From Acidimicrobiia bacterium (lineage in GTDB: Bacteria > Acidobacteriota > Vicinamibacteria > Vicinamibacterales > CAVVIG01), in the NCBI GenBank assembly GCA_016871175.1, contig VFZL01000029.1, positions 1 to 53,538 on the forward strand: a stretch of 53,538 bases of DNA. The letters run 5' to 3'. Both the position numbers and the translations under genes were made by a program. Positions 1 to 53,538 of this stretch are shown here, in pieces. The stretch's first letter is position 1, and every line of letters begins with the position of its first letter. Under the pieces are notes generated by a model. That model saw only the letters and a program-made list of their open reading frames with translations, made no database searches and was not told the origin of the DNA.

Positions 1-107
1 TCATCCTGTACGGGCTCGTCGCCTTCGGTCAGATCCAGCTGCGGAAGATCGACGGCCACAAACAGCTGCCGTCGTTCATTGCCAAGGAATGGGAGAAAGT
101 CGCGTAA
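1..107 (+). CDS. C-terminal tail of a gene cut by the window edge, possibly a transposase
   Basis: An open frame enters from the left edge (first full codon at base 3) and stops at TAA 105-107, giving 34 residues that contain the stretch AFGQIQLRKIDG. From memory this GQI-x-LRK-x-DG pattern resembles the extreme C-terminus of IS256/mutator-type transposases, but the fragment is too short to be sure. The decayed receptor next to it loses its own homology at about base 183, which fits an insertion-sequence end between 107 and 183. Only the open frame is seen directly; the transposase identity is inference. Confidence 0.35.
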   Translation, partial: ILYGLVAFGQIQLRKIDGHKQLPSFIAKEWEKVA

Positions 108-119
108 GGAAGTAGAGTG

Positions 120-2026
120 TCAACCGTCCAGCAGGCTGGTTACGCCACCCTGGCTAATTTCCACAAGATTCGGGACGGGTCCGGTGCGGAACCCGATCTC
201 CGCTCCATACGCGCGCACGAGCGGCGTCACGGGATCGACGGCTTCACCACTCACTGGATCGACGCGAATGACACCACCGCGCGCGTCGTTGCTGTGGTAA
301 CCCATCCCGGCGTTCAGATAGAGTTCCGTCCCCCGCGACAGGCCGTAAGCCGCACCAAACTTCGGACTCACGAGGCCATCAACACCATCCCCAGAGTTCA
401 ACGGGTTGTTGGCGGTCACAGAGAACTGATAGAGATCGGCGCGGAGCCCCACAGTGGTCCGCAACCGCCGCGTCCACTCCACCTCGGTCTGCGCAAACAC
501 GCCGCCCACGGTCTGACCGACCCGGTCCTCGCGCGTCGTTTCAAGCCGCTGCCGTGCAGCCGTGCGGTACAGCCCGACGGGGCTCAGCCAATCGCGCCGC
601 ACCTGAACCCCGACAGCGCTCTCGGTGTGCCGCTCGAGGAGGTTGCCCAAACGCCGATACGTCAGTCGACCGCCAGCCGTGGTACGCCGTTCCGATTGCT
701 GGATTTGGTCTCCGCGGCTCGGGTCCTCCAAGAAGTAGGTGAAGTTGGAGAAGAGGTTGAGCGAGTTGCGCAACACGAACGCCGTACCCCGCCAAGACGA
801 GGCGGCGCTGATCCTCGAGCTGAAGAATGGCCGAGAGCTTCTCTTCGAACGTCGGCCCGTCCGCCATCGGAACGATCGATGAGACCAAACCGCGAGATCA
901 GGCCCTGCTCGACGGCGCGCGCCGGGATCTGGTCGGTCGCCAGCCAATCGGCCCAGTAACCCATTCCTGTCACGGCGAAGCCGTTGCTCGTATTCCCACG
1001 GCTGAATCGCAGCACCGTATTCAATTTTCGGTAATCGTCTGGACGCCCCCACGGCCCGTCGAATCCGGTCGCCTCGACGGCGCCCAACAGGTAACCTGTC
1101 CTCGCCTGAGGGGAGGCCGCTGCGTACAGGCGACGCCACCCGTTCTAGCCACCACTGACGGAAACGGTCGGCCGCTCCAGCTGACTCAGGTAGTTGATGT
1201 TGGCCGCGCCGGCTGCAGAAAAATCACCTTCGTCCGCAAAGTACGGCCCCTTCTTGAACTGCACGCCGCTGACAAGCTCCGGCATGAGAAAGCTCGTGTC
1301 GGTGTAGCCGTGCGCCTGGGCGCCGGTCGGCGTGTTGACCGGCACGTCGGCGACAGTCGTCGAGAAGTCCGTGCCGTGATCGAGATTGAAGCCTCGGACA
1401 TAGTACTGATTGGCCTTGCCCTCGCCGGAGTGCTGGCTCACGATGAGGCCGGGCACCGTCTCGAGCACCTCACCGGCCCTCATCAGCGGACGCCGCTCGA
1501 GTTGTGCCGCCGTGATCGCGCCCTGGCTCGCGGCGCCGGCGATCCCCACGAGGTTCTCGGTCGGATTGTCGATGTCCGCGATGTTCCGGAACGTGCGCTG
1601 GCCGGTGACGACGACGTCGGCGTTCATGGCCAGCGCCAAGACGACGTCGACTTCGATTGGCGTCGTCGACCGCACCTCGACGGTGCGATGCATCATGCTG
1701 AAGTTGATGAGGCGGTACGTGCGCTCGGCGCGGCCCGTCGGGACCGGCTCGAACTGGTACTCCCCCACCGCATTAGTGACCGTGGTGGCCTCGACGGCGT
1801 TCACCACCAGGTCGATCATCACGCCCGGCAGTGCAGCCCTCGTTTGATCGAGCACGCGTCCGGAGACGCGACCCGTGCCTTGCGCCTCGACGGCGGGCAT
1901 GAGGCTCATGGCGACGGCGACAACCGCGGCGATCGTGGACCATTGCCGATGCGCGAAGACGATCGCTTTGAGGAACGTCGAAGATCCCGAGTGCAGATGA
2001 AGGAAACGAGTGAGGACGTGTCGCAT
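120..2026 (-). pseudogene. Decayed TonB-dependent receptor with carboxypeptidase-regulatory domain
   Basis: The N-terminal half (ATG about 2026) has a signal peptide, a carboxypeptidase-regulatory-like beta domain (GRVSGRVLDQTRAALPGV) and a plug with the usual RRPLMRAGEVLETVPG and YYVRGFNLDHGTDF motifs. The frame is then interrupted by TAG at 1145-1147. Receptor sequence continues in the same frame (GPWGRPDDYRKLNTVLRFSRG) to about 870. It then shifts to another frame, where barrel sequence (LNLFSNFTYFLEDP, FAQTEVEWTRRLRTTVGLR) runs to about 183. The last 100-150 residues of the barrel, including the terminal aromatic strand, are missing. Nonsense, frameshift and 3' truncation together indicate a true pseudogene. 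It is divergent from the intact receptor at 2254. Confidence 0.8.
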
Positions 2027-2163
2027 CTTGTCGCAGGGCGGCCCCCCGTGCGATGGATCACCGATCCGGTGCTCTGGGCTGCCGTACCGGTGTGGCTGCG
2101 GCCTCATCTCAAGTCTCTTTACGAGCCATCGCGCCGTTTGGATGGGGACCTGTCGACACCGTA

Positions 2164-2169
2164 TACAAT
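2164..2169 (+). promoter_or_regulatory. Candidate -10 box (TACAAT) upstream of the Oar-like receptor
   Basis: A TACAAT hexamer in the context GTATACAATGG lies about 85 bases before the GTG at 2254. The same hexamer occurs before the genes at 18241 and 18329. No convincing -35 hexamer is visible, so this is a weak call. Confidence 0.25.
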
Positions 2170-2253
2170 GGCTCGGGCCTTGCTTGCCGTTCCCTACGAT
2201 CTCAGTCGTGGCCTTCCTTGCGGTAGAGAAGCGGTAGCGGAGGGACGATTACT

Positions 2254-5200
2254 GTGAGTCGTTCCGTTCCGAGGGCGCTTGTGGTCTTGTCGAGTGGCGC
2301 GCTGTTCATGGTGCTGCTGCTCGCGGGACCGGTGGCAGCCCAGTCATTCACGGCAGGCGTGCGCGGGGCTGTACGAGAATCGGGCAGCATCGTCCCGGGC
2401 GTAATCATCCAGCTGATCAATGAGGGCACCGGTGCCACGCGCGAAACCGTGTCGAACGACGCAGGGGAGTACGACTTCTCTGCGGTACCGCCGGGCACTT
2501 ACACCGTGAGAGCCGAGCTGCAGGGGTTCAAAACATACGAGCGACCGGGCATTCGGGTGGCGACCCAGCAGTTCGTCACCGTTGACGTGGTGCTCGAGAT
2601 CGGCAGCCTGTCGGAAACAATCACGGTCACCACCGAGCCCCAGCTCGTCGACACGACCAACGCGTCGATCGGGTCGGTACTGGCTACCGGCGAGCTCAAC
2701 TCGCTGCCGTCGGTGGCGCGCAACATGTACATGATGTCGGTGGTCGTGCCGACGGTCGTGTCGTCGGGGAACCAGGCGTTCACGCGCCTACAGGATCTCA
2801 ATCACCCGTCGCTCATTTCGCTCGGTGGAGGGGCTAGGCGCGCGAACAACTACCTGATCGACGGCGTGTCACACGCGGACCTCGTCAACCGCCCGTCGGT
2901 GAACCCATCGTTCGAGGCGGTCGAGAGCGTCAACGTTCAGCTGCACACCTACGATGCCCAGACCGGCCGTACCGGCGGCGGAACGTACAACGTGACCGCG
3001 CGTTCGGGCGGCAACACCTTCCAGGGCAGCGCCTTCTATCAGGAGCGACCGCGCGCACTCGTCGCCAACAACTTTTTTTCCCAGGTCGCGCAGCAGCCGA
3101 AGCCGAACAGCTACTTCCACAACAGCGGCGGGGGTATCGGCGGCCCGATCGCGCGGAACCGGACGTTTTTTTGGTACGCGCTAGAGGGCTACAAGTCGCT
3201 CGACTCGCGCAGCAGCACGATCCGCGTGCCGACAGCGCGCGAGCGCATGGGCGACTTCTCTCGGAGCCACAACGGCGTCGGCCAGCTGGTCACGATCTAC
3301 GATCCGCTGACGACGCGCGTCGATCCGGCCACGGGACTGCTAATCCGCGACCCGTTCCCCGGCAACGTCATTCCCGCCCACCGGCTGAACCCGCTCGCGT
3401 TGAACATCCTCCGGTATTACCCGTTGCCCACCCGCGATGTGAGTAACGGCGGGGCCAATCTGGACAGCACGGCGGACCAGCTCGGCTATGCCGTCATGAC
3501 CAGCGGCAAGATCGATCATCGGTTCACCAACACGGCGTCGGTGTCCGGGCTGTACATCACGAACAAGACATCGCGGACGAACGAGAACTTCTGGGAGCGC
3601 GGACAGGGTCCGAACAGGTTCGCCGACCCCCGTGATGGCGCGCTCGACCGGTCCCTGCACCTCGTCGCGCTCAACAACACCTGGCTACCAGGTAACAACA
3701 CCGTCTTCACGCTGCGCTACGGCTACACGCGACTCCAAGACGACGATTCGACGACCATCGCGTTCGACCCGTCGCGGCTCGGCTTCAGCCAAACGTTCCT
3801 GAACGCGATGCAGGTCGCCAAGTTCCCGCGCGGGAGCGTGGACGACTACGAAGGGTTCGGCGCGGTCGATCCAACTGCGCGCATCTGGGACACGTGGAGT
3901 GTCAACGGGACATTGTCGCGTCTCTTCGGCCGCCACACATTCAAGACCGGGGCGGAATTCCGCGTCCTTGGCGTCGATACGCAGTCGTTCGCCGGAGGAT
4001 CGGGCGACCTGCGCTTTGATCGGTTCTACACGTCGGCCAATCCGCTTGCCAACGGGACGGCCAGCTCGGGTAATGCGCTTGCGAGCTTTCTCCTGGGCTA
4101 CCCGTCGGGCGATCCGGGCAATCAGAGTCAGCTGACGGTCTCCAGCCCGTTCAAGGCGTTCGTCAGGTACTTCGGCGCTTTCGTCCAGGACGACTTCCGG
4201 CTCAACCCCAAGCTGACGCTCAACTACGGCCTAAGGGTCGAGCGGGAGGACGGCCTTCGCGAACGAGACGACCAGATCACGGTGGGCTTCGATCGCACGC
4301 TGAATCCCGGCAGCTCGCTCGGTTCCGTCCTCGTCAACGGGCTGCCAGTGCGCGGCGGCCTGATGTACGCGGGCCGGAACGGGGCCAACACTTACCAGGG
4401 TGATCCGATGGCGGCCAAGCTGTCGCCGCGGTTCGGCGTGGCCTACTCGTTCAGCCCGAAAACGGTCGTGCGCGGCGGGTATGGCGTCTACTGGGCACCG
4501 TGGAACTACCAACCAGTCAGCGGCATCAACTACGGGCAGATCGGGTTCGTCCGCCAGACATTCATCGACCAGGGCCAGTTCATCCCCACCACGAGCCTCG
4601 AGAATCCGTTCCCGAACGGCGCGCTGCCACTCGTCGGCAACACGCTCGGACCGCTCACGGGTGTCGGCGGCCAGATCGAGTTCATCGACCAGAACAAGCG
4701 CTCGCCGTGGGTTCAGCAGTACTCAGTGGACGTCGAGCGGCAGGTGGGCGGCAGCGTCGCGCTCGGTGCCGAGTACGTCGGGGCGAGCGGACGGAGTCTG
4801 GGCCTCGGTGGCTCGAACGACGCAGTCCTGAACATTAATCAACTGGACCCGAGCTATCTATCTCTTGGGAGCGCACTGCTCGATCAGGTGCCGAATCCCT
4901 TCTTCGGTCTCCCCGCCGGCCAGGGCTTCGCCGTCACGAGCCGCACCGTTCAACGCCGGCAGCTCCTTCGCCCCTTCCCGCAGTTCGGCGACATCCTGAT
5001 GCGCCAGAGCACACAGGGGAGAAGCCAGTATCACGCGCTGGTCTTCAAGGCCGAGAAGCGGCTGACAGACGGCTGGGGGGGCCGCATCAACTACACATTC
5101 AGCCGGCTCATGGATAACCAGTTCGGCGAGTCGAACTTCCTCCAGCCGAGCACATCCGAAGCGCTGAATGCCTATGACGTCCAAACGGAGTATTCGCGAG

Positions 5201-5763
5201 GCCTCATCGACGTGCCACACAAGCTGACGATTGCTCCAGTGGTGGAACTGCCGTTCGGCGTCGGCAAGAAATGGGCGCAGCGCGGACTGGCAAGCGCCAT
5301 CCTCGGCGGCTGGAGCGTGTCCTCGATCATCGGGATCGAGAGCGGTTTCCTGGTTCCCGTGGCGTCCTTCACGAACAACACGAATCTGTTCACGCGGATG
5401 CAGCGTGCCAACCCCACCGGTATCGACCCGAACACGTCAGGCGACCGGGAGGGCCGCATCCTCGACCAGTGGCTCACGCCGGCCGGCTACACGATTCCAC
5501 CCCCGTTCACGCTGGGTAATGCGCCGCGGACGGACGACCGAGTCCGCGCGCCTCACCGCAACAACATCGACCTGGCCATCGCGAGGAATGTCGGCCTGCG
5601 GCGCGGCGTCCGTGGGGAGTTCCGCCTGGAGATCATCAACCTCACCAACACGGTGAAGGTGATCGGGCCCATCCATCCGGTGGGAAGCGCCGGCTTCGGC
5701 CAGATCCGCCAGCAGTCTGGCTTCATGCGGATCGTACAGTTGATGTTCCGCGCGTCGCTCTAA
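2254..5763 (+). CDS. Oar-like TonB-dependent outer-membrane receptor, 1169 aa
   Basis: A large outer-membrane protein of the Acidobacterial carboxypeptidase-regulatory/TonB receptor family. Residues 1-30 form a signal peptide ending in VAAQ. Residues about 32-118 are the regulatory-like beta-sandwich (GAVRESGSIVPGVIIQLI, NDAGEYDFSAVPPGTYTVRA). A plug-like segment follows (NNYLIDGVSHADLVNRPSVNP), then a long barrel with many aromatic beta strands. The GTG start is preceded by GGAGGGA eight bases upstream. Length is typical for the family (about 1000-1200 aa). Substrate is unknown; in Acidobacteria such proteins are thought to import or handle oligosaccharides, proteins or siderophores. It stands alone, with a GC-rich hairpin after the stop. 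Confidence 0.9.
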   Translation: MSRSVPRALVVLSSGALFMVLLLAGPVAAQSFTAGVRGAVRESGSIVPGVIIQLINEGTGATRETVSNDAGEYDFSAVPPGTYTVRAELQGFKTYERPGIRVATQQFVTVDVVLEIGSLSETITVTTEPQLVDTTNASIGSVLATGELNSLPSVARNMYMMSVVVPTVVSSGNQAFTRLQDLNHPSLISLGGGARRANNYLIDGVSHADLVNRPSVNPSFEAVESVNVQLHTYDAQTGRTGGGTYNVTARSGGNTFQGSAFYQERPRALVANNFFSQVAQQPKPNSYFHNSGGGIGGPIARNRTFFWYALEGYKSLDSRSSTIRVPTARERMGDFSRSHNGVGQLVTIYDPLTTRVDPATGLLIRDPFPGNVIPAHRLNPLALNILRYYPLPTRDVSNGGANLDSTADQLGYAVMTSGKIDHRFTNTASVSGLYITNKTSRTNENFWERGQGPNRFADPRDGALDRSLHLVALNNTWLPGNNTVFTLRYGYTRLQDDDSTTIAFDPSRLGFSQTFLNAMQVAKFPRGSVDDYEGFGAVDPTARIWDTWSVNGTLSRLFGRHTFKTGAEFRVLGVDTQSFAGGSGDLRFDRFYTSANPLANGTASSGNALASFLLGYPSGDPGNQSQLTVSSPFKAFVRYFGAFVQDDFRLNPKLTLNYGLRVEREDGLRERDDQITVGFDRTLNPGSSLGSVLVNGLPVRGGLMYAGRNGANTYQGDPMAAKLSPRFGVAYSFSPKTVVRGGYGVYWAPWNYQPVSGINYGQIGFVRQTFIDQGQFIPTTSLENPFPNGALPLVGNTLGPLTGVGGQIEFIDQNKRSPWVQQYSVDVERQVGGSVALGAEYVGASGRSLGLGGSNDAVLNINQLDPSYLSLGSALLDQVPNPFFGLPAGQGFAVTSRTVQRRQLLRPFPQFGDILMRQSTQGRSQYHALVFKAEKRLTDGWGGRINYTFSRLMDNQFGESNFLQPSTSEALNAYDVQTEYSRGLIDVPHKLTIAPVVELPFGVGKKWAQRGLASAILGGWSVSSIIGIESGFLVPVASFTNNTNLFTRMQRANPTGIDPNTSGDREGRILDQWLTPAGYTIPPPFTLGNAPRTDDRVRAPHRNNIDLAIARNVGLRRGVRGEFRLEIINLTNTVKVIGPIHPVGSAGFGQIRQQSGFMRIVQLMFRASL

Positions 5764-5780
5764 TCGGGGCTCTGCCCCGA
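5764..5780 (+). terminator. GC-rich hairpin after the receptor gene (no U tract)
   Basis: TCGGGGC-TCT-GCCCCGA forms a perfect 7-bp stem with a 3-base loop starting one base after the TAA. No T run follows, so it is a terminator-like or repeat-like hairpin rather than a classic intrinsic terminator. The 140 bases after it are extremely GC-rich with further short palindromes. Similar GGGGCTC...CCCC stretches occur at about 18278-18290, 26826-26840 and 32012-32028. Confidence 0.45.
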
Positions 5781-5919
5781 ACCCCGGCTCGCTCGCTTCG
5801 CGGGGGCCCCACGCCCCGCTCCGCTTCCTCGCGGGCGCGCCGTGCGCGCCGCCGCTCTGCGCCACACCGCCAAACCCGCCTCGCACAGCGGCCTGATTTC
5901 GGCGTAACCTTAGCGCTGT

Positions 5920-7194
5920 ATGGCGTTCCTCCGACCGACGACGCGCGTCGGTCCGGTCGCGGTTCTCGTCGCCGTGGCCGGTTTCGCGTTCTCGTCCGCT
6001 CACGCCCTGGCGGTGCGCGTTCAACAGGCCCCCACCTTCCGCGCCTCCACCACACTCGTCACCACCGACGTCGTTCCCCGGAGTGCGAACGGCCGCTTCG
6101 TGGCTGACCTGAGGGCCGAGGACTTCTCCGTGCTCGAGGACGGCGCGCTACAGACGATCGCCTCGCTCGCGCTCGTGCAAGGGCGACGGCGGATCAACCT
6201 CCTGGAAGCGAGCGCCGCCCCAATCGAAGGGCTCGTCATCCCTAAGCAGAGTCCGGCCGCGGCGGTGGACGCGGGCCGGGTCATCGCGGTCGTGGTCGAC
6301 GACCTGCATTTCGAAGCCGAGTTCACGCCCCATGTTCGGCGTCTGATTCAGACGCTGGTCGGGACTTTCCTTCACGACGACGACTTGGTGGCAATGGCGT
6401 CGACCGGGCCGTCGCAGATCGACATCAGCGGGACGTACGACCGGCGCCTCGTGTCGTCCGCGGTCTCGCGGATTCGCGGCTCGGGACTGACGGCCGCTGA
6501 GGTCTTCCAGATGCCGGAGACCTCTCAAGGGGCCGCGGACATCCGCCGGCGGGTGCAGTCCGCCTTCCAGACAGCCTATCGTCTCGTGCGCGAGTTGGAA
6601 CAGGTCCGCGACAAGCGCAAGGTCGTCATCTTCATCAGCAGCGGCTACGACTTCGACCCATTCGCCGTGGGCCGGCAGAGCAGCGACCGCATCCAGGGCG
6701 GACGGTTCTCCGACCCGACGCGCTTTCTGGTGGAACAGGACAATCCCTACGGGCGACTCCCGGCCGTGACGGCCGACCTCGATCTTCTCGCGTACATGCG
6801 GGAGTTGACGCTGGCAGCCAACCGGGCCAACGCATCGCTCTATACGGTGGATCCCCGCGGGTTGACGAGTGTGGTCGACGCCGGCCAGTTCATCGATCAG
6901 AGCGAGTGGCGCACGTTTCTTCAGAAGACACAGAGCAGCCTTCGCTATCTCGCCGAGCAGACCGGCGGCTCTGCCATCGTCAACGTGAACGACTTCTCCG
7001 CCGAGTTCCAGCGTATCGACACCGAAACGAGCGACTACTACCTGATCAGCTACTACTCGACCAATGCCGATACGACACGACGCGTGCGCACGCTCGACAT
7101 CGGCGTGCGCCGTCCCGGAGTGCTGGTCGTTTCACGGTCGGCGTACTCGGTCGCGTCTCCAGAACCGCCGCCGGACCAAGCGCAGGGTCGTTAG
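5920..7194 (+). CDS. VWFA-related domain protein, secreted, 424 aa
   Basis: Matches by eye the Acidobacterial VWFA-related family (TIGR03436 type). An N-terminal signal peptide (about residues 1-30) is followed by the family hallmark VTTDVVPRSANGRFVADLRAEDFSVLEDG, seen here in two parts around residues 45-75. A von Willebrand A-like fold follows, with VIAVVVDDLHFEAEF about residues 120-135 and VVIFISSGYDFDP about residue 235. The metal-ion site is degenerate, as is usual in this family. Exact function is unknown; it is probably an exported protein-interaction domain. Its TAG stop overlaps the stop of the convergent DUF2911 gene (shared bases 7191-7194). Confidence 0.85.
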   Translation: MAFLRPTTRVGPVAVLVAVAGFAFSSAHALAVRVQQAPTFRASTTLVTTDVVPRSANGRFVADLRAEDFSVLEDGALQTIASLALVQGRRRINLLEASAAPIEGLVIPKQSPAAAVDAGRVIAVVVDDLHFEAEFTPHVRRLIQTLVGTFLHDDDLVAMASTGPSQIDISGTYDRRLVSSAVSRIRGSGLTAAEVFQMPETSQGAADIRRRVQSAFQTAYRLVRELEQVRDKRKVVIFISSGYDFDPFAVGRQSSDRIQGGRFSDPTRFLVEQDNPYGRLPAVTADLDLLAYMRELTLAANRANASLYTVDPRGLTSVVDAGQFIDQSEWRTFLQKTQSSLRYLAEQTGGSAIVNVNDFSAEFQRIDTETSDYYLISYYSTNADTTRRVRTLDIGVRRPGVLVVSRSAYSVASPEPPPDQAQGR

Positions 7195-7835
7195 CCGCCT
7201 ACGGTAAACGGCACCGTGGCGAACTCCTTGTCCCACCACAGCGCGAGCTCGCCACTCTTACCGCTGACGTTCACGAAGCCCCAGGTGAGTTGCTCGACGG
7301 TCGCGGTGCTCTTCGCGAGTTTCATCGGCACGCGGAGCACGTCCTTGTCAGCCGTGTAGCCGTAGGCGCCCCACAGCGCGGTCTTGTTGGGGTTCTTGAA
7401 CTCGACGGGATCGAACTTCTCCATCGGCGGCCATCCGGAGACGACAAACGTCCAGTTGTTCTCCTTGAGCTCGATGAAGAGCGAGTACTCGCCGGGAGCG
7501 AGCGTCTTGCCGCCGATGACGAGGGGGACCTCGGTCTTCAGGCGGGTGGTCACATCCGCGCCCGCACGCCAGATGGGCGCGCCGGCCAGAAGGCCCTTTC
7601 CGTAGTCGGCGCCCGAGCCGAAGATGTTCTGGCGACTTCGAAGAATAGGCCGTCCATAGCTGATTTCGATCCACTTGCCGCCATCGTAGCGCTGACCACC
7701 TTGGGCCTTCACGTATTGCCCACCCACCTCGATGGCGGCTGTACCGCGAGGGCTCGCCGGGCGCGCCGCCTGCGCCGCCGCAAAGGTTGCCGTGCCGAGC
7801 ACCAGGCTCGTTGCCACGAGTGTCCGTATACGCAT
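7191..7835 (-). CDS. DUF2911 domain protein, exported, 214 aa
   Basis: The start ATG at 7835 follows GGAGGC with a six-base spacer, and the protein opens with a signal peptide (MRIRTLVATSLVLGTATFAAAQA). The rest matches DUF2911: WIEISYGRPILRSRQNIFG, GAPIWRAGADVTTRLKTE, LAPGEYSLFIELKENNWTF and the terminal W-G-x-V block. In an alternative reading the frame extends 20 codons further upstream, but that would bury the signal peptide, so 7835 is preferred. These proteins are common in Acidobacteria and Bacteroidetes; function is unknown. Convergent with the VWFA gene, with overlapping stop codons. Confidence 0.88.
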   Translation of the reverse strand: MRIRTLVATSLVLGTATFAAAQAARPASPRGTAAIEVGGQYVKAQGGQRYDGGKWIEISYGRPILRSRQNIFGSGADYGKGLLAGAPIWRAGADVTTRLKTEVPLVIGGKTLAPGEYSLFIELKENNWTFVVSGWPPMEKFDPVEFKNPNKTALWGAYGYTADKDVLRVPMKLAKSTATVEQLTWGFVNVSGKSGELALWWDKEFATVPFTVGG

Positions 7836-8024
7836 TGATCTGCCTCCAAAAAGTAAGATTCTACCGCACGCCGGGCCAATGCGAACCGCAGGCACGAATC
7901 GAACCGCGAGCTGTGGCGCGCGGCCAGATTGACAGTCGCTCAGTCAGGCAGAGTTTGTCTTCTACCCGGTAGCCGCGGACCGTGCGGCTACGGCTCGTGG
8001 CACGTTCGTGCGAGAGGGCTCACG

Positions 8025-10179
8025 TCAGTTCGGACTGAACCGCCCGGTCACGACCGATTCCGGTGTCAGCCCATGAAGCGGGAGCCAGGTGGTCAGGTTC
8101 CTGAGTCGCCAGAGCCCACGCCCCGCGAACCCGAGAATGATGTCATCGGAGCCATCGCCATCGACGTCGCCGGTCGTCATGATGGTGGCCGGCAAGGCGT
8201 GAATCTTGAGCCACGTGTTGCCGTTCACAAACGCCCACGTGCCGGCGTTACCCGGAAGGGCGACGATCACGTCGCTTAGGTTCGCGGCGTCATTGTCGAA
8301 GTTGCCCGTCATGAAGCCACTTGCCTCCAACGGGTGCAGCGACAGCCATTCGCTGCCGTTGTACAGGATGTATTGGCCGAAGCCTGGGAAGTGCGCGACG
8401 AGATCGCCCAGACCGTTGCCGTCGAGATCGCCGAATTGAAGGTTCCGCGCGGCGGACCCGCTCAGAAAGACCCACGTGCTGTTGTTGAGGAACACGTAGG
8501 TGCCGAAGCCTGCGAGCCCGATGACGATGTCCGCGCGGCCGCCGGCCGTTCCGTCCAGGTTGCCGATCGCGATTGCGGTGGCGCCGAGGGTATGCAATCG
8601 GCCCCAGTTGCCGTTGTCATAGAGGATCCAGATACCCGCGCCGCCCTGAAAATCGATCACGAGATCGTCGCGTCCGCCGCCGTCGACGTCACCGGCTTGG
8701 ATCGAATTGGCCTCCCAGGGGTGGATGATCTGCCAACCGGTGTTGTCCACAAACGCCCACACGCCGAAGCCCGGGAAGTTCACCACGAGATCAGCGATCG
8801 CATTGCCGTTCAGATTCGCGCGCGCGGTCAGCGTGGGGGACAGGGGATGAATCCTGGACAAGAACGCCGCGCCGCCAGCGTCGAAGTACGCCCAGAGTCC
8901 TACCCCGCTACCGAAATCGACGATCACATCGGCCAGCGGATTCGGAGGCGCCATCGTGATCATGGGCCAGAACACGCCGACGTCGGCTTGCGTGGAGCCA
9001 CCCGCATTCACGGCGCGGACCTGCCACTGATAGGGCTTGCCAGGCTCGAGCGATGTCAACACCACGCTCGTGGCGGCTCCTACGTTGACCCACCCAGTCT
9101 CACACGTCGAGTTGTTCACGACGCGGTCCACGCAGTACTCGTAACGAGTGCCGCCGACGGCCGGCACCCAACTGAGCGACGGACTGATGGACACCGACAC
9201 GGCGCCATTGCTCGGGGCGACTTTGAAGAGTGGGCCAGGAGGCGAAACGGCCCCAGGCCCGCACTGGTATGTGTAGAACTGAACGGAGTCGATCGACCAG
9301 CCGGCGGCCTCCTGGCCGTAGTCGGTCCCCAGACGCCACCGGAGCTGGATGTTCTGGCCGTTCGCGGCCGGGGGCAGCCGGACGATCGTCGTCACGAAGC
9401 CGGGCGACGTGCCCGTCCACGCTTGACGATTCCCAATCGGGTTGCGGAAGTCGCCGCTGATGAGGCCGGTGTAGCCGCCGGCCGTAGGAGTTGCGAAACT
9501 GGACCACACCACCCGTGGCCGGAATCGCGATGACCGGCGCGACCAGCGCGCTGTCGCTGGTGAATGGCGGGTTCGGTACGAAGACGCGATTGGGCGAGGT
9601 GTCGGAGCCGGACGCCAGGGTCGTGAACGGGTTCGGCTCGATTCCGGACACGATGACCGACGTCCAGCCGACCGGCAGCGCCGGCGCGGCCACCGTGTCG
9701 AAGAATTGCGTCGAGAACGTCACCGGACTGCCCACCTCGTGGACGAAGGCGAGCGTCCGCGTGGGTCCGCCGCCCTCGGCGGCCTGGAGCGACACGGTGA
9801 GTTGCGCCCCGCATGCCGCGCTGACGTTGAACGTGAAGGTCCGTCAGACGATCGCGCCGGGATTCACCGTCCCGTAGCTTTGCGGCCCTGTGGGCGACGT
9901 CACGCCTCCCGTCGCCAGGACGGTGCCAGTCACCATCCCGCCGGGCGTCGAATCGGTATTGGTGATGCAGAGCGACATGCCGATCGTTTCGCCGGCATCG
10001 ACGCGCCCATTCGGTACCGACTCCGCGACGATGGTGCTGGAGACGGCCGCCGAGGTGAGCGCCCACGCCGTGGCGTCGATTCCAATGGCCGCAATGCCCA
10101 GGGCTAGGACACGCAGCGTGAACCGATGTCTTGACCAGGGACGTCGTCGAGAACGTCCCGCATGCTGCTTCTTGAACAT
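8025..10179 (-). pseudogene. Decayed secreted protein with FN3-like and VCBS/FG-GAP repeats
   Basis: The gene begins at 10179 with a signal-anchor segment and a DUF11-like domain (VDAGETIGMSLCITNTDS). It is interrupted by TGA at 9844-9846, continues in the same frame (RTFTFNVSAACGAQLTVSLQ) to about 9490, then shifts frame. It also appears to lack part of the jelly-roll segment expected before GGYTGLISGDFRNPIGNRQAW. The remainder is one open frame holding a fibronectin-III-like domain (VRAVNAGGSTQADVG) and six to seven repeats of about 45 residues of the form GD(V/L)DGxGxDDLVxxFxGxGxW, typical of FG-GAP/VCBS beta-propellers. It probably encoded a cell-surface or secreted adhesin or carbohydrate-binding protein. 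The TGA is not a selenocysteine candidate: no Cys is expected there and no SECIS-like hairpin follows. Confidence 0.75.
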
Positions 10180-10919
10180 TGTCTACTCCGTCAGGTCGCG
10201 TTATATGAGAGCGGGGGGCTGGTTCTCTCGGCCGGCACGTAAGGATATCCCAAGCGCACCCGTGAGATTCCCCAGGAGCCGCCACCCCTCTACGCGGCGC
10301 GCCCATCGTCGACGAATTGTGGACGTTCTGAAGGAAGCATCACCTTGCATCAGGACGATGTGCTGCCGGGTCGTCGCGCGGTCAGCGCGGATCGATCTCG
10401 TTGCGCTCGTTGCGACCGGCCGAATCACTCGGTCACGTGGCGCTCGCGGGCACGAGCGCCCAGTGAGGATCGCTCGCGCAGTCGTCGGCATGGGTCGAAC
10501 GAGCGGCGCGGCGACGACCGGCGAGACCATCACCGCGTAACGTCGCGAAGCCGAAGCGCTGTGATGACCAGCGGGCCTTTGCGCCTGCTCCCGCGTCGTC
10601 GTCGCGACCAGCGGTGCTCGGCGTGATCTGCGGCGTGATCTTTCGACAGCGGGCACGGTCAGCGCCAGGACGCTGCCGTGCGCTCGTCTTCAGACGGCGG
10701 TGGCGGTGCTGAGCGGACGAGGTGGGAGCGCCACACAAGTACGGCCTTGACCGACCAATTCAGTCCGAGCTAAGCTCACATCACTGAAACTGAGACTCAG
10801 TCTCGTTATCAGCCTAGCGTGCTCGCAGGACTGTGATCTGTGCCCCCGGGGGCGACGCCGACGCCCGAGGTTGCACGGTGACCTCAGCAAGCCGACCGAC
10901 GAGACTCGCGGGAGGGCGA
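10180..10919 (+). other. Non-coding stretch between pseudogene and FecA-like operon
   Basis: About 740 bases without a supportable gene. Open frames on both strands (for example 10201-10656 minus and 10433-10738 minus) have arginine-rich, low-complexity translations typical of GC-rich shadow frames. The only signal I can defend is the Fur-like palindrome at 10789-10807. The first 600 bases could be an eroded gene, but no motif survives. Confidence 0.5.
10789..10807 (+). promoter_or_regulatory. Fur-box-like operator upstream of FecA-type receptor
   Basis: The sequence ACTGAGACTCAGTCTCGTT contains the perfect inverted repeat GAGAC-TCA-GTCTC (10792-10804). It resembles Fur operators of the TGAGA-n-TCTCA half-site type. 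It lies 113 bases before the ATG of a ferric-citrate-type TonB receptor, the usual target of Fur repression. The site is seen directly; Fur binding is inferred from context. Confidence 0.55.
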
Positions 10920-13328
10920 ATGATTCCGGGACCACGGCGAGGCCGTGTGGTGACGGCGGCCATTCTTCTGGTTCTAGCGGCTGGAATGGCCCATGGCCAG
11001 GACACTGCGGGCGCAAGCGCGAGCTCCATCGTGGGACAAGTGGTGGATCAGACCGGCGCCGCGGTGCCGCATGCGTCCGTCACTACACGACGGCTCTCCA
11101 CTGGCGTCGAACGGCAGGTGTTGGTCAGGGCGGACGGAACGTTCTCGATCACCGGCCTCGATCGCGGCGACTGGGAAGTGGCCGCGAACGCCGAAGGCTT
11201 CGCTGCGTCACTGCAGCGCGTGCTGCTGCAGACCGGCGAGCACCGCCTCCGATTCCAACTGCGTGTCGGCGGCCTCACCGAGGACGTGGTCGTCATGGCC
11301 GGAGAAATCGCGGGGAGTCACGATCGGTTGCGACGCTTGCCCGGGTCGGTGGACATCGTCGACCGCGCCACGCTCGAGGGCAGCCGAGTGATGACCACCA
11401 GCGAAGCCCTGCGCAAGGTCGCGGGCGTGCACGCGCGCGACGAGGAAGGCTTTGGCTTGCGGCCGAACATCGGCATTCGCGGCCTCAACCCAGCCCGTTC
11501 CACGAAGGTCTTGCTGCTCGAAGATGGCATTCCGCTGACGTACGCGCCGTACGGCGACAACGCGACGTACTATCATCCGCCGATCGATCGATTCGAGCGC
11601 CTCGAGGTCTTGAAGGGTGGTGCACAGATCGCGTATGGGCCGCAGACGGTGGGCGGAGCGATCAACTACCTCACGCCGCGGCCGCCGACGCAGCCGACCG
11701 GATCGCTGACCCTTGCAGGTGGAAACCGGGATTATCTCAACGGCCACGGCTCCTATGGCGCCACGTTCGGTCGCACTGGATTTCTCGTGGACTACATGCG
11801 CAAGCAGGGCGACGGCTCGCGCGAAAACCTGCGTTTCGCGTTGAACGATCTGAACGCGAAGGTCGTCCACAGTACCGGCACGAGCCAGACGTGGACGTTC
11901 CGCGGCAACTACTACAGCGAGGACTCCAACGTGACGTACTCGGGGCTGCGGCTCGCCGAGTATCTCGCGAACCCGCGCGCCAATCCGTTCCGCAACGACT
12001 TCTTCTACGCCGACCGGCACGGCACCTCGGCCACGCATGCTGTGGCGCTGAGCGGCAACATCGCCGTCACGACCAACGTGTACTGGAGTTCCTTCAAGCG
12101 TCACTGGTGGCGGCAGTCGAGCAACTCGGCGCAACGCCCCAACGACTCGGCGGATCCCGCCTGCGGCAGCATGGCGAACCTGAACCTGACGTGCGGCAAT
12201 GAGGGCCGCCTGCGCGAGTACAGCAACTGGGGCGTCGAGCCGCGGGTCAGCGTGCATCATCGTGGGTTTGGGATGGCCAGCGAGACGGACTTCGGCGTGC
12301 GCGCGCATTTCGAGGACCAGGATCGGGCGCAAGAAAACGGCGACTTTCCCACGGCCCGCTCCGGCGTCCGCGTCGAGAACAACGTGCGGAAGAACGTCGC
12401 CTACGCCGGATTCGTGCAGAACCGGTTCCTCCTCGGTGGCTGGACGGTTACGCCCGGACTCCGGCTCGAGCACGTGCGGTACGAGCGCACCAACCGTCTC
12501 GCGAATGGCGGAGCCGGCGTCACCGGCAACACGGACCTCACGCGCTTCATTCCGGGCATCGGCGTGTCACACACCACGGGCGAGCTGGTCACGCTCTTCG
12601 CGGGCGTCCACCGCGGCTTCGCCCCGCCGCGCACCGAGGACATCATTTCGAATAGCGGTGGAGTCATCGACCTCGATCCCGAACTCAGCTGGAACTACGA
12701 AGCAGGCCTGCGCAGCGCGCTGCGGCCGGGCATGAGCGTGGATGCCACGGTCTTCCGCATGGACTACGAAAACCAGGTCGTGCCGGCGAGCTTGGCCGGC
12801 GGCGTCGGCGCCACGCTCACCAACGGTGGCTCGACGCTGCATCAAGGGCTGGAGCTGCGCGCACAGGTCGACAGCGCACCCATCCTGAACTCGGCGCACG
12901 ATGTCTACATCCGGTTTTCGTACACCTATCAACCAGTCGCCAGCTTCACGGGCACCCGATTCAGTAACATCCCCACGTTCGGCAACATCAGCGTGAGCGG
13001 CAATCGGCTGCCGTACGCCCCCGAGCACATGGCGGTGGTGGGCCTAGGCTACTCCCACTCGGCCTTCGACACGCGCCTCGAGGCCGTTCGCACCGGCGCC
13101 CAGTTCACCGACGACCTCAACACCGTGGCGCCGACGGCCGATGGCCAGCGCGGGCTGATCGACGCTGCCACGGCGTGGAACGCGACGGTGAACTACACCG
13201 CGGGCAGGGCCACCCTGTTCTTCACCGTCAAGAACCTCTTCGACACGCTGTACATCGTCGATCGCTCGCGCGGGATTCTGCCTGGGAGCCCTCGCCTCGT
13301 GCAGGCCGGCGTGAGGTTGGGCTTCTAA
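10920..13328 (+). CDS. FecA-like TonB-dependent siderophore/ferric-citrate receptor, 802 aa
   Basis: An outer-membrane receptor that should import an iron chelate using TonB energy. Signal peptide residues 1-26 end in MAHGQ. A carboxypeptidase-regulatory domain spans about residues 35-115 (IVGQVVDQTGAAVPHASVTT). The plug spans about 125-245 with LPGSVDIVDRATLEGSR, SEALRKVAGVHARDEEGFGL, RPNIGIRGLNPARSTKVLLLE, FERLEVLKGGAQIAYG and GGAINYLTP, all typical of FecA. The barrel ends in aromatic Phe (GVRLGF). ATG 10920 follows GGGAGGG; an in-frame GTG at 10833 is possible but precedes the signal peptide by 29 odd residues. First gene of a three-gene operon (12-base gap to the next), probably iron-regulated through the upstream palindrome. 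Confidence 0.92.
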   Translation: MIPGPRRGRVVTAAILLVLAAGMAHGQDTAGASASSIVGQVVDQTGAAVPHASVTTRRLSTGVERQVLVRADGTFSITGLDRGDWEVAANAEGFAASLQRVLLQTGEHRLRFQLRVGGLTEDVVVMAGEIAGSHDRLRRLPGSVDIVDRATLEGSRVMTTSEALRKVAGVHARDEEGFGLRPNIGIRGLNPARSTKVLLLEDGIPLTYAPYGDNATYYHPPIDRFERLEVLKGGAQIAYGPQTVGGAINYLTPRPPTQPTGSLTLAGGNRDYLNGHGSYGATFGRTGFLVDYMRKQGDGSRENLRFALNDLNAKVVHSTGTSQTWTFRGNYYSEDSNVTYSGLRLAEYLANPRANPFRNDFFYADRHGTSATHAVALSGNIAVTTNVYWSSFKRHWWRQSSNSAQRPNDSADPACGSMANLNLTCGNEGRLREYSNWGVEPRVSVHHRGFGMASETDFGVRAHFEDQDRAQENGDFPTARSGVRVENNVRKNVAYAGFVQNRFLLGGWTVTPGLRLEHVRYERTNRLANGGAGVTGNTDLTRFIPGIGVSHTTGELVTLFAGVHRGFAPPRTEDIISNSGGVIDLDPELSWNYEAGLRSALRPGMSVDATVFRMDYENQVVPASLAGGVGATLTNGGSTLHQGLELRAQVDSAPILNSAHDVYIRFSYTYQPVASFTGTRFSNIPTFGNISVSGNRLPYAPEHMAVVGLGYSHSAFDTRLEAVRTGAQFTDDLNTVAPTADGQRGLIDAATAWNATVNYTAGRATLFFTVKNLFDTLYIVDRSRGILPGSPRLVQAGVRLGF

Positions 13329-13340
13329 GGAAGGGGCACC

Positions 13341-13976
13341 ATGACTAGCCTGAAGACCCTGTTCGCCGCGCTCGGTGTGTTCCTCGCGGCATCGGCGACC
13401 ATGCAAGGGCAGGCGGGCCGGTTGCGTGACGTGCTCGACGCCAATGTGGCGTCCGAAAAGCAGCTTGTCGCGCTGCCGGGGGTGACACCGACACTGGTGA
13501 AGGCCATCATGAATCGTCGGCCGTTCCTCACGATGACGGACCTGGACACGCTGCTGGCGCCGTCTCTGAACACCGACCAGCGAACGGCGCTGTACCGCCA
13601 ACTCTTCGTCCAGATCAATCTGAACACCGCCTCCGACGCTGAGATCCAGTTGATCCCCTCGCTCGGGCCGCGAATGCTGCACGAGTTCAAGGAGTACCGG
13701 CCCTACAAAGCGATGGCGCAGTTCCGCCGCGAGATCGGCAAGTACGTCAACGACAAGGAAGTGGCGCGGCTCGAGCAGTATGTGTTCGTCCCGATCAATC
13801 TGAACACGGCCAGTGACGCGGATATCCTCAGCATTCCCGGCATGGGACAACGTATGCTCGGCGAGTTCAAGGAGTACCGGCCCTACAAGGCGATGGCGCA
13901 GTTCCGCCGCGAGATCGGCAAGTACGTCGACGACAAGGAAGTGGCGCGCCTCGAGCGCTACGTGACGATCAATTGA
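13341..13976 (+). CDS. Exported helix-hairpin-helix protein with internal 60-residue duplication, 211 aa
   Basis: Starts with a signal peptide (about residues 1-25) followed by three helix-hairpin-helix-like units: LPGVTPTLVKAIMNRRPF, then two near-identical 60-residue repeats beginning INLNTASDAEIQLIPSLG and INLNTASDADILSIPGMG. The repeats are also nearly identical in DNA (13681-13775 against 13861-13955, period 180 bases), so the duplication is recent or homogenised. HhH motifs of the ComEA type bind DNA non-specifically, but here the protein is exported and sits between a FecA receptor and a membrane protein. A structural or accessory role for the receptor is as likely as DNA binding. SD GGAAGG upstream. 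Confidence 0.8.
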   Translation: MTSLKTLFAALGVFLAASATMQGQAGRLRDVLDANVASEKQLVALPGVTPTLVKAIMNRRPFLTMTDLDTLLAPSLNTDQRTALYRQLFVQINLNTASDAEIQLIPSLGPRMLHEFKEYRPYKAMAQFRREIGKYVNDKEVARLEQYVFVPINLNTASDADILSIPGMGQRMLGEFKEYRPYKAMAQFRREIGKYVDDKEVARLERYVTIN

Positions 13977-14398
13977 TGCGTGCCGGCGCGCTCCGCCGGG
14001 TGCTCGCGGCCCTCTTCCTCTTCGGCTCCGTCGGAACGGCCATCGACTTGGCGCTGCTCGAACACGTCGACGGCGCATGGCAGCAGGTGCCGCTGGCGCT
14101 GATCGGCATCGCATGCGTATCGCTGGTCGTGCTGGCCATCCGTCCTTCCGCCATGTGTCGGCGTCTCTTCCAGATCACGATGGTTGCGTTTGTGGCGAGC
14201 GGCCTTGCCGGGATCGCGCTGCACTATCAGGGGAACGTGGAGTTCGAGCTCGAATTGCAGCCGGACCTGTCGGGATTCTCGCTGGTCTGGGAGGCCCTGA
14301 AGGGCGCGACACCCGCGCTCGCGCCTGGCGTCATGATACTGTTGGGTGCACTCGGGCTGACCTACACGTCTGCGGAAAACACCAGAGCAGCTGACTGA
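13976..14398 (+). CDS. Small four-helix membrane protein, 140 aa
   Basis: The ATG overlaps the stop of the HhH gene (TGATG), indicating translational coupling. The sequence shows four hydrophobic segments at about residues 9-26, 40-60, 66-84 and 112-132, with the charged linker HYQGNVEFELELQPDLSG between helices 3 and 4. No named family was recognised. Its fixed place behind the FecA-like receptor and the HhH protein suggests an inner-membrane partner in the same uptake system, which is inference from operon structure only. Confidence 0.75.
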   Translation: MRAGALRRVLAALFLFGSVGTAIDLALLEHVDGAWQQVPLALIGIACVSLVVLAIRPSAMCRRLFQITMVAFVASGLAGIALHYQGNVEFELELQPDLSGFSLVWEALKGATPALAPGVMILLGALGLTYTSAENTRAAD

Positions 14399-14578
14399 AG
14401 AGACCTTCGACCCGTTACCAGCACGCCGTTTAGATTCTTTTAAGATCCGCATAGGAAACGTTTAGCGGCACGCATCGCCTGCCTCGTCGACGATGTCCTC
14501 ACGGCGATCGGCTGGCGTCGATCGCCTTGATCAATCGGGCTCCCCCTGAGCCAGGCTCGCACATCGATTTGGAGAACG

Positions 14579-14983
14579 GTGATGAACCAGACCAACGAGT
14601 TCGCGCGCGACTTCATTCCGTCACCGGCACCGATTCCGGCCGGCCAGCGCTTCTTCAACGTCGGGGTCTCTGAGTTCAACACCGCGGGACACCCCGTGCG
14701 CGAGTTCGTGTTCAACCCGGGGACCCCGCAGGAAGTGCGACTCACGAGCCCCGACCCTGGTCGCGCCCTCGTCACCGGCATCATCGATGACCCAACGCTC
14801 GAGCACGTCAACGCGTTCAAGATCTCCCCGCTCCGAGGTATCCGGCAGACTGGCCCGTACTTCCACGACAACTCCGCCAAGACACTCGAGGATGTCGCTG
14901 CGCACTACGCGAACTTCTTCCGGGTGGCCTCGGGTGGACTGATCAATCTCACGCGAGAGGACGAACAAGACATCGTGACTTAG
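14579..14983 (+). pseudogene. C-terminal remnant of a MauG/cytochrome c peroxidase-like protein
   Basis: The 134-residue frame matches the last quarter of di-/multihaem cytochrome c peroxidase-like proteins: DPGRALVTGIIDDPTLEHVN, KISPLRGIRQTGPYFHDNSA, KTLEDVAAHYANFF. No CxxCH haem site is present, so the catalytic part is missing. It stops at TAG (14981-14983), after which the family's usual terminal MKLLD is still readable, so the stop is a recent nonsense change. A weak SD (GGAG) precedes the ATG, so a peptide could still be made, but I regard it as a broken gene. Confidence 0.7.
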
Positions 14984-15080
14984 ATGAAGCTCTTGGACTG
15001 ACGGCAGACGGCCGAGCCAGATCGGGGTCCTTTCGCGCCGTCGTAACGCCGACGTACACCGCGCCGCGCGTGGGCACCAC

Positions 15081-16667
15081 TCACGGCGCGGTGAGGATGG
15101 CTTGTGCCGCGAGGAGGCCGGACCGGCCGTCGAGTCCCGTGCCTGGGTGCGTGCCGGCACCACAGAGGTGGAGGTTCTTGATCGGCGTCCGATACTGCGC
15201 CCAGCCCAGTAGCGGGCGGGCGACCGCTAACTGATCCAGCGCCAGCTCGCCGTGGAAGACGTGCCCACCGGTGAGGCCCACGCGCTGCTCGAGATCGGCC
15301 GGAGTGAGGACTTCGCGCGCCACGATCAGCCGCTCGAATCCCGGCGCGTACCGTCCGATGACGTCCACTACTCGATCACCGAGCTGCTCGCGCTGATGGT
15401 CCCAATCCGCGTCTTTCAGCGTGTGCGGCACATACTGCACGTACGCCGACGCCACATGTTGGCCGGCTGGCGCCAGTGTGTCATCGGTCACCGAGGGGAT
15501 CGCCAGCTCGATCCAGGGCACGTCGGAGAAGGTGCCGTACTTCACGGCGTCGAAGGCGCGTTCGATGCTGTCCACCGACCCCGCCAAGCGGACACAACCC
15601 GACAGCGCGGCAACACGGTCGGCGAGGGCACGCGCGGCGAGTCCCTGGAACTCGGGCGCCGCCGTGAGGGCGAAGTTGACCTTGGCGAGGGTGCCGCGCA
15701 TCCGGATGTTCTGCGCCCGACGCCTGAACTCGGGCGGCAGGTGAATGGGATCAATCAAGGCCAGGAAGGTGCGCCGAGGATCAACGGCTGACACCACACG
15801 CGAGGCGCCGATCTCCTCGCCTGACTCCAACACCACACCCGTCGCACGTCCATCATCGTCGACACGAATCTCGCACACTGCGGCGCTCGTTCTGATCTCG
15901 GCGCCCGCCTGTTTAGCCGCCGCACAGAGGGCCTCCGCGAGCGCGCCGCCGCCACCGCGCGGCATCCACCCGGGCGCAATCGGCCGTCCCTCGCCGGCCG
16001 CAAGCAGCAGCATCACGGCCGCACTGCCAGCCGACCGAGGGCCGAGAAACGATCCGAGCACGCCATCGGCGGCGACGGTCGCCCGCAGGGGTTCGCTCTC
16101 GAACCATTCGCCAACCAGGTCCGAAACCGCCATTGGTAACCAGCGCAGCAACCGATAGGCATCGGTCCGACCGAGCGCCCGGAACTGACGTCCGGTCCGC
16201 AGCGCTCGGATGGCGTCTGCCGGAGCCAGCGCGTCGAGGTCGGGCGGTGAGGCGTCGAGCAGCGATCGCACCACCACGGTGATGCGACGAATGCTCTCGA
16301 GAAAGGCCGGATACCGCTCAGCATCAATCGATGAAAACGTGGCGATTTCTCGGCACGCCCGTTCGGTGTCGGCCCAGATGATCAATGCGCGGCCGTCCGT
16401 GGTGGGGGCGCACGCATACGCCGCTGGCCGGACGATGCGAAGGCCGTGCCGCTCCAGCTCGAGTGATTGGATCACGTGCGAATCGATCGCCGTGCGATGC
16501 GCGAGTGCGGGGACACGGAAGCCCGGCGCAATCTCGTCGGTAGCGGCGCAGCCGCCGACACGCTCGCTGCGCTCGAGGACGAGCGTGCGCAGTCCGCCGC
16601 GCGCGAGCGTGGCGGCCGCGATCAGGCCGTTGTGCCCTCCTCCGACGATGACGACGTCGTGGGCCAT
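15081..16667 (-). CDS. PYROXD2/phytoene-desaturase-like FAD oxidoreductase, 528 aa
   Basis: The N-terminal Rossmann motif VVIVGGGHNGLIAAATLARGG with the following ERSERVGGCAATDE marks a CrtI/PYROXD2-type flavoprotein. The C-terminal FAD motif reads LHLCGAGTHPGTGLDGRSG. Residues about 220-300 hold the substrate-side block (GSFLGPRSAGSAAVMLLL, MPRGGGGALAEALCAAA). ATG at 16667 overlaps the stop of the upstream paralogue by one base (TGATG), so the two are co-translated; a longer frame to 16760 lies inside that gene. It is a paralogue of its neighbour (same motifs in order), probably from a tandem duplication. Substrate unknown. Confidence 0.85.
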   Translation of the reverse strand: MAHDVVIVGGGHNGLIAAATLARGGLRTLVLERSERVGGCAATDEIAPGFRVPALAHRTAIDSHVIQSLELERHGLRIVRPAAYACAPTTDGRALIIWADTERACREIATFSSIDAERYPAFLESIRRITVVVRSLLDASPPDLDALAPADAIRALRTGRQFRALGRTDAYRLLRWLPMAVSDLVGEWFESEPLRATVAADGVLGSFLGPRSAGSAAVMLLLAAGEGRPIAPGWMPRGGGGALAEALCAAAKQAGAEIRTSAAVCEIRVDDDGRATGVVLESGEEIGASRVVSAVDPRRTFLALIDPIHLPPEFRRRAQNIRMRGTLAKVNFALTAAPEFQGLAARALADRVAALSGCVRLAGSVDSIERAFDAVKYGTFSDVPWIELAIPSVTDDTLAPAGQHVASAYVQYVPHTLKDADWDHQREQLGDRVVDVIGRYAPGFERLIVAREVLTPADLEQRVGLTGGHVFHGELALDQLAVARPLLGWAQYRTPIKNLHLCGAGTHPGTGLDGRSGLLAAQAILTAP

Positions 16668-18241
16668 CAATGTGCGTGCCCCAAAATGCGACGTGCGGCG
16701 TTTCGGCCTGGCGCACCCATGATGCCACCGCCCGGATGCGCTGCCGAACCACACATCCACAGATTGCGAACAGGCGTCGTATAGCGCGCCCAGCCTGGCA
16801 CTGGACGCAAGAAGAACAACTGCTCGAGCGTCAGCTCGCCGTGGAAGATGTTGCCCTCAGAGAGGCCCCATTCGCGCTCGAGATCGAGGGGTGTGACGAC
16901 CTGACGGTGAAGGATGATGTCCCGAATGTTCGGCGCGTGCTCGGCGAGTGTGTCGATGACGGCGTCCCCGAAGGCATCCCGCTGCTGGTCCCATGTCCCT
17001 CCAGCCAGCGCGTACGGCGCGTACTGAACGAAGCAGGAGAGGACGTGCTTCCCGGGCGGCGCCACTGATGGATCGGTCAAGGTCGGAATCACCATATCGA
17101 TGTACGGCCGACGCGAGAACTCCCCGTACTTCGCCTGATCGTACGCCCGTTCCATGTAGTCGATGCTCGGCGAAATCGAGATCGCGCCGCGCAAGTGCGG
17201 GCCCGGGCCTGGCAGGCTCCGGAAGTCGGGCAGCGCGTCGAGCGCGAGGTTCACTTTGCCAGACGACCCGCGCAGCTTGAACCGTCGTACATCGGCCACG
17301 AAGTCGCTTGGAAGCTCTTTCGGGTCGAGCAGCCCGAGGAACGTCCGTCGCGGATCGACGCTCGAGAGCACGAGCGACGCGTCGATCTCATCGCCGTTGT
17401 CGAGCACCACGCCGTCAGCCGAACCGCCGCGTGTCCGAATACGCGCGATGGCTGTCCCCGTCCGGATCTCCGCGCCGGCCGCCCGAGCCGCTCCGGCGAT
17501 CGCGTTCGAGATCGCGCCTGTCCCTCCGCGCGCGAACCCCCACGAGCGAAACGCCCCGTCGATCTCACCCATGTAGTGGTGCAGCAGGACGTAGGCGGTT
17601 CCCGGCGACCGGACACCCAGAAACGTCCCGATGATGCCTGACGCCGCCATGGTCGCCTTGAGGACGTCGGTCTCGAACCACTGGTCGAGAAAGTCCACCG
17701 CGCTCATCGTCATCAGCTGCAGCTGGTTGTAGCGGTCGCGACTGGGCAGCGCCTTGAAGCGGCGAGCCAGCGCGCCAAGCTTGAGCAGCTCGCGTGGATT
17801 CCGGGTCATCGGATCCGGCGGCGTCATCGCCAGAATCGGCTTGACGAAGCGCGCCATCTCCACCATGGCCCTGCCGTACTCGTCGTACGCCTCGGCGTCG
17901 AGCTTCGAGTGGCGGGCGATCTCACGGCGTGTCTTCGCGTGATCGTTGACGCGCCACAAGTAGTCGCCGTTCAACATCGGCGAGAAGGTGCCATCGAGCG
18001 GCAGAATCTCCAGCCCGTGACGCGGTAAGTCCAGCTCGCGGATGATGTCCGGGCGTAGCAACGAGACGACGTACGAACAGACGGAGAATCGAAACCGCGG
18101 AAACACCTCCTCTGTGACCGCCGCACCACCCACGACGTGCCGCCGCTCCAGCACGAGGACCTTCCGGCCGGCCCGCGCGAGGTATGCGGCCGCGGCGAGC
18201 CCGTTGTGCCCTCCGCCGATGACGACAGCGTCGTACTTCAT
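16667..18241 (-). CDS. PYROXD2/phytoene-desaturase-like FAD oxidoreductase, 524 aa
   Basis: Same family as its downstream neighbour. FAD motif AVVIGGGHNGLAAAAYLARAG at residues 5-25; ERRHVVGGAAVTEEVFPRF; central GIIGTFLGVRSPGTAYVLLHH and GFARGGTGAISNAIAGAARA; C-terminal LWMCGSAAHPGGGIMGAPGR. Members of this family are annotated as NAD(P)/FAD-dependent oxidoreductases; the human relative is PYROXD2 and substrates are not established. First gene of a two-gene operon, transcribed divergently from a GcvT-like gene 87 bases away. A TACAAT box (18255-18260, minus strand) lies 13 bases before the ATG. Confidence 0.87.
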   Translation of the reverse strand: MKYDAVVIGGGHNGLAAAAYLARAGRKVLVLERRHVVGGAAVTEEVFPRFRFSVCSYVVSLLRPDIIRELDLPRHGLEILPLDGTFSPMLNGDYLWRVNDHAKTRREIARHSKLDAEAYDEYGRAMVEMARFVKPILAMTPPDPMTRNPRELLKLGALARRFKALPSRDRYNQLQLMTMSAVDFLDQWFETDVLKATMAASGIIGTFLGVRSPGTAYVLLHHYMGEIDGAFRSWGFARGGTGAISNAIAGAARAAGAEIRTGTAIARIRTRGGSADGVVLDNGDEIDASLVLSSVDPRRTFLGLLDPKELPSDFVADVRRFKLRGSSGKVNLALDALPDFRSLPGPGPHLRGAISISPSIDYMERAYDQAKYGEFSRRPYIDMVIPTLTDPSVAPPGKHVLSCFVQYAPYALAGGTWDQQRDAFGDAVIDTLAEHAPNIRDIILHRQVVTPLDLEREWGLSEGNIFHGELTLEQLFFLRPVPGWARYTTPVRNLWMCGSAAHPGGGIMGAPGRNAARRILGHAH

Positions 18242-18254
18242 GGTCGCGCCTGAG

Positions 18255-18320
18255 ATTGTAGTTCTTCTGTTGCGCCCGGGGCTCTTCCCCTGGTCTCGTC
18301 ACGCCCCGCTTCGCTACAAT
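18255..18320. promoter_or_regulatory. Divergent promoter region with two TACAAT boxes
   Basis: TACAAT on the minus strand at 18255-18260 faces the oxidoreductase gene, and TACAAT on the plus strand at 18315-18320 faces the aminomethyltransferase gene (ATG 18329). The plus-strand box is only eight bases from the ATG, so that transcript would be leaderless or nearly so. No good -35 matches are seen. The GC-rich palindromic stretch between them resembles the element after the gene at 5763. Confidence 0.4.
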
Positions 18321-18328
18321 CGCGACGT

Positions 18329-19555
18329 ATGCCGATCGGCACGGCCGTGCACGCCCGAACGTTCCCTTTGTGCGAGAGCCTCAGCTTCAGGGAGTGGTCG
18401 GGCTACTACGCCGTCAGCGCGTACGAGGCGCACCACGAGCACGAGTTCAACGCCATTCGGAACGCTGCCGCCCTCATCGACGTGTCACCGCTGTTCAAGT
18501 ACATCGTGAGTGGGTCCGATGCGGTACGGCTCGTGGACCGCGTGATTACGAGAGACGCACACGCGCTCGCCGTTGGCCAGGTCTACTACACACCGTGGTG
18601 CGACGAGGACGGCTTCGTGATCGATGACGGAACCGTGACGCGCCTCGCGGAGGATCGCTTCCGCTGGACCGCGGCGGATCCCAGCCTGCGGTGGCTCACC
18701 CAGAACTCGGCTGGCCTGGACGTCCGCATCGAGGATGCGTCGGAGCGCATCGCGGCACTCGCGCTCCAGGGCCCCACCTCTGGTGCGCTGCTCGACGCCG
18801 TGGCGGACGCCGACATCCGGGCGCTCAAGTACTTCCGCATGACGAGCGGGACGATCGCGGGCGTTCCGGTCGACATCTCGCGGACTGGCTACACTGGCGA
18901 TCTCGGTTACGAGCTCTGGGTGCCTTGGGATCGCGCGGTGCCCGTCTGGGACGCCCTGATGGAAGGCGGGCGACCGTTCGACATCCATCCAGCCGGGATG
19001 CTGGCGCTCGACGTCGCTCGAGTCGAAGCGGGGCTGTTGCTCATCGACGTCGACTTCCACAGCAGCAAGAAGGCGCTCGTACGCGGTCAACTGTACACCC
19101 CGTTTCAGATGAGCCTGGACCGACTCGTCCAGCTCGATCGGCGGCCTTTCATCGGGCGCGGCGCGCTCCAGAAGGAAAGACGGCTCGGCATCGCTCGCCG
19201 GATCGTCGGGCTCGAGATCGGGTGGGCGGCGGTCGAGCATCTGTACGAAGAGGTCGGCATGTCGCCGCAGCTGCCCCTGGCGGCGTCCCGGACGGCGGTG
19301 CCGGTCTACAAAGCCGGGCGTCAGGTCGGGCGCGCGACAACGACGGCGTGGTCACCAGTACTGAAGAAGCTCATTGCGCTCGCCACGATCGATGCACCCC
19401 ATTACAGCGAAGGCTCGCAACTCGAGTTCGAGTTCACGATCGAGGCAGTCCGCCATCGCGTGCCGGCCATCGTCGTGAAGACGCCGTTCTTCAACCCGCC
19501 GCGCAAGACAGCACCGTTCGGGTCACCAGAGGAAGGCCGCTTACCAAAGAGCTGA
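18329..19555 (+). CDS. GcvT-like aminomethyltransferase, 408 aa
   Basis: Resembles the folate-binding T-protein of the glycine cleavage system and related demethylases. Early motif GYYAVSAYEAHHEHEFNAIRN and AALIDVSPLFKYIVSG; core SRTGYTGDLGYELWVPWDRA (about residues 188-208) with the conserved Asp/Glu pair; AGMLALDVARVEAGLLLI; C-terminal OB-like barrel with PVYKAGRQVGRATTTAWSP. It lacks gcvH/gcvP neighbours. Instead it is divergent from two FAD oxidoreductases, so a role in oxidative N- or S-demethylation coupled to tetrahydrofolate is more likely than glycine cleavage (inference). Confidence 0.85.
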   Translation: MPIGTAVHARTFPLCESLSFREWSGYYAVSAYEAHHEHEFNAIRNAAALIDVSPLFKYIVSGSDAVRLVDRVITRDAHALAVGQVYYTPWCDEDGFVIDDGTVTRLAEDRFRWTAADPSLRWLTQNSAGLDVRIEDASERIAALALQGPTSGALLDAVADADIRALKYFRMTSGTIAGVPVDISRTGYTGDLGYELWVPWDRAVPVWDALMEGGRPFDIHPAGMLALDVARVEAGLLLIDVDFHSSKKALVRGQLYTPFQMSLDRLVQLDRRPFIGRGALQKERRLGIARRIVGLEIGWAAVEHLYEEVGMSPQLPLAASRTAVPVYKAGRQVGRATTTAWSPVLKKLIALATIDAPHYSEGSQLEFEFTIEAVRHRVPAIVVKTPFFNPPRKTAPFGSPEEGRLPKS

Positions 19556-19838
19556 TACGTCGGTCACGATGTCCGTCGCAGAGCGCACGGCGGGCGGTGG
19601 CCGAGGTCGATGCCGCCGCCCACCCAATGCGTGAAGCATCAGCCTCGAACCCTTCTTGGTTGCCTTCACGAACTCGGCCGGAACCCAGCCACGATGAAGG
19701 CCTGATTGAGCGTGAAGTGATTCCGCAAACGGCTCGTGATCGGGGCGCTTCCATCGTTACAATGGCGTCCATGATCTGCGGGTTAATCGGGCTCAGTCTT
19801 GTATATTTCGTCCTAGTCTCCCCTGGGAGTGTCGAAGA

Positions 19839-20504
19839 GTGGCACTGACGGTCGTGCGTGCAACCCTAGTGGGCCTCTTGTGCCTCACGGAGGCTGCGGC
19901 CTTCGCGCAGAACACCGAGGATCAGAATGCGTTCGATTTCTCGCTGCCTGGGGCGCGCGGACGCGGCATTGGCGGCACCTTTGTGGCGATCGCTGACGAC
20001 GCTACGGCGGTCTACAGCAACCCAGCAGGGCTGATGCAGCCGTTCCGGCCCGAGGTGTCCATCGAGCTGCGGCACTGGAACTTCACCAGCCAGATGCCCA
20101 CGCGGGGGCATGCGTTCGGTCCAGCCACGCGGGTTGGCGCCGATACGATCGACGGTCTGGTCGACGGCCGCTTTCGGGGTGACGCGACCGGGGTGTCGTT
20201 TGCATCCTTCGTCTACCCGGGTGACGGGTGGGCCATCGGCGTGTTTCGGCACCAACTATCGCGCTATCGGATGAATCGACAGATCGAGGGTCCGTACTTT
20301 CACTGCACCGGCGGCTTTCGCGTAGGCAACACCGTCGCAGATCCGCCATTCTGCGAGCCCAACGCACGGGGCGACGGTATCGACCGGGAGTTTCCCAAGC
20401 AGCAATCGCTTGCGCTGGACATCGACAGCACGGGCGGCGACGGCGCGAAAAGCTGCGGCGATACGCCGCTCAGGTCGATCCATCCATCCTCCAGCCGCCG
20501 GTGA
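19839..20504 (+). pseudogene. Truncated FadL/TodX-type outer-membrane protein
   Basis: Signal peptide about residues 1-22 (AAAFAQ), then the clear OMPP1/FadL N-terminus: NAFDFSLPGARGRGIGGTFV, AIADDATAVYSNPAGLMQPF, PEVSIELRHWNF. FadL proteins run 400-500 residues and transport hydrophobic compounds. Here the barrel homology ends near residue 195 (SLALDIDS) and is replaced by an unrelated tail (GGDGAKSCGDTPLRSIHPSS). The join at about 20430 is probably a deletion, leaving a non-functional N-terminal fragment. About 280 bases upstream (19556-19838) hold no supportable gene. Confidence 0.7.
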
Positions 20505-20623
20505 CACCGTCGTACGAGGTCATTCCCGAGGAGTGGCACCTCTTCCAGCCCCTCGAGCTTCCGCAGTTCGTCGAGTTCGCTCGTCGCGTCTATCAAGCTG
20601 GAGGGGGAGTCGAGGGCGGGTGA
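20441..20623 (+). pseudogene. Short remnant downstream of the FadL deletion, unrecognised
   Basis: In another frame, the DNA after the presumed deletion reads VDPSILQPPVTPSYEVIPEE, WHLFQPLELPQFVEFARRVY and ends at TGA 20621-20623. The composition looks coding (balanced, aromatic-rich) but I cannot assign a family. It is probably the 3' end of a second gene fused to the FadL remnant by the same deletion. Confidence 0.3.
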
Positions 20624-20706
20624 GACCTGAGGCGAGCGGCAGAGCGCCCGCGGGCGACACGATAGCGAACGGTCGACCCGCAGGCGTCAGATGTGAGGAA
20701 CGCTCG

Positions 20707-22821
20707 CTACGGAAGCGCCATGGCCGTGTATCCGCCATCGACGGGCACGATCACGTACTGCTTCCCTTGATGCAAGTAGGTCATCAACCCGTACTGACCC
20801 AGCGCGGGCGTCTGTACCGCGCCCACGCGCTTGCCGGTCTTCTTGTCGATGCCGAACAAGTGCGGCTTGTTGTCGGCCGTCATGCCGGTTGCGAGCAGCA
20901 GCGTGGAAGTAGCCGCCATCGCGGCGTGGCCTGATCGGCCCCAATTCGTGTCAACCGTCACACCCTTCAACAGTGGGTGATTGCGGAACGCGTCCTGGAC
21001 CTCCTGGGCCGTGTCACCGTGCGGGATGGTCCACAGGTGCTCACCGGAGTTCATGTCAATCGCGACAATGCGCCCGAGCGGACCCTTGAAGATGCCCGGG
21101 ATCCCGCGCAGCGGGTTGTCGCCACCGCTGGCTGCCGGACGCGGAGCCGCCCCTTCACCACGGACCACCGCCCATGGCGAAACGGTCTTGCCAGTCATCC
21201 GCGGGCTGTCGCGTTCGCTGGCGGGCGCCAACTCCGTGCGTGAGCATCCGCTGGTCGACGTGATGAAGATGACGCCGGCCACCGGATCCGCGGCTGGCGG
21301 ACCCGTAATGTTGGCGCCGCCACCGCCACCGGGGCAGATGTTCGCGGGCGCGGCGCCCTCGGCATTACCGCGGTGCGTGGGCGGCGCGAAGAACGGCGCG
21401 AGCGCCTGCGTTCGTTTCGCCTGCTCGAGCGCAAGCTTCTTGATCTCCGGTGTGTAGTCAATCAGATGCTGTTCGGTCCGCCCCTGCAGGTCGAACGGCG
21501 CCGGCCTAGTCGGATGCGGCTGCATCGCGGGCAGCTTCTCCCCCGGCACCTTCGACTGCGGCGCGGGACGCATCTCCATCGGCCAGATCGGCTCACCGGT
21601 ATGGCGATTGAACGAGTAGACGTAGGCCTGCTTCGTCACTTGGAAGACGCCGGGGACCCTGCGTCCGTTCACGTTGACGTCGAGCAGAATTGGCGCAGTG
21701 GGGTTGTCGTAGTTCCAGATGTCGTGCTTGACCGTCTGGTAATGCCACACGCGCTTACCGGTCTTCACGTCCAGGGCGATGACGCTCGTGCTGAACAAGT
21801 TGTCGCCCGGCCTGAACCCGCCGTAGTAGTCCATCGTCGCGCCGTTGGTCGGGATGAAGACGAGACCGCGCTCCGGATCCGCGGACATCGGCGCCCACGA
21901 CGACACGTCGCCGGTCCAACTCCAGGCGTCGTTCTCCCACGAGTTGTGGCCGAACTCTCCAGGCCTCGGGATCACGTGGAACTTCCAGAGGTGCTTACCG
22001 GTCTTGACGTCGTATCCGAGGATGTCGCCCGGTACGTTTTCGACGCGGGTCTGGTTGTACCCCTGCTCCGCCGAGTTGCCCACGACGAGCACGTCGTTCA
22101 CGACAAGCGGTGGTGAAGAGGCGGTGATGTAGCCGAGCTCGAGCGGGAGGCCGCTATTCGGGTTGTAGGCTCGACCCGTTTTCCGCCACGGTTCCCAATC
22201 CGCGATCAGGTCCTTCAGAAGATCGATGGAGCCGCTCTTCGGGAAGCCATCGATCGGGACGGCGTTCCCCCATTTCTCGAGCGGCTTTCCGGTCTTGGCG
22301 TCGAGGGCATGGAGGAAGAATGCCGGGGTGGTCACGAAGACAACGCCGCGGCCATTGAGCTTCGAGTACGCGACACCCTTGCCATGGTTCGCGCGCATCG
22401 AGTACTCGAGGCGGCCGGTCGTCGGTTCCTGGAATGTCCAGATCGTCTTGCCGGTCGCCGGATCCATCGCGACGACGGTGCGGCGCGGGCCCGACACGCT
22501 GATGAGCATGCCGTCGACATAGATCGGCAGGCCACGAGCGTTGATCTGACCTCCGAGCTCGACACCCGCGTCCTTGGCGCCGCGCCACTCCCAGGCGAGC
22601 TTCAAACTATTGAAATTGCTGGCGTTGATCTGATCGATGGCCGCATACCGGGTGGAGGTGTAGCCCCCGGTGATGTTGGTCCATTCGACGGTCCGGCCGG
22701 CCTGCGCCTGGCTGGGCGGCCCGATTGTGGCCGCCAGCGCGAGCACGGCCGCGATGAGCGCCACTTGAATCACGTACCACCGAGCTCGTGCGGATACGCG
22801 CCATTGCCTATGCGTCGCCAC
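20707..22821 (-). CDS. Membrane-anchored PQQ-dependent dehydrogenase (quinoprotein glucose dehydrogenase-like), 704 aa
   Basis: A beta-propeller quinoprotein of the PQQ-dependent alcohol/glucose dehydrogenase class, acting in the periplasm and feeding electrons to the respiratory chain. GTG start 22821 follows GGAGG. An N-terminal signal-anchor spans residues 15-40. The propeller has typical repeats: [77 protein letters not shown] followed by [16 protein letters not shown], and [19 protein letters not shown]. No CxxCH motif is present, so there is no fused cytochrome c domain; length and the HDIWNYD block match the GDH-type subgroup. Sugar or alcohol substrate not predictable. A direct-repeat element lies about 110 bases upstream. 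Confidence 0.88.
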
Positions 22822-23150
22822 AGGTCCTCCACCCTTTCACGCGGGGTTTCCCAGTCGTCGAGCCCTGGGCGGCTGCCCTCCGAGGATCCCCCGGCTCGGC
22901 GCACCCAAAGAGTGAGGCGGCTCGTCTAGATTGTCAAGTCAATCGGGGCCGTCGTGTCAATCGGGGCCGTAGGCGCACCTCCCTTGCGCGCCACGATCAC
23001 AGGTCTCGTGCGGCACCCGGATAAGCGCCATTGCTAACGAGACTGCCGGCTGCTGCCGATACCTTCACGGGGCTTGCCTTTCTGACTGCACTGAATCCTA
23101 CCTGACCCGACCGTTCAGCTTCGACGGCACCGACCTCCCTCGCCTCGCGG
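22822..23150. other. Divergent intergenic region
   Basis: About 330 bases between the PQQ dehydrogenase and the sensor kinase. It contains the paired direct repeat at 22931-22970 and TTGAC-type hexamers on the minus strand that may be part of the dehydrogenase promoter. No coding frame with recognisable content. Confidence 0.5.
22931..22970. repeat. Paired 15-bp direct repeat after TTGTCAA
   Basis: GTCAATCGGGGCCGT occurs at 22938-22952 and 22956-22970 (18-base period), preceded by TTGTCAA at 22931. The same layout (TGTCAA, then two GTCAA-led units) with a different unit body occurs at 50721-50759, also upstream of a minus-strand gene for an exported enzyme. Confidence 0.8.
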
Positions 23151-24515
23151 GTGTTCGCCGAACAGGTGACGATGCTTTATGGCACCGCCCCGTACTCATT
23201 GGCCGCCAACGCGATAGCGGCCATCCTCTTGAGCGTGACCGCCGACCCGTGGGTGTCACACACGCGAAACGTCCTGTGGCTGTGCACGCTCCTCGTCGTC
23301 TGTGGCGGCCGCGGCGTCTTGGTGTGGGCCTTCCTCCGAGTGCCAAGACAACCCGAAGAGGCCGGCCGCTGGTCGCTCTACTTCTTGATGGGCGCCAGCT
23401 TGACGGGTGCCGTTTGGGGTGCCCTGGGGGCCGGTGCCTTACAACCGATTGCGCCCTGGCTGATGCTGCATGAGGGCATGTTGCCCACGGCCTTGCTTGG
23501 CGCCGCCATGGCAGCGCTCTATCCCCACACCCCGACGTTTGTGGCATTCGTCCTGCCGCTCACGATTCCGTTCGTGCTCCGAGCGTCGGTGGCGCCAGAG
23601 CCGTTGCGCCAAGGCGCCGTGACCGTCGCCGTAGCTGTCGTGGCAGCGATTGTCGGCGCTCGAAAGCTCTGCGCGGCGACGAAGGCCAACATCCTCCTCA
23701 AGCTGGAGGCCGCCGCGTTAGCCGTCCAGTATCAGCAGGCGAAGGAAGCCGCGGAGACGGCGAGTCGCACGAAGAGCGCCTTCCTGGCGAACATGGGCCA
23801 TGAGCTGCGCACGCCGCTCAACGCGATCATCGGATACAGCGAGCTGTTGCGCGAAGTGGCGGCAGACGAGCAGCTGACCCAGTTCAGCACGGATCTCGCG
23901 CACATCGAGCACTCCGGAAAGCAGCTACTGGCATTGATCGGCGACGTCCTCGACCTGGCGAAAATCGAGGCCAAGCGCTTCGACGTGGCGATCGAGCCGA
24001 TCGAAACCGCCTATGTGTTGGAAGCCGTCACGACAAGCGGCCGAGCGTTCGCGAAAACGCGAGAGAATCGGTTCACGGTGACAGTGGCGCCCGGCGTTGG
24101 TGTTGTGCTGGCCGACCCCAAGGCGCTTCGACAAATCCTGGTAAACCTCATCTCGAACGCGTGCAAGTTCACCGATCACGGAGAGATCAGACTGACGGTC
24201 AGTCCGGAACCTCACGGCAACGGACATTCGCCGAGGCGCGTGTGTTTTGCGGTGAGCGACACCGGCCCCGGGATTCCGCGGGAACACCTACCGCTCATCT
24301 TCGACGACTTCCACATGGTGGACAGCTCCTCCACTCGTCGGAACGGCGGTACAGGCCTGGGCCTCGCCATCGTCCGGCGCCTCGCGGATCTCCTCGGAGC
24401 CACGCTCGACGTGGAGAGTGAGCCCGGTCGTGGATCGACGTTCTGCGTCTATGTCCCAGCAGCTGAGCCATCACGCGCGGCAAGGACTCACGAGTACGCC
24501 ATGGAAGCGCCGTAG
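23151..24515 (+). CDS. Membrane sensor histidine kinase, 454 aa
   Basis: The N-terminal 190 residues contain about six hydrophobic helices (for example VLWLCTLLVVCGGRGVLVWA and VTVAVAVVAAIVGA), then a coiled linker (LEAAALAVQYQQAKEAAETA). The HisKA box FLANMGHELRTPLNAIIGYS carries the phospho-acceptor His at about residue 222. The ATPase has N box LVNLISNACKFTDHG, G1 VSDTGPGIP, F box IFDDF and G2 GGTGLGLAIV, so it should be active. No receiver domain or response regulator gene is adjacent, making it an orphan kinase whose partner lies elsewhere. GTG 23151 is the chosen start; upstream in-frame sequence gives no better one. Confidence 0.85.
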   Translation: MFAEQVTMLYGTAPYSLAANAIAAILLSVTADPWVSHTRNVLWLCTLLVVCGGRGVLVWAFLRVPRQPEEAGRWSLYFLMGASLTGAVWGALGAGALQPIAPWLMLHEGMLPTALLGAAMAALYPHTPTFVAFVLPLTIPFVLRASVAPEPLRQGAVTVAVAVVAAIVGARKLCAATKANILLKLEAAALAVQYQQAKEAAETASRTKSAFLANMGHELRTPLNAIIGYSELLREVAADEQLTQFSTDLAHIEHSGKQLLALIGDVLDLAKIEAKRFDVAIEPIETAYVLEAVTTSGRAFAKTRENRFTVTVAPGVGVVLADPKALRQILVNLISNACKFTDHGEIRLTVSPEPHGNGHSPRRVCFAVSDTGPGIPREHLPLIFDDFHMVDSSSTRRNGGTGLGLAIVRRLADLLGATLDVESEPGRGSTFCVYVPAAEPSRAARTHEYAMEAP

Positions 24516-24648
24516 GCCCGGACTCGGCCTGCGATCGGCCGGCGTGCATGTTTGCGCACAAGGGCGCAGCGGCGGTCACGCAGGACCATGACCTCTATCG
24601 CACTGCAGTGCGAATCCGATACATCCGATTGCAGAGCGCGCACGAATC

Positions 24649-25789
24649 GTGACGGCCCCACAACACCAGGACGAGCTGAGGCCGGAGAAGCTGAGGTCGC
24701 AACTGCTGTCAGACGCGTTCGCGGACAACGTGAGCACGATTCGGAACGAGCTGCGGCCGGAAGTTCGGCCGGGTCGGAGGCTTCGGCGGCACGTCGAGCG
24801 TTGGGGACCGCGGGCCAGCGTGATCGCGGTGTCAATCGGGATGGTGCTCGCCTTCACGGGGGTGGCGCGGCGGCAGCCGGCGCCACCTTCGAGCGGACAG
24901 CACGTCGCCGCATCACCATCGGCCGCGCCTGCCGGGCAAACGCCTCGGACGGGCCCGTCGGCCGGTGTCGGTCCGGACATCGACGACACGCGCCTCTCGC
25001 GCGCGGTGGATCCGGGAGTCCTCGAGCTCGGCGTTCGACGCGTGGTGCTCGACGCGGGTCATGGCGGCGAGAACCCCGGCACGGCGAGCGCGAGTGGCCT
25101 TCAGGAGAAGGACCTGACGCTCGACATCGCCGAGCGCGCGCGACGTGCTGGTCGCCCAGAAGTTCGAGGTCGTCATGACGCGCACGTCTGACGCCTCGGT
25201 TTCGCTGCAGGAGCGAGCCGCTCTCGCCAATGCGATGCACGGCGATGTCTTTGTGTCGATCCACCTGAACTCGCTGCAACCCGCGAGCGCGAAGGGGATC
25301 GAGACGTACTATCTGGGCCCGAGCGACGGCCCTGAGCACGACGCGATCGCGGCGAAGGAGAACCAGCACTCGGGGTACTCCCTAGCGGATCTGCGGTCAT
25401 TGCTCGAAAGGATCTACGCCGACGCGCGACGCGACGAGTCACGGCGGATGGCTGAGGCGGTCCAGCACTCGCTGGTCCGGGCGATGCAACGGATGGACCC
25501 GGCGCTGACGAACCGGGGCGTCAAGATGGCGCCGTTCGTGGTGCTGGTCGCCACCGACATGCCTGCGGTTCTCGCCGAGGTCGCGTGCCTCTCGAACGTC
25601 GGCGAAGCGGAGCGATTGAATACGCCCGGCTACCGGCAAACGCTGGCCGACGCGTTGGCGGCGGGGATTCGGGCGTTTGCGAATCGGCCAGGCGTTCGGA
25701 TGCCGGCACCGAGGCAGGAAACGGAACCGCGGCATGACAGCCAAACGCGAAGCGTCGCAGCAGAAAGGACAGGATCCAGTGGCAGCTAA
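24649..25789 (+). pseudogene. N-acetylmuramoyl-L-alanine amidase (Amidase_3), membrane-anchored, frameshifted
   Basis: Zinc amidase that cleaves the stem peptide from MurNAc, leaving denuded glycan. Frame 1 (24649-about 25136) gives a cytoplasmic head, a TM anchor at residues 56-72, a Pro/Ala linker and VVLDAGHGGENPG with zinc ligand His138 and Glu153. Frame 2 (from about 25145 to 25789) continues with VMTRTSDASVSLQERAALAN, VFVSIHLNSLQP (zinc His) and AVLAEVACLSN (catalytic Glu; usually EVGFLSN). The break falls in a GCGCGCGCG tract at 25134-25143, where gain of one base or loss of two would explain it. All catalytic motifs are intact, so an assembly error or slippage is as likely as real decay. 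Overlaps the start of the actin-like gene. Confidence 0.8.
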
Positions 25790-26816
25790 AGAACAGTTGG
25801 GCGGCATGTTGAGCGTCGGAATCGACCTGGGCACGTCTCGGAGCGCCATCTCATCCTCGAACGGCGAGCAGTTCGTCGTTGACAGCTTCGTTGGCTGGCC
25901 GGCGGACCTGGTGGCCCGGAAGGTGCTCCAGCGCGATCTGCTGATGGGCCGCGAGGCGATCGAGAACCGCACGATGCTCGACCTGCACCGACCCTTGGAG
26001 CGAGGGCTGCTGAAGGAAGGACCCGAGCGCGATGTCGAAGCGGCGCGCGAGCTCCTGCGCCATCTGCTGTCGCTCGTGGATGCCACCAAGAACGGCAAGT
26101 CGTCGCAGGTGCGCGCCGTGGTCGGCGTGCCGGCGGCTGCGCTGCGCACGAACAAGCAGTACCTGCGGGCCGCGCTCAAGGGTGTCGTCGACAGCCTGAT
26201 GATCGTGTCCGGGCCCTTCGCGGTGGCCTATGGTCTGAACGCACTCCTGCACACGATGATCATCGACATCGGGGCCGGCACGACCGACTTCGTGGTGATG
26301 AAGGGCCGCTACCCCACCGAAGACGACCAGCGCTCGCTGACGATCGCGGGCGACCACATCGACGCACATCTGCAGAAGCAGGTCCAGACGAAATACCACG
26401 AGGCGAACTTCACCATCTACATGGTGCGGGAGTGGAAGGAGAAGCACAGCTTCGTGGGCGATGCAACGGACAAGGTGGTGGTCACCGTGCCGATGGCAGG
26501 CGTGCCGACGCAGATCGACATCACCGAAGAAATGCGAGCGGCGTGCGAGTCGATTGTCCCGCCGATCGTGGAGACCATGCTCGACCTACTGCCGCACGTG
26601 GAGCCGGAGTTCCAAGAGCGCGTGCGGAAGAGCATCATCCTCGCCGGTGGCGGCGGGTTGATTCGGAACCTCGGTCCGACGCTCGAGGAGGCGCTGGAGC
26701 GCGTGGGCGGTGGCAGGATCAAAGTCATCGACGCTCCGGTTTTCTGCGGATCCGATGGCGGGCTCGCGCTCGCCAAGGACGCGCAGGAGGGAGACTGGGA
26801 TCGCTTGGTGAACTAA
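25734..26816 (+). CDS. MamK-like bacterial actin ATPase, 360 aa
   Basis: Actin/Hsp70-fold ATPase: phosphate-1 loop VGIDLGTSRSAISSSNG (about residues 27-43), phosphate-2 IIDIGAGTTDFVVMKG (about 178-193), adenosine loop IILAGGGGLIRNLGPTLEEA (about 301-320). Residues such as FVGWPADLVARKVLQRDLLM, LDLHRPLERGLLKEG, AVVGVPAAALRTNKQYL and GPFAVAYGLN line up, from memory, with MamK of magnetotactic bacteria rather than MreB, FtsA or ParM. It should polymerise into cytoplasmic filaments. Start ATG 25734 overlaps the amidase end by 56 bases; a GTG at 25779 with AAAGGA upstream is the alternative. No other magnetosome gene is in the window. Confidence 0.85.
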   Translation: MTAKREASQQKGQDPVAAKEQLGGMLSVGIDLGTSRSAISSSNGEQFVVDSFVGWPADLVARKVLQRDLLMGREAIENRTMLDLHRPLERGLLKEGPERDVEAARELLRHLLSLVDATKNGKSSQVRAVVGVPAAALRTNKQYLRAALKGVVDSLMIVSGPFAVAYGLNALLHTMIIDIGAGTTDFVVMKGRYPTEDDQRSLTIAGDHIDAHLQKQVQTKYHEANFTIYMVREWKEKHSFVGDATDKVVVTVPMAGVPTQIDITEEMRAACESIVPPIVETMLDLLPHVEPEFQERVRKSIILAGGGGLIRNLGPTLEEALERVGGGRIKVIDAPVFCGSDGGLALAKDAQEGDWDRLVN

Positions 26817-26922
26817 CTCGTGTGGGGCTCCGCCCCCCTTGGGCAAGACGAGAGCAGTGAAGCTGACCAGAGCACGGAAGAGTTTCCCGTGGGTGCCCGA
26901 GCTGTCCCCGCGGAACACCCGC

Positions 26923-27600
26923 ATGGCGTTCGACGAGGAACGGTTCACGGCCGAGGAGATCGTCAGCGTGACCCGGGCCGGCGAAGCGGGCGAGAAGCTC
27001 GTCGATCTGTGTCAGTCGGTCGGCATCATGCCCGAGACGTACTACGCCTGGAAGGCACGCTACAGCGGGCTGGCGGCGTCGCAGGTGCACGACCTGCGTC
27101 GCCGGGCCCATCTCCGCAAGCGGCGTGTCACCCTACTTGCGTGGGCTCTCTGCGTTGCGATCGTGGGCGTGAGCGCACTCATGGCCCTGCGGTCTTCGAA
27201 TGCCTCGACGTCCGCTCATGCCATCACGCAGCCCGTCGCTGACGCCAGCAAGCCACTCCCACAGCAGTCCGAAGCGGCCGGGTCGAAGGCATCGGCCGAT
27301 GCCCCTCAGGTCCCCGACGGACCACGTCAGGCTCACGACGAAGGTCCAGCGTCCACCGACTACTTCGCTGCCGACGGTTACTCCGTTCAGGTTGCCGCCA
27401 TGCCCGACTTGCAGCAGGCGCGGACCGCTCTCGAGAAGCTGGTCGCCGCCGGCCACGCGGCGCACCTCACGACCAAGACCATCAAGGGCGTCGAGATGTA
27501 TCGCGTCCGCGTCGGCCCGTTCGGCACACGCCACGCTGCCGCGCAGGTAGCGGAGCGGCTCTCGCACGACGGTTACAAGTCCTCCTGGATCACGCGGTAA
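26923..27600 (+). CDS. Bitopic protein: IS3-OrfA-like HTH, TM helix, SPOR domain, 225 aa
   Basis: Residues 7-50 (RFTAEEIVSVTRAGEAGEK, LVDLCQSVGIMPETYYAWKA, RYSGL) match the Transposase_8 HTH of IS3-family OrfA proteins. A basic stretch (RRRAHLRKRR) then precedes one TM helix at about 69-89, giving N-in topology. A low-complexity periplasmic linker follows. The C-terminal SPOR domain spans about 152-225 (YSVQVAAMPDLQQARTALEK, VEMYRVRVGPFGTRHAAAQV). SPOR domains bind glycan strands stripped of peptides by amidases, and an amidase gene lies two genes upstream. I chose ATG 26923 because it directly precedes the HTH; GTG 26857 is possible. The fusion of transposase-type HTH to SPOR is unusual. Confidence 0.8.
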   Translation: MAFDEERFTAEEIVSVTRAGEAGEKLVDLCQSVGIMPETYYAWKARYSGLAASQVHDLRRRAHLRKRRVTLLAWALCVAIVGVSALMALRSSNASTSAHAITQPVADASKPLPQQSEAAGSKASADAPQVPDGPRQAHDEGPASTDYFAADGYSVQVAAMPDLQQARTALEKLVAAGHAAHLTTKTIKGVEMYRVRVGPFGTRHAAAQVAERLSHDGYKSSWITR

Positions 27601-27723
27601 TCAGCCACGGGGAACGCTCCCGCGCTCGACCCGCGCCTCAACAGCCCAAGCTGATCCCGCGTGAGCGCCAAAGACACGCTCGGCAAGGGCTTCGACCTCG
27701 AGAGGCCGTGGTGGTCGCCCACG

Positions 27724-27990
27724 CTACTTGGTCTTCTTGGCTGGCGCCAGGCGGACCTTCTGTGCGCGCGGACCGCTGATGGAATCGGGGAGCAGCTCGA
27801 AAACGACCTTGTCACCAACAGCGAGGTCCAAGAAGCTGCCCTGCACGTCGCTCTTGTGAAAGAACACGTCGCCGTCCGGCGCGCTGATAATCCCGGTGCC
27901 CTGACCTCGCACGATGGTCTTGATGCGTCCCTGCGTGGTCGCGCCGGAGTACGATGGCTTGTTCGAAGCCGCTCTTGGCGGTCGTGGCAT
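27724..27990 (-). CDS. Cold-shock-domain protein, 88 aa
   Basis: Single OB-fold cold-shock domain with RNP1-like GTGIISAPDGDVFFHKSDVQ and the following LAVGDKVVFELLPDSISGPR, preceded by a 20-residue basic, Ser-rich N-terminal extension and followed by the lysine-rich tail APAKKTK. It probably binds single-stranded RNA or DNA. The RNP1 aromatic positions differ from CspA (GTGII instead of GFGFI), so nucleic-acid affinity may be altered. Monocistronic, 40 bases after the PilZ gene on the same strand. Confidence 0.85.
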   Translation of the reverse strand: MPRPPRAASNKPSYSGATTQGRIKTIVRGQGTGIISAPDGDVFFHKSDVQGSFLDLAVGDKVVFELLPDSISGPRAQKVRLAPAKKTK

Positions 27991-28030
27991 CGGTGATTAC
28001 CCTCTACTCGGACACGCGTTTGGATTTGGT

Positions 28031-28357
28031 CTACCGAGCCTCGCCTACCCTCTTGCGCAGGCGATGGAACTCGCGCGTCAACTTGTCGCGCGCCTGCGGA
28101 GCTACCTCCGTGAATCGTGCAGCGAAACCGAACCCTGGCCGCGAGTAGAGTGTCTGGGCCGTGAGGTGTATCGGCCCCTCGGTCGGCAAGTTGATTTCGA
28201 GCTCGACCTCGCGCCCCTCCACCTGCTCTTGCATGGAGTTCACGAAGCAGCCGCCCTCGCTCAGATCGTAGATTTGGACCGGTGTATCGATCAGCCCAAC
28301 CCGCTTTCCATCGAAGGGTCCCGTTACTCGGACGTGCTGCCGACGATTGTCGCTCAT
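28031..28357 (-). CDS. PilZ-domain protein (c-di-GMP effector), 108 aa
   Basis: A stand-alone PilZ domain: the N-terminal RRQHVR motif (residues 5-10) fits the RxxxR c-di-GMP-binding signature, and IYDLSEGGCFV (about residues 28-38) is the D/NxSxxG motif. The C-terminus FAARFTEVAPQARDKLTREF is also typical. It should bind cyclic di-GMP and act on a partner in motility, polysaccharide or surface behaviour. No cyclase or phosphodiesterase is nearby. Confidence 0.87.
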   Translation of the reverse strand: MSDNRRQHVRVTGPFDGKRVGLIDTPVQIYDLSEGGCFVNSMQEQVEGREVELEINLPTEGPIHLTAQTLYSRPGFGFAARFTEVAPQARDKLTREFHRLRKRVGEAR

Positions 28358-28414
28358 CGACTGGCAGAAGAGCTTACTCGAAATCGAGGCCGGAAGTCAC
28401 GCTCAACGAACAGT

Positions 28415-29626
28415 TTAGGCGGAGTGAAGGCCCCGCCGTGAGTCGGGCGTGACCAGCCCCTGTGCCGCGCCCGAGCGGCTGGCGCGGGCGAACCCTGCCG
28501 CTGTCGCGAGTAAGATCAGCGGCCACAGCCACATCGTGAGAGGGAAGCCGATCCAGTCGTACGCCGCACCGCCAAGTGCGGGGCCGGTGAGAAGCCCGCC
28601 TCCCCAAGCGAAGTTGTACAGGCCATACGACACCCCGAAGGACGGGGCTCCAGCACGAGCGCCCGCCTCCGCCATGTAGGTGAGCGACGGCGTCACAATC
28701 ATCGACAGCGTGCCCGCCTGCACGAGAAAGACCGCCACCGCCTCGCCGTAGGTGTCCGCGCGCGGCATGAACGGCATGACCGCCGAGGCCGCGACAAGCC
28801 CCAGGATCATCAGGCGTCGGCCGCCGAACCGATCGACCAGCCACCCGTAGGCGGGATGTAGGACCGTCGAGGCGACCGCAGCCACGCCGAACACCATGCC
28901 TACCCGTCCCGGTGTCAAAGCCAGCGCCGACGAGAGGTGCAGCGCGAGCACCGGCTCGAACATCGACATGGTGGCCGACGCGACCACGACCAGCGTGGTG
29001 CACGCCGCAATTTCGGTGTGCGAGAGCAGCTGCCCAAACGGCACCGCCTCGCGTACTCGGGCTGGAGCCGGAAACGCCAGCCACAGGAATCCGAGCGCAA
29101 CGGCGACCGACAACGCGGTGACGAGCACGAACGGCAACGTGGCACCGCCGGTTTCGTAGAGCCACCCGCCGATGGACGGGCCCAGCATGAAGCCCAAGTT
29201 GGATCCCGACATCACGAAGCCCATGACGCGACCGCGTTCGGCGGGGCCATAGAGATCGGCCACAAGGGCGAAACCGACGCCCCACGTGATGGCGTCTGCG
29301 ACGCCCTGCATCAACCGCGCCGCGAACAACCAGGGGAGGCTCGTGGCGTACGCGAAGGTCAGCGTTGACCCGGCGAGCACCAGCATGCCGGCAACCAGCG
29401 GCCCGCGACGCCCGATGCGGTCGGACCGCGCGCCAACCGGGATCGAGACGCCCAGCAGCGTCACCCCAAACGACGCGAACAGGAGCCCGATCATCGTCGG
29501 CGACGCGCCGAGCCGAGCGGTGAGGTCGGGCAGGACCGGCACCGCAATCGAGTACGCCAACAGGTCCGTGAAGGTACCGAGCGTCACGAGCGCGACAGCG
29601 ACTGGTCGCGAGCGACGGGCGATCAC
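28415..29626 (-). CDS. MFS transporter, 403 aa, 12 TM
   Basis: Twelve predicted helices with a clear major-facilitator motif A after TM2 (VGARSDRIGRRGPLVAG) and the repeated motif between helices 8 and 9 (YGWLVDRFGGRRLMILG). Length is typical for drug/proton antiporter-type (DHA1) members; substrate unknown. The GTG start lies four bases after the stop of glgB, so the two are co-transcribed and probably translationally coupled; the pairing with a glycogen enzyme hints at sugar efflux or is incidental. Confidence 0.85.
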   Translation of the reverse strand: MIARRSRPVAVALVTLGTFTDLLAYSIAVPVLPDLTARLGASPTMIGLLFASFGVTLLGVSIPVGARSDRIGRRGPLVAGMLVLAGSTLTFAYATSLPWLFAARLMQGVADAITWGVGFALVADLYGPAERGRVMGFVMSGSNLGFMLGPSIGGWLYETGGATLPFVLVTALSVAVALGFLWLAFPAPARVREAVPFGQLLSHTEIAACTTLVVVASATMSMFEPVLALHLSSALALTPGRVGMVFGVAAVASTVLHPAYGWLVDRFGGRRLMILGLVAASAVMPFMPRADTYGEAVAVFLVQAGTLSMIVTPSLTYMAEAGARAGAPSFGVSYGLYNFAWGGGLLTGPALGGAAYDWIGFPLTMWLWPLILLATAAGFARASRSGAAQGLVTPDSRRGLHSA

Positions 29627-29630
29627 AGCG

Positions 29631-31847
29631 CTAGTCTCGCCTCTTCAGCAGCAGGCACCCAGCCGGGGGGACCGTGAGCGTAAGCGACTGCTCGAACCCG
29701 TGCATGGCGTTCGGTTGGGTCGTCAGGCCGCCCGCGTTGCCGAGGTTGCTGCCGCCGAACATCGCCGCGTCGCTATTGAGCAGCTCCGCGTAGAAGCCGG
29801 CGGCTGGCACCCCTATCCGATAGTCGTGCCTGGGAACGGGCGTGAAGTTGAAGACCATGACGACGGCATTCCGCGGATCCTTGGCGTAGCGCACGAACGA
29901 AACGACGCTGTTCTCGTTGTCGTGGCAATCGATCCAGCGAAAGCCGTCAGGCGTGAAATCCCGTTCGTGGAGTGCGGGCTCGGCCCGATAGTGCCAGTTC
30001 AGCGCCTGCACGAAACGCCGGATCCCCGCGTGCGCATCATCGTCGAGCAGGTGCCAGTCGAGGCTGTGATCGTGATTCCACTCGCGCCACTGGCCGAACT
30101 CCCCGCCCATGAAGAGCAGCTTCTTGCCGGGATGGCCCCACATGTAGCCGAGGAAGGTGCGTAGGGTCGCGTACCGCTGCCAGAGATCCCCTGGCATTTT
30201 GCTGAGGAGCGCGGCCTTTCCGTAGACGACTTCGTCATGGGACAGCGGGAGCACGAAGTTCTCGCTGAACGCGTACAGCATGGGGAAGGTGACCAGGTCG
30301 TGGTGCCATCGGCGGTGCACGGGATCCTCGCGCAGGTACTTGAGCATGTCGTGCATCCACCCCATGTTCCACTTGTAGGTGAATCCAAGACCGCCCAGGT
30401 GCACGGGTCGGCTGACGCCCGGCCAGGCGGTGGATTCTTCGGCCGCCATGACCGTGCCCGGATGTTCGCCGTGCGTGAGGATGTTCAGGCGCTGGAGGAA
30501 CTCGATCGCCTCGAGGTTTTCCCGACCGCCGAAGCGATTGGGGATCCACTCGCCGTTGCGACGCGAGTAGTCGAGATACAGCATCGACGCCACGGCATCG
30601 ACCCGCAGGCCGTCGACGTGATACTCCTCGAGCCAGAAGAGCGCGTTCGAGAGGAGGAAGCTGCGCACCTCGTTGCGCCCGTAGTTGAAGATCAGCGTGC
30701 CCCAGTCCTGGTGCTCACCCTGACGTGGATCGTCGTGCTCGTACAACGCGGTCCCGTCGAAGCAGGCGAGCCCGTGAGCATCCCTGGGAAAGTGCCCGGG
30801 CACCCAGTCGAGCACGACGCCGAGCCCCGCCTGGTGGCATCGGTCGACGAAGTACTTGAAGTCCTCGGGCGGGCCGAAGCGGCTCGTCGGCGCGAAGAAG
30901 CCAAGCACCTGATAGCCCCATGATGGGGTGAAGGGGTGCTCCATCACAGGCAGCAGCTCGATGTGCGTGAAGCCGAGGTCCTTGACGTACCCCGGCAACC
31001 GATCCGCCAGCTCGCGATACGTCATCGGTCGATGACCTTCCCCGGGCACGCGGGCCCAGGAACCCAGATGGACCTCGTATACCGCCATCGGTTCCTCGAG
31101 CCATTCCCCATGGCCCGCGCGGGCCTCGACCCAGGCGGCGTCAGACCACTCATAACCGCTGGTCTCGCGCACGATCGACGCAGTCGCCGGTGGCCGTTCG
31201 AACGAGAAGCCGAACGGGTCACTCTTGGTGAGCAGATGCCCCTCTCGCGTACGGATCTCGAACTTGTACAGCTCACCATCCGGCAGGTCGGGAACGAAGA
31301 GTTCCCACACGCCCGAAGGCAGCCGGTGACGCATCGGGTGCACGCGGCCATCCCACCCATTGAACGCGCCGACGAGGCTGACGCGTTGGGCATTGGGTGC
31401 CCACACAGCGAAGTGCACTCCAGTCGTCGAGCCGACGCGGACGCGGTGCGCACCGAAGCGCTCGAACGCGCGATGGAGCGTGCCCTCGTTGAACAGGTGC
31501 AGATCGTAATCGGAGAACACCGGCCCGTATCGATACGGATCGTCCAGGTCCACCGCACGCCCATCGCCGAATGTGATGCGCAGGCGATACGCCGGGATGT
31601 CGGCGTCGCGCGCGCGCGGACGCAGCAGCTCGAAGAGCCCCCGCTCGGCCCGCTCACTCATCGCGTGCCATTCGGATCCGATGTGCACCGCGACCGATTG
31701 AGCCGACGGTTGCACGACGCGGATCCACAGGTCGTCTCCCTGCCGGTGTGGCCCCAGGATCGCGAAGGCGTCGGCTGACACCCCCTGCGCAACATCCGCG
31801 AACGGATTGGACGGTGCGGCTGTCTTGCGCTCCGGATGAGAGGTCAT
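29631..31847 (-). CDS. glgB: 1,4-alpha-glucan branching enzyme, 738 aa
   Basis: Makes alpha-1,6 branches in glycogen (GH13). Two N-terminal CBM48-like modules (about residues 20-110 and 120-225, including FAVWAPNAQRVSLVGAFNGW) precede the catalytic barrel with YEVHLGSW, FTHIELLPVMEHPFTPSWGY and QVLGFFAPTSRFG. Catalytic residues are visible: nucleophile Asp in VDGLRVDAVASM, acid/base Glu in TVMAAEESTAW, and the third acid in LPLSHDEVVYGK. The C-terminal all-beta domain ends in AGCLLLKRRD. Length is normal for GlgB (about 730). No other glycogen genes are adjacent. A strong hairpin sits 57 bases upstream of the ATG. Confidence 0.95.
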   Translation of the reverse strand: MTSHPERKTAAPSNPFADVAQGVSADAFAILGPHRQGDDLWIRVVQPSAQSVAVHIGSEWHAMSERAERGLFELLRPRARDADIPAYRLRITFGDGRAVDLDDPYRYGPVFSDYDLHLFNEGTLHRAFERFGAHRVRVGSTTGVHFAVWAPNAQRVSLVGAFNGWDGRVHPMRHRLPSGVWELFVPDLPDGELYKFEIRTREGHLLTKSDPFGFSFERPPATASIVRETSGYEWSDAAWVEARAGHGEWLEEPMAVYEVHLGSWARVPGEGHRPMTYRELADRLPGYVKDLGFTHIELLPVMEHPFTPSWGYQVLGFFAPTSRFGPPEDFKYFVDRCHQAGLGVVLDWVPGHFPRDAHGLACFDGTALYEHDDPRQGEHQDWGTLIFNYGRNEVRSFLLSNALFWLEEYHVDGLRVDAVASMLYLDYSRRNGEWIPNRFGGRENLEAIEFLQRLNILTHGEHPGTVMAAEESTAWPGVSRPVHLGGLGFTYKWNMGWMHDMLKYLREDPVHRRWHHDLVTFPMLYAFSENFVLPLSHDEVVYGKAALLSKMPGDLWQRYATLRTFLGYMWGHPGKKLLFMGGEFGQWREWNHDHSLDWHLLDDDAHAGIRRFVQALNWHYRAEPALHERDFTPDGFRWIDCHDNENSVVSFVRYAKDPRNAVVMVFNFTPVPRHDYRIGVPAAGFYAELLNSDAAMFGGSNLGNAGGLTTQPNAMHGFEQSLTLTVPPAGCLLLKRRD

Positions 31848-31903
31848 AGAGGCTGTCGGCGCGATGCTGGCGATTCAGCCGAGCGCGCGAGGCGGGAACC
31901 ACA

Positions 31904-31933
31904 GGGTCCGCGGATCGCGAGATCCGCGGGCCC
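31904..31933. other. Strong 13-bp hairpin with GCGA tetraloop upstream of glgB
   Basis: Bases 31904-31916 pair with 31921-31933 (one G-T pair on the plus strand) around a GCGA loop, a GNRA-class tetraloop on that strand. No U tract follows on either strand, so it is not a classic terminator. It lies 57 bases before the glgB start on the minus strand and 215 bases from the cyclophilin gene start side, so it may be a 5' leader structure of glgB or a shared repeat. Confidence 0.6.
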
Positions 31934-32034
31934 GAGAGAGTGAGTCCGCGGCCTCCGGGCACGCCGCGGCACTTCATGCCCCCGTGGGTTGACCTGGCCG
32001 AAACGAAAGCCTTAGCCCGGGGCCGAGCCCCGCA

Positions 32035-32688
32035 TCACTTCGCGATGGTCGCGCTCTTGATGTAGTCGAGACGTGGGAAGTCCTTGTTCAAATACGCGTT
32101 GCCCTCGCCCTGGACGCGGTTCTGCTCGGGCCCTCTGCCCCGCGGAGCCCCTTCCCCGTACCCAGCGTAAATCTTGTCGACCACATCCATACCCGACGCC
32201 ACGCGGCCAAACGGGGCGAACCCCTGCTTGTCGAGCGACACGTTGTCTCCGAAGTTGATGAAGAACTGAGTCGTCCGCGTGTTGGGGCCTGCGGTGGCGA
32301 AGGTGATGTAGCCGCGTCTGTTGCTCTCCTTGACAGGATCGTCATTGAAGCGCGCGCCCATCCAGGCCTTGGCCACCTCAGGGTCGCCATGAATCCCGAA
32401 CTGCGCCATGAACCCGGGAATCACACGGAAGAAGCGGACGTCGGTGAAAAAGCCGTTCTTCACGAGGTTGTAGAAGCGGTCCGCGCCGCGGGGCGCCCAG
32501 GCACGCGTGACCTCGACGACGAAAGCCCCCTTGGATGTGTCGAAGTTCACCTTATAGGTCGCCGGGGCTTCCTCGACGAGCGCCAGCGGATTCTTCAACT
32601 TGGGGTTGACCTGTGCCGTGAGGCTCACGGAGGCGAACACCGCGAGAGTCAGAGCCGCCGCGCCCGTGACGAACGAATGCAGTCTCAT
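32035..32688 (-). CDS. Exported cyclophilin-type peptidylprolyl isomerase, 217 aa
   Basis: Signal peptide at residues 1-25 ([15 protein letters not shown]), then a cyclophilin domain with [52 protein letters not shown] and [20 protein letters not shown]. The Arg of the FFRVIPGF motif and the QFFIN block that form the active site are present. It should catalyse proline isomerisation in the periplasm. Start 32688 has GAGGA seven bases upstream; the frame extends further upstream but without a signal peptide. Divergent from a cytoplasmic paralogue 121 bases away. Confidence 0.9.
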
Positions 32689-32809
32689 GAATACGTCCTC
32701 CCTATCTGAGCGGTCCCGTCTGGGCGTCGCACCGCGGAGCGGTATGATGTTACTGGTTCCACACCCGAGCCCCCCCAACGAGAGAGATTTGTCGAGAGAG
32801 AGTCTATCA

Positions 32810-33316
32810 ATGATACACGCGCATTTCACGACGAGCCTCGGCGCCTTCACGATCCGGCTGCTCGAGGAGGACGCCCCGAAAACGGTGGCCAATTTCGTCG
32901 GGCTGGCCGAAGGCACCAAGGAGTTCGTCGACCCGTCGACCCGTCAGAAGGTCACGCGACCCTTCTATGACGGCCTGATCTTTCATCGGGTGATCGATGG
33001 GTTCATGATTCAAGGCGGCTGTCCGATCGGGCAGGGCACGGGCGGCCCCGGGTACACCTTCGACGACGAGTTCAGCCCGAAGCTGAAGCACCGGGGTGCA
33101 GGGGTGCTGTCGATGGCCAACGCGGGGCCGAACACGAACGGCAGTCAGTTCTTCATCACGCTGGCCGCCACGCCGTGGCTCGACAACCGGCACAGTGTGT
33201 TCGGCGAGGTGACGGAAGGTCTCGATGTGGTGAAGAAGATCGGGATCACGCCGACGCGCAACGATCGGCCCGTGACACCGGTCACGATCGAATCAGTCAG
33301 GATCCGACGGGACTAG
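32810..33316 (+). CDS. Cytoplasmic cyclophilin-type peptidylprolyl isomerase, 168 aa
   Basis: Classic single-domain cyclophilin without signal peptide: [77 protein letters not shown]. All the usual catalytic residues (Arg of FHRVI, Gln and Phe of SQFF) are present. ATG 32810 was chosen because residues match the family N-terminus exactly. Its TAG overlaps the stop of hemH in a CTAG palindrome (33313-33316). Confidence 0.92.
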
Positions 33317-34341
33317 ATCGACCGCGCGCCCCGATGCACGGGCGGCCCCTCGACGCGCTCTGGAGGGACGACTGAGACGACCGCTAGTGGCCGGCCGCGC
33401 TCGTAGCGACGGTACGTCTCGAGCACCGCGTCGGCCATCGTGTCCAGGAACATCGGATCGTCGTTGACCGCCTCGGCGCGCATCATGGGCAAACCGATCT
33501 CGTCGCAGACGACGCGCGCCTCGCGGTCGAGGTCGTAGAGCACCTCGACGTGGTCGCACAGAAAGCCAATCGGACAGAGCACTGCCGCGGCCAAGCCCCT
33601 CGCGTGCTCGGCGCGCAAGTAGTCGCAGACGTCCGGCTCGAGCCACGGATCCTCGGGTCGACCGCTCCGGCTTTGATACACCAATGCCCAGTCACGAGTA
33701 CCCAACCGATTCGCCACTGCGCTCGCGGACTCCTTGAGCTGCTCTTGGTAGCGCTGCGCCGCGCTCATCGAGACCGGGATGCTGTGCGCCGTGAACACCA
33801 CGCGCGCGCGGTCGCGCACGGCCTCTGGTAACCGGGCACGTGCCGCATCGACATGTTCGACATTCGCCTCGATGAATCCGGGGTGCGTATGCCAGTCCCG
33901 GACGTAGGTGATCGCGATGTCCGGTCGTCCCGCGCCGACCAGTTCCGCCCGTGCGTCCGTGACGTTCTGGCGGTACTGCGTGCAGCTCGAGTACGACCGG
34001 TGCGCCGCGCAAATGAATCCGATGGCGCGGCGGACGCCGTGGTCCGACATCTCGCGGAGTGTGTCGGACAGAAGCGGATGCCAGTTGCGCATGCCGAGAT
34101 AGACGGGGAGGTCCAGGCCGTGCGCCGCGAGCCGCGTCCGGAGCCCACCCACCTGACGCTTCGTGATGGCGGTGAGCGGCGACACGCCGCCGAACGCCTC
34201 GTAGTGGTGTGCCACCGCTTCGATCCGCTCGGGCGGAATGCGCCGACCACGTAAGACGTTCGCGAGAAACGGCCGGATGTCTGCCATGCCCTGCGGACCG
34301 CCGAACGACACGACGAGCACGGCATCAAAGGATCGGGTCAT
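33313..34341 (-). CDS. hemH: Ferrochelatase, 342 aa
   Basis: Last step of protohaem synthesis: inserts Fe(II) into protoporphyrin IX. The N-terminus [20 protein letters not shown] and [19 protein letters not shown] are diagnostic. [12 protein letters not shown] carries the conserved metal-site His, and [19 protein letters not shown] and [20 protein letters not shown] complete the family signature. Length is normal. ATG 34341 was chosen; a longer frame would add 30 non-homologous residues. No other haem genes are adjacent. Convergent with the cyclophilin gene with overlapping stops. Confidence 0.93.
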
Positions 34342-34366
34342 CTGGAGTGTTCGCAGCGAGCGGGAT

Positions 34367-34816
34367 TCAGCCGCAGCCGCCCTCCACAGACCTGACGGTT
34401 CGCACGTGCAGCTCCGGGAGCGAGACGGCACCAGTGCCGCCGGCCGAGCCGCCCGGCTGCCGTGCGATGGCCGATTTCACCGGATCCGTGCCGCCCGCCT
34501 GGCCAGCGGCATTCGGTGTCGGGTATAGACCAAGGCCTATGCGCAGACGGCTGTTGTTCAGGTTGCCGGTGACTTCCACACGCTGGCCAAGATATCGACC
34601 GATACGGCCGCCGCTCACACGAAACTTCCCGCTCTCTTCGTCGTCGATCGTGTACTCGTTCGGCCCAGGGCCGCGCTCCACGCAACCCGAGAGCGTGATC
34701 CGACGCGGCTCACGCTTCTTGTCGGACTTGTCGCTGGCCTGCGCGTGCACGAGTGGCGCCGTGGCAATGGCCATGGCGCCGAAACCGATCGCGGTCGCGA
34801 GAAGACGCATGCGCAT
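34367..34816 (-). CDS. Small exported protein of unknown function, 149 aa
   Basis: Signal peptide residues 1-26 (AIATAPLVHAQA), then an OB-fold-like beta segment: LSGCVERGPGPNEYTIDDEE, KFRVSGGRIGRYLGQRVEVT, GNLNNSRLRIGLG. This resembles small secreted proteins common in Acidobacteria (DUF5818-like by memory). The C-terminal third is Gly-rich and ends GGCG before TGA; the residues after that TGA are not family-like, so I do not read it as selenocysteine. It precedes hemH on the same strand by only 25 bases and may be co-transcribed. Confidence 0.7.
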   Translation of the reverse strand: MRMRLLATAIGFGAMAIATAPLVHAQASDKSDKKREPRRITLSGCVERGPGPNEYTIDDEESGKFRVSGGRIGRYLGQRVEVTGNLNNSRLRIGLGLYPTPNAAGQAGGTDPVKSAIARQPGGSAGGTGAVSLPELHVRTVRSVEGGCG

Positions 34817-34919
34817 GGCTCTCCCTCCGGCGCTGCTGACCCCAAGAGGCGACCCTGGAGCGGCATCAGTATGACAGACCTGAGATGCGGGTAAAGAGAC
34901 GATCTGCGAAGATGGTGCA

Positions 34920-35486
34920 ATGCCGAACCTGGGATTGGTGATCGCGAGTGTACGAGACGGGCGCGTCGGTCAGCCCATTGCCCAGTGGGTGTTCGACATC
35001 TGCAGCTCCGAGGGATCGTTCACGACCTCGGTGATCGATCTGAAAGCCGTCGGACTGCCGCTCTTGAGCGAGCCAGAACATCCTCGGCTGAGGAAGTACA
35101 CGCAGTCCGCGACGCTGGCGTGGAGCGAGCTCGTCTCGCGCATGGACGCCTTCGTGTTCGTGACGCCGGAATACAACCACGGGGTCTCACCCGCGCTCGT
35201 GAACGCGCTCGATCACCTATACGTCGAATGGAACTACAAGCCGGCAGGGTTCGTGAGCTACGGAGGCGTGTCCGCGGGCACGCGGTCGGTGGCCATGGCG
35301 AAGTCGATTCTGAACACGCTGAAGATCGTGCCAATCGTCGAGGCGGTCAACATTCCGTTCTTCCCGAACTACATCGACAAGGCAACCGGGAAGTTCAAGG
35401 GGGATGAGCCGCTGGAACGTGCCGCGCAGGTGATGCTGCGCGAGCTGGCCCGGTGGACGGGGGCGCTGAAGGTGCTGCGAGCGTAG
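34920..35486 (+). CDS. NAD(P)H-dependent FMN reductase, 188 aa
   Basis: Flavodoxin-fold reductase of the NADPH-dependent FMN reductase family: ASVRDGRVGQPIAQW at the phosphate-binding loop, and the strongly conserved FVTPEYNHGVSPALVNALDH (about residues 80-99) followed by EWNYKPAGFVSYGGVSAGTR. It supplies reduced flavin or acts as a quinone/azo reductase. It stands directly before the SelW-like selenoprotein gene, separated by 118 bases that contain a G-rich repeat; a functional link through thiol/redox metabolism is possible but not shown. Confidence 0.9.
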   Translation: MPNLGLVIASVRDGRVGQPIAQWVFDICSSEGSFTTSVIDLKAVGLPLLSEPEHPRLRKYTQSATLAWSELVSRMDAFVFVTPEYNHGVSPALVNALDHLYVEWNYKPAGFVSYGGVSAGTRSVAMAKSILNTLKIVPIVEAVNIPFFPNYIDKATGKFKGDEPLERAAQVMLRELARWTGALKVLRA

Positions 35487-35493
35487 GTGTCGC

Positions 35494-35522
35494 GGGTTTC
35501 AAGGGGTTCAGGGGTTCGAGGG
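35494..35522 (+). repeat. G-rich tract with four G-runs (possible G-quadruplex)
   Basis: Runs of 3, 4, 4 and 3 G at 35494, 35503, 35511 and 35520 are separated by loops TTTCAA, TTCA and TTCGA, matching a two-/three-tetrad G-quadruplex pattern on the plus strand. It is also a degenerate direct repeat of GGGGTTCA. Located about 80 bases before the selenoprotein start at 35605. Confidence 0.45.
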
Positions 35523-35604
35523 TTGGTGTTGACCGTGGCGAACGGACGGCCGAGCAGAAGGGCCGTTGCGGCGCGTCACGGCTCCAGATACAAAGGGGGT
35601 TCCG

Positions 35605-35835
35605 ATGGCCGTCCGCGTTCGCTACTGCCTCGTTTGAAACTATGAGCCTCGCGCCGCCCGTGTGGCGGCGGCCATCAAGAAGCAGCTGGCGCTCGAGACC
35701 GAGATTGTCGAAGGCAGCCGTGGCGAGTTCACAGTCTGGGTCGGCGATCGATGCGTGGCGAAGAAGGACCGCGACGGGTTTCCAGAGGATGCGTCTATCG
35801 TGGAGGCCGTGCGCCGGGCGATGGGCGCGGCGTGA
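35605..35835 (+). CDS. SelW/Rdx-like selenoprotein with in-frame UGA, 76 aa
   Basis: ATG 35605 (GGGGG five bases upstream) opens a frame that reads MAVRVRYCLV, then TGA at 35635-35637, then NYEPRAARVAAAIKKQLALE and continues to TGA 35833-35835. Translating the first TGA as Sec gives the Rdx motif C8-x-x-U11 in the context YCLVUNYEPRA, the exact thioredoxin-like redox site of SelW/SelT/Rdx proteins; the downstream EGSRGEFTVWVGD and DGFPEDASIVEAVRRA also fit. A SECIS-like hairpin starts 15 bases after the UGA. The SelA/SelB genes are 2-5.5 kb away. Without recoding the gene would be only 10 codons long, so it is easily missed. Confidence 0.85.
35652..35670 (+). promoter_or_regulatory. Bacterial SECIS element of the SelW-like gene
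   Basis: CGCCGCC-CGTGT-GGCGGCG: a 7-bp GC stem with a five-base loop whose first base is the 22nd after the UGA. The loop has G in second position, as expected of bacterial SECIS elements. The identical CGTGT loop occurs in selD. Confidence 0.75.
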
Positions 35836-35888
35836 GAGGCCGGCGCGACAGGCTGGAATGCCTGTCGCGCCAAACCGGACCGCGGGCG

Positions 35889-36467
35889 TTACTTCTTGGC
35901 GGCTGGAACGTTCAGCGCCTTCAATCGCGAGACGATGTCCTCACCGGAGGTGGCTGGACTGACCTTGCGATCGATGTCGGCGATCTTGCCGTCCGGGCCA
36001 ATGTAGAACGTGTGCCTCGCCGCGACTTCGCCGAGCTTGAACTTGCTCATGTCCATCAGGACACCGTACTTGCGGGCCGTCTCCTTGCTCGGGTCCGCCA
36101 GCATCGGGAAGTCCGCGCCTTCCTTCTTCGCGAAGTTGGTGTTGTCTTCCAGCGTATCGGTGCTGATCATGAAGTACGCGACGTCGTAGTTACGAATCAT
36201 CGGGCCGCTCTCACGGAGGGCCTTGCATTCGGCCGTTCAACCAGCGGTGAAGGCCTTGGGGAACCACGCGAGCACGACGGTCTTGCCGCGGAGTTTGGAG
36301 AGAGAGTAGGTTGTGCCGTCGGACGCCGGCAGAGTAAAGTCCGGCGCCGTGTCGCCCACCTTGAGCTCAGGCTGCCCGGGAACCATCTGGGTCTGCGCAA
36401 AGAGCGCTGCCACCACAACCGCCCCGATCGCCGCCACACCCAACGCGGCCCGCAGTAATCGTTTCAT
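35889..36467 (-). CDS. Periplasmic peroxiredoxin selenoprotein with in-frame UGA, 192 aa
   Basis: Peroxidase of the AhpC/BCP type. ATG 36467 follows GGAGGT, and residues 1-25 are a signal peptide or anchor. The thioredoxin-fold core reads LKVGDTAPDFTLPASDGTTY, VLAWFPKAFTAG, then TGA at 36237-36239 (residue 77), then TAECKALRESGPMIRNYDVA to a TAA at 35889. With Sec the motif is PKAFTAG-U-TAEC, where U replaces the peroxidatic Cys and C81 is the likely resolving Cys. The downstream part (FMISTDTLEDNTNFAKKEGA, FPMLADPSKETARKYGVLMD, RHTFYIGPDGKIADID) is fully peroxiredoxin. A SECIS-like hairpin follows the UGA. Reading the TGA as stop splits one gene into two meaningless halves. Confidence 0.9.
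36203..36222 (-). promoter_or_regulatory. Bacterial SECIS element of the peroxiredoxin gene
   Basis: On the minus strand GGCC-CTC-CGTGA-GAG-C-GGCC folds into a 7-bp stem with one bulged C and a five-base loop CGTGA. The loop begins 22 bases after the UGA, the same distance as in the SelW-like gene, with G in the second loop position. Confidence 0.7.
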
Positions 36468-36531
36468 GCCACCTCCAATCAGTGAACATAGCATAGTCGC
36501 TGGCCGTTGGCCCGGCCCGCCTGCTAGCCGC

Positions 36532-37584
36532 TTAGCTGCCTCCCACCAGCGTCACCCAGGCCCCCGGGCGCCGCGGCACGGCGTGGCCGATCACGGTGGC
36601 CCCCTCAACCCCGGCCGACCGCAAACGGCGGACAAGCCGGCTCGCGTGGTCGGCTCCGATCGCAATCAACAGTCCGCCGGAGGTCTGAGGGTCGAAGGCG
36701 ACGTCGGCGTAGCCGCTCGAGACCGGGGGCTCCACGACCACCTTGTCAGCCAGGTAGGCCTGATTTCTCTTGCAGCCTCCCGTGAGGTATCCGGCCGACG
36801 CCAAACGGAGCGCACCGGGTAGCACGGGCAACGCCTTGGCCTCGAACACCAACGAGACGCCGCTCCCCATGGCCATCTCGGTGCCGTGGCCAAGCAGCGC
36901 GAAGCCGGTCACGTCGGAGCATGCGTGGACCGGAAACGTGCGCATCACCTCCGACGCGCGCTTGTTCAGGGCGACCATCGACGCGATCGCTGCCTTCACG
37001 GTTGACGGCGATGCCTTCCGTCTCTTCAGCGCGGTTGTGACAATCCCAGTGCCCAGCGGCTTGGTCAAGACCAGGACGTCCCCCACCCGCACGCCAACGT
37101 TGCGAATGATGCGCTTCGGGTGCACCACCCCGGTCACGGCCATCCCGTACTTCAGCTCGGGATCGATGATCGTGTGTCCGCCGATCACGACCGCCCCAGC
37201 CTCGCGTGCCCGTTCGAGACCGCCCTCGAGCACGGCCCCGAGCACGTCGAGATCGAGCGTCGCCTTCGGAAAGCCGACGATGTTGAGGGCGGTGAGCGGA
37301 TCGCCGCCCATCGCGTACACATCACTGAGCGCGTTTGCGGCAGCGATTTGTCCGAACACGTACGGGTCATCGACGATGGGCGTGAAGAAGTCGACCGTGT
37401 TCACGATTGCCAAATCACCACGCAGGCGGAACACGCCCGCATCGTCGGACGTCTCGGTGCCGACGAGCACATCGGGATGCTGGATTCTGGGTAAGCGGCG
37501 CAACACGTGCGCCAAATCGGCTGGGCCGAGCTTCGCCGCTCAACCCGCCGCCGCGACTTGCTGCGTGAGTCCCAGCGCCTTCAC
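36532..37584 (-). CDS. selD: Selenophosphate synthetase, itself a selenoprotein, 350 aa
   Basis: Makes monoselenophosphate from selenide and ATP, the selenium donor for Sec-tRNA. GTG 37584 (GGAAGG five bases upstream) gives VKALGLTQQVAAAG, then TGA at 37540-37542 (residue 15), then AAKLGPADLAHVLRRLP. The UGA sits where E. coli SelD has catalytic Cys17, and the essential Lys (Lys20 equivalent) follows three residues later; the second Cys (Cys19) is Ala here. The rest is canonical AIRS fold: TSDDAGVFRLRGDLAIVNTV, DFFTPIVDDPYVFGQIAAAN, ALSDVYAMGGDPLTALNIVG, SDVTGFALLGHGTEMA, DPQTSGGLLIAI. Starts further upstream (GTG or TTG up to about 37656) are possible. Without recoding, the catalytic N-terminus is lost. 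Confidence 0.92.
37497..37513 (-). promoter_or_regulatory. Bacterial SECIS element of selD
   Basis: On the minus strand GGCGCA-CGTGT-TGCGCC forms a perfect 6-bp stem with a five-base loop starting 33 bases after the UGA, within the usual 16-37 base range. The loop is identical to that of the SelW-like gene. A second, shorter hairpin (TCGGC-CCA-GCCGA) lies closer to the UGA but lacks the loop G. Confidence 0.72.
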
Positions 37585-37739
37585 GAGCGCCTTCCGCCCC
37601 CCGCGCGCCACCGTCGCAGCCACTCCCCGCCGAGCCGTCGTCTTCAAAGTGGGTTTCAACGCGTTCCTACTAGCCTACCAGCCCATCCGCCTCTACCAGC
37701 CACACCCGGCTCACGTGGCTGGCGTGAACGCGAGGGACG

Positions 37740-39719
37740 CTAGCGGAGCCGCCGAGCCTCGCCGATCCTGATAGTGACGCCCTGACGGTCGAAGTACTCG
37801 AGGATCGGAATCGCGTACTTCCGGGACGTCTGATAGCGATCCCTGAAGGCAGCCGTGGTCAACGTCTTGCCGCCGGCGAGGTCGCGCTTCAGATCGTCGC
37901 GTACACGTTGGATCGCGTCTGCGGCAAAGTACAAGTCTGGCGCGACCGCAATGATCCGCTTCTCCTTTTCCAGGACGCGAAGGATCGGCAGAAGCTTCAC
38001 CCGATCGAGGCCCAGCGTCTCGCCGAGCGACTTTACATCGGGTGGACCGAGCGGTGCACTTGAAAGGGCCGCTTGAACGCGATCAGCGAGCACTTGATCG
38101 GCCCCCGTGACCTGAACCCGATGGGATGGCAGACGCAGCGCGCTCCCCTCCCGCACCAGCGTGCCTTGGTGCTCGAGCTCATCGACGAGCAGCCGAAAGA
38201 GGCGCGAGGGGACCGGCGCCGCGCCTGAAGCGGTGACGCCCCCAGTCCGGGCTCGGGCGTCTTCGATGTCGAGGCCCGGCGACAACGGCTGCGCGAGATG
38301 CCAGGCACGAACAGCCTCGATGACCCGCGCCTTGACAGTCGCCCAGTGGATCTCCAGCGCATACCGCCGACCGGTGTCAAGCGTGATCGGGTGCAGCGCG
38401 GGCCAGGCGTCGGCGCGCTCGCGCACAATCTCCTCCCGCTCGTTCAGCAATTGCGCCAGCGTTCCGCCCGAAACCGCAAAACCGTCGGCCGCGCCCGCGC
38501 TTCCGTTGGCCTCAGCCGTCGTCCCGGTCGCCACGCGGTCTGTGACCACCGCTTCGATCAGCGCATCCATGTCGTGTGACGCCAGCGCGGCAAGTCTTGA
38601 GAGAACGGAAGGACTCGTGCGGCGTCGCCTCGGCGCAGCTGGAAGCAGCACACGGCCACCTCCCAGCGTGTGCTGCGCTGTCTCATCGCGGATGATGAAA
38701 TGATCGCCGCGCATCACAGCCACCGGTTCGGAGACCACGATCTGACACCAGGCGCGCGTGCTCGGCGCGATTCGGTCCGTGCTTCCGCCCGTCGACCCCA
38801 TCGGCACGATCTTGCCGATCCGCTCCGCAGTGCCCACATGAACACGAACCCGTTGATGGTCCTTCACGGCCTTCCCGGCGGACGGCCGAATTTCGATCTC
38901 CGCATCGAAGCGAACGCAGGTCAGCGTGATGGCTTCGTGCACAATCACGTCGCCACGCGTGATCGCGCGCGTGCTGTCGCCGACCAGGTTGAGGGCGATC
39001 CGATGGCCCCAACTCGCCACCGGCACGGGTTGGCCATGCACTTCGACGCTGCGCACGCGGAGGGCATCGCCCGCGGGCAGACAGCGGACGCGGTCGCCCG
39101 GATGCACGTCTCCGGCAATCGCCGTTCCGGTCACGATGAGGCCGTGGCCCGCGAAGAGGAAGGCACGATCGACCGGCAGTCGAAACAACCCTGGCGGTCT
39201 GGGCTTGTCGGCGTTCCGGAGCGCGCGAACGATTTCCGTTCGGATCGCGTCCAGGCCCTGCAGCGTCGGCAACGCAAAGGGCAGGATCGACTCGTGCTCC
39301 AGGGCCGTCCCGGCAATCAGCCCGCGGATCTCGTCGGCGACCTCGCTCAAGCGCAGGGCGGTGACGAGATCCGCCTTGGTGATCACGAACACCGCGCGTC
39401 TCACACCCAGGAGATGGACGATGTCCAGATGCTCCACGGTCTGCGGCATCACGCCGTCGTCGGCGGCCACGGTGAAGAGCACGAGGTCGATGCCGTGCGC
39501 GCCAGCGAGCATGTTCTTGATGAACCGCTCGTGGCCGGGGACGTCGACGACGCCTGCGCGCGTCCCATCGGGAAGCGGGAGCGACGCGAAGCCGAGATCA
39601 ATCGAGATCCCGCGTTCCTTCTCCTCCTTCAGCCGGTCGGTGTCGACGCCGGTGAGCGCTTCGACCAGACTCGTCTTGCCGTGATCGATGTGGCCGGCGG
39701 TACCGATGATCCAGTGCAC
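37740..39719 (-). CDS. selB: Selenocysteine-specific elongation factor SelB, 659 aa
   Basis: Brings Sec-tRNA(Sec) to the ribosome at UGA codons followed by a SECIS. The GTPase domain starts at residue 1 with [20 protein letters not shown] (G1), [10 protein letters not shown] (switch I), [17 protein letters not shown] (G3) and ITKADLV (G4). Beta-barrel domains II-III follow (about 175-340, ending [11 protein letters not shown]). The C-terminal 300 residues contain the winged-helix repeats that read the SECIS (for example [20 protein letters not shown] and [20 protein letters not shown]). Length is slightly above the usual 610-640 because of a Gly/Ala-rich insertion near residue 400. GTG start lies eight bases after the selA stop, so selA-selB form an operon. 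Confidence 0.95.
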
Positions 39720-39727
39720 GACGTCGT

Positions 39728-41107
39728 TCAGCCCTGGCGCGGCACGAGGTCGTTCGGGTCGAAGACCGTTCGCACGTCCAGCAAGAAACGATCGTCCTTG
39801 ATGCGACCGATGATGGCGGGGCGAGCGGACCGAAACCGCCCGGCGATCTCATCGGCACTGAATTCGTCGCTGACGACCGCGAGGACCTTCGTCGGCAGTG
39901 TGTCGACTGGAAGCGCGCCACTGCCGACCTGAGAGGCACCGTCTTCGACAGAGACGCGATAGAACGGGCCGAGCGCATCGCTCAGCAGGCGGCTCGCCTC
40001 TTCTGCGATGATCGCGATCTCATCGAGCGGACGAGTGAAGTACCGCAACGTGGGAATATCACGCGCGAGATCCGGTGACTGCTGATACAGGCGAAGCGTC
40101 GCCGCGAGCGCTGCGAGCGTCATCTTGTCGCAGCGGACCGCACGGTGCAGCGGGTTCTCCCGGATCGCATCGACCCTGGCGCGGGCACCGGCTATGAGGC
40201 CTGACTGGGGACCACCAAGGAGCTTGTCGCCGCTGAACGTCACAACATCGGCACCGTCCACCAGGCTCTCCGACACCAGCGGTTCCTTGGGCAGGCCGAA
40301 GCGGCTCAGATCCACCAGTGCGCCGCTGCCCAGATCCTCCATCACCGGGATGCGATGAGCGCGTCCTATCGACACCAGCTGCGGGAGCGACACCTCGGAT
40401 GAGAATCCCACGATGCGGTAGTTGCTGGTGTGGACCTTCAGCAACAGCCCGGTGTTTGGTCCGATCGCGCGCTCGTAGTCGCTCGGGTGTGTCCGATTCG
40501 TCGTCCCCACTTCGCGGAGGACCGCACCGCTGCGCGCGACGATTTCCGGAATGCGAAACGCTCCGCCAATCTCCACCAGCTCCCCGCGTGAAACGATGAC
40601 TTCCTTCCCGGCGGCCAGGCTGTTTACGCCGACGAGCACGGCTGCCGCGTTGTTGTTGACGACGGTGGCGGCCTCCGCTCCGGTCAGCGCGGTCAGGAGC
40701 TTCTCCACCTCGGATTCGCGCCGTCCGCGCGCGCCTCTCTCAAGGTCAAACTCGAGATTGGTGGCCTGAGACGCGACAGTCACGACCGCATCGACCGCGG
40801 CCTGCGCCAGAATCGCGCGACCGAGGTTCGTGTGAAGGATGGTGCCGCTCGCGTTGACGACGCGCAGGAGGTGCGGCTCGCGGGTGACGGCCAAGCGCGC
40901 GTCGACGCTCTCGAGAATCCGCTCCTGAACCACATCCTCCGTTGATGTCAGGCGACCCTCCTGAATGTCACGACGAATGTGATCCAGGACGGCCCTGCAT
41001 GTCGCCGTCACGTAGTCGTGTGCGTACGTCCCGAACCATCGCTGACCACGCTCGGTCGATAGCAAGCGATCGACTGACGGCAGAGACCGCAGAAGCGACG
41101 CTGACAC
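39728..41107 (-). CDS. selA: L-seryl-tRNA(Sec) selenium transferase, 459 aa
   Basis: PLP enzyme converting Ser-tRNA(Sec) to Sec-tRNA(Sec) with selenophosphate. The N-terminus LLRSLPSVDRLLSTERGQRW matches E. coli SelA (QLPAIDRLL), which fixes the start at GTG 41107 rather than the longer open frame to 41311. Core motifs: LRVVNASGTILHTNLGRAIL, AATVVNNNAAAVLVGVNSLA, EVIVSRGELVEIGGAFRIPE, MEDLGSGALVDLSRFGLP and the PLP Lys in VTFSGDKLLGGPQSGLIAG. Length equals the bacterial norm (about 460). There is no Shine-Dalgarno before 41107, but a TATACT box six bases upstream suggests a leaderless transcript. First gene of selA-selB, upstream of selD. Confidence 0.95.
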   Translation of the reverse strand: MSASLLRSLPSVDRLLSTERGQRWFGTYAHDYVTATCRAVLDHIRRDIQEGRLTSTEDVVQERILESVDARLAVTREPHLLRVVNASGTILHTNLGRAILAQAAVDAVVTVASQATNLEFDLERGARGRRESEVEKLLTALTGAEAATVVNNNAAAVLVGVNSLAAGKEVIVSRGELVEIGGAFRIPEIVARSGAVLREVGTTNRTHPSDYERAIGPNTGLLLKVHTSNYRIVGFSSEVSLPQLVSIGRAHRIPVMEDLGSGALVDLSRFGLPKEPLVSESLVDGADVVTFSGDKLLGGPQSGLIAGARARVDAIRENPLHRAVRCDKMTLAALAATLRLYQQSPDLARDIPTLRYFTRPLDEIAIIAEEASRLLSDALGPFYRVSVEDGASQVGSGALPVDTLPTKVLAVVSDEFSADEIAGRFRSARPAIIGRIKDDRFLLDVRTVFDPNDLVPRQG

Positions 41108-41113
41108 GCGATT

Positions 41114-41142
41114 AGTATACGGCCCGCATTCGGTACGCGAAA
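41114..41142 (-). promoter_or_regulatory. Candidate selA promoter giving a leaderless mRNA
   Basis: On the minus strand TATACT (41119-41114) is preceded by TTTCGC (41142-41137) with a 17-base spacer. Six bases separate the -10 box from the GTG at 41107, placing the expected transcription start at or next to the start codon. The lack of a Shine-Dalgarno sequence supports this reading. Confidence 0.4.
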
Positions 41143-41326
41143 TCGATAGCCGTAACTCGTAAACGCGGGGACGTCCCGAGCGGGGCGCGTCGGCGCACAA
41201 CGACCGGTGCCACGAGGGTGTGGGCGCACAACGTCGTGAGGCATCTTCGGGCCCCGGAATTGCAGCCCTCGGCGGAACGGGACTCGTAACCCGGCAATCA
41301 GTTTTCACCACTGGGGAGGGTAGTCG

Positions 41327-42868
41327 ATGAGATCAGGCATCGTGTCAACCGCCATGCGTGCGACGGTGCTCGCGTGTGTGGCCTGTGCCAGTGTGCTGGC
41401 GCAACCTCGCGCGGCCCTGGCGCAGCTTCCACCGCTCAATCCGACACTCATGGACCCAAGCCTGAGAGTGTCCACTGTGGTAAGCGGGCTCACTCAGCCG
41501 ATCGCCATGGCGTTCCTCGGCCCGAACGATCTGCTCGTCACAGAGAAGGCGACGGGACAGGTCAAACGCGTGACCAACGGGATCGTCGCCGGCGTCGTCG
41601 TGGACCTTGCCGTGAACTCGAACAGCGAACGGGGCCTTCTGGGTATCGCGCTCCACCCAGGATTTCCGCGCACGCCGTTTGTGTACCTGTACAACACAGA
41701 GAGCTCGACGGGCGCCGACACCAACGTCGCCGCGAACGTTCCGCTGCTGGGCAACCGCGTCGATCGATTCATCTGGAACGGCAGCACGCCGACCTTCGAT
41801 CGCAACATCATTCGGCTACGTGCGTTCCAGAACGATCGGAACAACGTGGCCGATCCGACGCTGCCGGTACTGCGCGGCAATCACGACGGGGGCGTGTTGC
41901 GATTCGGTGCTGACGGCAAGCTGTATGTGATCATCGGCGACGTCGGTCGTCGCGGGTACACACAGAACAACCTGGGTGGTCCGTCGCCCGACGACGCCTT
42001 CGGCGGCCCAGAGCCTGACGCCGCCCACCTCTCGGGAGTCATCGTGCGGCTGAACGACGATGGCACGACCCCGCGCGACAACCCGTTCTACAAGATCGGC
42101 AAGCGCGACGATGGCGATGACGATGATGACAACGACGGTCGCGGCAACCTGCCCCCGCTGAGCGACGCTGCCAGGGCGAATATTCAGAAGATCTTCGCGT
42201 ACGGTGTGCGCAACAGCTTCGGGATGACCTTCGATCCAGAAAGAGGCGACCTGTGGACCACCGAGAACGGTGGTCGCGCGTTCGACGAAGTCAACCGCGT
42301 GCGCGCAGGCTTCAACGGCGGCTGGGTGCAGAGCATGGGGCCACTCTCACGGGTGGGCGAGTTCAAGGAGATTGAGCTCGGCGTCGGCTTGGGTGCCAAT
42401 GGGCCTGTCGGGCTGCAGCAGCTGCGATTCCCGGCCTCGAGAATCGCGGACACACCACAGGAAGCGCGCGCTCGGATGTTCCGACTGCCGAACTCACGGC
42501 TGACAGACCCTGAATTCAGCTGGAAGCAAGTGGTGCCGCCCGCGGCCCTCGGTTTCATCAAGGGCAAGGGGCTTGGCGAATCGTACGAAGGCGACCTGAT
42601 CGTCGGCTCAGCCGTCTCCCGCCTCGCCAACTGGGGGCACTTCTACCGCTTCCGACTGAATGGCGGTCGCACGCACCTGAGGTTCGACGACGATCGGCTG
42701 AAGGACGGAGTCGCGGACAACATCGCGTTGGACGACTTCAGGACCGAAGGCGAGGAGATCCTCTTCGGGACGGAATTCGGGGTGGTTACCGACATCACGA
42801 CGGGGCCGGACGGTGCGCTCTATCTGGTGAGCCCGGCGGGGACGATCAGAAAGATCTCCAAGAACTGA
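41327..42868 (+). CDS. PQQ-dependent sugar dehydrogenase (Asd/sGDH-like), exported, 513 aa
   Basis: Six-bladed soluble quinoprotein of the glucose/sorbosone dehydrogenase family. Signal peptide residues 1-33 (ACASVLAQPRAALAQ). Family motifs: VVSGLTQPIAMAFLGPNDLL, VTEKATGQVKRV, ERGLLGIALHPGFPRTPFVY, RGNHDGGVLRFGADGKLYVI, GDVGRRGYTQNN, IFAYGVRNSFGMTFDPERGD, LWTTENGGRAFDEVNRV, GEEILFGTEFGVVTDITTGP and DGALYLVSPAGTIRKI. It oxidises sugars in the periplasm, producing lactones. An Asp-rich insertion (about residues 260-275, containing GDDDDDND) is unusual and could bind calcium. ATG 41327 follows GGAGGG with a six-base spacer. Monocistronic. Confidence 0.9.
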   Translation: MRSGIVSTAMRATVLACVACASVLAQPRAALAQLPPLNPTLMDPSLRVSTVVSGLTQPIAMAFLGPNDLLVTEKATGQVKRVTNGIVAGVVVDLAVNSNSERGLLGIALHPGFPRTPFVYLYNTESSTGADTNVAANVPLLGNRVDRFIWNGSTPTFDRNIIRLRAFQNDRNNVADPTLPVLRGNHDGGVLRFGADGKLYVIIGDVGRRGYTQNNLGGPSPDDAFGGPEPDAAHLSGVIVRLNDDGTTPRDNPFYKIGKRDDGDDDDDNDGRGNLPPLSDAARANIQKIFAYGVRNSFGMTFDPERGDLWTTENGGRAFDEVNRVRAGFNGGWVQSMGPLSRVGEFKEIELGVGLGANGPVGLQQLRFPASRIADTPQEARARMFRLPNSRLTDPEFSWKQVVPPAALGFIKGKGLGESYEGDLIVGSAVSRLANWGHFYRFRLNGGRTHLRFDDDRLKDGVADNIALDDFRTEGEEILFGTEFGVVTDITTGPDGALYLVSPAGTIRKISKN

Positions 42869-42916
42869 GTCGGTTCAGGAAGCACCAGTTATGGCCAGAG
42901 TTGCGGGAACCCTCCT

Positions 42917-44002
42917 CTACGCCGCATCTTCCGCGACAAAGCCGGGCCAGTTCCTCATGTACTTGACGAAGGGCTCGCTGAGCCCCTCCTCTTTCAGGTA
43001 ACCGGGCGTCACCGGCGTGGAGGTCGGCACGAACGCCGGATTGGCCGCGATACGGCGCGGAAGGTCATGGTGCAGAATCGCGGCACGTCCGATGACCACG
43101 AAGTCGAGGCCGGCGGTGAGACATCCCGCCGCTTGCTCGCCCGTCATGATCTTGCCTGCTGCCCCGAGCCGCACGGAACCGCGCTCCAGGTCCGTGAAGT
43201 AAGACATCAAACTCCGGCCCTTGAGAGCCCCGTCCTCAGGCTGCTTGAACGCGTCCCAGAGCGACATGTCGAGGTAGTCGATCCGCCCCTCGCGCATGAG
43301 GCGCTGCGCCACCTCCCGAATCTCCAGCAGCCGCAGACCGAAACGCTCCGGTGACAGGCGCACGCCGAGGCTGAAGTCAGGCCTGCACACGGCCCGGACG
43401 CCGTCCACGAGCTCGAACAGTATCCGCGCGCGATTGTCGAGCGATCCGCCGTACGCATCGTCGCGGCGGTTCAGCTCCGGGCTGAGAAACTCGCAGATGA
43501 GATATCCATGGGCGCCGTGCAGCTCGACACCGTCGAAGCCCGCTCGGTCGGCACGGCGGGCCGCGGCAACGAAGTCGTCAATCGCTCGCTTCACCTCGGC
43601 TTCGCTCATCGCCACGGCGCCCGTGTCCTTGTCGTCCGAAGGACACTGCGGCGGCCGGCCAGTCAACGCCACCGGCGCGCGCATCCCGGCGTGGTGCAGC
43701 TGCACGACGGCGTGCGTGCCGTGCGACCTGAGCGCCGCGGCGAGCCGTGTGAGGCCGGGCACGTGATCGTCGTGGTAGATACCGAGCTGCCCAAGGAATC
43801 CGACGCCGTCCTTCTGCACGGTCGCCGCACACGTCATGGTCAGGCCGAAGCCGCCCTGCGCGCGTTTCACCAACCAGTTGAACTCGTCGTCGCCGAGCCG
43901 TCCATCGGGGAGGCTCTGGCAATTGGTCATCGGAGCGAGCGCGAAGCGATTCTTGGGCGTGCCGCCCCGGGTCAGGGTCAGAGAGTCGTGAAGGGTTGTC
44001 AT
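42917..44002 (-). CDS. Old Yellow Enzyme-family NADH:flavin oxidoreductase, 361 aa
   Basis: FMN-containing TIM barrel that reduces activated C=C bonds. Motifs: LTRGGTPKNRFALAPMTNCQ at the N-terminus, GGFGLTMTCAATVQKDG, VVQLHHAGMRAP, FVAAARRADRAGFDGVELHG, AHGYLICEFLSPELNRRDDA, YGGSLDNRARILFELVDGVR, and C-terminal GLDFVVIGRAAILHHDLPRR. Both a substrate-binding His pair (LHG-AHGY) and the FMN-phosphate site are present. ATG 44002 starts directly at the family N-terminus; the longer frame upstream overlaps the divergent esterase region. Physiological substrate unknown. Confidence 0.9.
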   Translation of the reverse strand: MTTLHDSLTLTRGGTPKNRFALAPMTNCQSLPDGRLGDDEFNWLVKRAQGGFGLTMTCAATVQKDGVGFLGQLGIYHDDHVPGLTRLAAALRSHGTHAVVQLHHAGMRAPVALTGRPPQCPSDDKDTGAVAMSEAEVKRAIDDFVAAARRADRAGFDGVELHGAHGYLICEFLSPELNRRDDAYGGSLDNRARILFELVDGVRAVCRPDFSLGVRLSPERFGLRLLEIREVAQRLMREGRIDYLDMSLWDAFKQPEDGALKGRSLMSYFTDLERGSVRLGAAGKIMTGEQAAGCLTAGLDFVVIGRAAILHHDLPRRIAANPAFVPTSTPVTPGYLKEEGLSEPFVKYMRNWPGFVAEDAA

Positions 44003-44063
44003 GGAGGCGATAATTGTATCGTGTCGAGAGCTCGGAGCGGAGCAGAGAGAGCCAGAGAGCGGC

Positions 44064-44831
44064 ATGATGAAACGATTCGGATCGATTGGCGTGCTGATGA
44101 TGGTGAGTGTGTCCACGCCCTCCCTGGCCGCGTGGGAAGAGGTGTCGTGGGACGTGGACGGCCAGAAGCGCGCTGCCATCGTGTACGCGCCTGCGGCGAA
44201 GCCCACCGGTAGCGGTTCGCCGCTCGTGATGGCTTTCCACGGCTTCGGAGACGATGCCCAGAACTTCCAGTACGTGGACCTCCACGGGGCGTGGCCCGAA
44301 GCAGTTGTGGTCTATTTCCGAGGTTTGCCGCGGCGGGCGGGGCTTCTTGGCTGGCAAGTGGAGCGCGGACAGAATGGCGACCGCGACCTCAAGCTCGTCG
44401 ACGTCGCCCTCGCGTGGCTCCGCAAACAGTATCGCATCGACGACAGCCGGGTCTACGCGACTGGCTTCTCCAACGGGGCCATGCTGACGTACCTCCTTTG
44501 GGCCGAACGTCCCCAGGTCTTTGCCGCGTTCGCCCCAGTCGCCGGCCGATTGGGGCCTTCCGTCCATCCGGCCGAACGCCGGCCACTGCTGCACATCGGC
44601 GGGACCCGTGACGCGACCGTGACGTTCGGAGACCAAAAGGCGGCGTTCGAAGCCGCAATCCGCGTCAACGGCGTGAGCAACCAGTCGAGAGACTGCGGCG
44701 ATGGCTGCACGATCCACGGCGCGGGTACACGCGCGCCCGTCATGGTGTCGCTGCACGATGGCGCTCACACCTATCCGCGCGGGACCTCCGAACGCATCGT
44801 CACGTTCCTGCGCGCGCATGTCAGGCGGTGA
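44064..44831 (+). CDS. PHB-depolymerase/LpqC-like secreted esterase, 255 aa
   Basis: Alpha/beta hydrolase with a signal peptide (SIGVLMMVSVSTPSLAA). PLVMAFHGFGDDAQNFQYVD forms the oxyanion side, DSRVYATGFSNGAMLTYLLW holds the GxSxG nucleophile, and SLHDGAHTYPRGT the catalytic His; an Asp is available in IGGTRDATVTFGD. This is the arrangement of the PHB depolymerase/esterase family 10-like proteins (LpqC). It likely hydrolyses polyester, feruloyl or acetyl esters outside the cytoplasm. ATG 44064 (or 44067) precedes the signal peptide. Divergent from the OYE gene. Confidence 0.85.
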   Translation: MMKRFGSIGVLMMVSVSTPSLAAWEEVSWDVDGQKRAAIVYAPAAKPTGSGSPLVMAFHGFGDDAQNFQYVDLHGAWPEAVVVYFRGLPRRAGLLGWQVERGQNGDRDLKLVDVALAWLRKQYRIDDSRVYATGFSNGAMLTYLLWAERPQVFAAFAPVAGRLGPSVHPAERRPLLHIGGTRDATVTFGDQKAAFEAAIRVNGVSNQSRDCGDGCTIHGAGTRAPVMVSLHDGAHTYPRGTSERIVTFLRAHVRR

Positions 44832-44909
44832 AGGGCGCTGCGCAGCTCGTGGCTCCAACCCTCGGCTCTCTGCGCTGGTCGTGTTAGTCTCCCCCAGGAG
44901 AGGTGCAAC

Positions 44910-45638
44910 ATGGCGATGTCGAGGCGTGAAGCGCTAGCGGTTTCAGGCTCAGCACTCGTCGGTGTGTCCGTCAGTGGGCTTGGCAAAGGGCCGCTGCAGG
45001 CGCAGGCCGCACCGGCGGCTCAAGGCGATGCGTGGCCCGATCGGCTCATCGAGCGACCGCTCCGTCAGGGATTCCCAGCGCCGCTGCCACTTCAGCCGGA
45101 TGGCTCCGCTCCCGAGCATCCCGCCAGCGCCGCCGGGCCCATCACGGATCCGCTGATGTGGCGGACACCGGATCGCCAAACGCCGGTCATCGAGTACGAC
45201 TATCGGAAGCTCGCGATCAAAGTCGACACGCGCGGGCTCGGCAGGCTTGCCGGCACGTTGCGTTTCTCCGATCTCGAGAAGCTGCCCAGAGTGACGCATA
45301 CCTATCTCCTCCAGTGCGGCGCAACGAATCCGCGTGGCATCGTCACGTGGACCGGTGTCCGCTTTCGCGATGTTGCTGAAATGCTCGGGCTCGTACCGGG
45401 CGTCCACTACGTGCGCCACATCGCGTCGGATCGTCAGTACACGGACGAGGCGCTCAGCACGCTGCAGCATCCGCAGGTGATGCTCGCGTGGCTGATGAAC
45501 GATGCGCCGATTCCGCCGAGGCACGGTGCACCATTGCGACTGGTGGTGCCATTCCGCTACGGCAACCGCAGTCTCAAGGCCGTCACCGAGATCGTCTTCG
45601 CCACGCCAGGATTGCCGATGCCCCCGTTGCCGGCGTGA
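44910..45638 (+). CDS. Tat-exported molybdopterin-binding oxidoreductase, 242 aa
   Basis: A compact sulfite-oxidase-fold domain (PF00174-like, as in MsrP/YedY). The N-terminus MAMSRREALAVSGSALVGVS carries a Tat-like SRRxAL motif. The core contains IKVDTRGLGRLAGTLRFSDL, EKLPRVTHTYLLQCGATNPR with the molybdenum-ligand Cys, then WTGVRFRDVAEMLGLVPGVH, YVRHIASDRQYTDEALSTLQ and APLRLVVPFRYGNRSLKAVT. It lacks the C-terminal dimerisation domain of plant/animal sulfite oxidases. No haem partner or MsrQ gene is adjacent. Reaction unknown; repair of oxidised periplasmic proteins is a possibility. Confidence 0.82.
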   Translation: MAMSRREALAVSGSALVGVSVSGLGKGPLQAQAAPAAQGDAWPDRLIERPLRQGFPAPLPLQPDGSAPEHPASAAGPITDPLMWRTPDRQTPVIEYDYRKLAIKVDTRGLGRLAGTLRFSDLEKLPRVTHTYLLQCGATNPRGIVTWTGVRFRDVAEMLGLVPGVHYVRHIASDRQYTDEALSTLQHPQVMLAWLMNDAPIPPRHGAPLRLVVPFRYGNRSLKAVTEIVFATPGLPMPPLPA

Positions 45639-45784
45639 TCTCCTGTGTTGGGCTCGGCCCGTGGCCATCGAGGCGCGGTCGGCGATCTCCGGTTTCGAGC
45701 TCAGCCCGCTTTCTCCGCGTCGCACTGAAGAGCAGTTGAATCGCGACGGCGATCTCGGGCCGAACGAAGCCTGGAGGAACGACC

Positions 45785-47155
45785 GTGAGTGACAGCATCA
45801 AGTACGTATTGGACGAATCGCGGATGCCGAGGACCTGGTACAACCTAGCGGCCGATCTGCCCGGTCCGCCTCCACCGGTGCTTCATCCCGGCACGCTCAA
45901 GCCGGTCGGTCCCGACGATCTCGCGCCCCTCTTCCCGATGTCGCTCATCCTCCAGGAGGTATCGACTGAGCGTGCCATCGAGATCCCCGAGCCCGTTCGG
46001 GACGTGTATCGACAGTGGCGCCCGACCCCGCTCTACCGGGCACGCCGGCTGGAGCATGCCTTGCAGACGCCGGCGCGAATCTACTACAAGTACGAAGGCG
46101 TCAGCCCCGCCGGCAGCCACAAGCCGAACACCGCGGTCGCGCAGGCGTTCTTCAACAGAGAAGCCGGCGTCAAGAAGATCGCCACCGAGACCGGCGCGGG
46201 ACAGTGGGGGTCTTCGCTCGCGTTCGCCGGGGCGCTCTTCGGTATCGAGATCCTCGTCTTCATGGTGCGGGTCTCCTACGACCAGAAGCCCTACCGCCGC
46301 GCGTTCATGGAGATCTTCGGCGCACGCTGCGTCCCGAGCCCGTCGAACGAAACGAACTTCGGCAGGCAGGTCCTGGCGGCCACGCCCAACAGCAACGGTA
46401 GCCTCGGGATCGCCATCTCCGAGGCCGTCGAGGTGGCCGCGACGCGCGACGACACGAAGTACGCCCTCGGTTCGGTACTGAACCACGTCCTCTTGCATCA
46501 GACGATCATCGGCCAAGAGGCACTCGCCCAGCTCGAGATGGCCAACGACTACCCCGACATCGTTGTTGGCTGCACAGGCGGCGGATCGAACTTCGCGGGT
46601 ATTGCGTTTCCCTTCATCGGCGAGAAGCTGCGACGGGGGCGAGACGTGCGGATTCTGGCGATCGAGCCGTCAGCCTGCCCAAGCCTGACTCGTGGCAAGT
46701 ACGCATACGACTTCGGGGACACGGGACACATGACGCCACTCGTGAAGATGCACACGCTCGGCTCCGCGTTCATGCCTCCCGGCTTCCATGCCGGCGGCCT
46801 GCGCTATCACGGGATGGCGCCGATGGTGTCACACGTGAAGGAGCTCGGGCTGATCGACGCGCGTGCGTATCCACAGGTGTCGTGCTTCGAAGCCGGTGTG
46901 ACCTTCGCGCGTGCGGAAGGCATCGTCCCGGCGCCGGAGGCGAATCACGCGGTCCGCGGCGCCATTGACGAGGCGATCCGTTGTCGCGAAGAGGGCGTCT
47001 CGCGGGCGATTCTCTTCAATCTGTGTGGGCACGGCCATTTCGACATGCAGGCCTACACGGACTACTTCGCCGGCAAGCTCACAGATCATGCGTACGATGA
47101 GGGCGAGCTCGCAATGGCGTTGTCCGGTCTCCCGTCGGTGCCGTCAGCCGTGTGA
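45785..47155 (+). CDS. TrpB2-type tryptophan synthase beta-like PLP enzyme, 456 aa
   Basis: GTG 45785 follows GGAGGA with a six-base spacer. The long N-terminus with [20 protein letters not shown] and the overall length (about 450) mark the TrpB2 subgroup rather than canonical TrpB1 (about 400). PLP Lys lies in [20 protein letters not shown]; other motifs are [40 protein letters not shown] and [20 protein letters not shown]. TrpB2 enzymes make tryptophan from serine and free indole without needing TrpA. No trpA or other trp genes are adjacent, consistent with an indole-salvage or related role. Confidence 0.92.
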
Positions 47156-47206
47156 GCGCCGCCTGGGTGCGGGCGAACACCATCAGGTGGCCTGGAAGCC
47201 GGCGGG

Positions 47207-47521
47207 TCACCGCCGTCTCCCGCGTTCGAGGGCGAGACGCAGCTGAAGCTCCGCGTTCGCCAAGGCGCGCTGCAGCGCTGGGCGTTCGGCTTCGCTCTGG
47301 AGCTCATCGAGCGCTCGCCGCAAACGATCGACGTCTCTCAGATACTCGACTTCCTGAGGGACGCATCCGGCGCTCTTCAGCACCGAGTAGGCCATCCGGC
47401 GGTCTTCGGGGAGGCTGAAGTAGCTGTCGAGATCGATGGCGCGACCGTCGGCGACAATATCGAAGCGGCCCTCTGCCATTGCCTCACGGATCAACCTGTC
47501 AGCGTTTCGCTCAAAGCCCAT
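47207..47521 (-). CDS. DUF1992/DnaJ-homologue subfamily C member 28-like protein, 104 aa
   Basis: Matches the DUF1992 domain: DRLIREAMAEGRFDIVADGR, AIDLDSYFSLPEDRRMAYSV, LKSAGCVPQEVEYLRDVDRL, followed by a charged helical tail. It lacks a J domain. ATG 47521 starts just before the conserved block; the longer frame adds Ser/Cys-rich residues without similarity. Function unknown. It follows the amidohydrolase gene on the same strand. Confidence 0.82.
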   Translation of the reverse strand: MGFERNADRLIREAMAEGRFDIVADGRAIDLDSYFSLPEDRRMAYSVLKSAGCVPQEVEYLRDVDRLRRALDELQSEAERPALQRALANAELQLRLALERGRRR

Positions 47522-47586
47522 ACATCGACGCCGGAAGGAGGAGCGCACGGCTGAGGATGAGCAGCGGAGGGACGATGAACACGCCG

Positions 47587-49038
47587 TCACCTCGTCCATC
47601 GCTCTCGCAGCGACTCGCGATCCACTCGCGATCCACGCAAGTAGACCTGATTGATGAGGCGAAGGTTCGCAATGTCGTCGAGCGGGTTCGCGTCAAGCAC
47701 GATGAAATCGGCACCCTTGCCCGGAGCGATGGTGCCGACGTCGGAGAGGCCGAAGGCCTCGGCCGGCTTGCTGGTGCCGGCGACAATGGCCTGGGCGGGC
47801 GTCATCCCGAGGCGCACGAACGCCGCGAGCTCGAGATGCTCTGCGTACCCGAAGAAGCTCCCCACGTGCGTGGCGGTCGGTCCCCACCCCACATCGGCAC
47901 CAAGAATGATCTGAATGCCGGCGTTCACCATCTTGCTGAATCGCGCGCGCGCCTGCGCATCAGCGGCAGCTTGACGCGCTGAGTCGATGGTCGGTGGCGA
48001 TGTGGAGGTGCGAGGCACGCCGACCGGACCGAGATTGCCGGGGTCCGCCAACCGGGCAAGGACGGCCCCCGACACGTGCCCGCGAAAGAACGGGTCAGCG
48101 TAGAACGTCAGATCCCGAAAAGACGACTGCGTCGTCGGGATCAGGTACGCGTTGCGCGATCGCATGAGCGCAATCCACTCATCATCCACGACGCTCGGAC
48201 CGTGAATCAGGCGGCGGACGCCGGCGCGCAGCAGCTTCTTGTGGTCATCAACCAACGGCGCGTGCGCCAGCACACGGATGTCATGAACCAGGGCTTCGTC
48301 AGCAGCGGCCGTATAGATGGCCTCGCTCAACTTGATACGGGCCCCGCGGCGCTCATCACGACCGTCAACCCAGATCTTGAACACCTGAGTGCCCTTCGCT
48401 GCCTCGTCTCGGAGAGCGGCTCGCGCCTGATCGGGTGACGTGACCTCGTAATATCCGTCCCCTCCACCCCACCATCCTGGATCGGCCGTGAAGTTCGGGT
48501 TGCCCCCTCCGCCCGGAGTCCCAAGGCCGGGCTGCGGGACGTAGCGGGCGCCGCCGACCTTCCCGAGCTTCTGATCCAGCTGCACCGCGCGCGCAATCGA
48601 TTGCTTATCGGTCGCGGTCGAGATCACCGTGCCAACGCCGTAGTAGGCGTGTCGATAGAGGTGGTCGATGAGGTTGTCGCGCGTGAAGTGCTGACTGCCC
48701 CAACCTGTGTACGCCTCCCAGCCGAGATGAGAGTGCGCGTTCACGATCGCAGGCATGACGGTCTTGCCGGCCAGATCCACGACGGCAACATCCGGCGGCG
48801 GCAAGGTATCTGCGGTCTCGCTGACCTGCGCGAAGATTCCGCCTTGGACCAGGAACGTGGCCCGATCGAGCACACGTCCATCTCCCACGATGACGCGAGC
48901 GCTTGTGAAGCGGGTCGCGCGGGGTTCAGCGGGAGCGGCGGCTGTCGCTGGAGGTGGTGGCGCGTCCGGACTCGCGCACGCAAGCGTGAACACGCACGCG
49001 CCAAGGCAGACAACCAGCGCTCGATGATGTGAGCTCAT
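47587..49038 (-). CDS. Exported amidohydrolase-family lipoprotein-like enzyme, 483 aa
   Basis: Starts MSSHHRALVVCLGACVFTLA-CAS, a signal sequence with a possible lipobox Cys at residue 22. Metal-dependent hydrolase of the amidohydrolase superfamily: VVDLAGKTVMPAIVNAHSHL (HxH metal ligands), VLAHAPLVDDHKKLLRAGVR with a further His, IHGPSVVDDEWIA, IILGADVGWGPT (active-site Asp) and GTIAPGKGADFIVLDANPLD. Substrate cannot be predicted; secreted members often act on dipeptides or lactones. Ten bases separate it from the carboxylesterase stop upstream, so the two are an operon of exported hydrolases. Confidence 0.87.
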   Translation of the reverse strand: MSSHHRALVVCLGACVFTLACASPDAPPPPATAAAPAEPRATRFTSARVIVGDGRVLDRATFLVQGGIFAQVSETADTLPPPDVAVVDLAGKTVMPAIVNAHSHLGWEAYTGWGSQHFTRDNLIDHLYRHAYYGVGTVISTATDKQSIARAVQLDQKLGKVGGARYVPQPGLGTPGGGGNPNFTADPGWWGGGDGYYEVTSPDQARAALRDEAAKGTQVFKIWVDGRDERRGARIKLSEAIYTAAADEALVHDIRVLAHAPLVDDHKKLLRAGVRRLIHGPSVVDDEWIALMRSRNAYLIPTTQSSFRDLTFYADPFFRGHVSGAVLARLADPGNLGPVGVPRTSTSPPTIDSARQAAADAQARARFSKMVNAGIQIILGADVGWGPTATHVGSFFGYAEHLELAAFVRLGMTPAQAIVAGTSKPAEAFGLSDVGTIAPGKGADFIVLDANPLDDIANLRLINQVYLRGSRVDRESLRERWTR

Positions 49039-49048
49039 GACCGTTCCG

Positions 49049-50671
49049 CTACTTGGCCGCGCGCCGGAGCTCGTCGTATCGATCCATGAGATCCAGACGC
49101 GCGGCTCGAACAGCACGGCTCACGCGGATCGCGTCGCCGAACTCGAGCACCTCGTCCTGATCTCGCGTGTAGGCCGGCCACAGGGGTAGACCGTCGCCGT
49201 TGGGATTCCCGGTCTTGGCGAAGTTCACCCAATAGGACGCCATCTGTTTCGAGAGTTGCCGGTCCGTGTCCTCGTAGGCGCGGTTCGCGTACGGGAATGG
49301 GCTCCTCCCAAGATTGTCGAACACGTAGACGATCTCGCCGGCGTGGAAGGCGCCGAGCCGCGCCGCGTCGGGACCGGGCGCCACACGACTGAAGAAGTAC
49401 GCGTACGCCGGAATGCCCCTGGCGGCCGTCATCCGCGCCCACGTGCGCATCTCCCAACCGAAGTGTTGGTCCGTGAACGCGGCCACCTGACTCTTCATCG
49501 TCTCGTCTGCGTTCGTGGACGGGTAGATCGAGAGGAACGCGTGGGCGAGCCTGCCGAAGGTCTTGCGCGCACCGGCCCGAAACGCGTCCGGTGAGACAGC
49601 GCCAGCGCCCAGCGACGCACCTTCGTCTGCCGTCGACCCGACCATGACTGGCACGGGATGTTGGCGGCCGTCGGCGAAGATCTGGCGGATGGAGTCCGGG
49701 AACACCCAGCCGTCGATGGTGGGCGAAAGACGGCTGCCGGGCGCACGCGGAACCGCCAGAACTTCTTCGCCGCTCTTCGCTCTCATCGCCGCGACCGTCG
49801 GCTCGGTGTCACCGAGGAGCGCCTTCACGAACTGGACGCCGTCAGCTTCGGTCTGCGCCTTGGGGTAGGCCGCCCCGAAGGCCCCGAAGCCGCCGCCGCT
49901 CTGGCCGATTGCGCCGTGAAAGAGCCCTTTCGCGAGCGGAGACGCCACCAAGTGGTGAACGCTCCACGATCCGGCCGACTCGCCGAAGATCGTCACGCGC
50001 TCCGGATTGCCCCCAAATCTCGGGATGTTCCGCTGTACCCACTGTAGCGCCGCAATCTGATCGAGGATGCCGTAGTTGCCAGAGGCCTTGCGCTCCGACT
50101 CGGCGGCCAGCAGCGGATGTGACAAGTAGCCAAGCAGACCGAGGCGGTAGTTGATCGTGACCAGCACGACGCCGCGCCTCGCGAGCGCGGCTCCGTCGTA
50201 GGTCACCTCCATGCCGTGCCCGCTCGTCAGCCCACCACCGTGGATCCATACCATCACCGGCGCCCGCGCGTTCTCGTCAGCGGCGGTCCACACGTTCAGA
50301 TACAGGCAGTCCTCGGACATCTCGTCTACGACCTGACCGTAGAAGCTGCCTTCTGGACGCTTGGTCTGCATGCAAGCGGGCGCCGCCCTCGTGGCCTCTT
50401 TGACGCCGGTCCATGGTTCGAGCGCCTGCGGTGGACGCCAACGCCGATCGCCGACGGGCGGGGCGGCGTATGGAATGCCCTTGTAGACCCAGACCTGATC
50501 CCCGGGCGACGGTGGAACGCCGGTGATCTGCCCGCCATCGACGGCGACGATCCGCCGGGCAGGCGGAGCGTCGGCAGCGGCACTCGTCGCGACGGGAGAG
50601 TCGGTCGCGCTTCCGCACGCCCACCCAGAGACCACACACAACCACGCCGCGAGCGTCGATGGACGCGTCAC
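49049..50671 (-). CDS. Type B carboxylesterase, exported, 540 aa
   Basis: GTG 50671 follows GAGGAGG; the signal sequence TLAAWLCVVSGWACGSA has a possible lipobox Cys. Carboxylesterase signatures are complete: VWVYKGIPYAAPPVGDRRWR, SEDCLYLNVWTA, VMVWIHGGGLTSGHG (oxyanion hole), VTIFGESAGSWSVHHLVASP (nucleophile Ser) and FHAGEIVYVFDNLG with the catalytic His region. It hydrolyses carboxylic esters outside the cytoplasm. Operon leader with the amidohydrolase downstream. A tandem 16-bp repeat containing TTGACA-like hexamers lies about 50-90 bases upstream. Confidence 0.93.
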   Translation of the reverse strand: MTRPSTLAAWLCVVSGWACGSATDSPVATSAAADAPPARRIVAVDGGQITGVPPSPGDQVWVYKGIPYAAPPVGDRRWRPPQALEPWTGVKEATRAAPACMQTKRPEGSFYGQVVDEMSEDCLYLNVWTAADENARAPVMVWIHGGGLTSGHGMEVTYDGAALARRGVVLVTINYRLGLLGYLSHPLLAAESERKASGNYGILDQIAALQWVQRNIPRFGGNPERVTIFGESAGSWSVHHLVASPLAKGLFHGAIGQSGGGFGAFGAAYPKAQTEADGVQFVKALLGDTEPTVAAMRAKSGEEVLAVPRAPGSRLSPTIDGWVFPDSIRQIFADGRQHPVPVMVGSTADEGASLGAGAVSPDAFRAGARKTFGRLAHAFLSIYPSTNADETMKSQVAAFTDQHFGWEMRTWARMTAARGIPAYAYFFSRVAPGPDAARLGAFHAGEIVYVFDNLGRSPFPYANRAYEDTDRQLSKQMASYWVNFAKTGNPNGDGLPLWPAYTRDQDEVLEFGDAIRVSRAVRAARLDLMDRYDELRRAAK

Positions 50672-50720
50672 AGGGGCCTCCTCTCGAAAACTGGGCGATG
50701 GTCCGCCGGTTGCGCGCAAC

Positions 50721-50759
50721 TGTCAAGTCAAAGCTGCCAACCTGTCAAAGCTGCCAACC
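50721..50759. repeat. Paired 16-bp direct repeat after TGTCAA
   Basis: GTCAAAGCTGCCAACC occurs at 50727-50742 and 50744-50759, preceded by TGTCAA at 50721-50726. The arrangement is the same as at 22931-22970 (TGTCAA then two GTCAA-led units), with a different unit body. Confidence 0.8.
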
Positions 50760-50857
50760 CAACGAGCTGAGCGCCCGGATTCGGGGTGGGCTCCGATCGG
50801 GAGCAGGGCCCCGACGCCGTTTGACGCGTCCTCCCACCGATCACTACTATCCGTGCC

Positions 50858-51388
50858 GTGTGGAACACGTGGGCGGCGAGCCTGTTGACGCTCGCGTGCG
50901 CCGGACTCGTCGCGCCACAACCTGCGCAGCAGCCCGATATCTACTTCGCTCCCACGCGGTACGCCATCGCGGACGCGATGCTGACGCTCGCCCGGGTCGG
51001 ACCCGACGATGTGGTCTTCGATCTCGGCTCGGGCGACGGGCGCATCGTCGTACTTGCCGTGCAGAAGTACGGAGCACGAGGGGTCGGCGTCGAGATCGAT
51101 CCCGCGCTCGTGACGCGCGCGACCGAGATCGCGCGAGACGGAGCTGTCTCGGACCGCGTGCGCTTCAACGTCGGTGACCTCTTCGACGCGGACATCTCCG
51201 CCGCGACGGTTGTGACGCTCTATTTGAATCACTCGACCAACCTACGTCTCGAGCCCAAGCTCAAGAGTGAGCTCCGACCGGGAACCCGCATCGTGTCGCA
51301 TCAGTTTCCGATCGGTGTGTGGAAGCCCGATCGGACACTGCGCGTCGAGGGCGTCAATCTGTTCCTCTGGACAGTGCCCCCTCGGTAG
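50858..51388 (+). CDS. Class I SAM-dependent methyltransferase, 176 aa
   Basis: The SAM-binding motif I is clear: DDVVFDLGSGDGRIVVLAVQ (about residues 50-69), then GARGVGVEIDPALVTRATEI with the acidic residue that binds ribose. RVRFNVGDLFDADISAATVV and TLYLNHSTNLRLEPKLKSEL continue the Rossmann fold. GTG 50858 gives an N-terminal hydrophobic stretch (SLLTLACAGLVAPQP) that looks like a signal peptide, which is odd for a SAM enzyme but common in annotations of this small family from Acidobacteria. Substrate unknown. Divergent from the carboxylesterase. Confidence 0.8.
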   Translation: MWNTWAASLLTLACAGLVAPQPAQQPDIYFAPTRYAIADAMLTLARVGPDDVVFDLGSGDGRIVVLAVQKYGARGVGVEIDPALVTRATEIARDGAVSDRVRFNVGDLFDADISAATVVTLYLNHSTNLRLEPKLKSELRPGTRIVSHQFPIGVWKPDRTLRVEGVNLFLWTVPPR

Positions 51389-51486
51389 AGCTCGGGCGTG
51401 ACGACGATCGGACGTCGGTCCGGTCGAGCACCACCGTTTCAGGGCCCAGCTACTTCGCGGCGTGTCTCGACTGAGGCAACGTGCGG

Positions 51487-53346
51487 CTAGGGAGCGGCGG
51501 CGACGGCCGGAAGCAGGATGTGAAAGCTGGTGCCCTGCCGGGGTTGCGATTCCACATCGATCGAACCGCCCGCCTGGTGGACCACGTTGGCGACCGTCCA
51601 GAGGCCGAGACCTGTCCCGTGCTGAGACGTCTTGGTCGAGAAAAATGGCTCGAACAGCTGGGCCCGCACCTCGGGAGTCATGCCCAGTCCCGTGTCGCGT
51701 ATCGTGATGCGCACTGCTTGGTCCACCGGCGAAGCGACCGGACCGGTCTGGATGCGTGCCACGGTCGCCGTCTCGATCGTGAAGCGTCCACCGGTCGGCA
51801 TGGCGTCGCGCGCATTGACGGCGAGATTGAGAAGCAGTTGTTCGATTTGCAGTGGATCGCTGAGAACCGCCGGGACGGCGGACGCCAACTGGAAGACCGG
51901 CTCAATCTGGTCGCCGAGCACACGTCGCAGCAGCGGCGCCGCGTCGCGGATCACGGTGTTGATATCCACGGGCCTGGGCAGCAGCGACTTCTTTCGGCTG
52001 AGCGCGAGCAGTCGGCGCGTCAGCTCGGACGCGCGGTCGGTAGCGGTCTTGATCTCCCGCAGGTGCTCCCGCACCGGCAGCTCCGAGCAGTCCGACTCGC
52101 ACTCCTCCGCGCAGCCGGCGATGACGGTCAACAGGTTGTTGAGGTCGTGAGCCAGGCCGCCGGCCAGTCGACCAAGCGTGGCGAGCTTGTCTTCGTGCGC
52201 CAAATGCTCGCGTAGCCGACGTCGATCGCTGATGTTGGTGGCCATCCACTCAATGCCGACGACCTGTCCCTGGTGATGGAGGACGTGGCCGCTCAGCTCC
52301 ACGGGAAGAGGGTCGCCGGTGCCGCCAATCAGATCGAGCTCGGCAGAGGGCGTGTCGCGGTCTCCGACCAGCGCGTTCAGGGTATCGGTCAGCAGGGGCA
52401 GATGTTCCGGTCTGACGATCTCGTGCAGCGACGGCAATTCGCGTGGCGCCGTCGCCTTCGCCAGCTGCCGTTCGGCCGATGTGTTCCACGACGTCAATCG
52501 CAGCGACGGGTCGGTCGTGAAGGCGAGGCTGGAGGACGCGTCCAACAGGGCTGACAGCTGCCGGACCCGCTCTTCACTGGCTCGGAGCTTGGATTCGAGC
52601 TGGAGGACCGGTATCAGGTCCGTAGCGATGATCACCAACATGAGCTGACTACGGAGGACCATCGGAATCACCGTCAGATCGGCGATCACCGGCTGCCCCT
52701 GCTGGTTCTTGAACCGCCAGCGCCCGATCCGGCTGCCACTGACTGCGCCTGTCGCCGTCAAATCCAGATCGGCAAGCGTCATGCTCAGCCATTGCTCATG
52801 GCTGAAGCCGTATGTCATGACTGCCGCGTCGTTCACGGCGACGAAGCGATTCGTGACCCCGTCGCAGATCCAGACCGGCGCCGGATTCGCGACAAAGAGC
52901 GGGTGTTGCTGCAAGTCGGAGAGATCTTCCAGTGTCACACCGACATCGTAGAGACCTCCCCCTGGCGGGCGAACCGGTGCCAGACTGAAAAATCTGGCGG
53001 ACTGACGCCATCCAAACGCAGGCACTTCCGGTACGACGACGCCAGCAAAGAACTCAAGCAGCCGTGTCTTTAGCTTTTTCAAGTCCTCAGCTTCCTGCTG
53101 GCTCACCACTTCACTGGGAAGGGAATGGCGAAGTTGTTCAATGCGAGTACGTGCGCCGTCGTCCTCCGCGATCGCAGAAATCATGTGGTCGTTCCGTCGG
53201 GTGGCGATGACAGCGATCACGGCATCAAACGACTCCGGCTTCTGCCTGGATCCGGGCGGCGCCTGCTGCAGAAGCGACCCTTTCGCCACGCGGTAGATGC
53301 GCACGGCTGCCTGCCCGTAGGGCGTCGACACCAGGTCTTCTTCCAA
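51487..53346 (-). CDS. PAS-containing sensor histidine kinase, about 619 aa, N-terminus uncertain
   Basis: A soluble kinase. An N-terminal region of unknown fold is followed by two PAS-like domains (about residues 150-260, PLFVANPAPVWICDGVTNRF; and about 270-385, LLDASSSLAFTTDPSLRLTS). The HisKA box LGRLAGGLAHDLNNLLTVIA holds the phospho-acceptor His; the ATPase has LLNLAVNARDAMPTGGRF, ITIRDTGLGMTPEVRAQLFE and HGTGLGLWTVANVVHQAGGS. It should phosphorylate a response regulator not in the window. Coding-like sequence continues in frame upstream of the TTG at 53346 (AAKTLTDWRESLTEEPALLE) until a TGA at about 53449, overlapping the reading frame at 53417-53533, so the true start or a frameshift remains open. 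Confidence 0.82.
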   Translation of the reverse strand: MEEDLVSTPYGQAAVRIYRVAKGSLLQQAPPGSRQKPESFDAVIAVIATRRNDHMISAIAEDDGARTRIEQLRHSLPSEVVSQQEAEDLKKLKTRLLEFFAGVVVPEVPAFGWRQSARFFSLAPVRPPGGGLYDVGVTLEDLSDLQQHPLFVANPAPVWICDGVTNRFVAVNDAAVMTYGFSHEQWLSMTLADLDLTATGAVSGSRIGRWRFKNQQGQPVIADLTVIPMVLRSQLMLVIIATDLIPVLQLESKLRASEERVRQLSALLDASSSLAFTTDPSLRLTSWNTSAERQLAKATAPRELPSLHEIVRPEHLPLLTDTLNALVGDRDTPSAELDLIGGTGDPLPVELSGHVLHHQGQVVGIEWMATNISDRRRLREHLAHEDKLATLGRLAGGLAHDLNNLLTVIAGCAEECESDCSELPVREHLREIKTATDRASELTRRLLALSRKKSLLPRPVDINTVIRDAAPLLRRVLGDQIEPVFQLASAVPAVLSDPLQIEQLLLNLAVNARDAMPTGGRFTIETATVARIQTGPVASPVDQAVRITIRDTGLGMTPEVRAQLFEPFFSTKTSQHGTGLGLWTVANVVHQAGGSIDVESQPRQGTSFHILLPAVAAAP

Positions 53347-53416
53347 GAGCGCTGGTTCTTCGGTGAGACTCTCACGCCAATCAGTCAGCGTCTTGGCGGC
53401 GAGATTTTTCTGGTCT

Positions 53417-53533
53417 TCACCGATTTGAGTACTGCGGTTGAGCAGTCAGAAAGCGCAGCAGGTCGCGTGCGGACCTGATCGGGTGGGCGGTGGCCCACTT
53501 CAGCTTCAAAAGCAGTATGGCCTCGTCGCGCAT
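53417..53533 (-). CDS. Short upstream frame, probably the displaced N-terminus of the kinase
   Basis: ATG 53533 opens MRDEAILLLKLKWATAHPIR, SARDLLRFLTAQPQYSNR and stops at TGA 53417-53419. The helical, well-balanced composition looks coding. The kinase frame overlaps its last ten codons and is itself open from about 53448 with a good-looking sequence but no ATG/GTG start there. The simplest explanation is one gene with a one-base frameshift near 53420-53450, real or from assembly. The alternative is a small coupled gene. Confidence 0.45.
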   Translation of the reverse strand: MRDEAILLLKLKWATAHPIRSARDLLRFLTAQPQYSNR

Positions 53534-53538
53534 CCCGC

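Follow-up and report, generated by a model that had tools for sequence, protein, structure and literature searches.

A conserved amidase-actin gene pair

In some uncultured Acidobacteriota, a gene for a cell-wall amidase and a gene for a MamK-related actin stand side by side far beyond chance. The amidase is encoded just upstream of the actin in all 65 loci examined (58 non-redundant), and this pair is the firm result of our analysis. Together with co-occurrence across the phylum and a conserved cytosolic helix of the amidase that is absent from controls, the adjacency strongly supports a functional link between the two proteins. We propose, at a probability of about 0.6, that they form the core of a two-part machine, consisting of a MamK-family filament and a filament-tethered bitopic amidase, to which some lineages would add feedback through SPOR.

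The window, the whole stretch of 53,538 nucleotides that was analysed, carries on its + strand (24649-27600) an Amidase_3 gene, a MamK-like actin gene and a gene for a transmembrane (TM) SPOR protein, in the order proposed by the initial annotation. That annotation described the first product as a TM-anchored amidase; the Amidase_3 domain and a predicted TM helix (24814..24867, + strand; hydropathy maximum 1.78) are present, but the gene is not a single open reading frame here and is intact in the sister species (locus L043, 353 aa). Its first half (24649..25191, + strand), aligned to the intact sister gene, encodes the cytosolic N-terminus, the TM helix and the start of Amidase_3 (residues 132-165, profile positions 1-34). 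The second half, in another frame (25145..25789, + strand), encodes the rest of the domain (residues 2-176, profile positions 37-173, E 4.5e-35). The frame is lost near 25130, at a net two-base difference from the sister sequence, to which the second half is 72.5% identical with a dN/dS of 0.25. In the AlphaFold model of the sister protein the amidase domain lies mostly above a pLDDT of 90 and has E. coli AmiA (8c2o_B, TM-score by target 0.84) and AmiC as its nearest structural matches; Pfam, the model and structure comparison all identify the Amidase_3 fold. Particular invariant residues of the domain presumably bind zinc. Amidases of the AmiA/AmiC type are free periplasmic proteins with a cleaved signal peptide; here, the conserved segment ahead of the hydrophobic helix argues for a membrane-anchored enzyme.

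The actin gene occupies 25806..26816 (+ strand), with ATG 25806 as the preferred start; ATG 25734 is possible and would make it overlap the amidase. Alignment, the NCBIfam MamK profile (NF040964; 370 bits, E 1e-110) and the nearest solved structures (PDB 5ljw, E 4.2e-75, and 5jyg) all place MamK as its closest named relative, so the label MamK-like holds, but the score remains under the curated cut-off of 400 bits, which is exceeded in 2 of the 297 genomes sampled from the phylum. The same protein scores 203 bits against BeeR (NF053558), below that family's cut-off of 530, and 74 bits against MreB. Between the window and its sister species the actin has a dN/dS of 0.10. At 26211..26213 (+ strand) a Gly codon replaces the equivalent of MamK Glu143, a catalytic residue according to PMC5059902; all 42 relatives in the alignment keep Glu at this position.

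The actin was found in 28 of the 297 sampled genomes, each time with the amidase beside it (28/28). With an amidase profile built from actin-linked members, and therefore leaning towards this result, the 27 best matches (350.7-474.8 bits) belong to 27 of these 28 genomes; the 28th is the window's own, whose broken gene scores 294.1 bits, and genomes without the actin reach at most 293.8 bits. Clustering of open frames revealed no other neighbour on the coding strand common to all loci, the remaining large clusters being antisense to the pair. A histidine kinase gene upstream of the window's cassette has no such adjacency in the sister species. FtsA exceeded its cut-off in all 22 actin-bearing genomes searched (of 29 then known); we therefore reject the actin as an FtsA replacement and regard the cassette as an extra system. 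A plasmid-borne actin was likewise rejected, as a plasmid collection gave no match at E 1e-20. The pairing does not extend to MamK-like proteins in general, since three viral contigs encode such actins and have no amidase within 5 kb of them.

A conserved, predicted cytosolic helix ahead of the membrane anchor

Before the TM helix, the amidases carry a conserved motif with a majority pattern of about K-R-x-x-L-R-x-A-V-x-E-N-L. The window copy, LRSQLLSDAFADNVSTI (24691..24741, + strand), was read by eye and is a candidate actin-binding peptide. The motif occurs in 55 of 55 other readable actin-linked amidases, against 0.22 expected by shuffling, and in none of 31 controls, comprising 27 amidases of related genomes and the four top-scoring amidases from actin-less genomes. 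These counts lean towards the result, because the motif was defined after the sequences had been seen and was broadened a single time; the original version had left out locus L082 (60/61). Genome G223, the one actin-less genome with an amidase match starting near the beginning of the profile (position 11), lacks the motif and shows AMIN-like repeats by eye.

Within the motif, Asn37 (L043 numbering) is invariant across 49 alignment rows. AlphaFold predicts a helix at residues 24-42 of the sister amidase, with a block pLDDT of 78-82; the prediction is of a single chain and carries no information on complexes. By analogy with the LmdC tail that grips bactofilin, we see in this helix the foremost candidate for the contact with the filament.

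Two forms of the TM-SPOR partner

The third gene (26923..27600, + strand) is conserved in the sister species and starts at ATG 26923, with TTG 26839 as a possible upstream alternative. The initial annotation correctly saw a single-pass SPOR protein and missed its N-terminal domain, a predicted cytosolic HTH_Tnp_1 (PF01527; 26938..27090, + strand; 34.2 bits, cut-off 24.1, E 3e-8). A hydrophobic stretch taken by eye as the TM helix follows (27127..27189, + strand), and a predicted periplasmic SPOR domain (PF05036; 27370..27594, + strand; 65.2 bits, above cut-off) closes the protein, giving a predicted bitopic architecture with a C-terminal SPOR domain. At E 0.001 the window's genome has one further SPOR match. 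Against FtsN (TIGR02223) the protein scores 23.5 bits, under the cut-off of 107.65, and HTH_Tnp_1 is its only Pfam HTH match at E 0.05, with no HTH of the RodZ type.

The conservation of the neighbourhood expected by the annotation is complete for the pair and partial for the trio. SPOR genes occur in 17 of the 65 loci (14 non-redundant), always directly 3' of the actin. In the phylum sample they follow the actin in 4 of the 28 actin-bearing genomes and 3 of 16 genera, the trio being missing from the other 24. They come in two unrelated forms, a transposase-type HTH-TM-SPOR protein in the window's genus and a three-helix domain-TM-SPOR protein in another lineage, and a profile of one form does not recover the other; the trio therefore counts as an extension that recurs and not as the core. 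The three-helix domain has no Pfam family above cut-off. A SelA-like origin, guessed by eye, was abandoned, since Pfam gave no support and returned one sub-threshold TetR_C match (E 0.03). For the whole three-helix protein of locus L057, Foldseek found nothing at E 0.001: the first match was an exported protein of Burkholderia (6ozd_A, E 3.6e-3), followed by the RlpA SPOR domain (6i09, E 1.9e-2, probability 1.0; and 6i05), and nothing among the best 50 matches was convincingly related to the cytosolic domain. AMIN domains seen by eye 3' of the actin in loci L071 and L047 have no Pfam match and are not claimed. A PilZ domain is present after the actin in L071.

A filament that may steer wall remodelling

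In the mechanism that we favour, the cytoplasmic MamK-family actin would form a filament, and its partner, a bitopic N-acetylmuramoyl-L-alanine amidase, would dock on it through the short cytosolic helix, so that the filament would set the places at which peptidoglycan is stripped of its stem peptides. In the window's genus and the one other lineage, the SPOR domain of the third protein would bind the denuded glycan made by the amidase, and its cytosolic domain, HTH or three-helix, probably reaches back to the filament. A positive feedback loop would close, resembling that of FtsA, FtsN and amidases in division, and it may act at a division or curvature site. The filament-to-wall link imagined by the initial annotation is well supported as a partnership of actin and amidase, but its better-conserved arm is the amidase itself and not the SPOR protein.

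Other explanations weigh differently on the parts of this scheme. The conserved amidase N-terminus might serve membrane insertion, dimerisation or another partner, such as a division protein, with the actin merely co-regulated. The motif does sit in a short, basic segment that precedes the TM helix by 14-30 residues, but the helix tracks the actin through linked amidases and controls alike, and we consider this quite unlikely. It is highly improbable that the actin is a magnetosome-type MamK with the amidase as a chance neighbour, even though MamK supplies its nearest family and structures: its score falls under the MamK cut-off, and of the two magnetosome families tested MamA was not over cut-off in the window's own genome and MamP in none of 8 genomes. 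The chance half of this reading is refuted by the adjacency in every locus and the co-occurrence across the phylum.

Two further readings concern the window's own copy and the third protein. With its amidase frameshifted and its actin devoid of the catalytic Glu, the cassette may be decaying in this genome into a remnant of no present function, which we hold to be possible, if on the improbable side: constraint against the sister species is still strong in the actin and the second half of the amidase, and both lesions could stem from mistakes in a fragmented assembly. Alternatively, amidase and actin would cooperate while the third protein acts as a membrane-bound transcription regulator, its HTH on DNA and its SPOR domain sensing amidase-processed wall, and not as a filament tether. 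The HTH is of a DNA-binding transposase type, with weak IS481/IS3 matches below cut-off, and its region is less constrained than the actin (dN/dS 0.65 between window and sister). The TM-SPOR protein at the same position in the other lineage, however, has a cytosolic domain with no Pfam match above cut-off, and RodZ (PMC6052060) exemplifies a membrane-protein HTH able to act on an actin; we judge the regulator unlikely. RodZ-MreB also resembles the present case: RodZ, an actin partner, and the third protein, a putative one, each combine an HTH in the cytosol with a TM helix and a domain in the periplasm. Here HTH_Tnp_1 and SPOR stand in place of the RodZ domains.

For the favoured filament-amidase machine, the literature searched agrees with the annotation that no named system has this composition, and offers a close mechanistic precedent in bactofilin BacA and the M23 endopeptidase LmdC (PMC10945521). 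There too, adjacent or overlapping genes encode a cytoplasmic filament and a bitopic peptidoglycan hydrolase with a short conserved cytosolic N-terminus, a topology predicted for our amidase; in LmdC this tail binds the filament and recruits the enzyme, as it would do here. The present pair differs in having an actin in place of bactofilin, an Amidase_3 amidase in place of an M23 DD-endopeptidase, a predicted helix in place of the LmdC beta-hairpin and, in some lineages, a SPOR partner. The divisome loop of FtsA, FtsN and AmiA/B/C, as far as described in the accessible part of PMC8998562, similarly joins an actin-fold protein, a bitopic SPOR protein and division-type amidases whose product is the SPOR ligand; here the actin is of the MamK family, the genes form a compact cassette, the amidase itself appears membrane-anchored, and FtsA is encoded separately. 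Among actin families, MamK of magnetotactic bacteria stands closest, with 36-43% identity to AMB-1 MamK over the part that aligns, but the partner here is a wall amidase. BeeR of Verrucomicrobiota is likewise a MamK-related actin of non-magnetotactic bacteria, but shares 28-33% identity and forms a three-stranded filament; the available text of PMC11929497 mentions no amidase partner and calls its function unknown.

Tentatively, and at somewhat under even odds, we would go further and see here an undescribed actin-directed wall-remodelling machine, whose filament grips a bitopic amidase through the invariant-Asn helix and which acquired a TM-SPOR partner twice independently, each time with an unrelated cytosolic adaptor, one a domesticated transposase-type HTH, to build a self-reinforcing loop apart from MreB and FtsA. 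The neighbouring amidase and actin, sometimes joined by a wall-binding protein, suggest that filaments may guide the remodelling of the wall in a manner not recognised so far. Their strict pairing provides a group of MamK-related actins other than BeeR with a function open to testing and with a peptide that may do the binding. Should this binding prove real, bactofilin would have an actin as its companion among the filaments that draw a bitopic wall hydrolase to themselves by the hydrolase's cytosolic tail. The two SPOR partners, unrelated to each other, would then amount to an experiment done by nature on how feedback between filament and wall is built.

Amidase and actin genes in the window and across Acidobacteriota

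Profile matches place an Amidase_3 gene, a MamK-like actin gene and a SPOR gene, in this order, on the + strand at 24649-27600. The three-gene cassette proposed by the initial annotation is thus present, but its amidase is split over two frames, the first (24649-25191, +) covering Amidase_3 profile positions 1-34 and the second (25145-25789, +) positions 37-173. Alignment to the sister species (locus L043), whose intact gene encodes 353 aa, indicates that the frame is lost through a net two-base difference. In the window's actin (25806-26816), Gly stands where MamK has Glu143, a site that is Glu in 42 of 42 other aligned actins; as stated in a passage of PMC5059902, changing D161 or E143 abolishes ATPase activity and filament dynamics in other actins. 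The source assembly comprises 4.44 Mb in 85 contigs (completeness ~97%), and the frameshift and the Glu-to-Gly change may reflect decay or assembly error. Between window and sister, dN/dS indicates strong constraint on the actin (0.10) and on the second half of the amidase (0.25), and weaker constraint on the amidase first half (0.46) and the SPOR protein (0.50 overall; HTH 0.65, SPOR domain 0.44). Another amidase split over two frames occurs at L038:9330-10000.

A membrane sensor histidine kinase gene (23151-24515) lies directly upstream of the cassette; at L043 a kinase 61% identical to it is not adjacent, being ~2.4 kb upstream of the amidase. Elsewhere in the window are a selenocysteine incorporation cluster of SelD-like (AIRS), SelB and SelA genes (36532-41311, -), with no tRNA found in the window by ARAGORN, and a weak partial match to FadL/Toluene_X (221 aa, 19839-20504), possibly another truncated or frameshifted gene.

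In a tblastn search with the sister's amidase, all 65 loci proved to have an amidase just 5' of the actin, the two separated by no more than ~300 bases. The loci comprise the window, the sister's locus, 35 named loci picked by actin alone and 28 phylum-sample loci picked by MamK profile alone (E 1e-40), so that neither set was chosen for its amidases; removal of seven duplicates leaves 58. Gene calls in the loci were mechanical, and among the loci listed the genes downstream of the actin differ. The expected conservation of neighbourhood therefore holds for the pair and only in part for the trio: in the phylum sample, the gene right after the actin encodes a SPOR protein in 4 of the 28 actin-bearing genomes (the window's own, G204, G131 and G090), or 3 of 16 genera.

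The converse search, with a profile of 49 actin-linked amidases run on 297 phylum genomes (up to seven candidates scored per genome), returned a top 27 (350.7-474.8 bits) made up entirely of actin-bearing genomes. Of the 28 such genomes, which are not independent (16 genera, with 11 genomes in one genus), only the window's own is missing from this top group, its broken gene reaching 294.1 bits (second half). Matches start within the first seven model positions in 26 of these 27, the other (G273) starting at position 88 at its contig end. Among genomes lacking the actin, the highest score is 293.8 bits (G037, match from position 102); of their matches listed, only that of G223, from position 11, starts before position 54. 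By eye, the G223 amidase carries AMIN-like repeats.

A predicted cytosolic helix in the actin-linked amidases

All 55 non-redundant amidases that could be read carry the motif hydrophobic-x-x-small-hydrophobic-x-(D/E/S/Q/N/T)-Asn (0.22 matches expected by shuffling), 14-30 residues ahead of a hydropathy-predicted TM helix. The motif was fitted by eye, the first form matching 60 of 61 and one position then being widened to admit L082. The ten remaining loci are the window, its copy L077, the frameshifted L038, L069 at a contig end, and six duplicates. The motif Asn (N37 of L043) is invariant in 49 aligned sequences, with start codons chosen relative to the motif. As controls we took 28 other amidases from same-family genomes, including the second amidases of the two genomes used for the window's genus (G000, G001). 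In the 27 with a readable catalytic motif, the helix motif occurs nowhere N-terminal to the catalytic domain (0.5 expected by chance; L135 is cut before that part), and the top amidases of actin-less G223, G037, G283 and G305 lack it there too.

For the L043 amidase, AlphaFold2 models residues 24-42 as a helix (block pLDDT 78-82), followed by an amidase domain with pLDDT mostly above 90, to which E. coli AmiA and AmiC are closest by Foldseek. TM helices were assigned from hydropathy or by eye.

SPOR partners and the history of the actin

The third protein in the window's genus (26923-27600) has the architecture HTH_Tnp_1-TM-SPOR, and a pattern for its HTH gave no match 3' of the actin in any other lineage. 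In 17 of the 65 loci (16 non-redundant) the next gene after the actin encodes a different protein. Its parts are a cytosolic domain predicted to form three helices (pLDDT ~93), an extended Pro/Ala-rich region of low confidence that includes a TM helix and, on contigs that reach far enough, a SPOR domain at the C-terminus, above the Pfam cut-off in 8 of 8 proteins tested. In L050, L052, L055 and L059 the chosen start codon of this gene overlaps the actin stop. A profile built from 13 loci of this second form matches nothing in either G000 or G001 at a cut-off of E 0.001, and on this sequence comparison the two SPOR forms appear to have been recruited separately. The profile does match a gene in G220, on a different contig from the actin, the actin's contig ending inside the actin gene.

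A broader SPOR profile detects the domain in 17 of the 65 loci (14 non-redundant); in each it is encoded by the gene next to the actin on the 3' side, with no match at other places in the locus stretches (flanks of at most 10 kb, often at most 1.5 kb). The whole window genome has two SPOR matches, which makes a SPOR neighbour unlikely by chance. After the G053 actin, L071:219-1337 (-) encodes a PilZ-domain protein with a predicted TM helix and a C-terminal domain, a candidate further kind of membrane partner.

The window's actin scores 370 bits against MamK (cut-off 400), 203 against BeeR and 74 against MreB, and among solved structures it matches MamK best (5ljw, E 4.2e-75). The 43 aligned Acidobacteriota actins share 36-43% identity with the aligned part of AMB-1 MamK and 28-33% with the aligned part of BeeR. 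A search of 40 genomes from the window's genus, family and order, some incomplete, confines the actin to the two genomes of the genus (E at most 2.6e-200; all others at least 2e-14, 26-31% identity). In the actin tree, window and sister fall within a 17-row clade (support 100/99) together with actins from another family (f37) and from records labelled gp7 or Thermoanaerobaculia. This grouping, with the sparse occurrence of the actin in its own order, fits horizontal acquisition; in the amidase tree the position of L043 is not settled. A survey beyond Acidobacteriota, covering viral contigs and plasmids, found that three viral contigs of 50-274 kb (L152, L153, L154) encode MamK-like actins sharing 36-40% identity with the query, with no amidase within 5-kb flanks; in L152 the gene after the actin resembles a phage terminase by eye.

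A putative filament-held amidase

We propose that the actin filament would hold the amidase by its cytosolic tail and that, where present, the SPOR protein would bind the denuded glycan produced by the amidase. Each step, predicted here, has a precedent in passages of published work. The bitopic M23 peptidase LmdC is encoded alongside bactofilin, which it binds through its cytosolic tail (PMC10945521). The cytosolic part of FtsN interacts with FtsA, and its SPOR domain binds amidase-made denuded glycan (PMC8998562). RodZ, which is membrane-bound and has its HTH in the cytosol, acts on MreB (PMC6052060), as the HTH of the window's SPOR protein might on its actin.

Among the titles and abstracts listed for MamK, BeeR, amidase and Acidobacteria in open-licence PubMed Central papers, none describes an amidase paired with a MamK-like actin, in agreement with the original remark that no named system has this composition; one listed paper, PMC7203096, names both MamK and Acidobacteria. 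FtsA scores above its cut-off in all 22 actin-bearing genomes that were searched for it, which argues that the actin-amidase system is additional to the divisome. Daughter separation and the control of curvature or of growth zones are candidate cellular roles.
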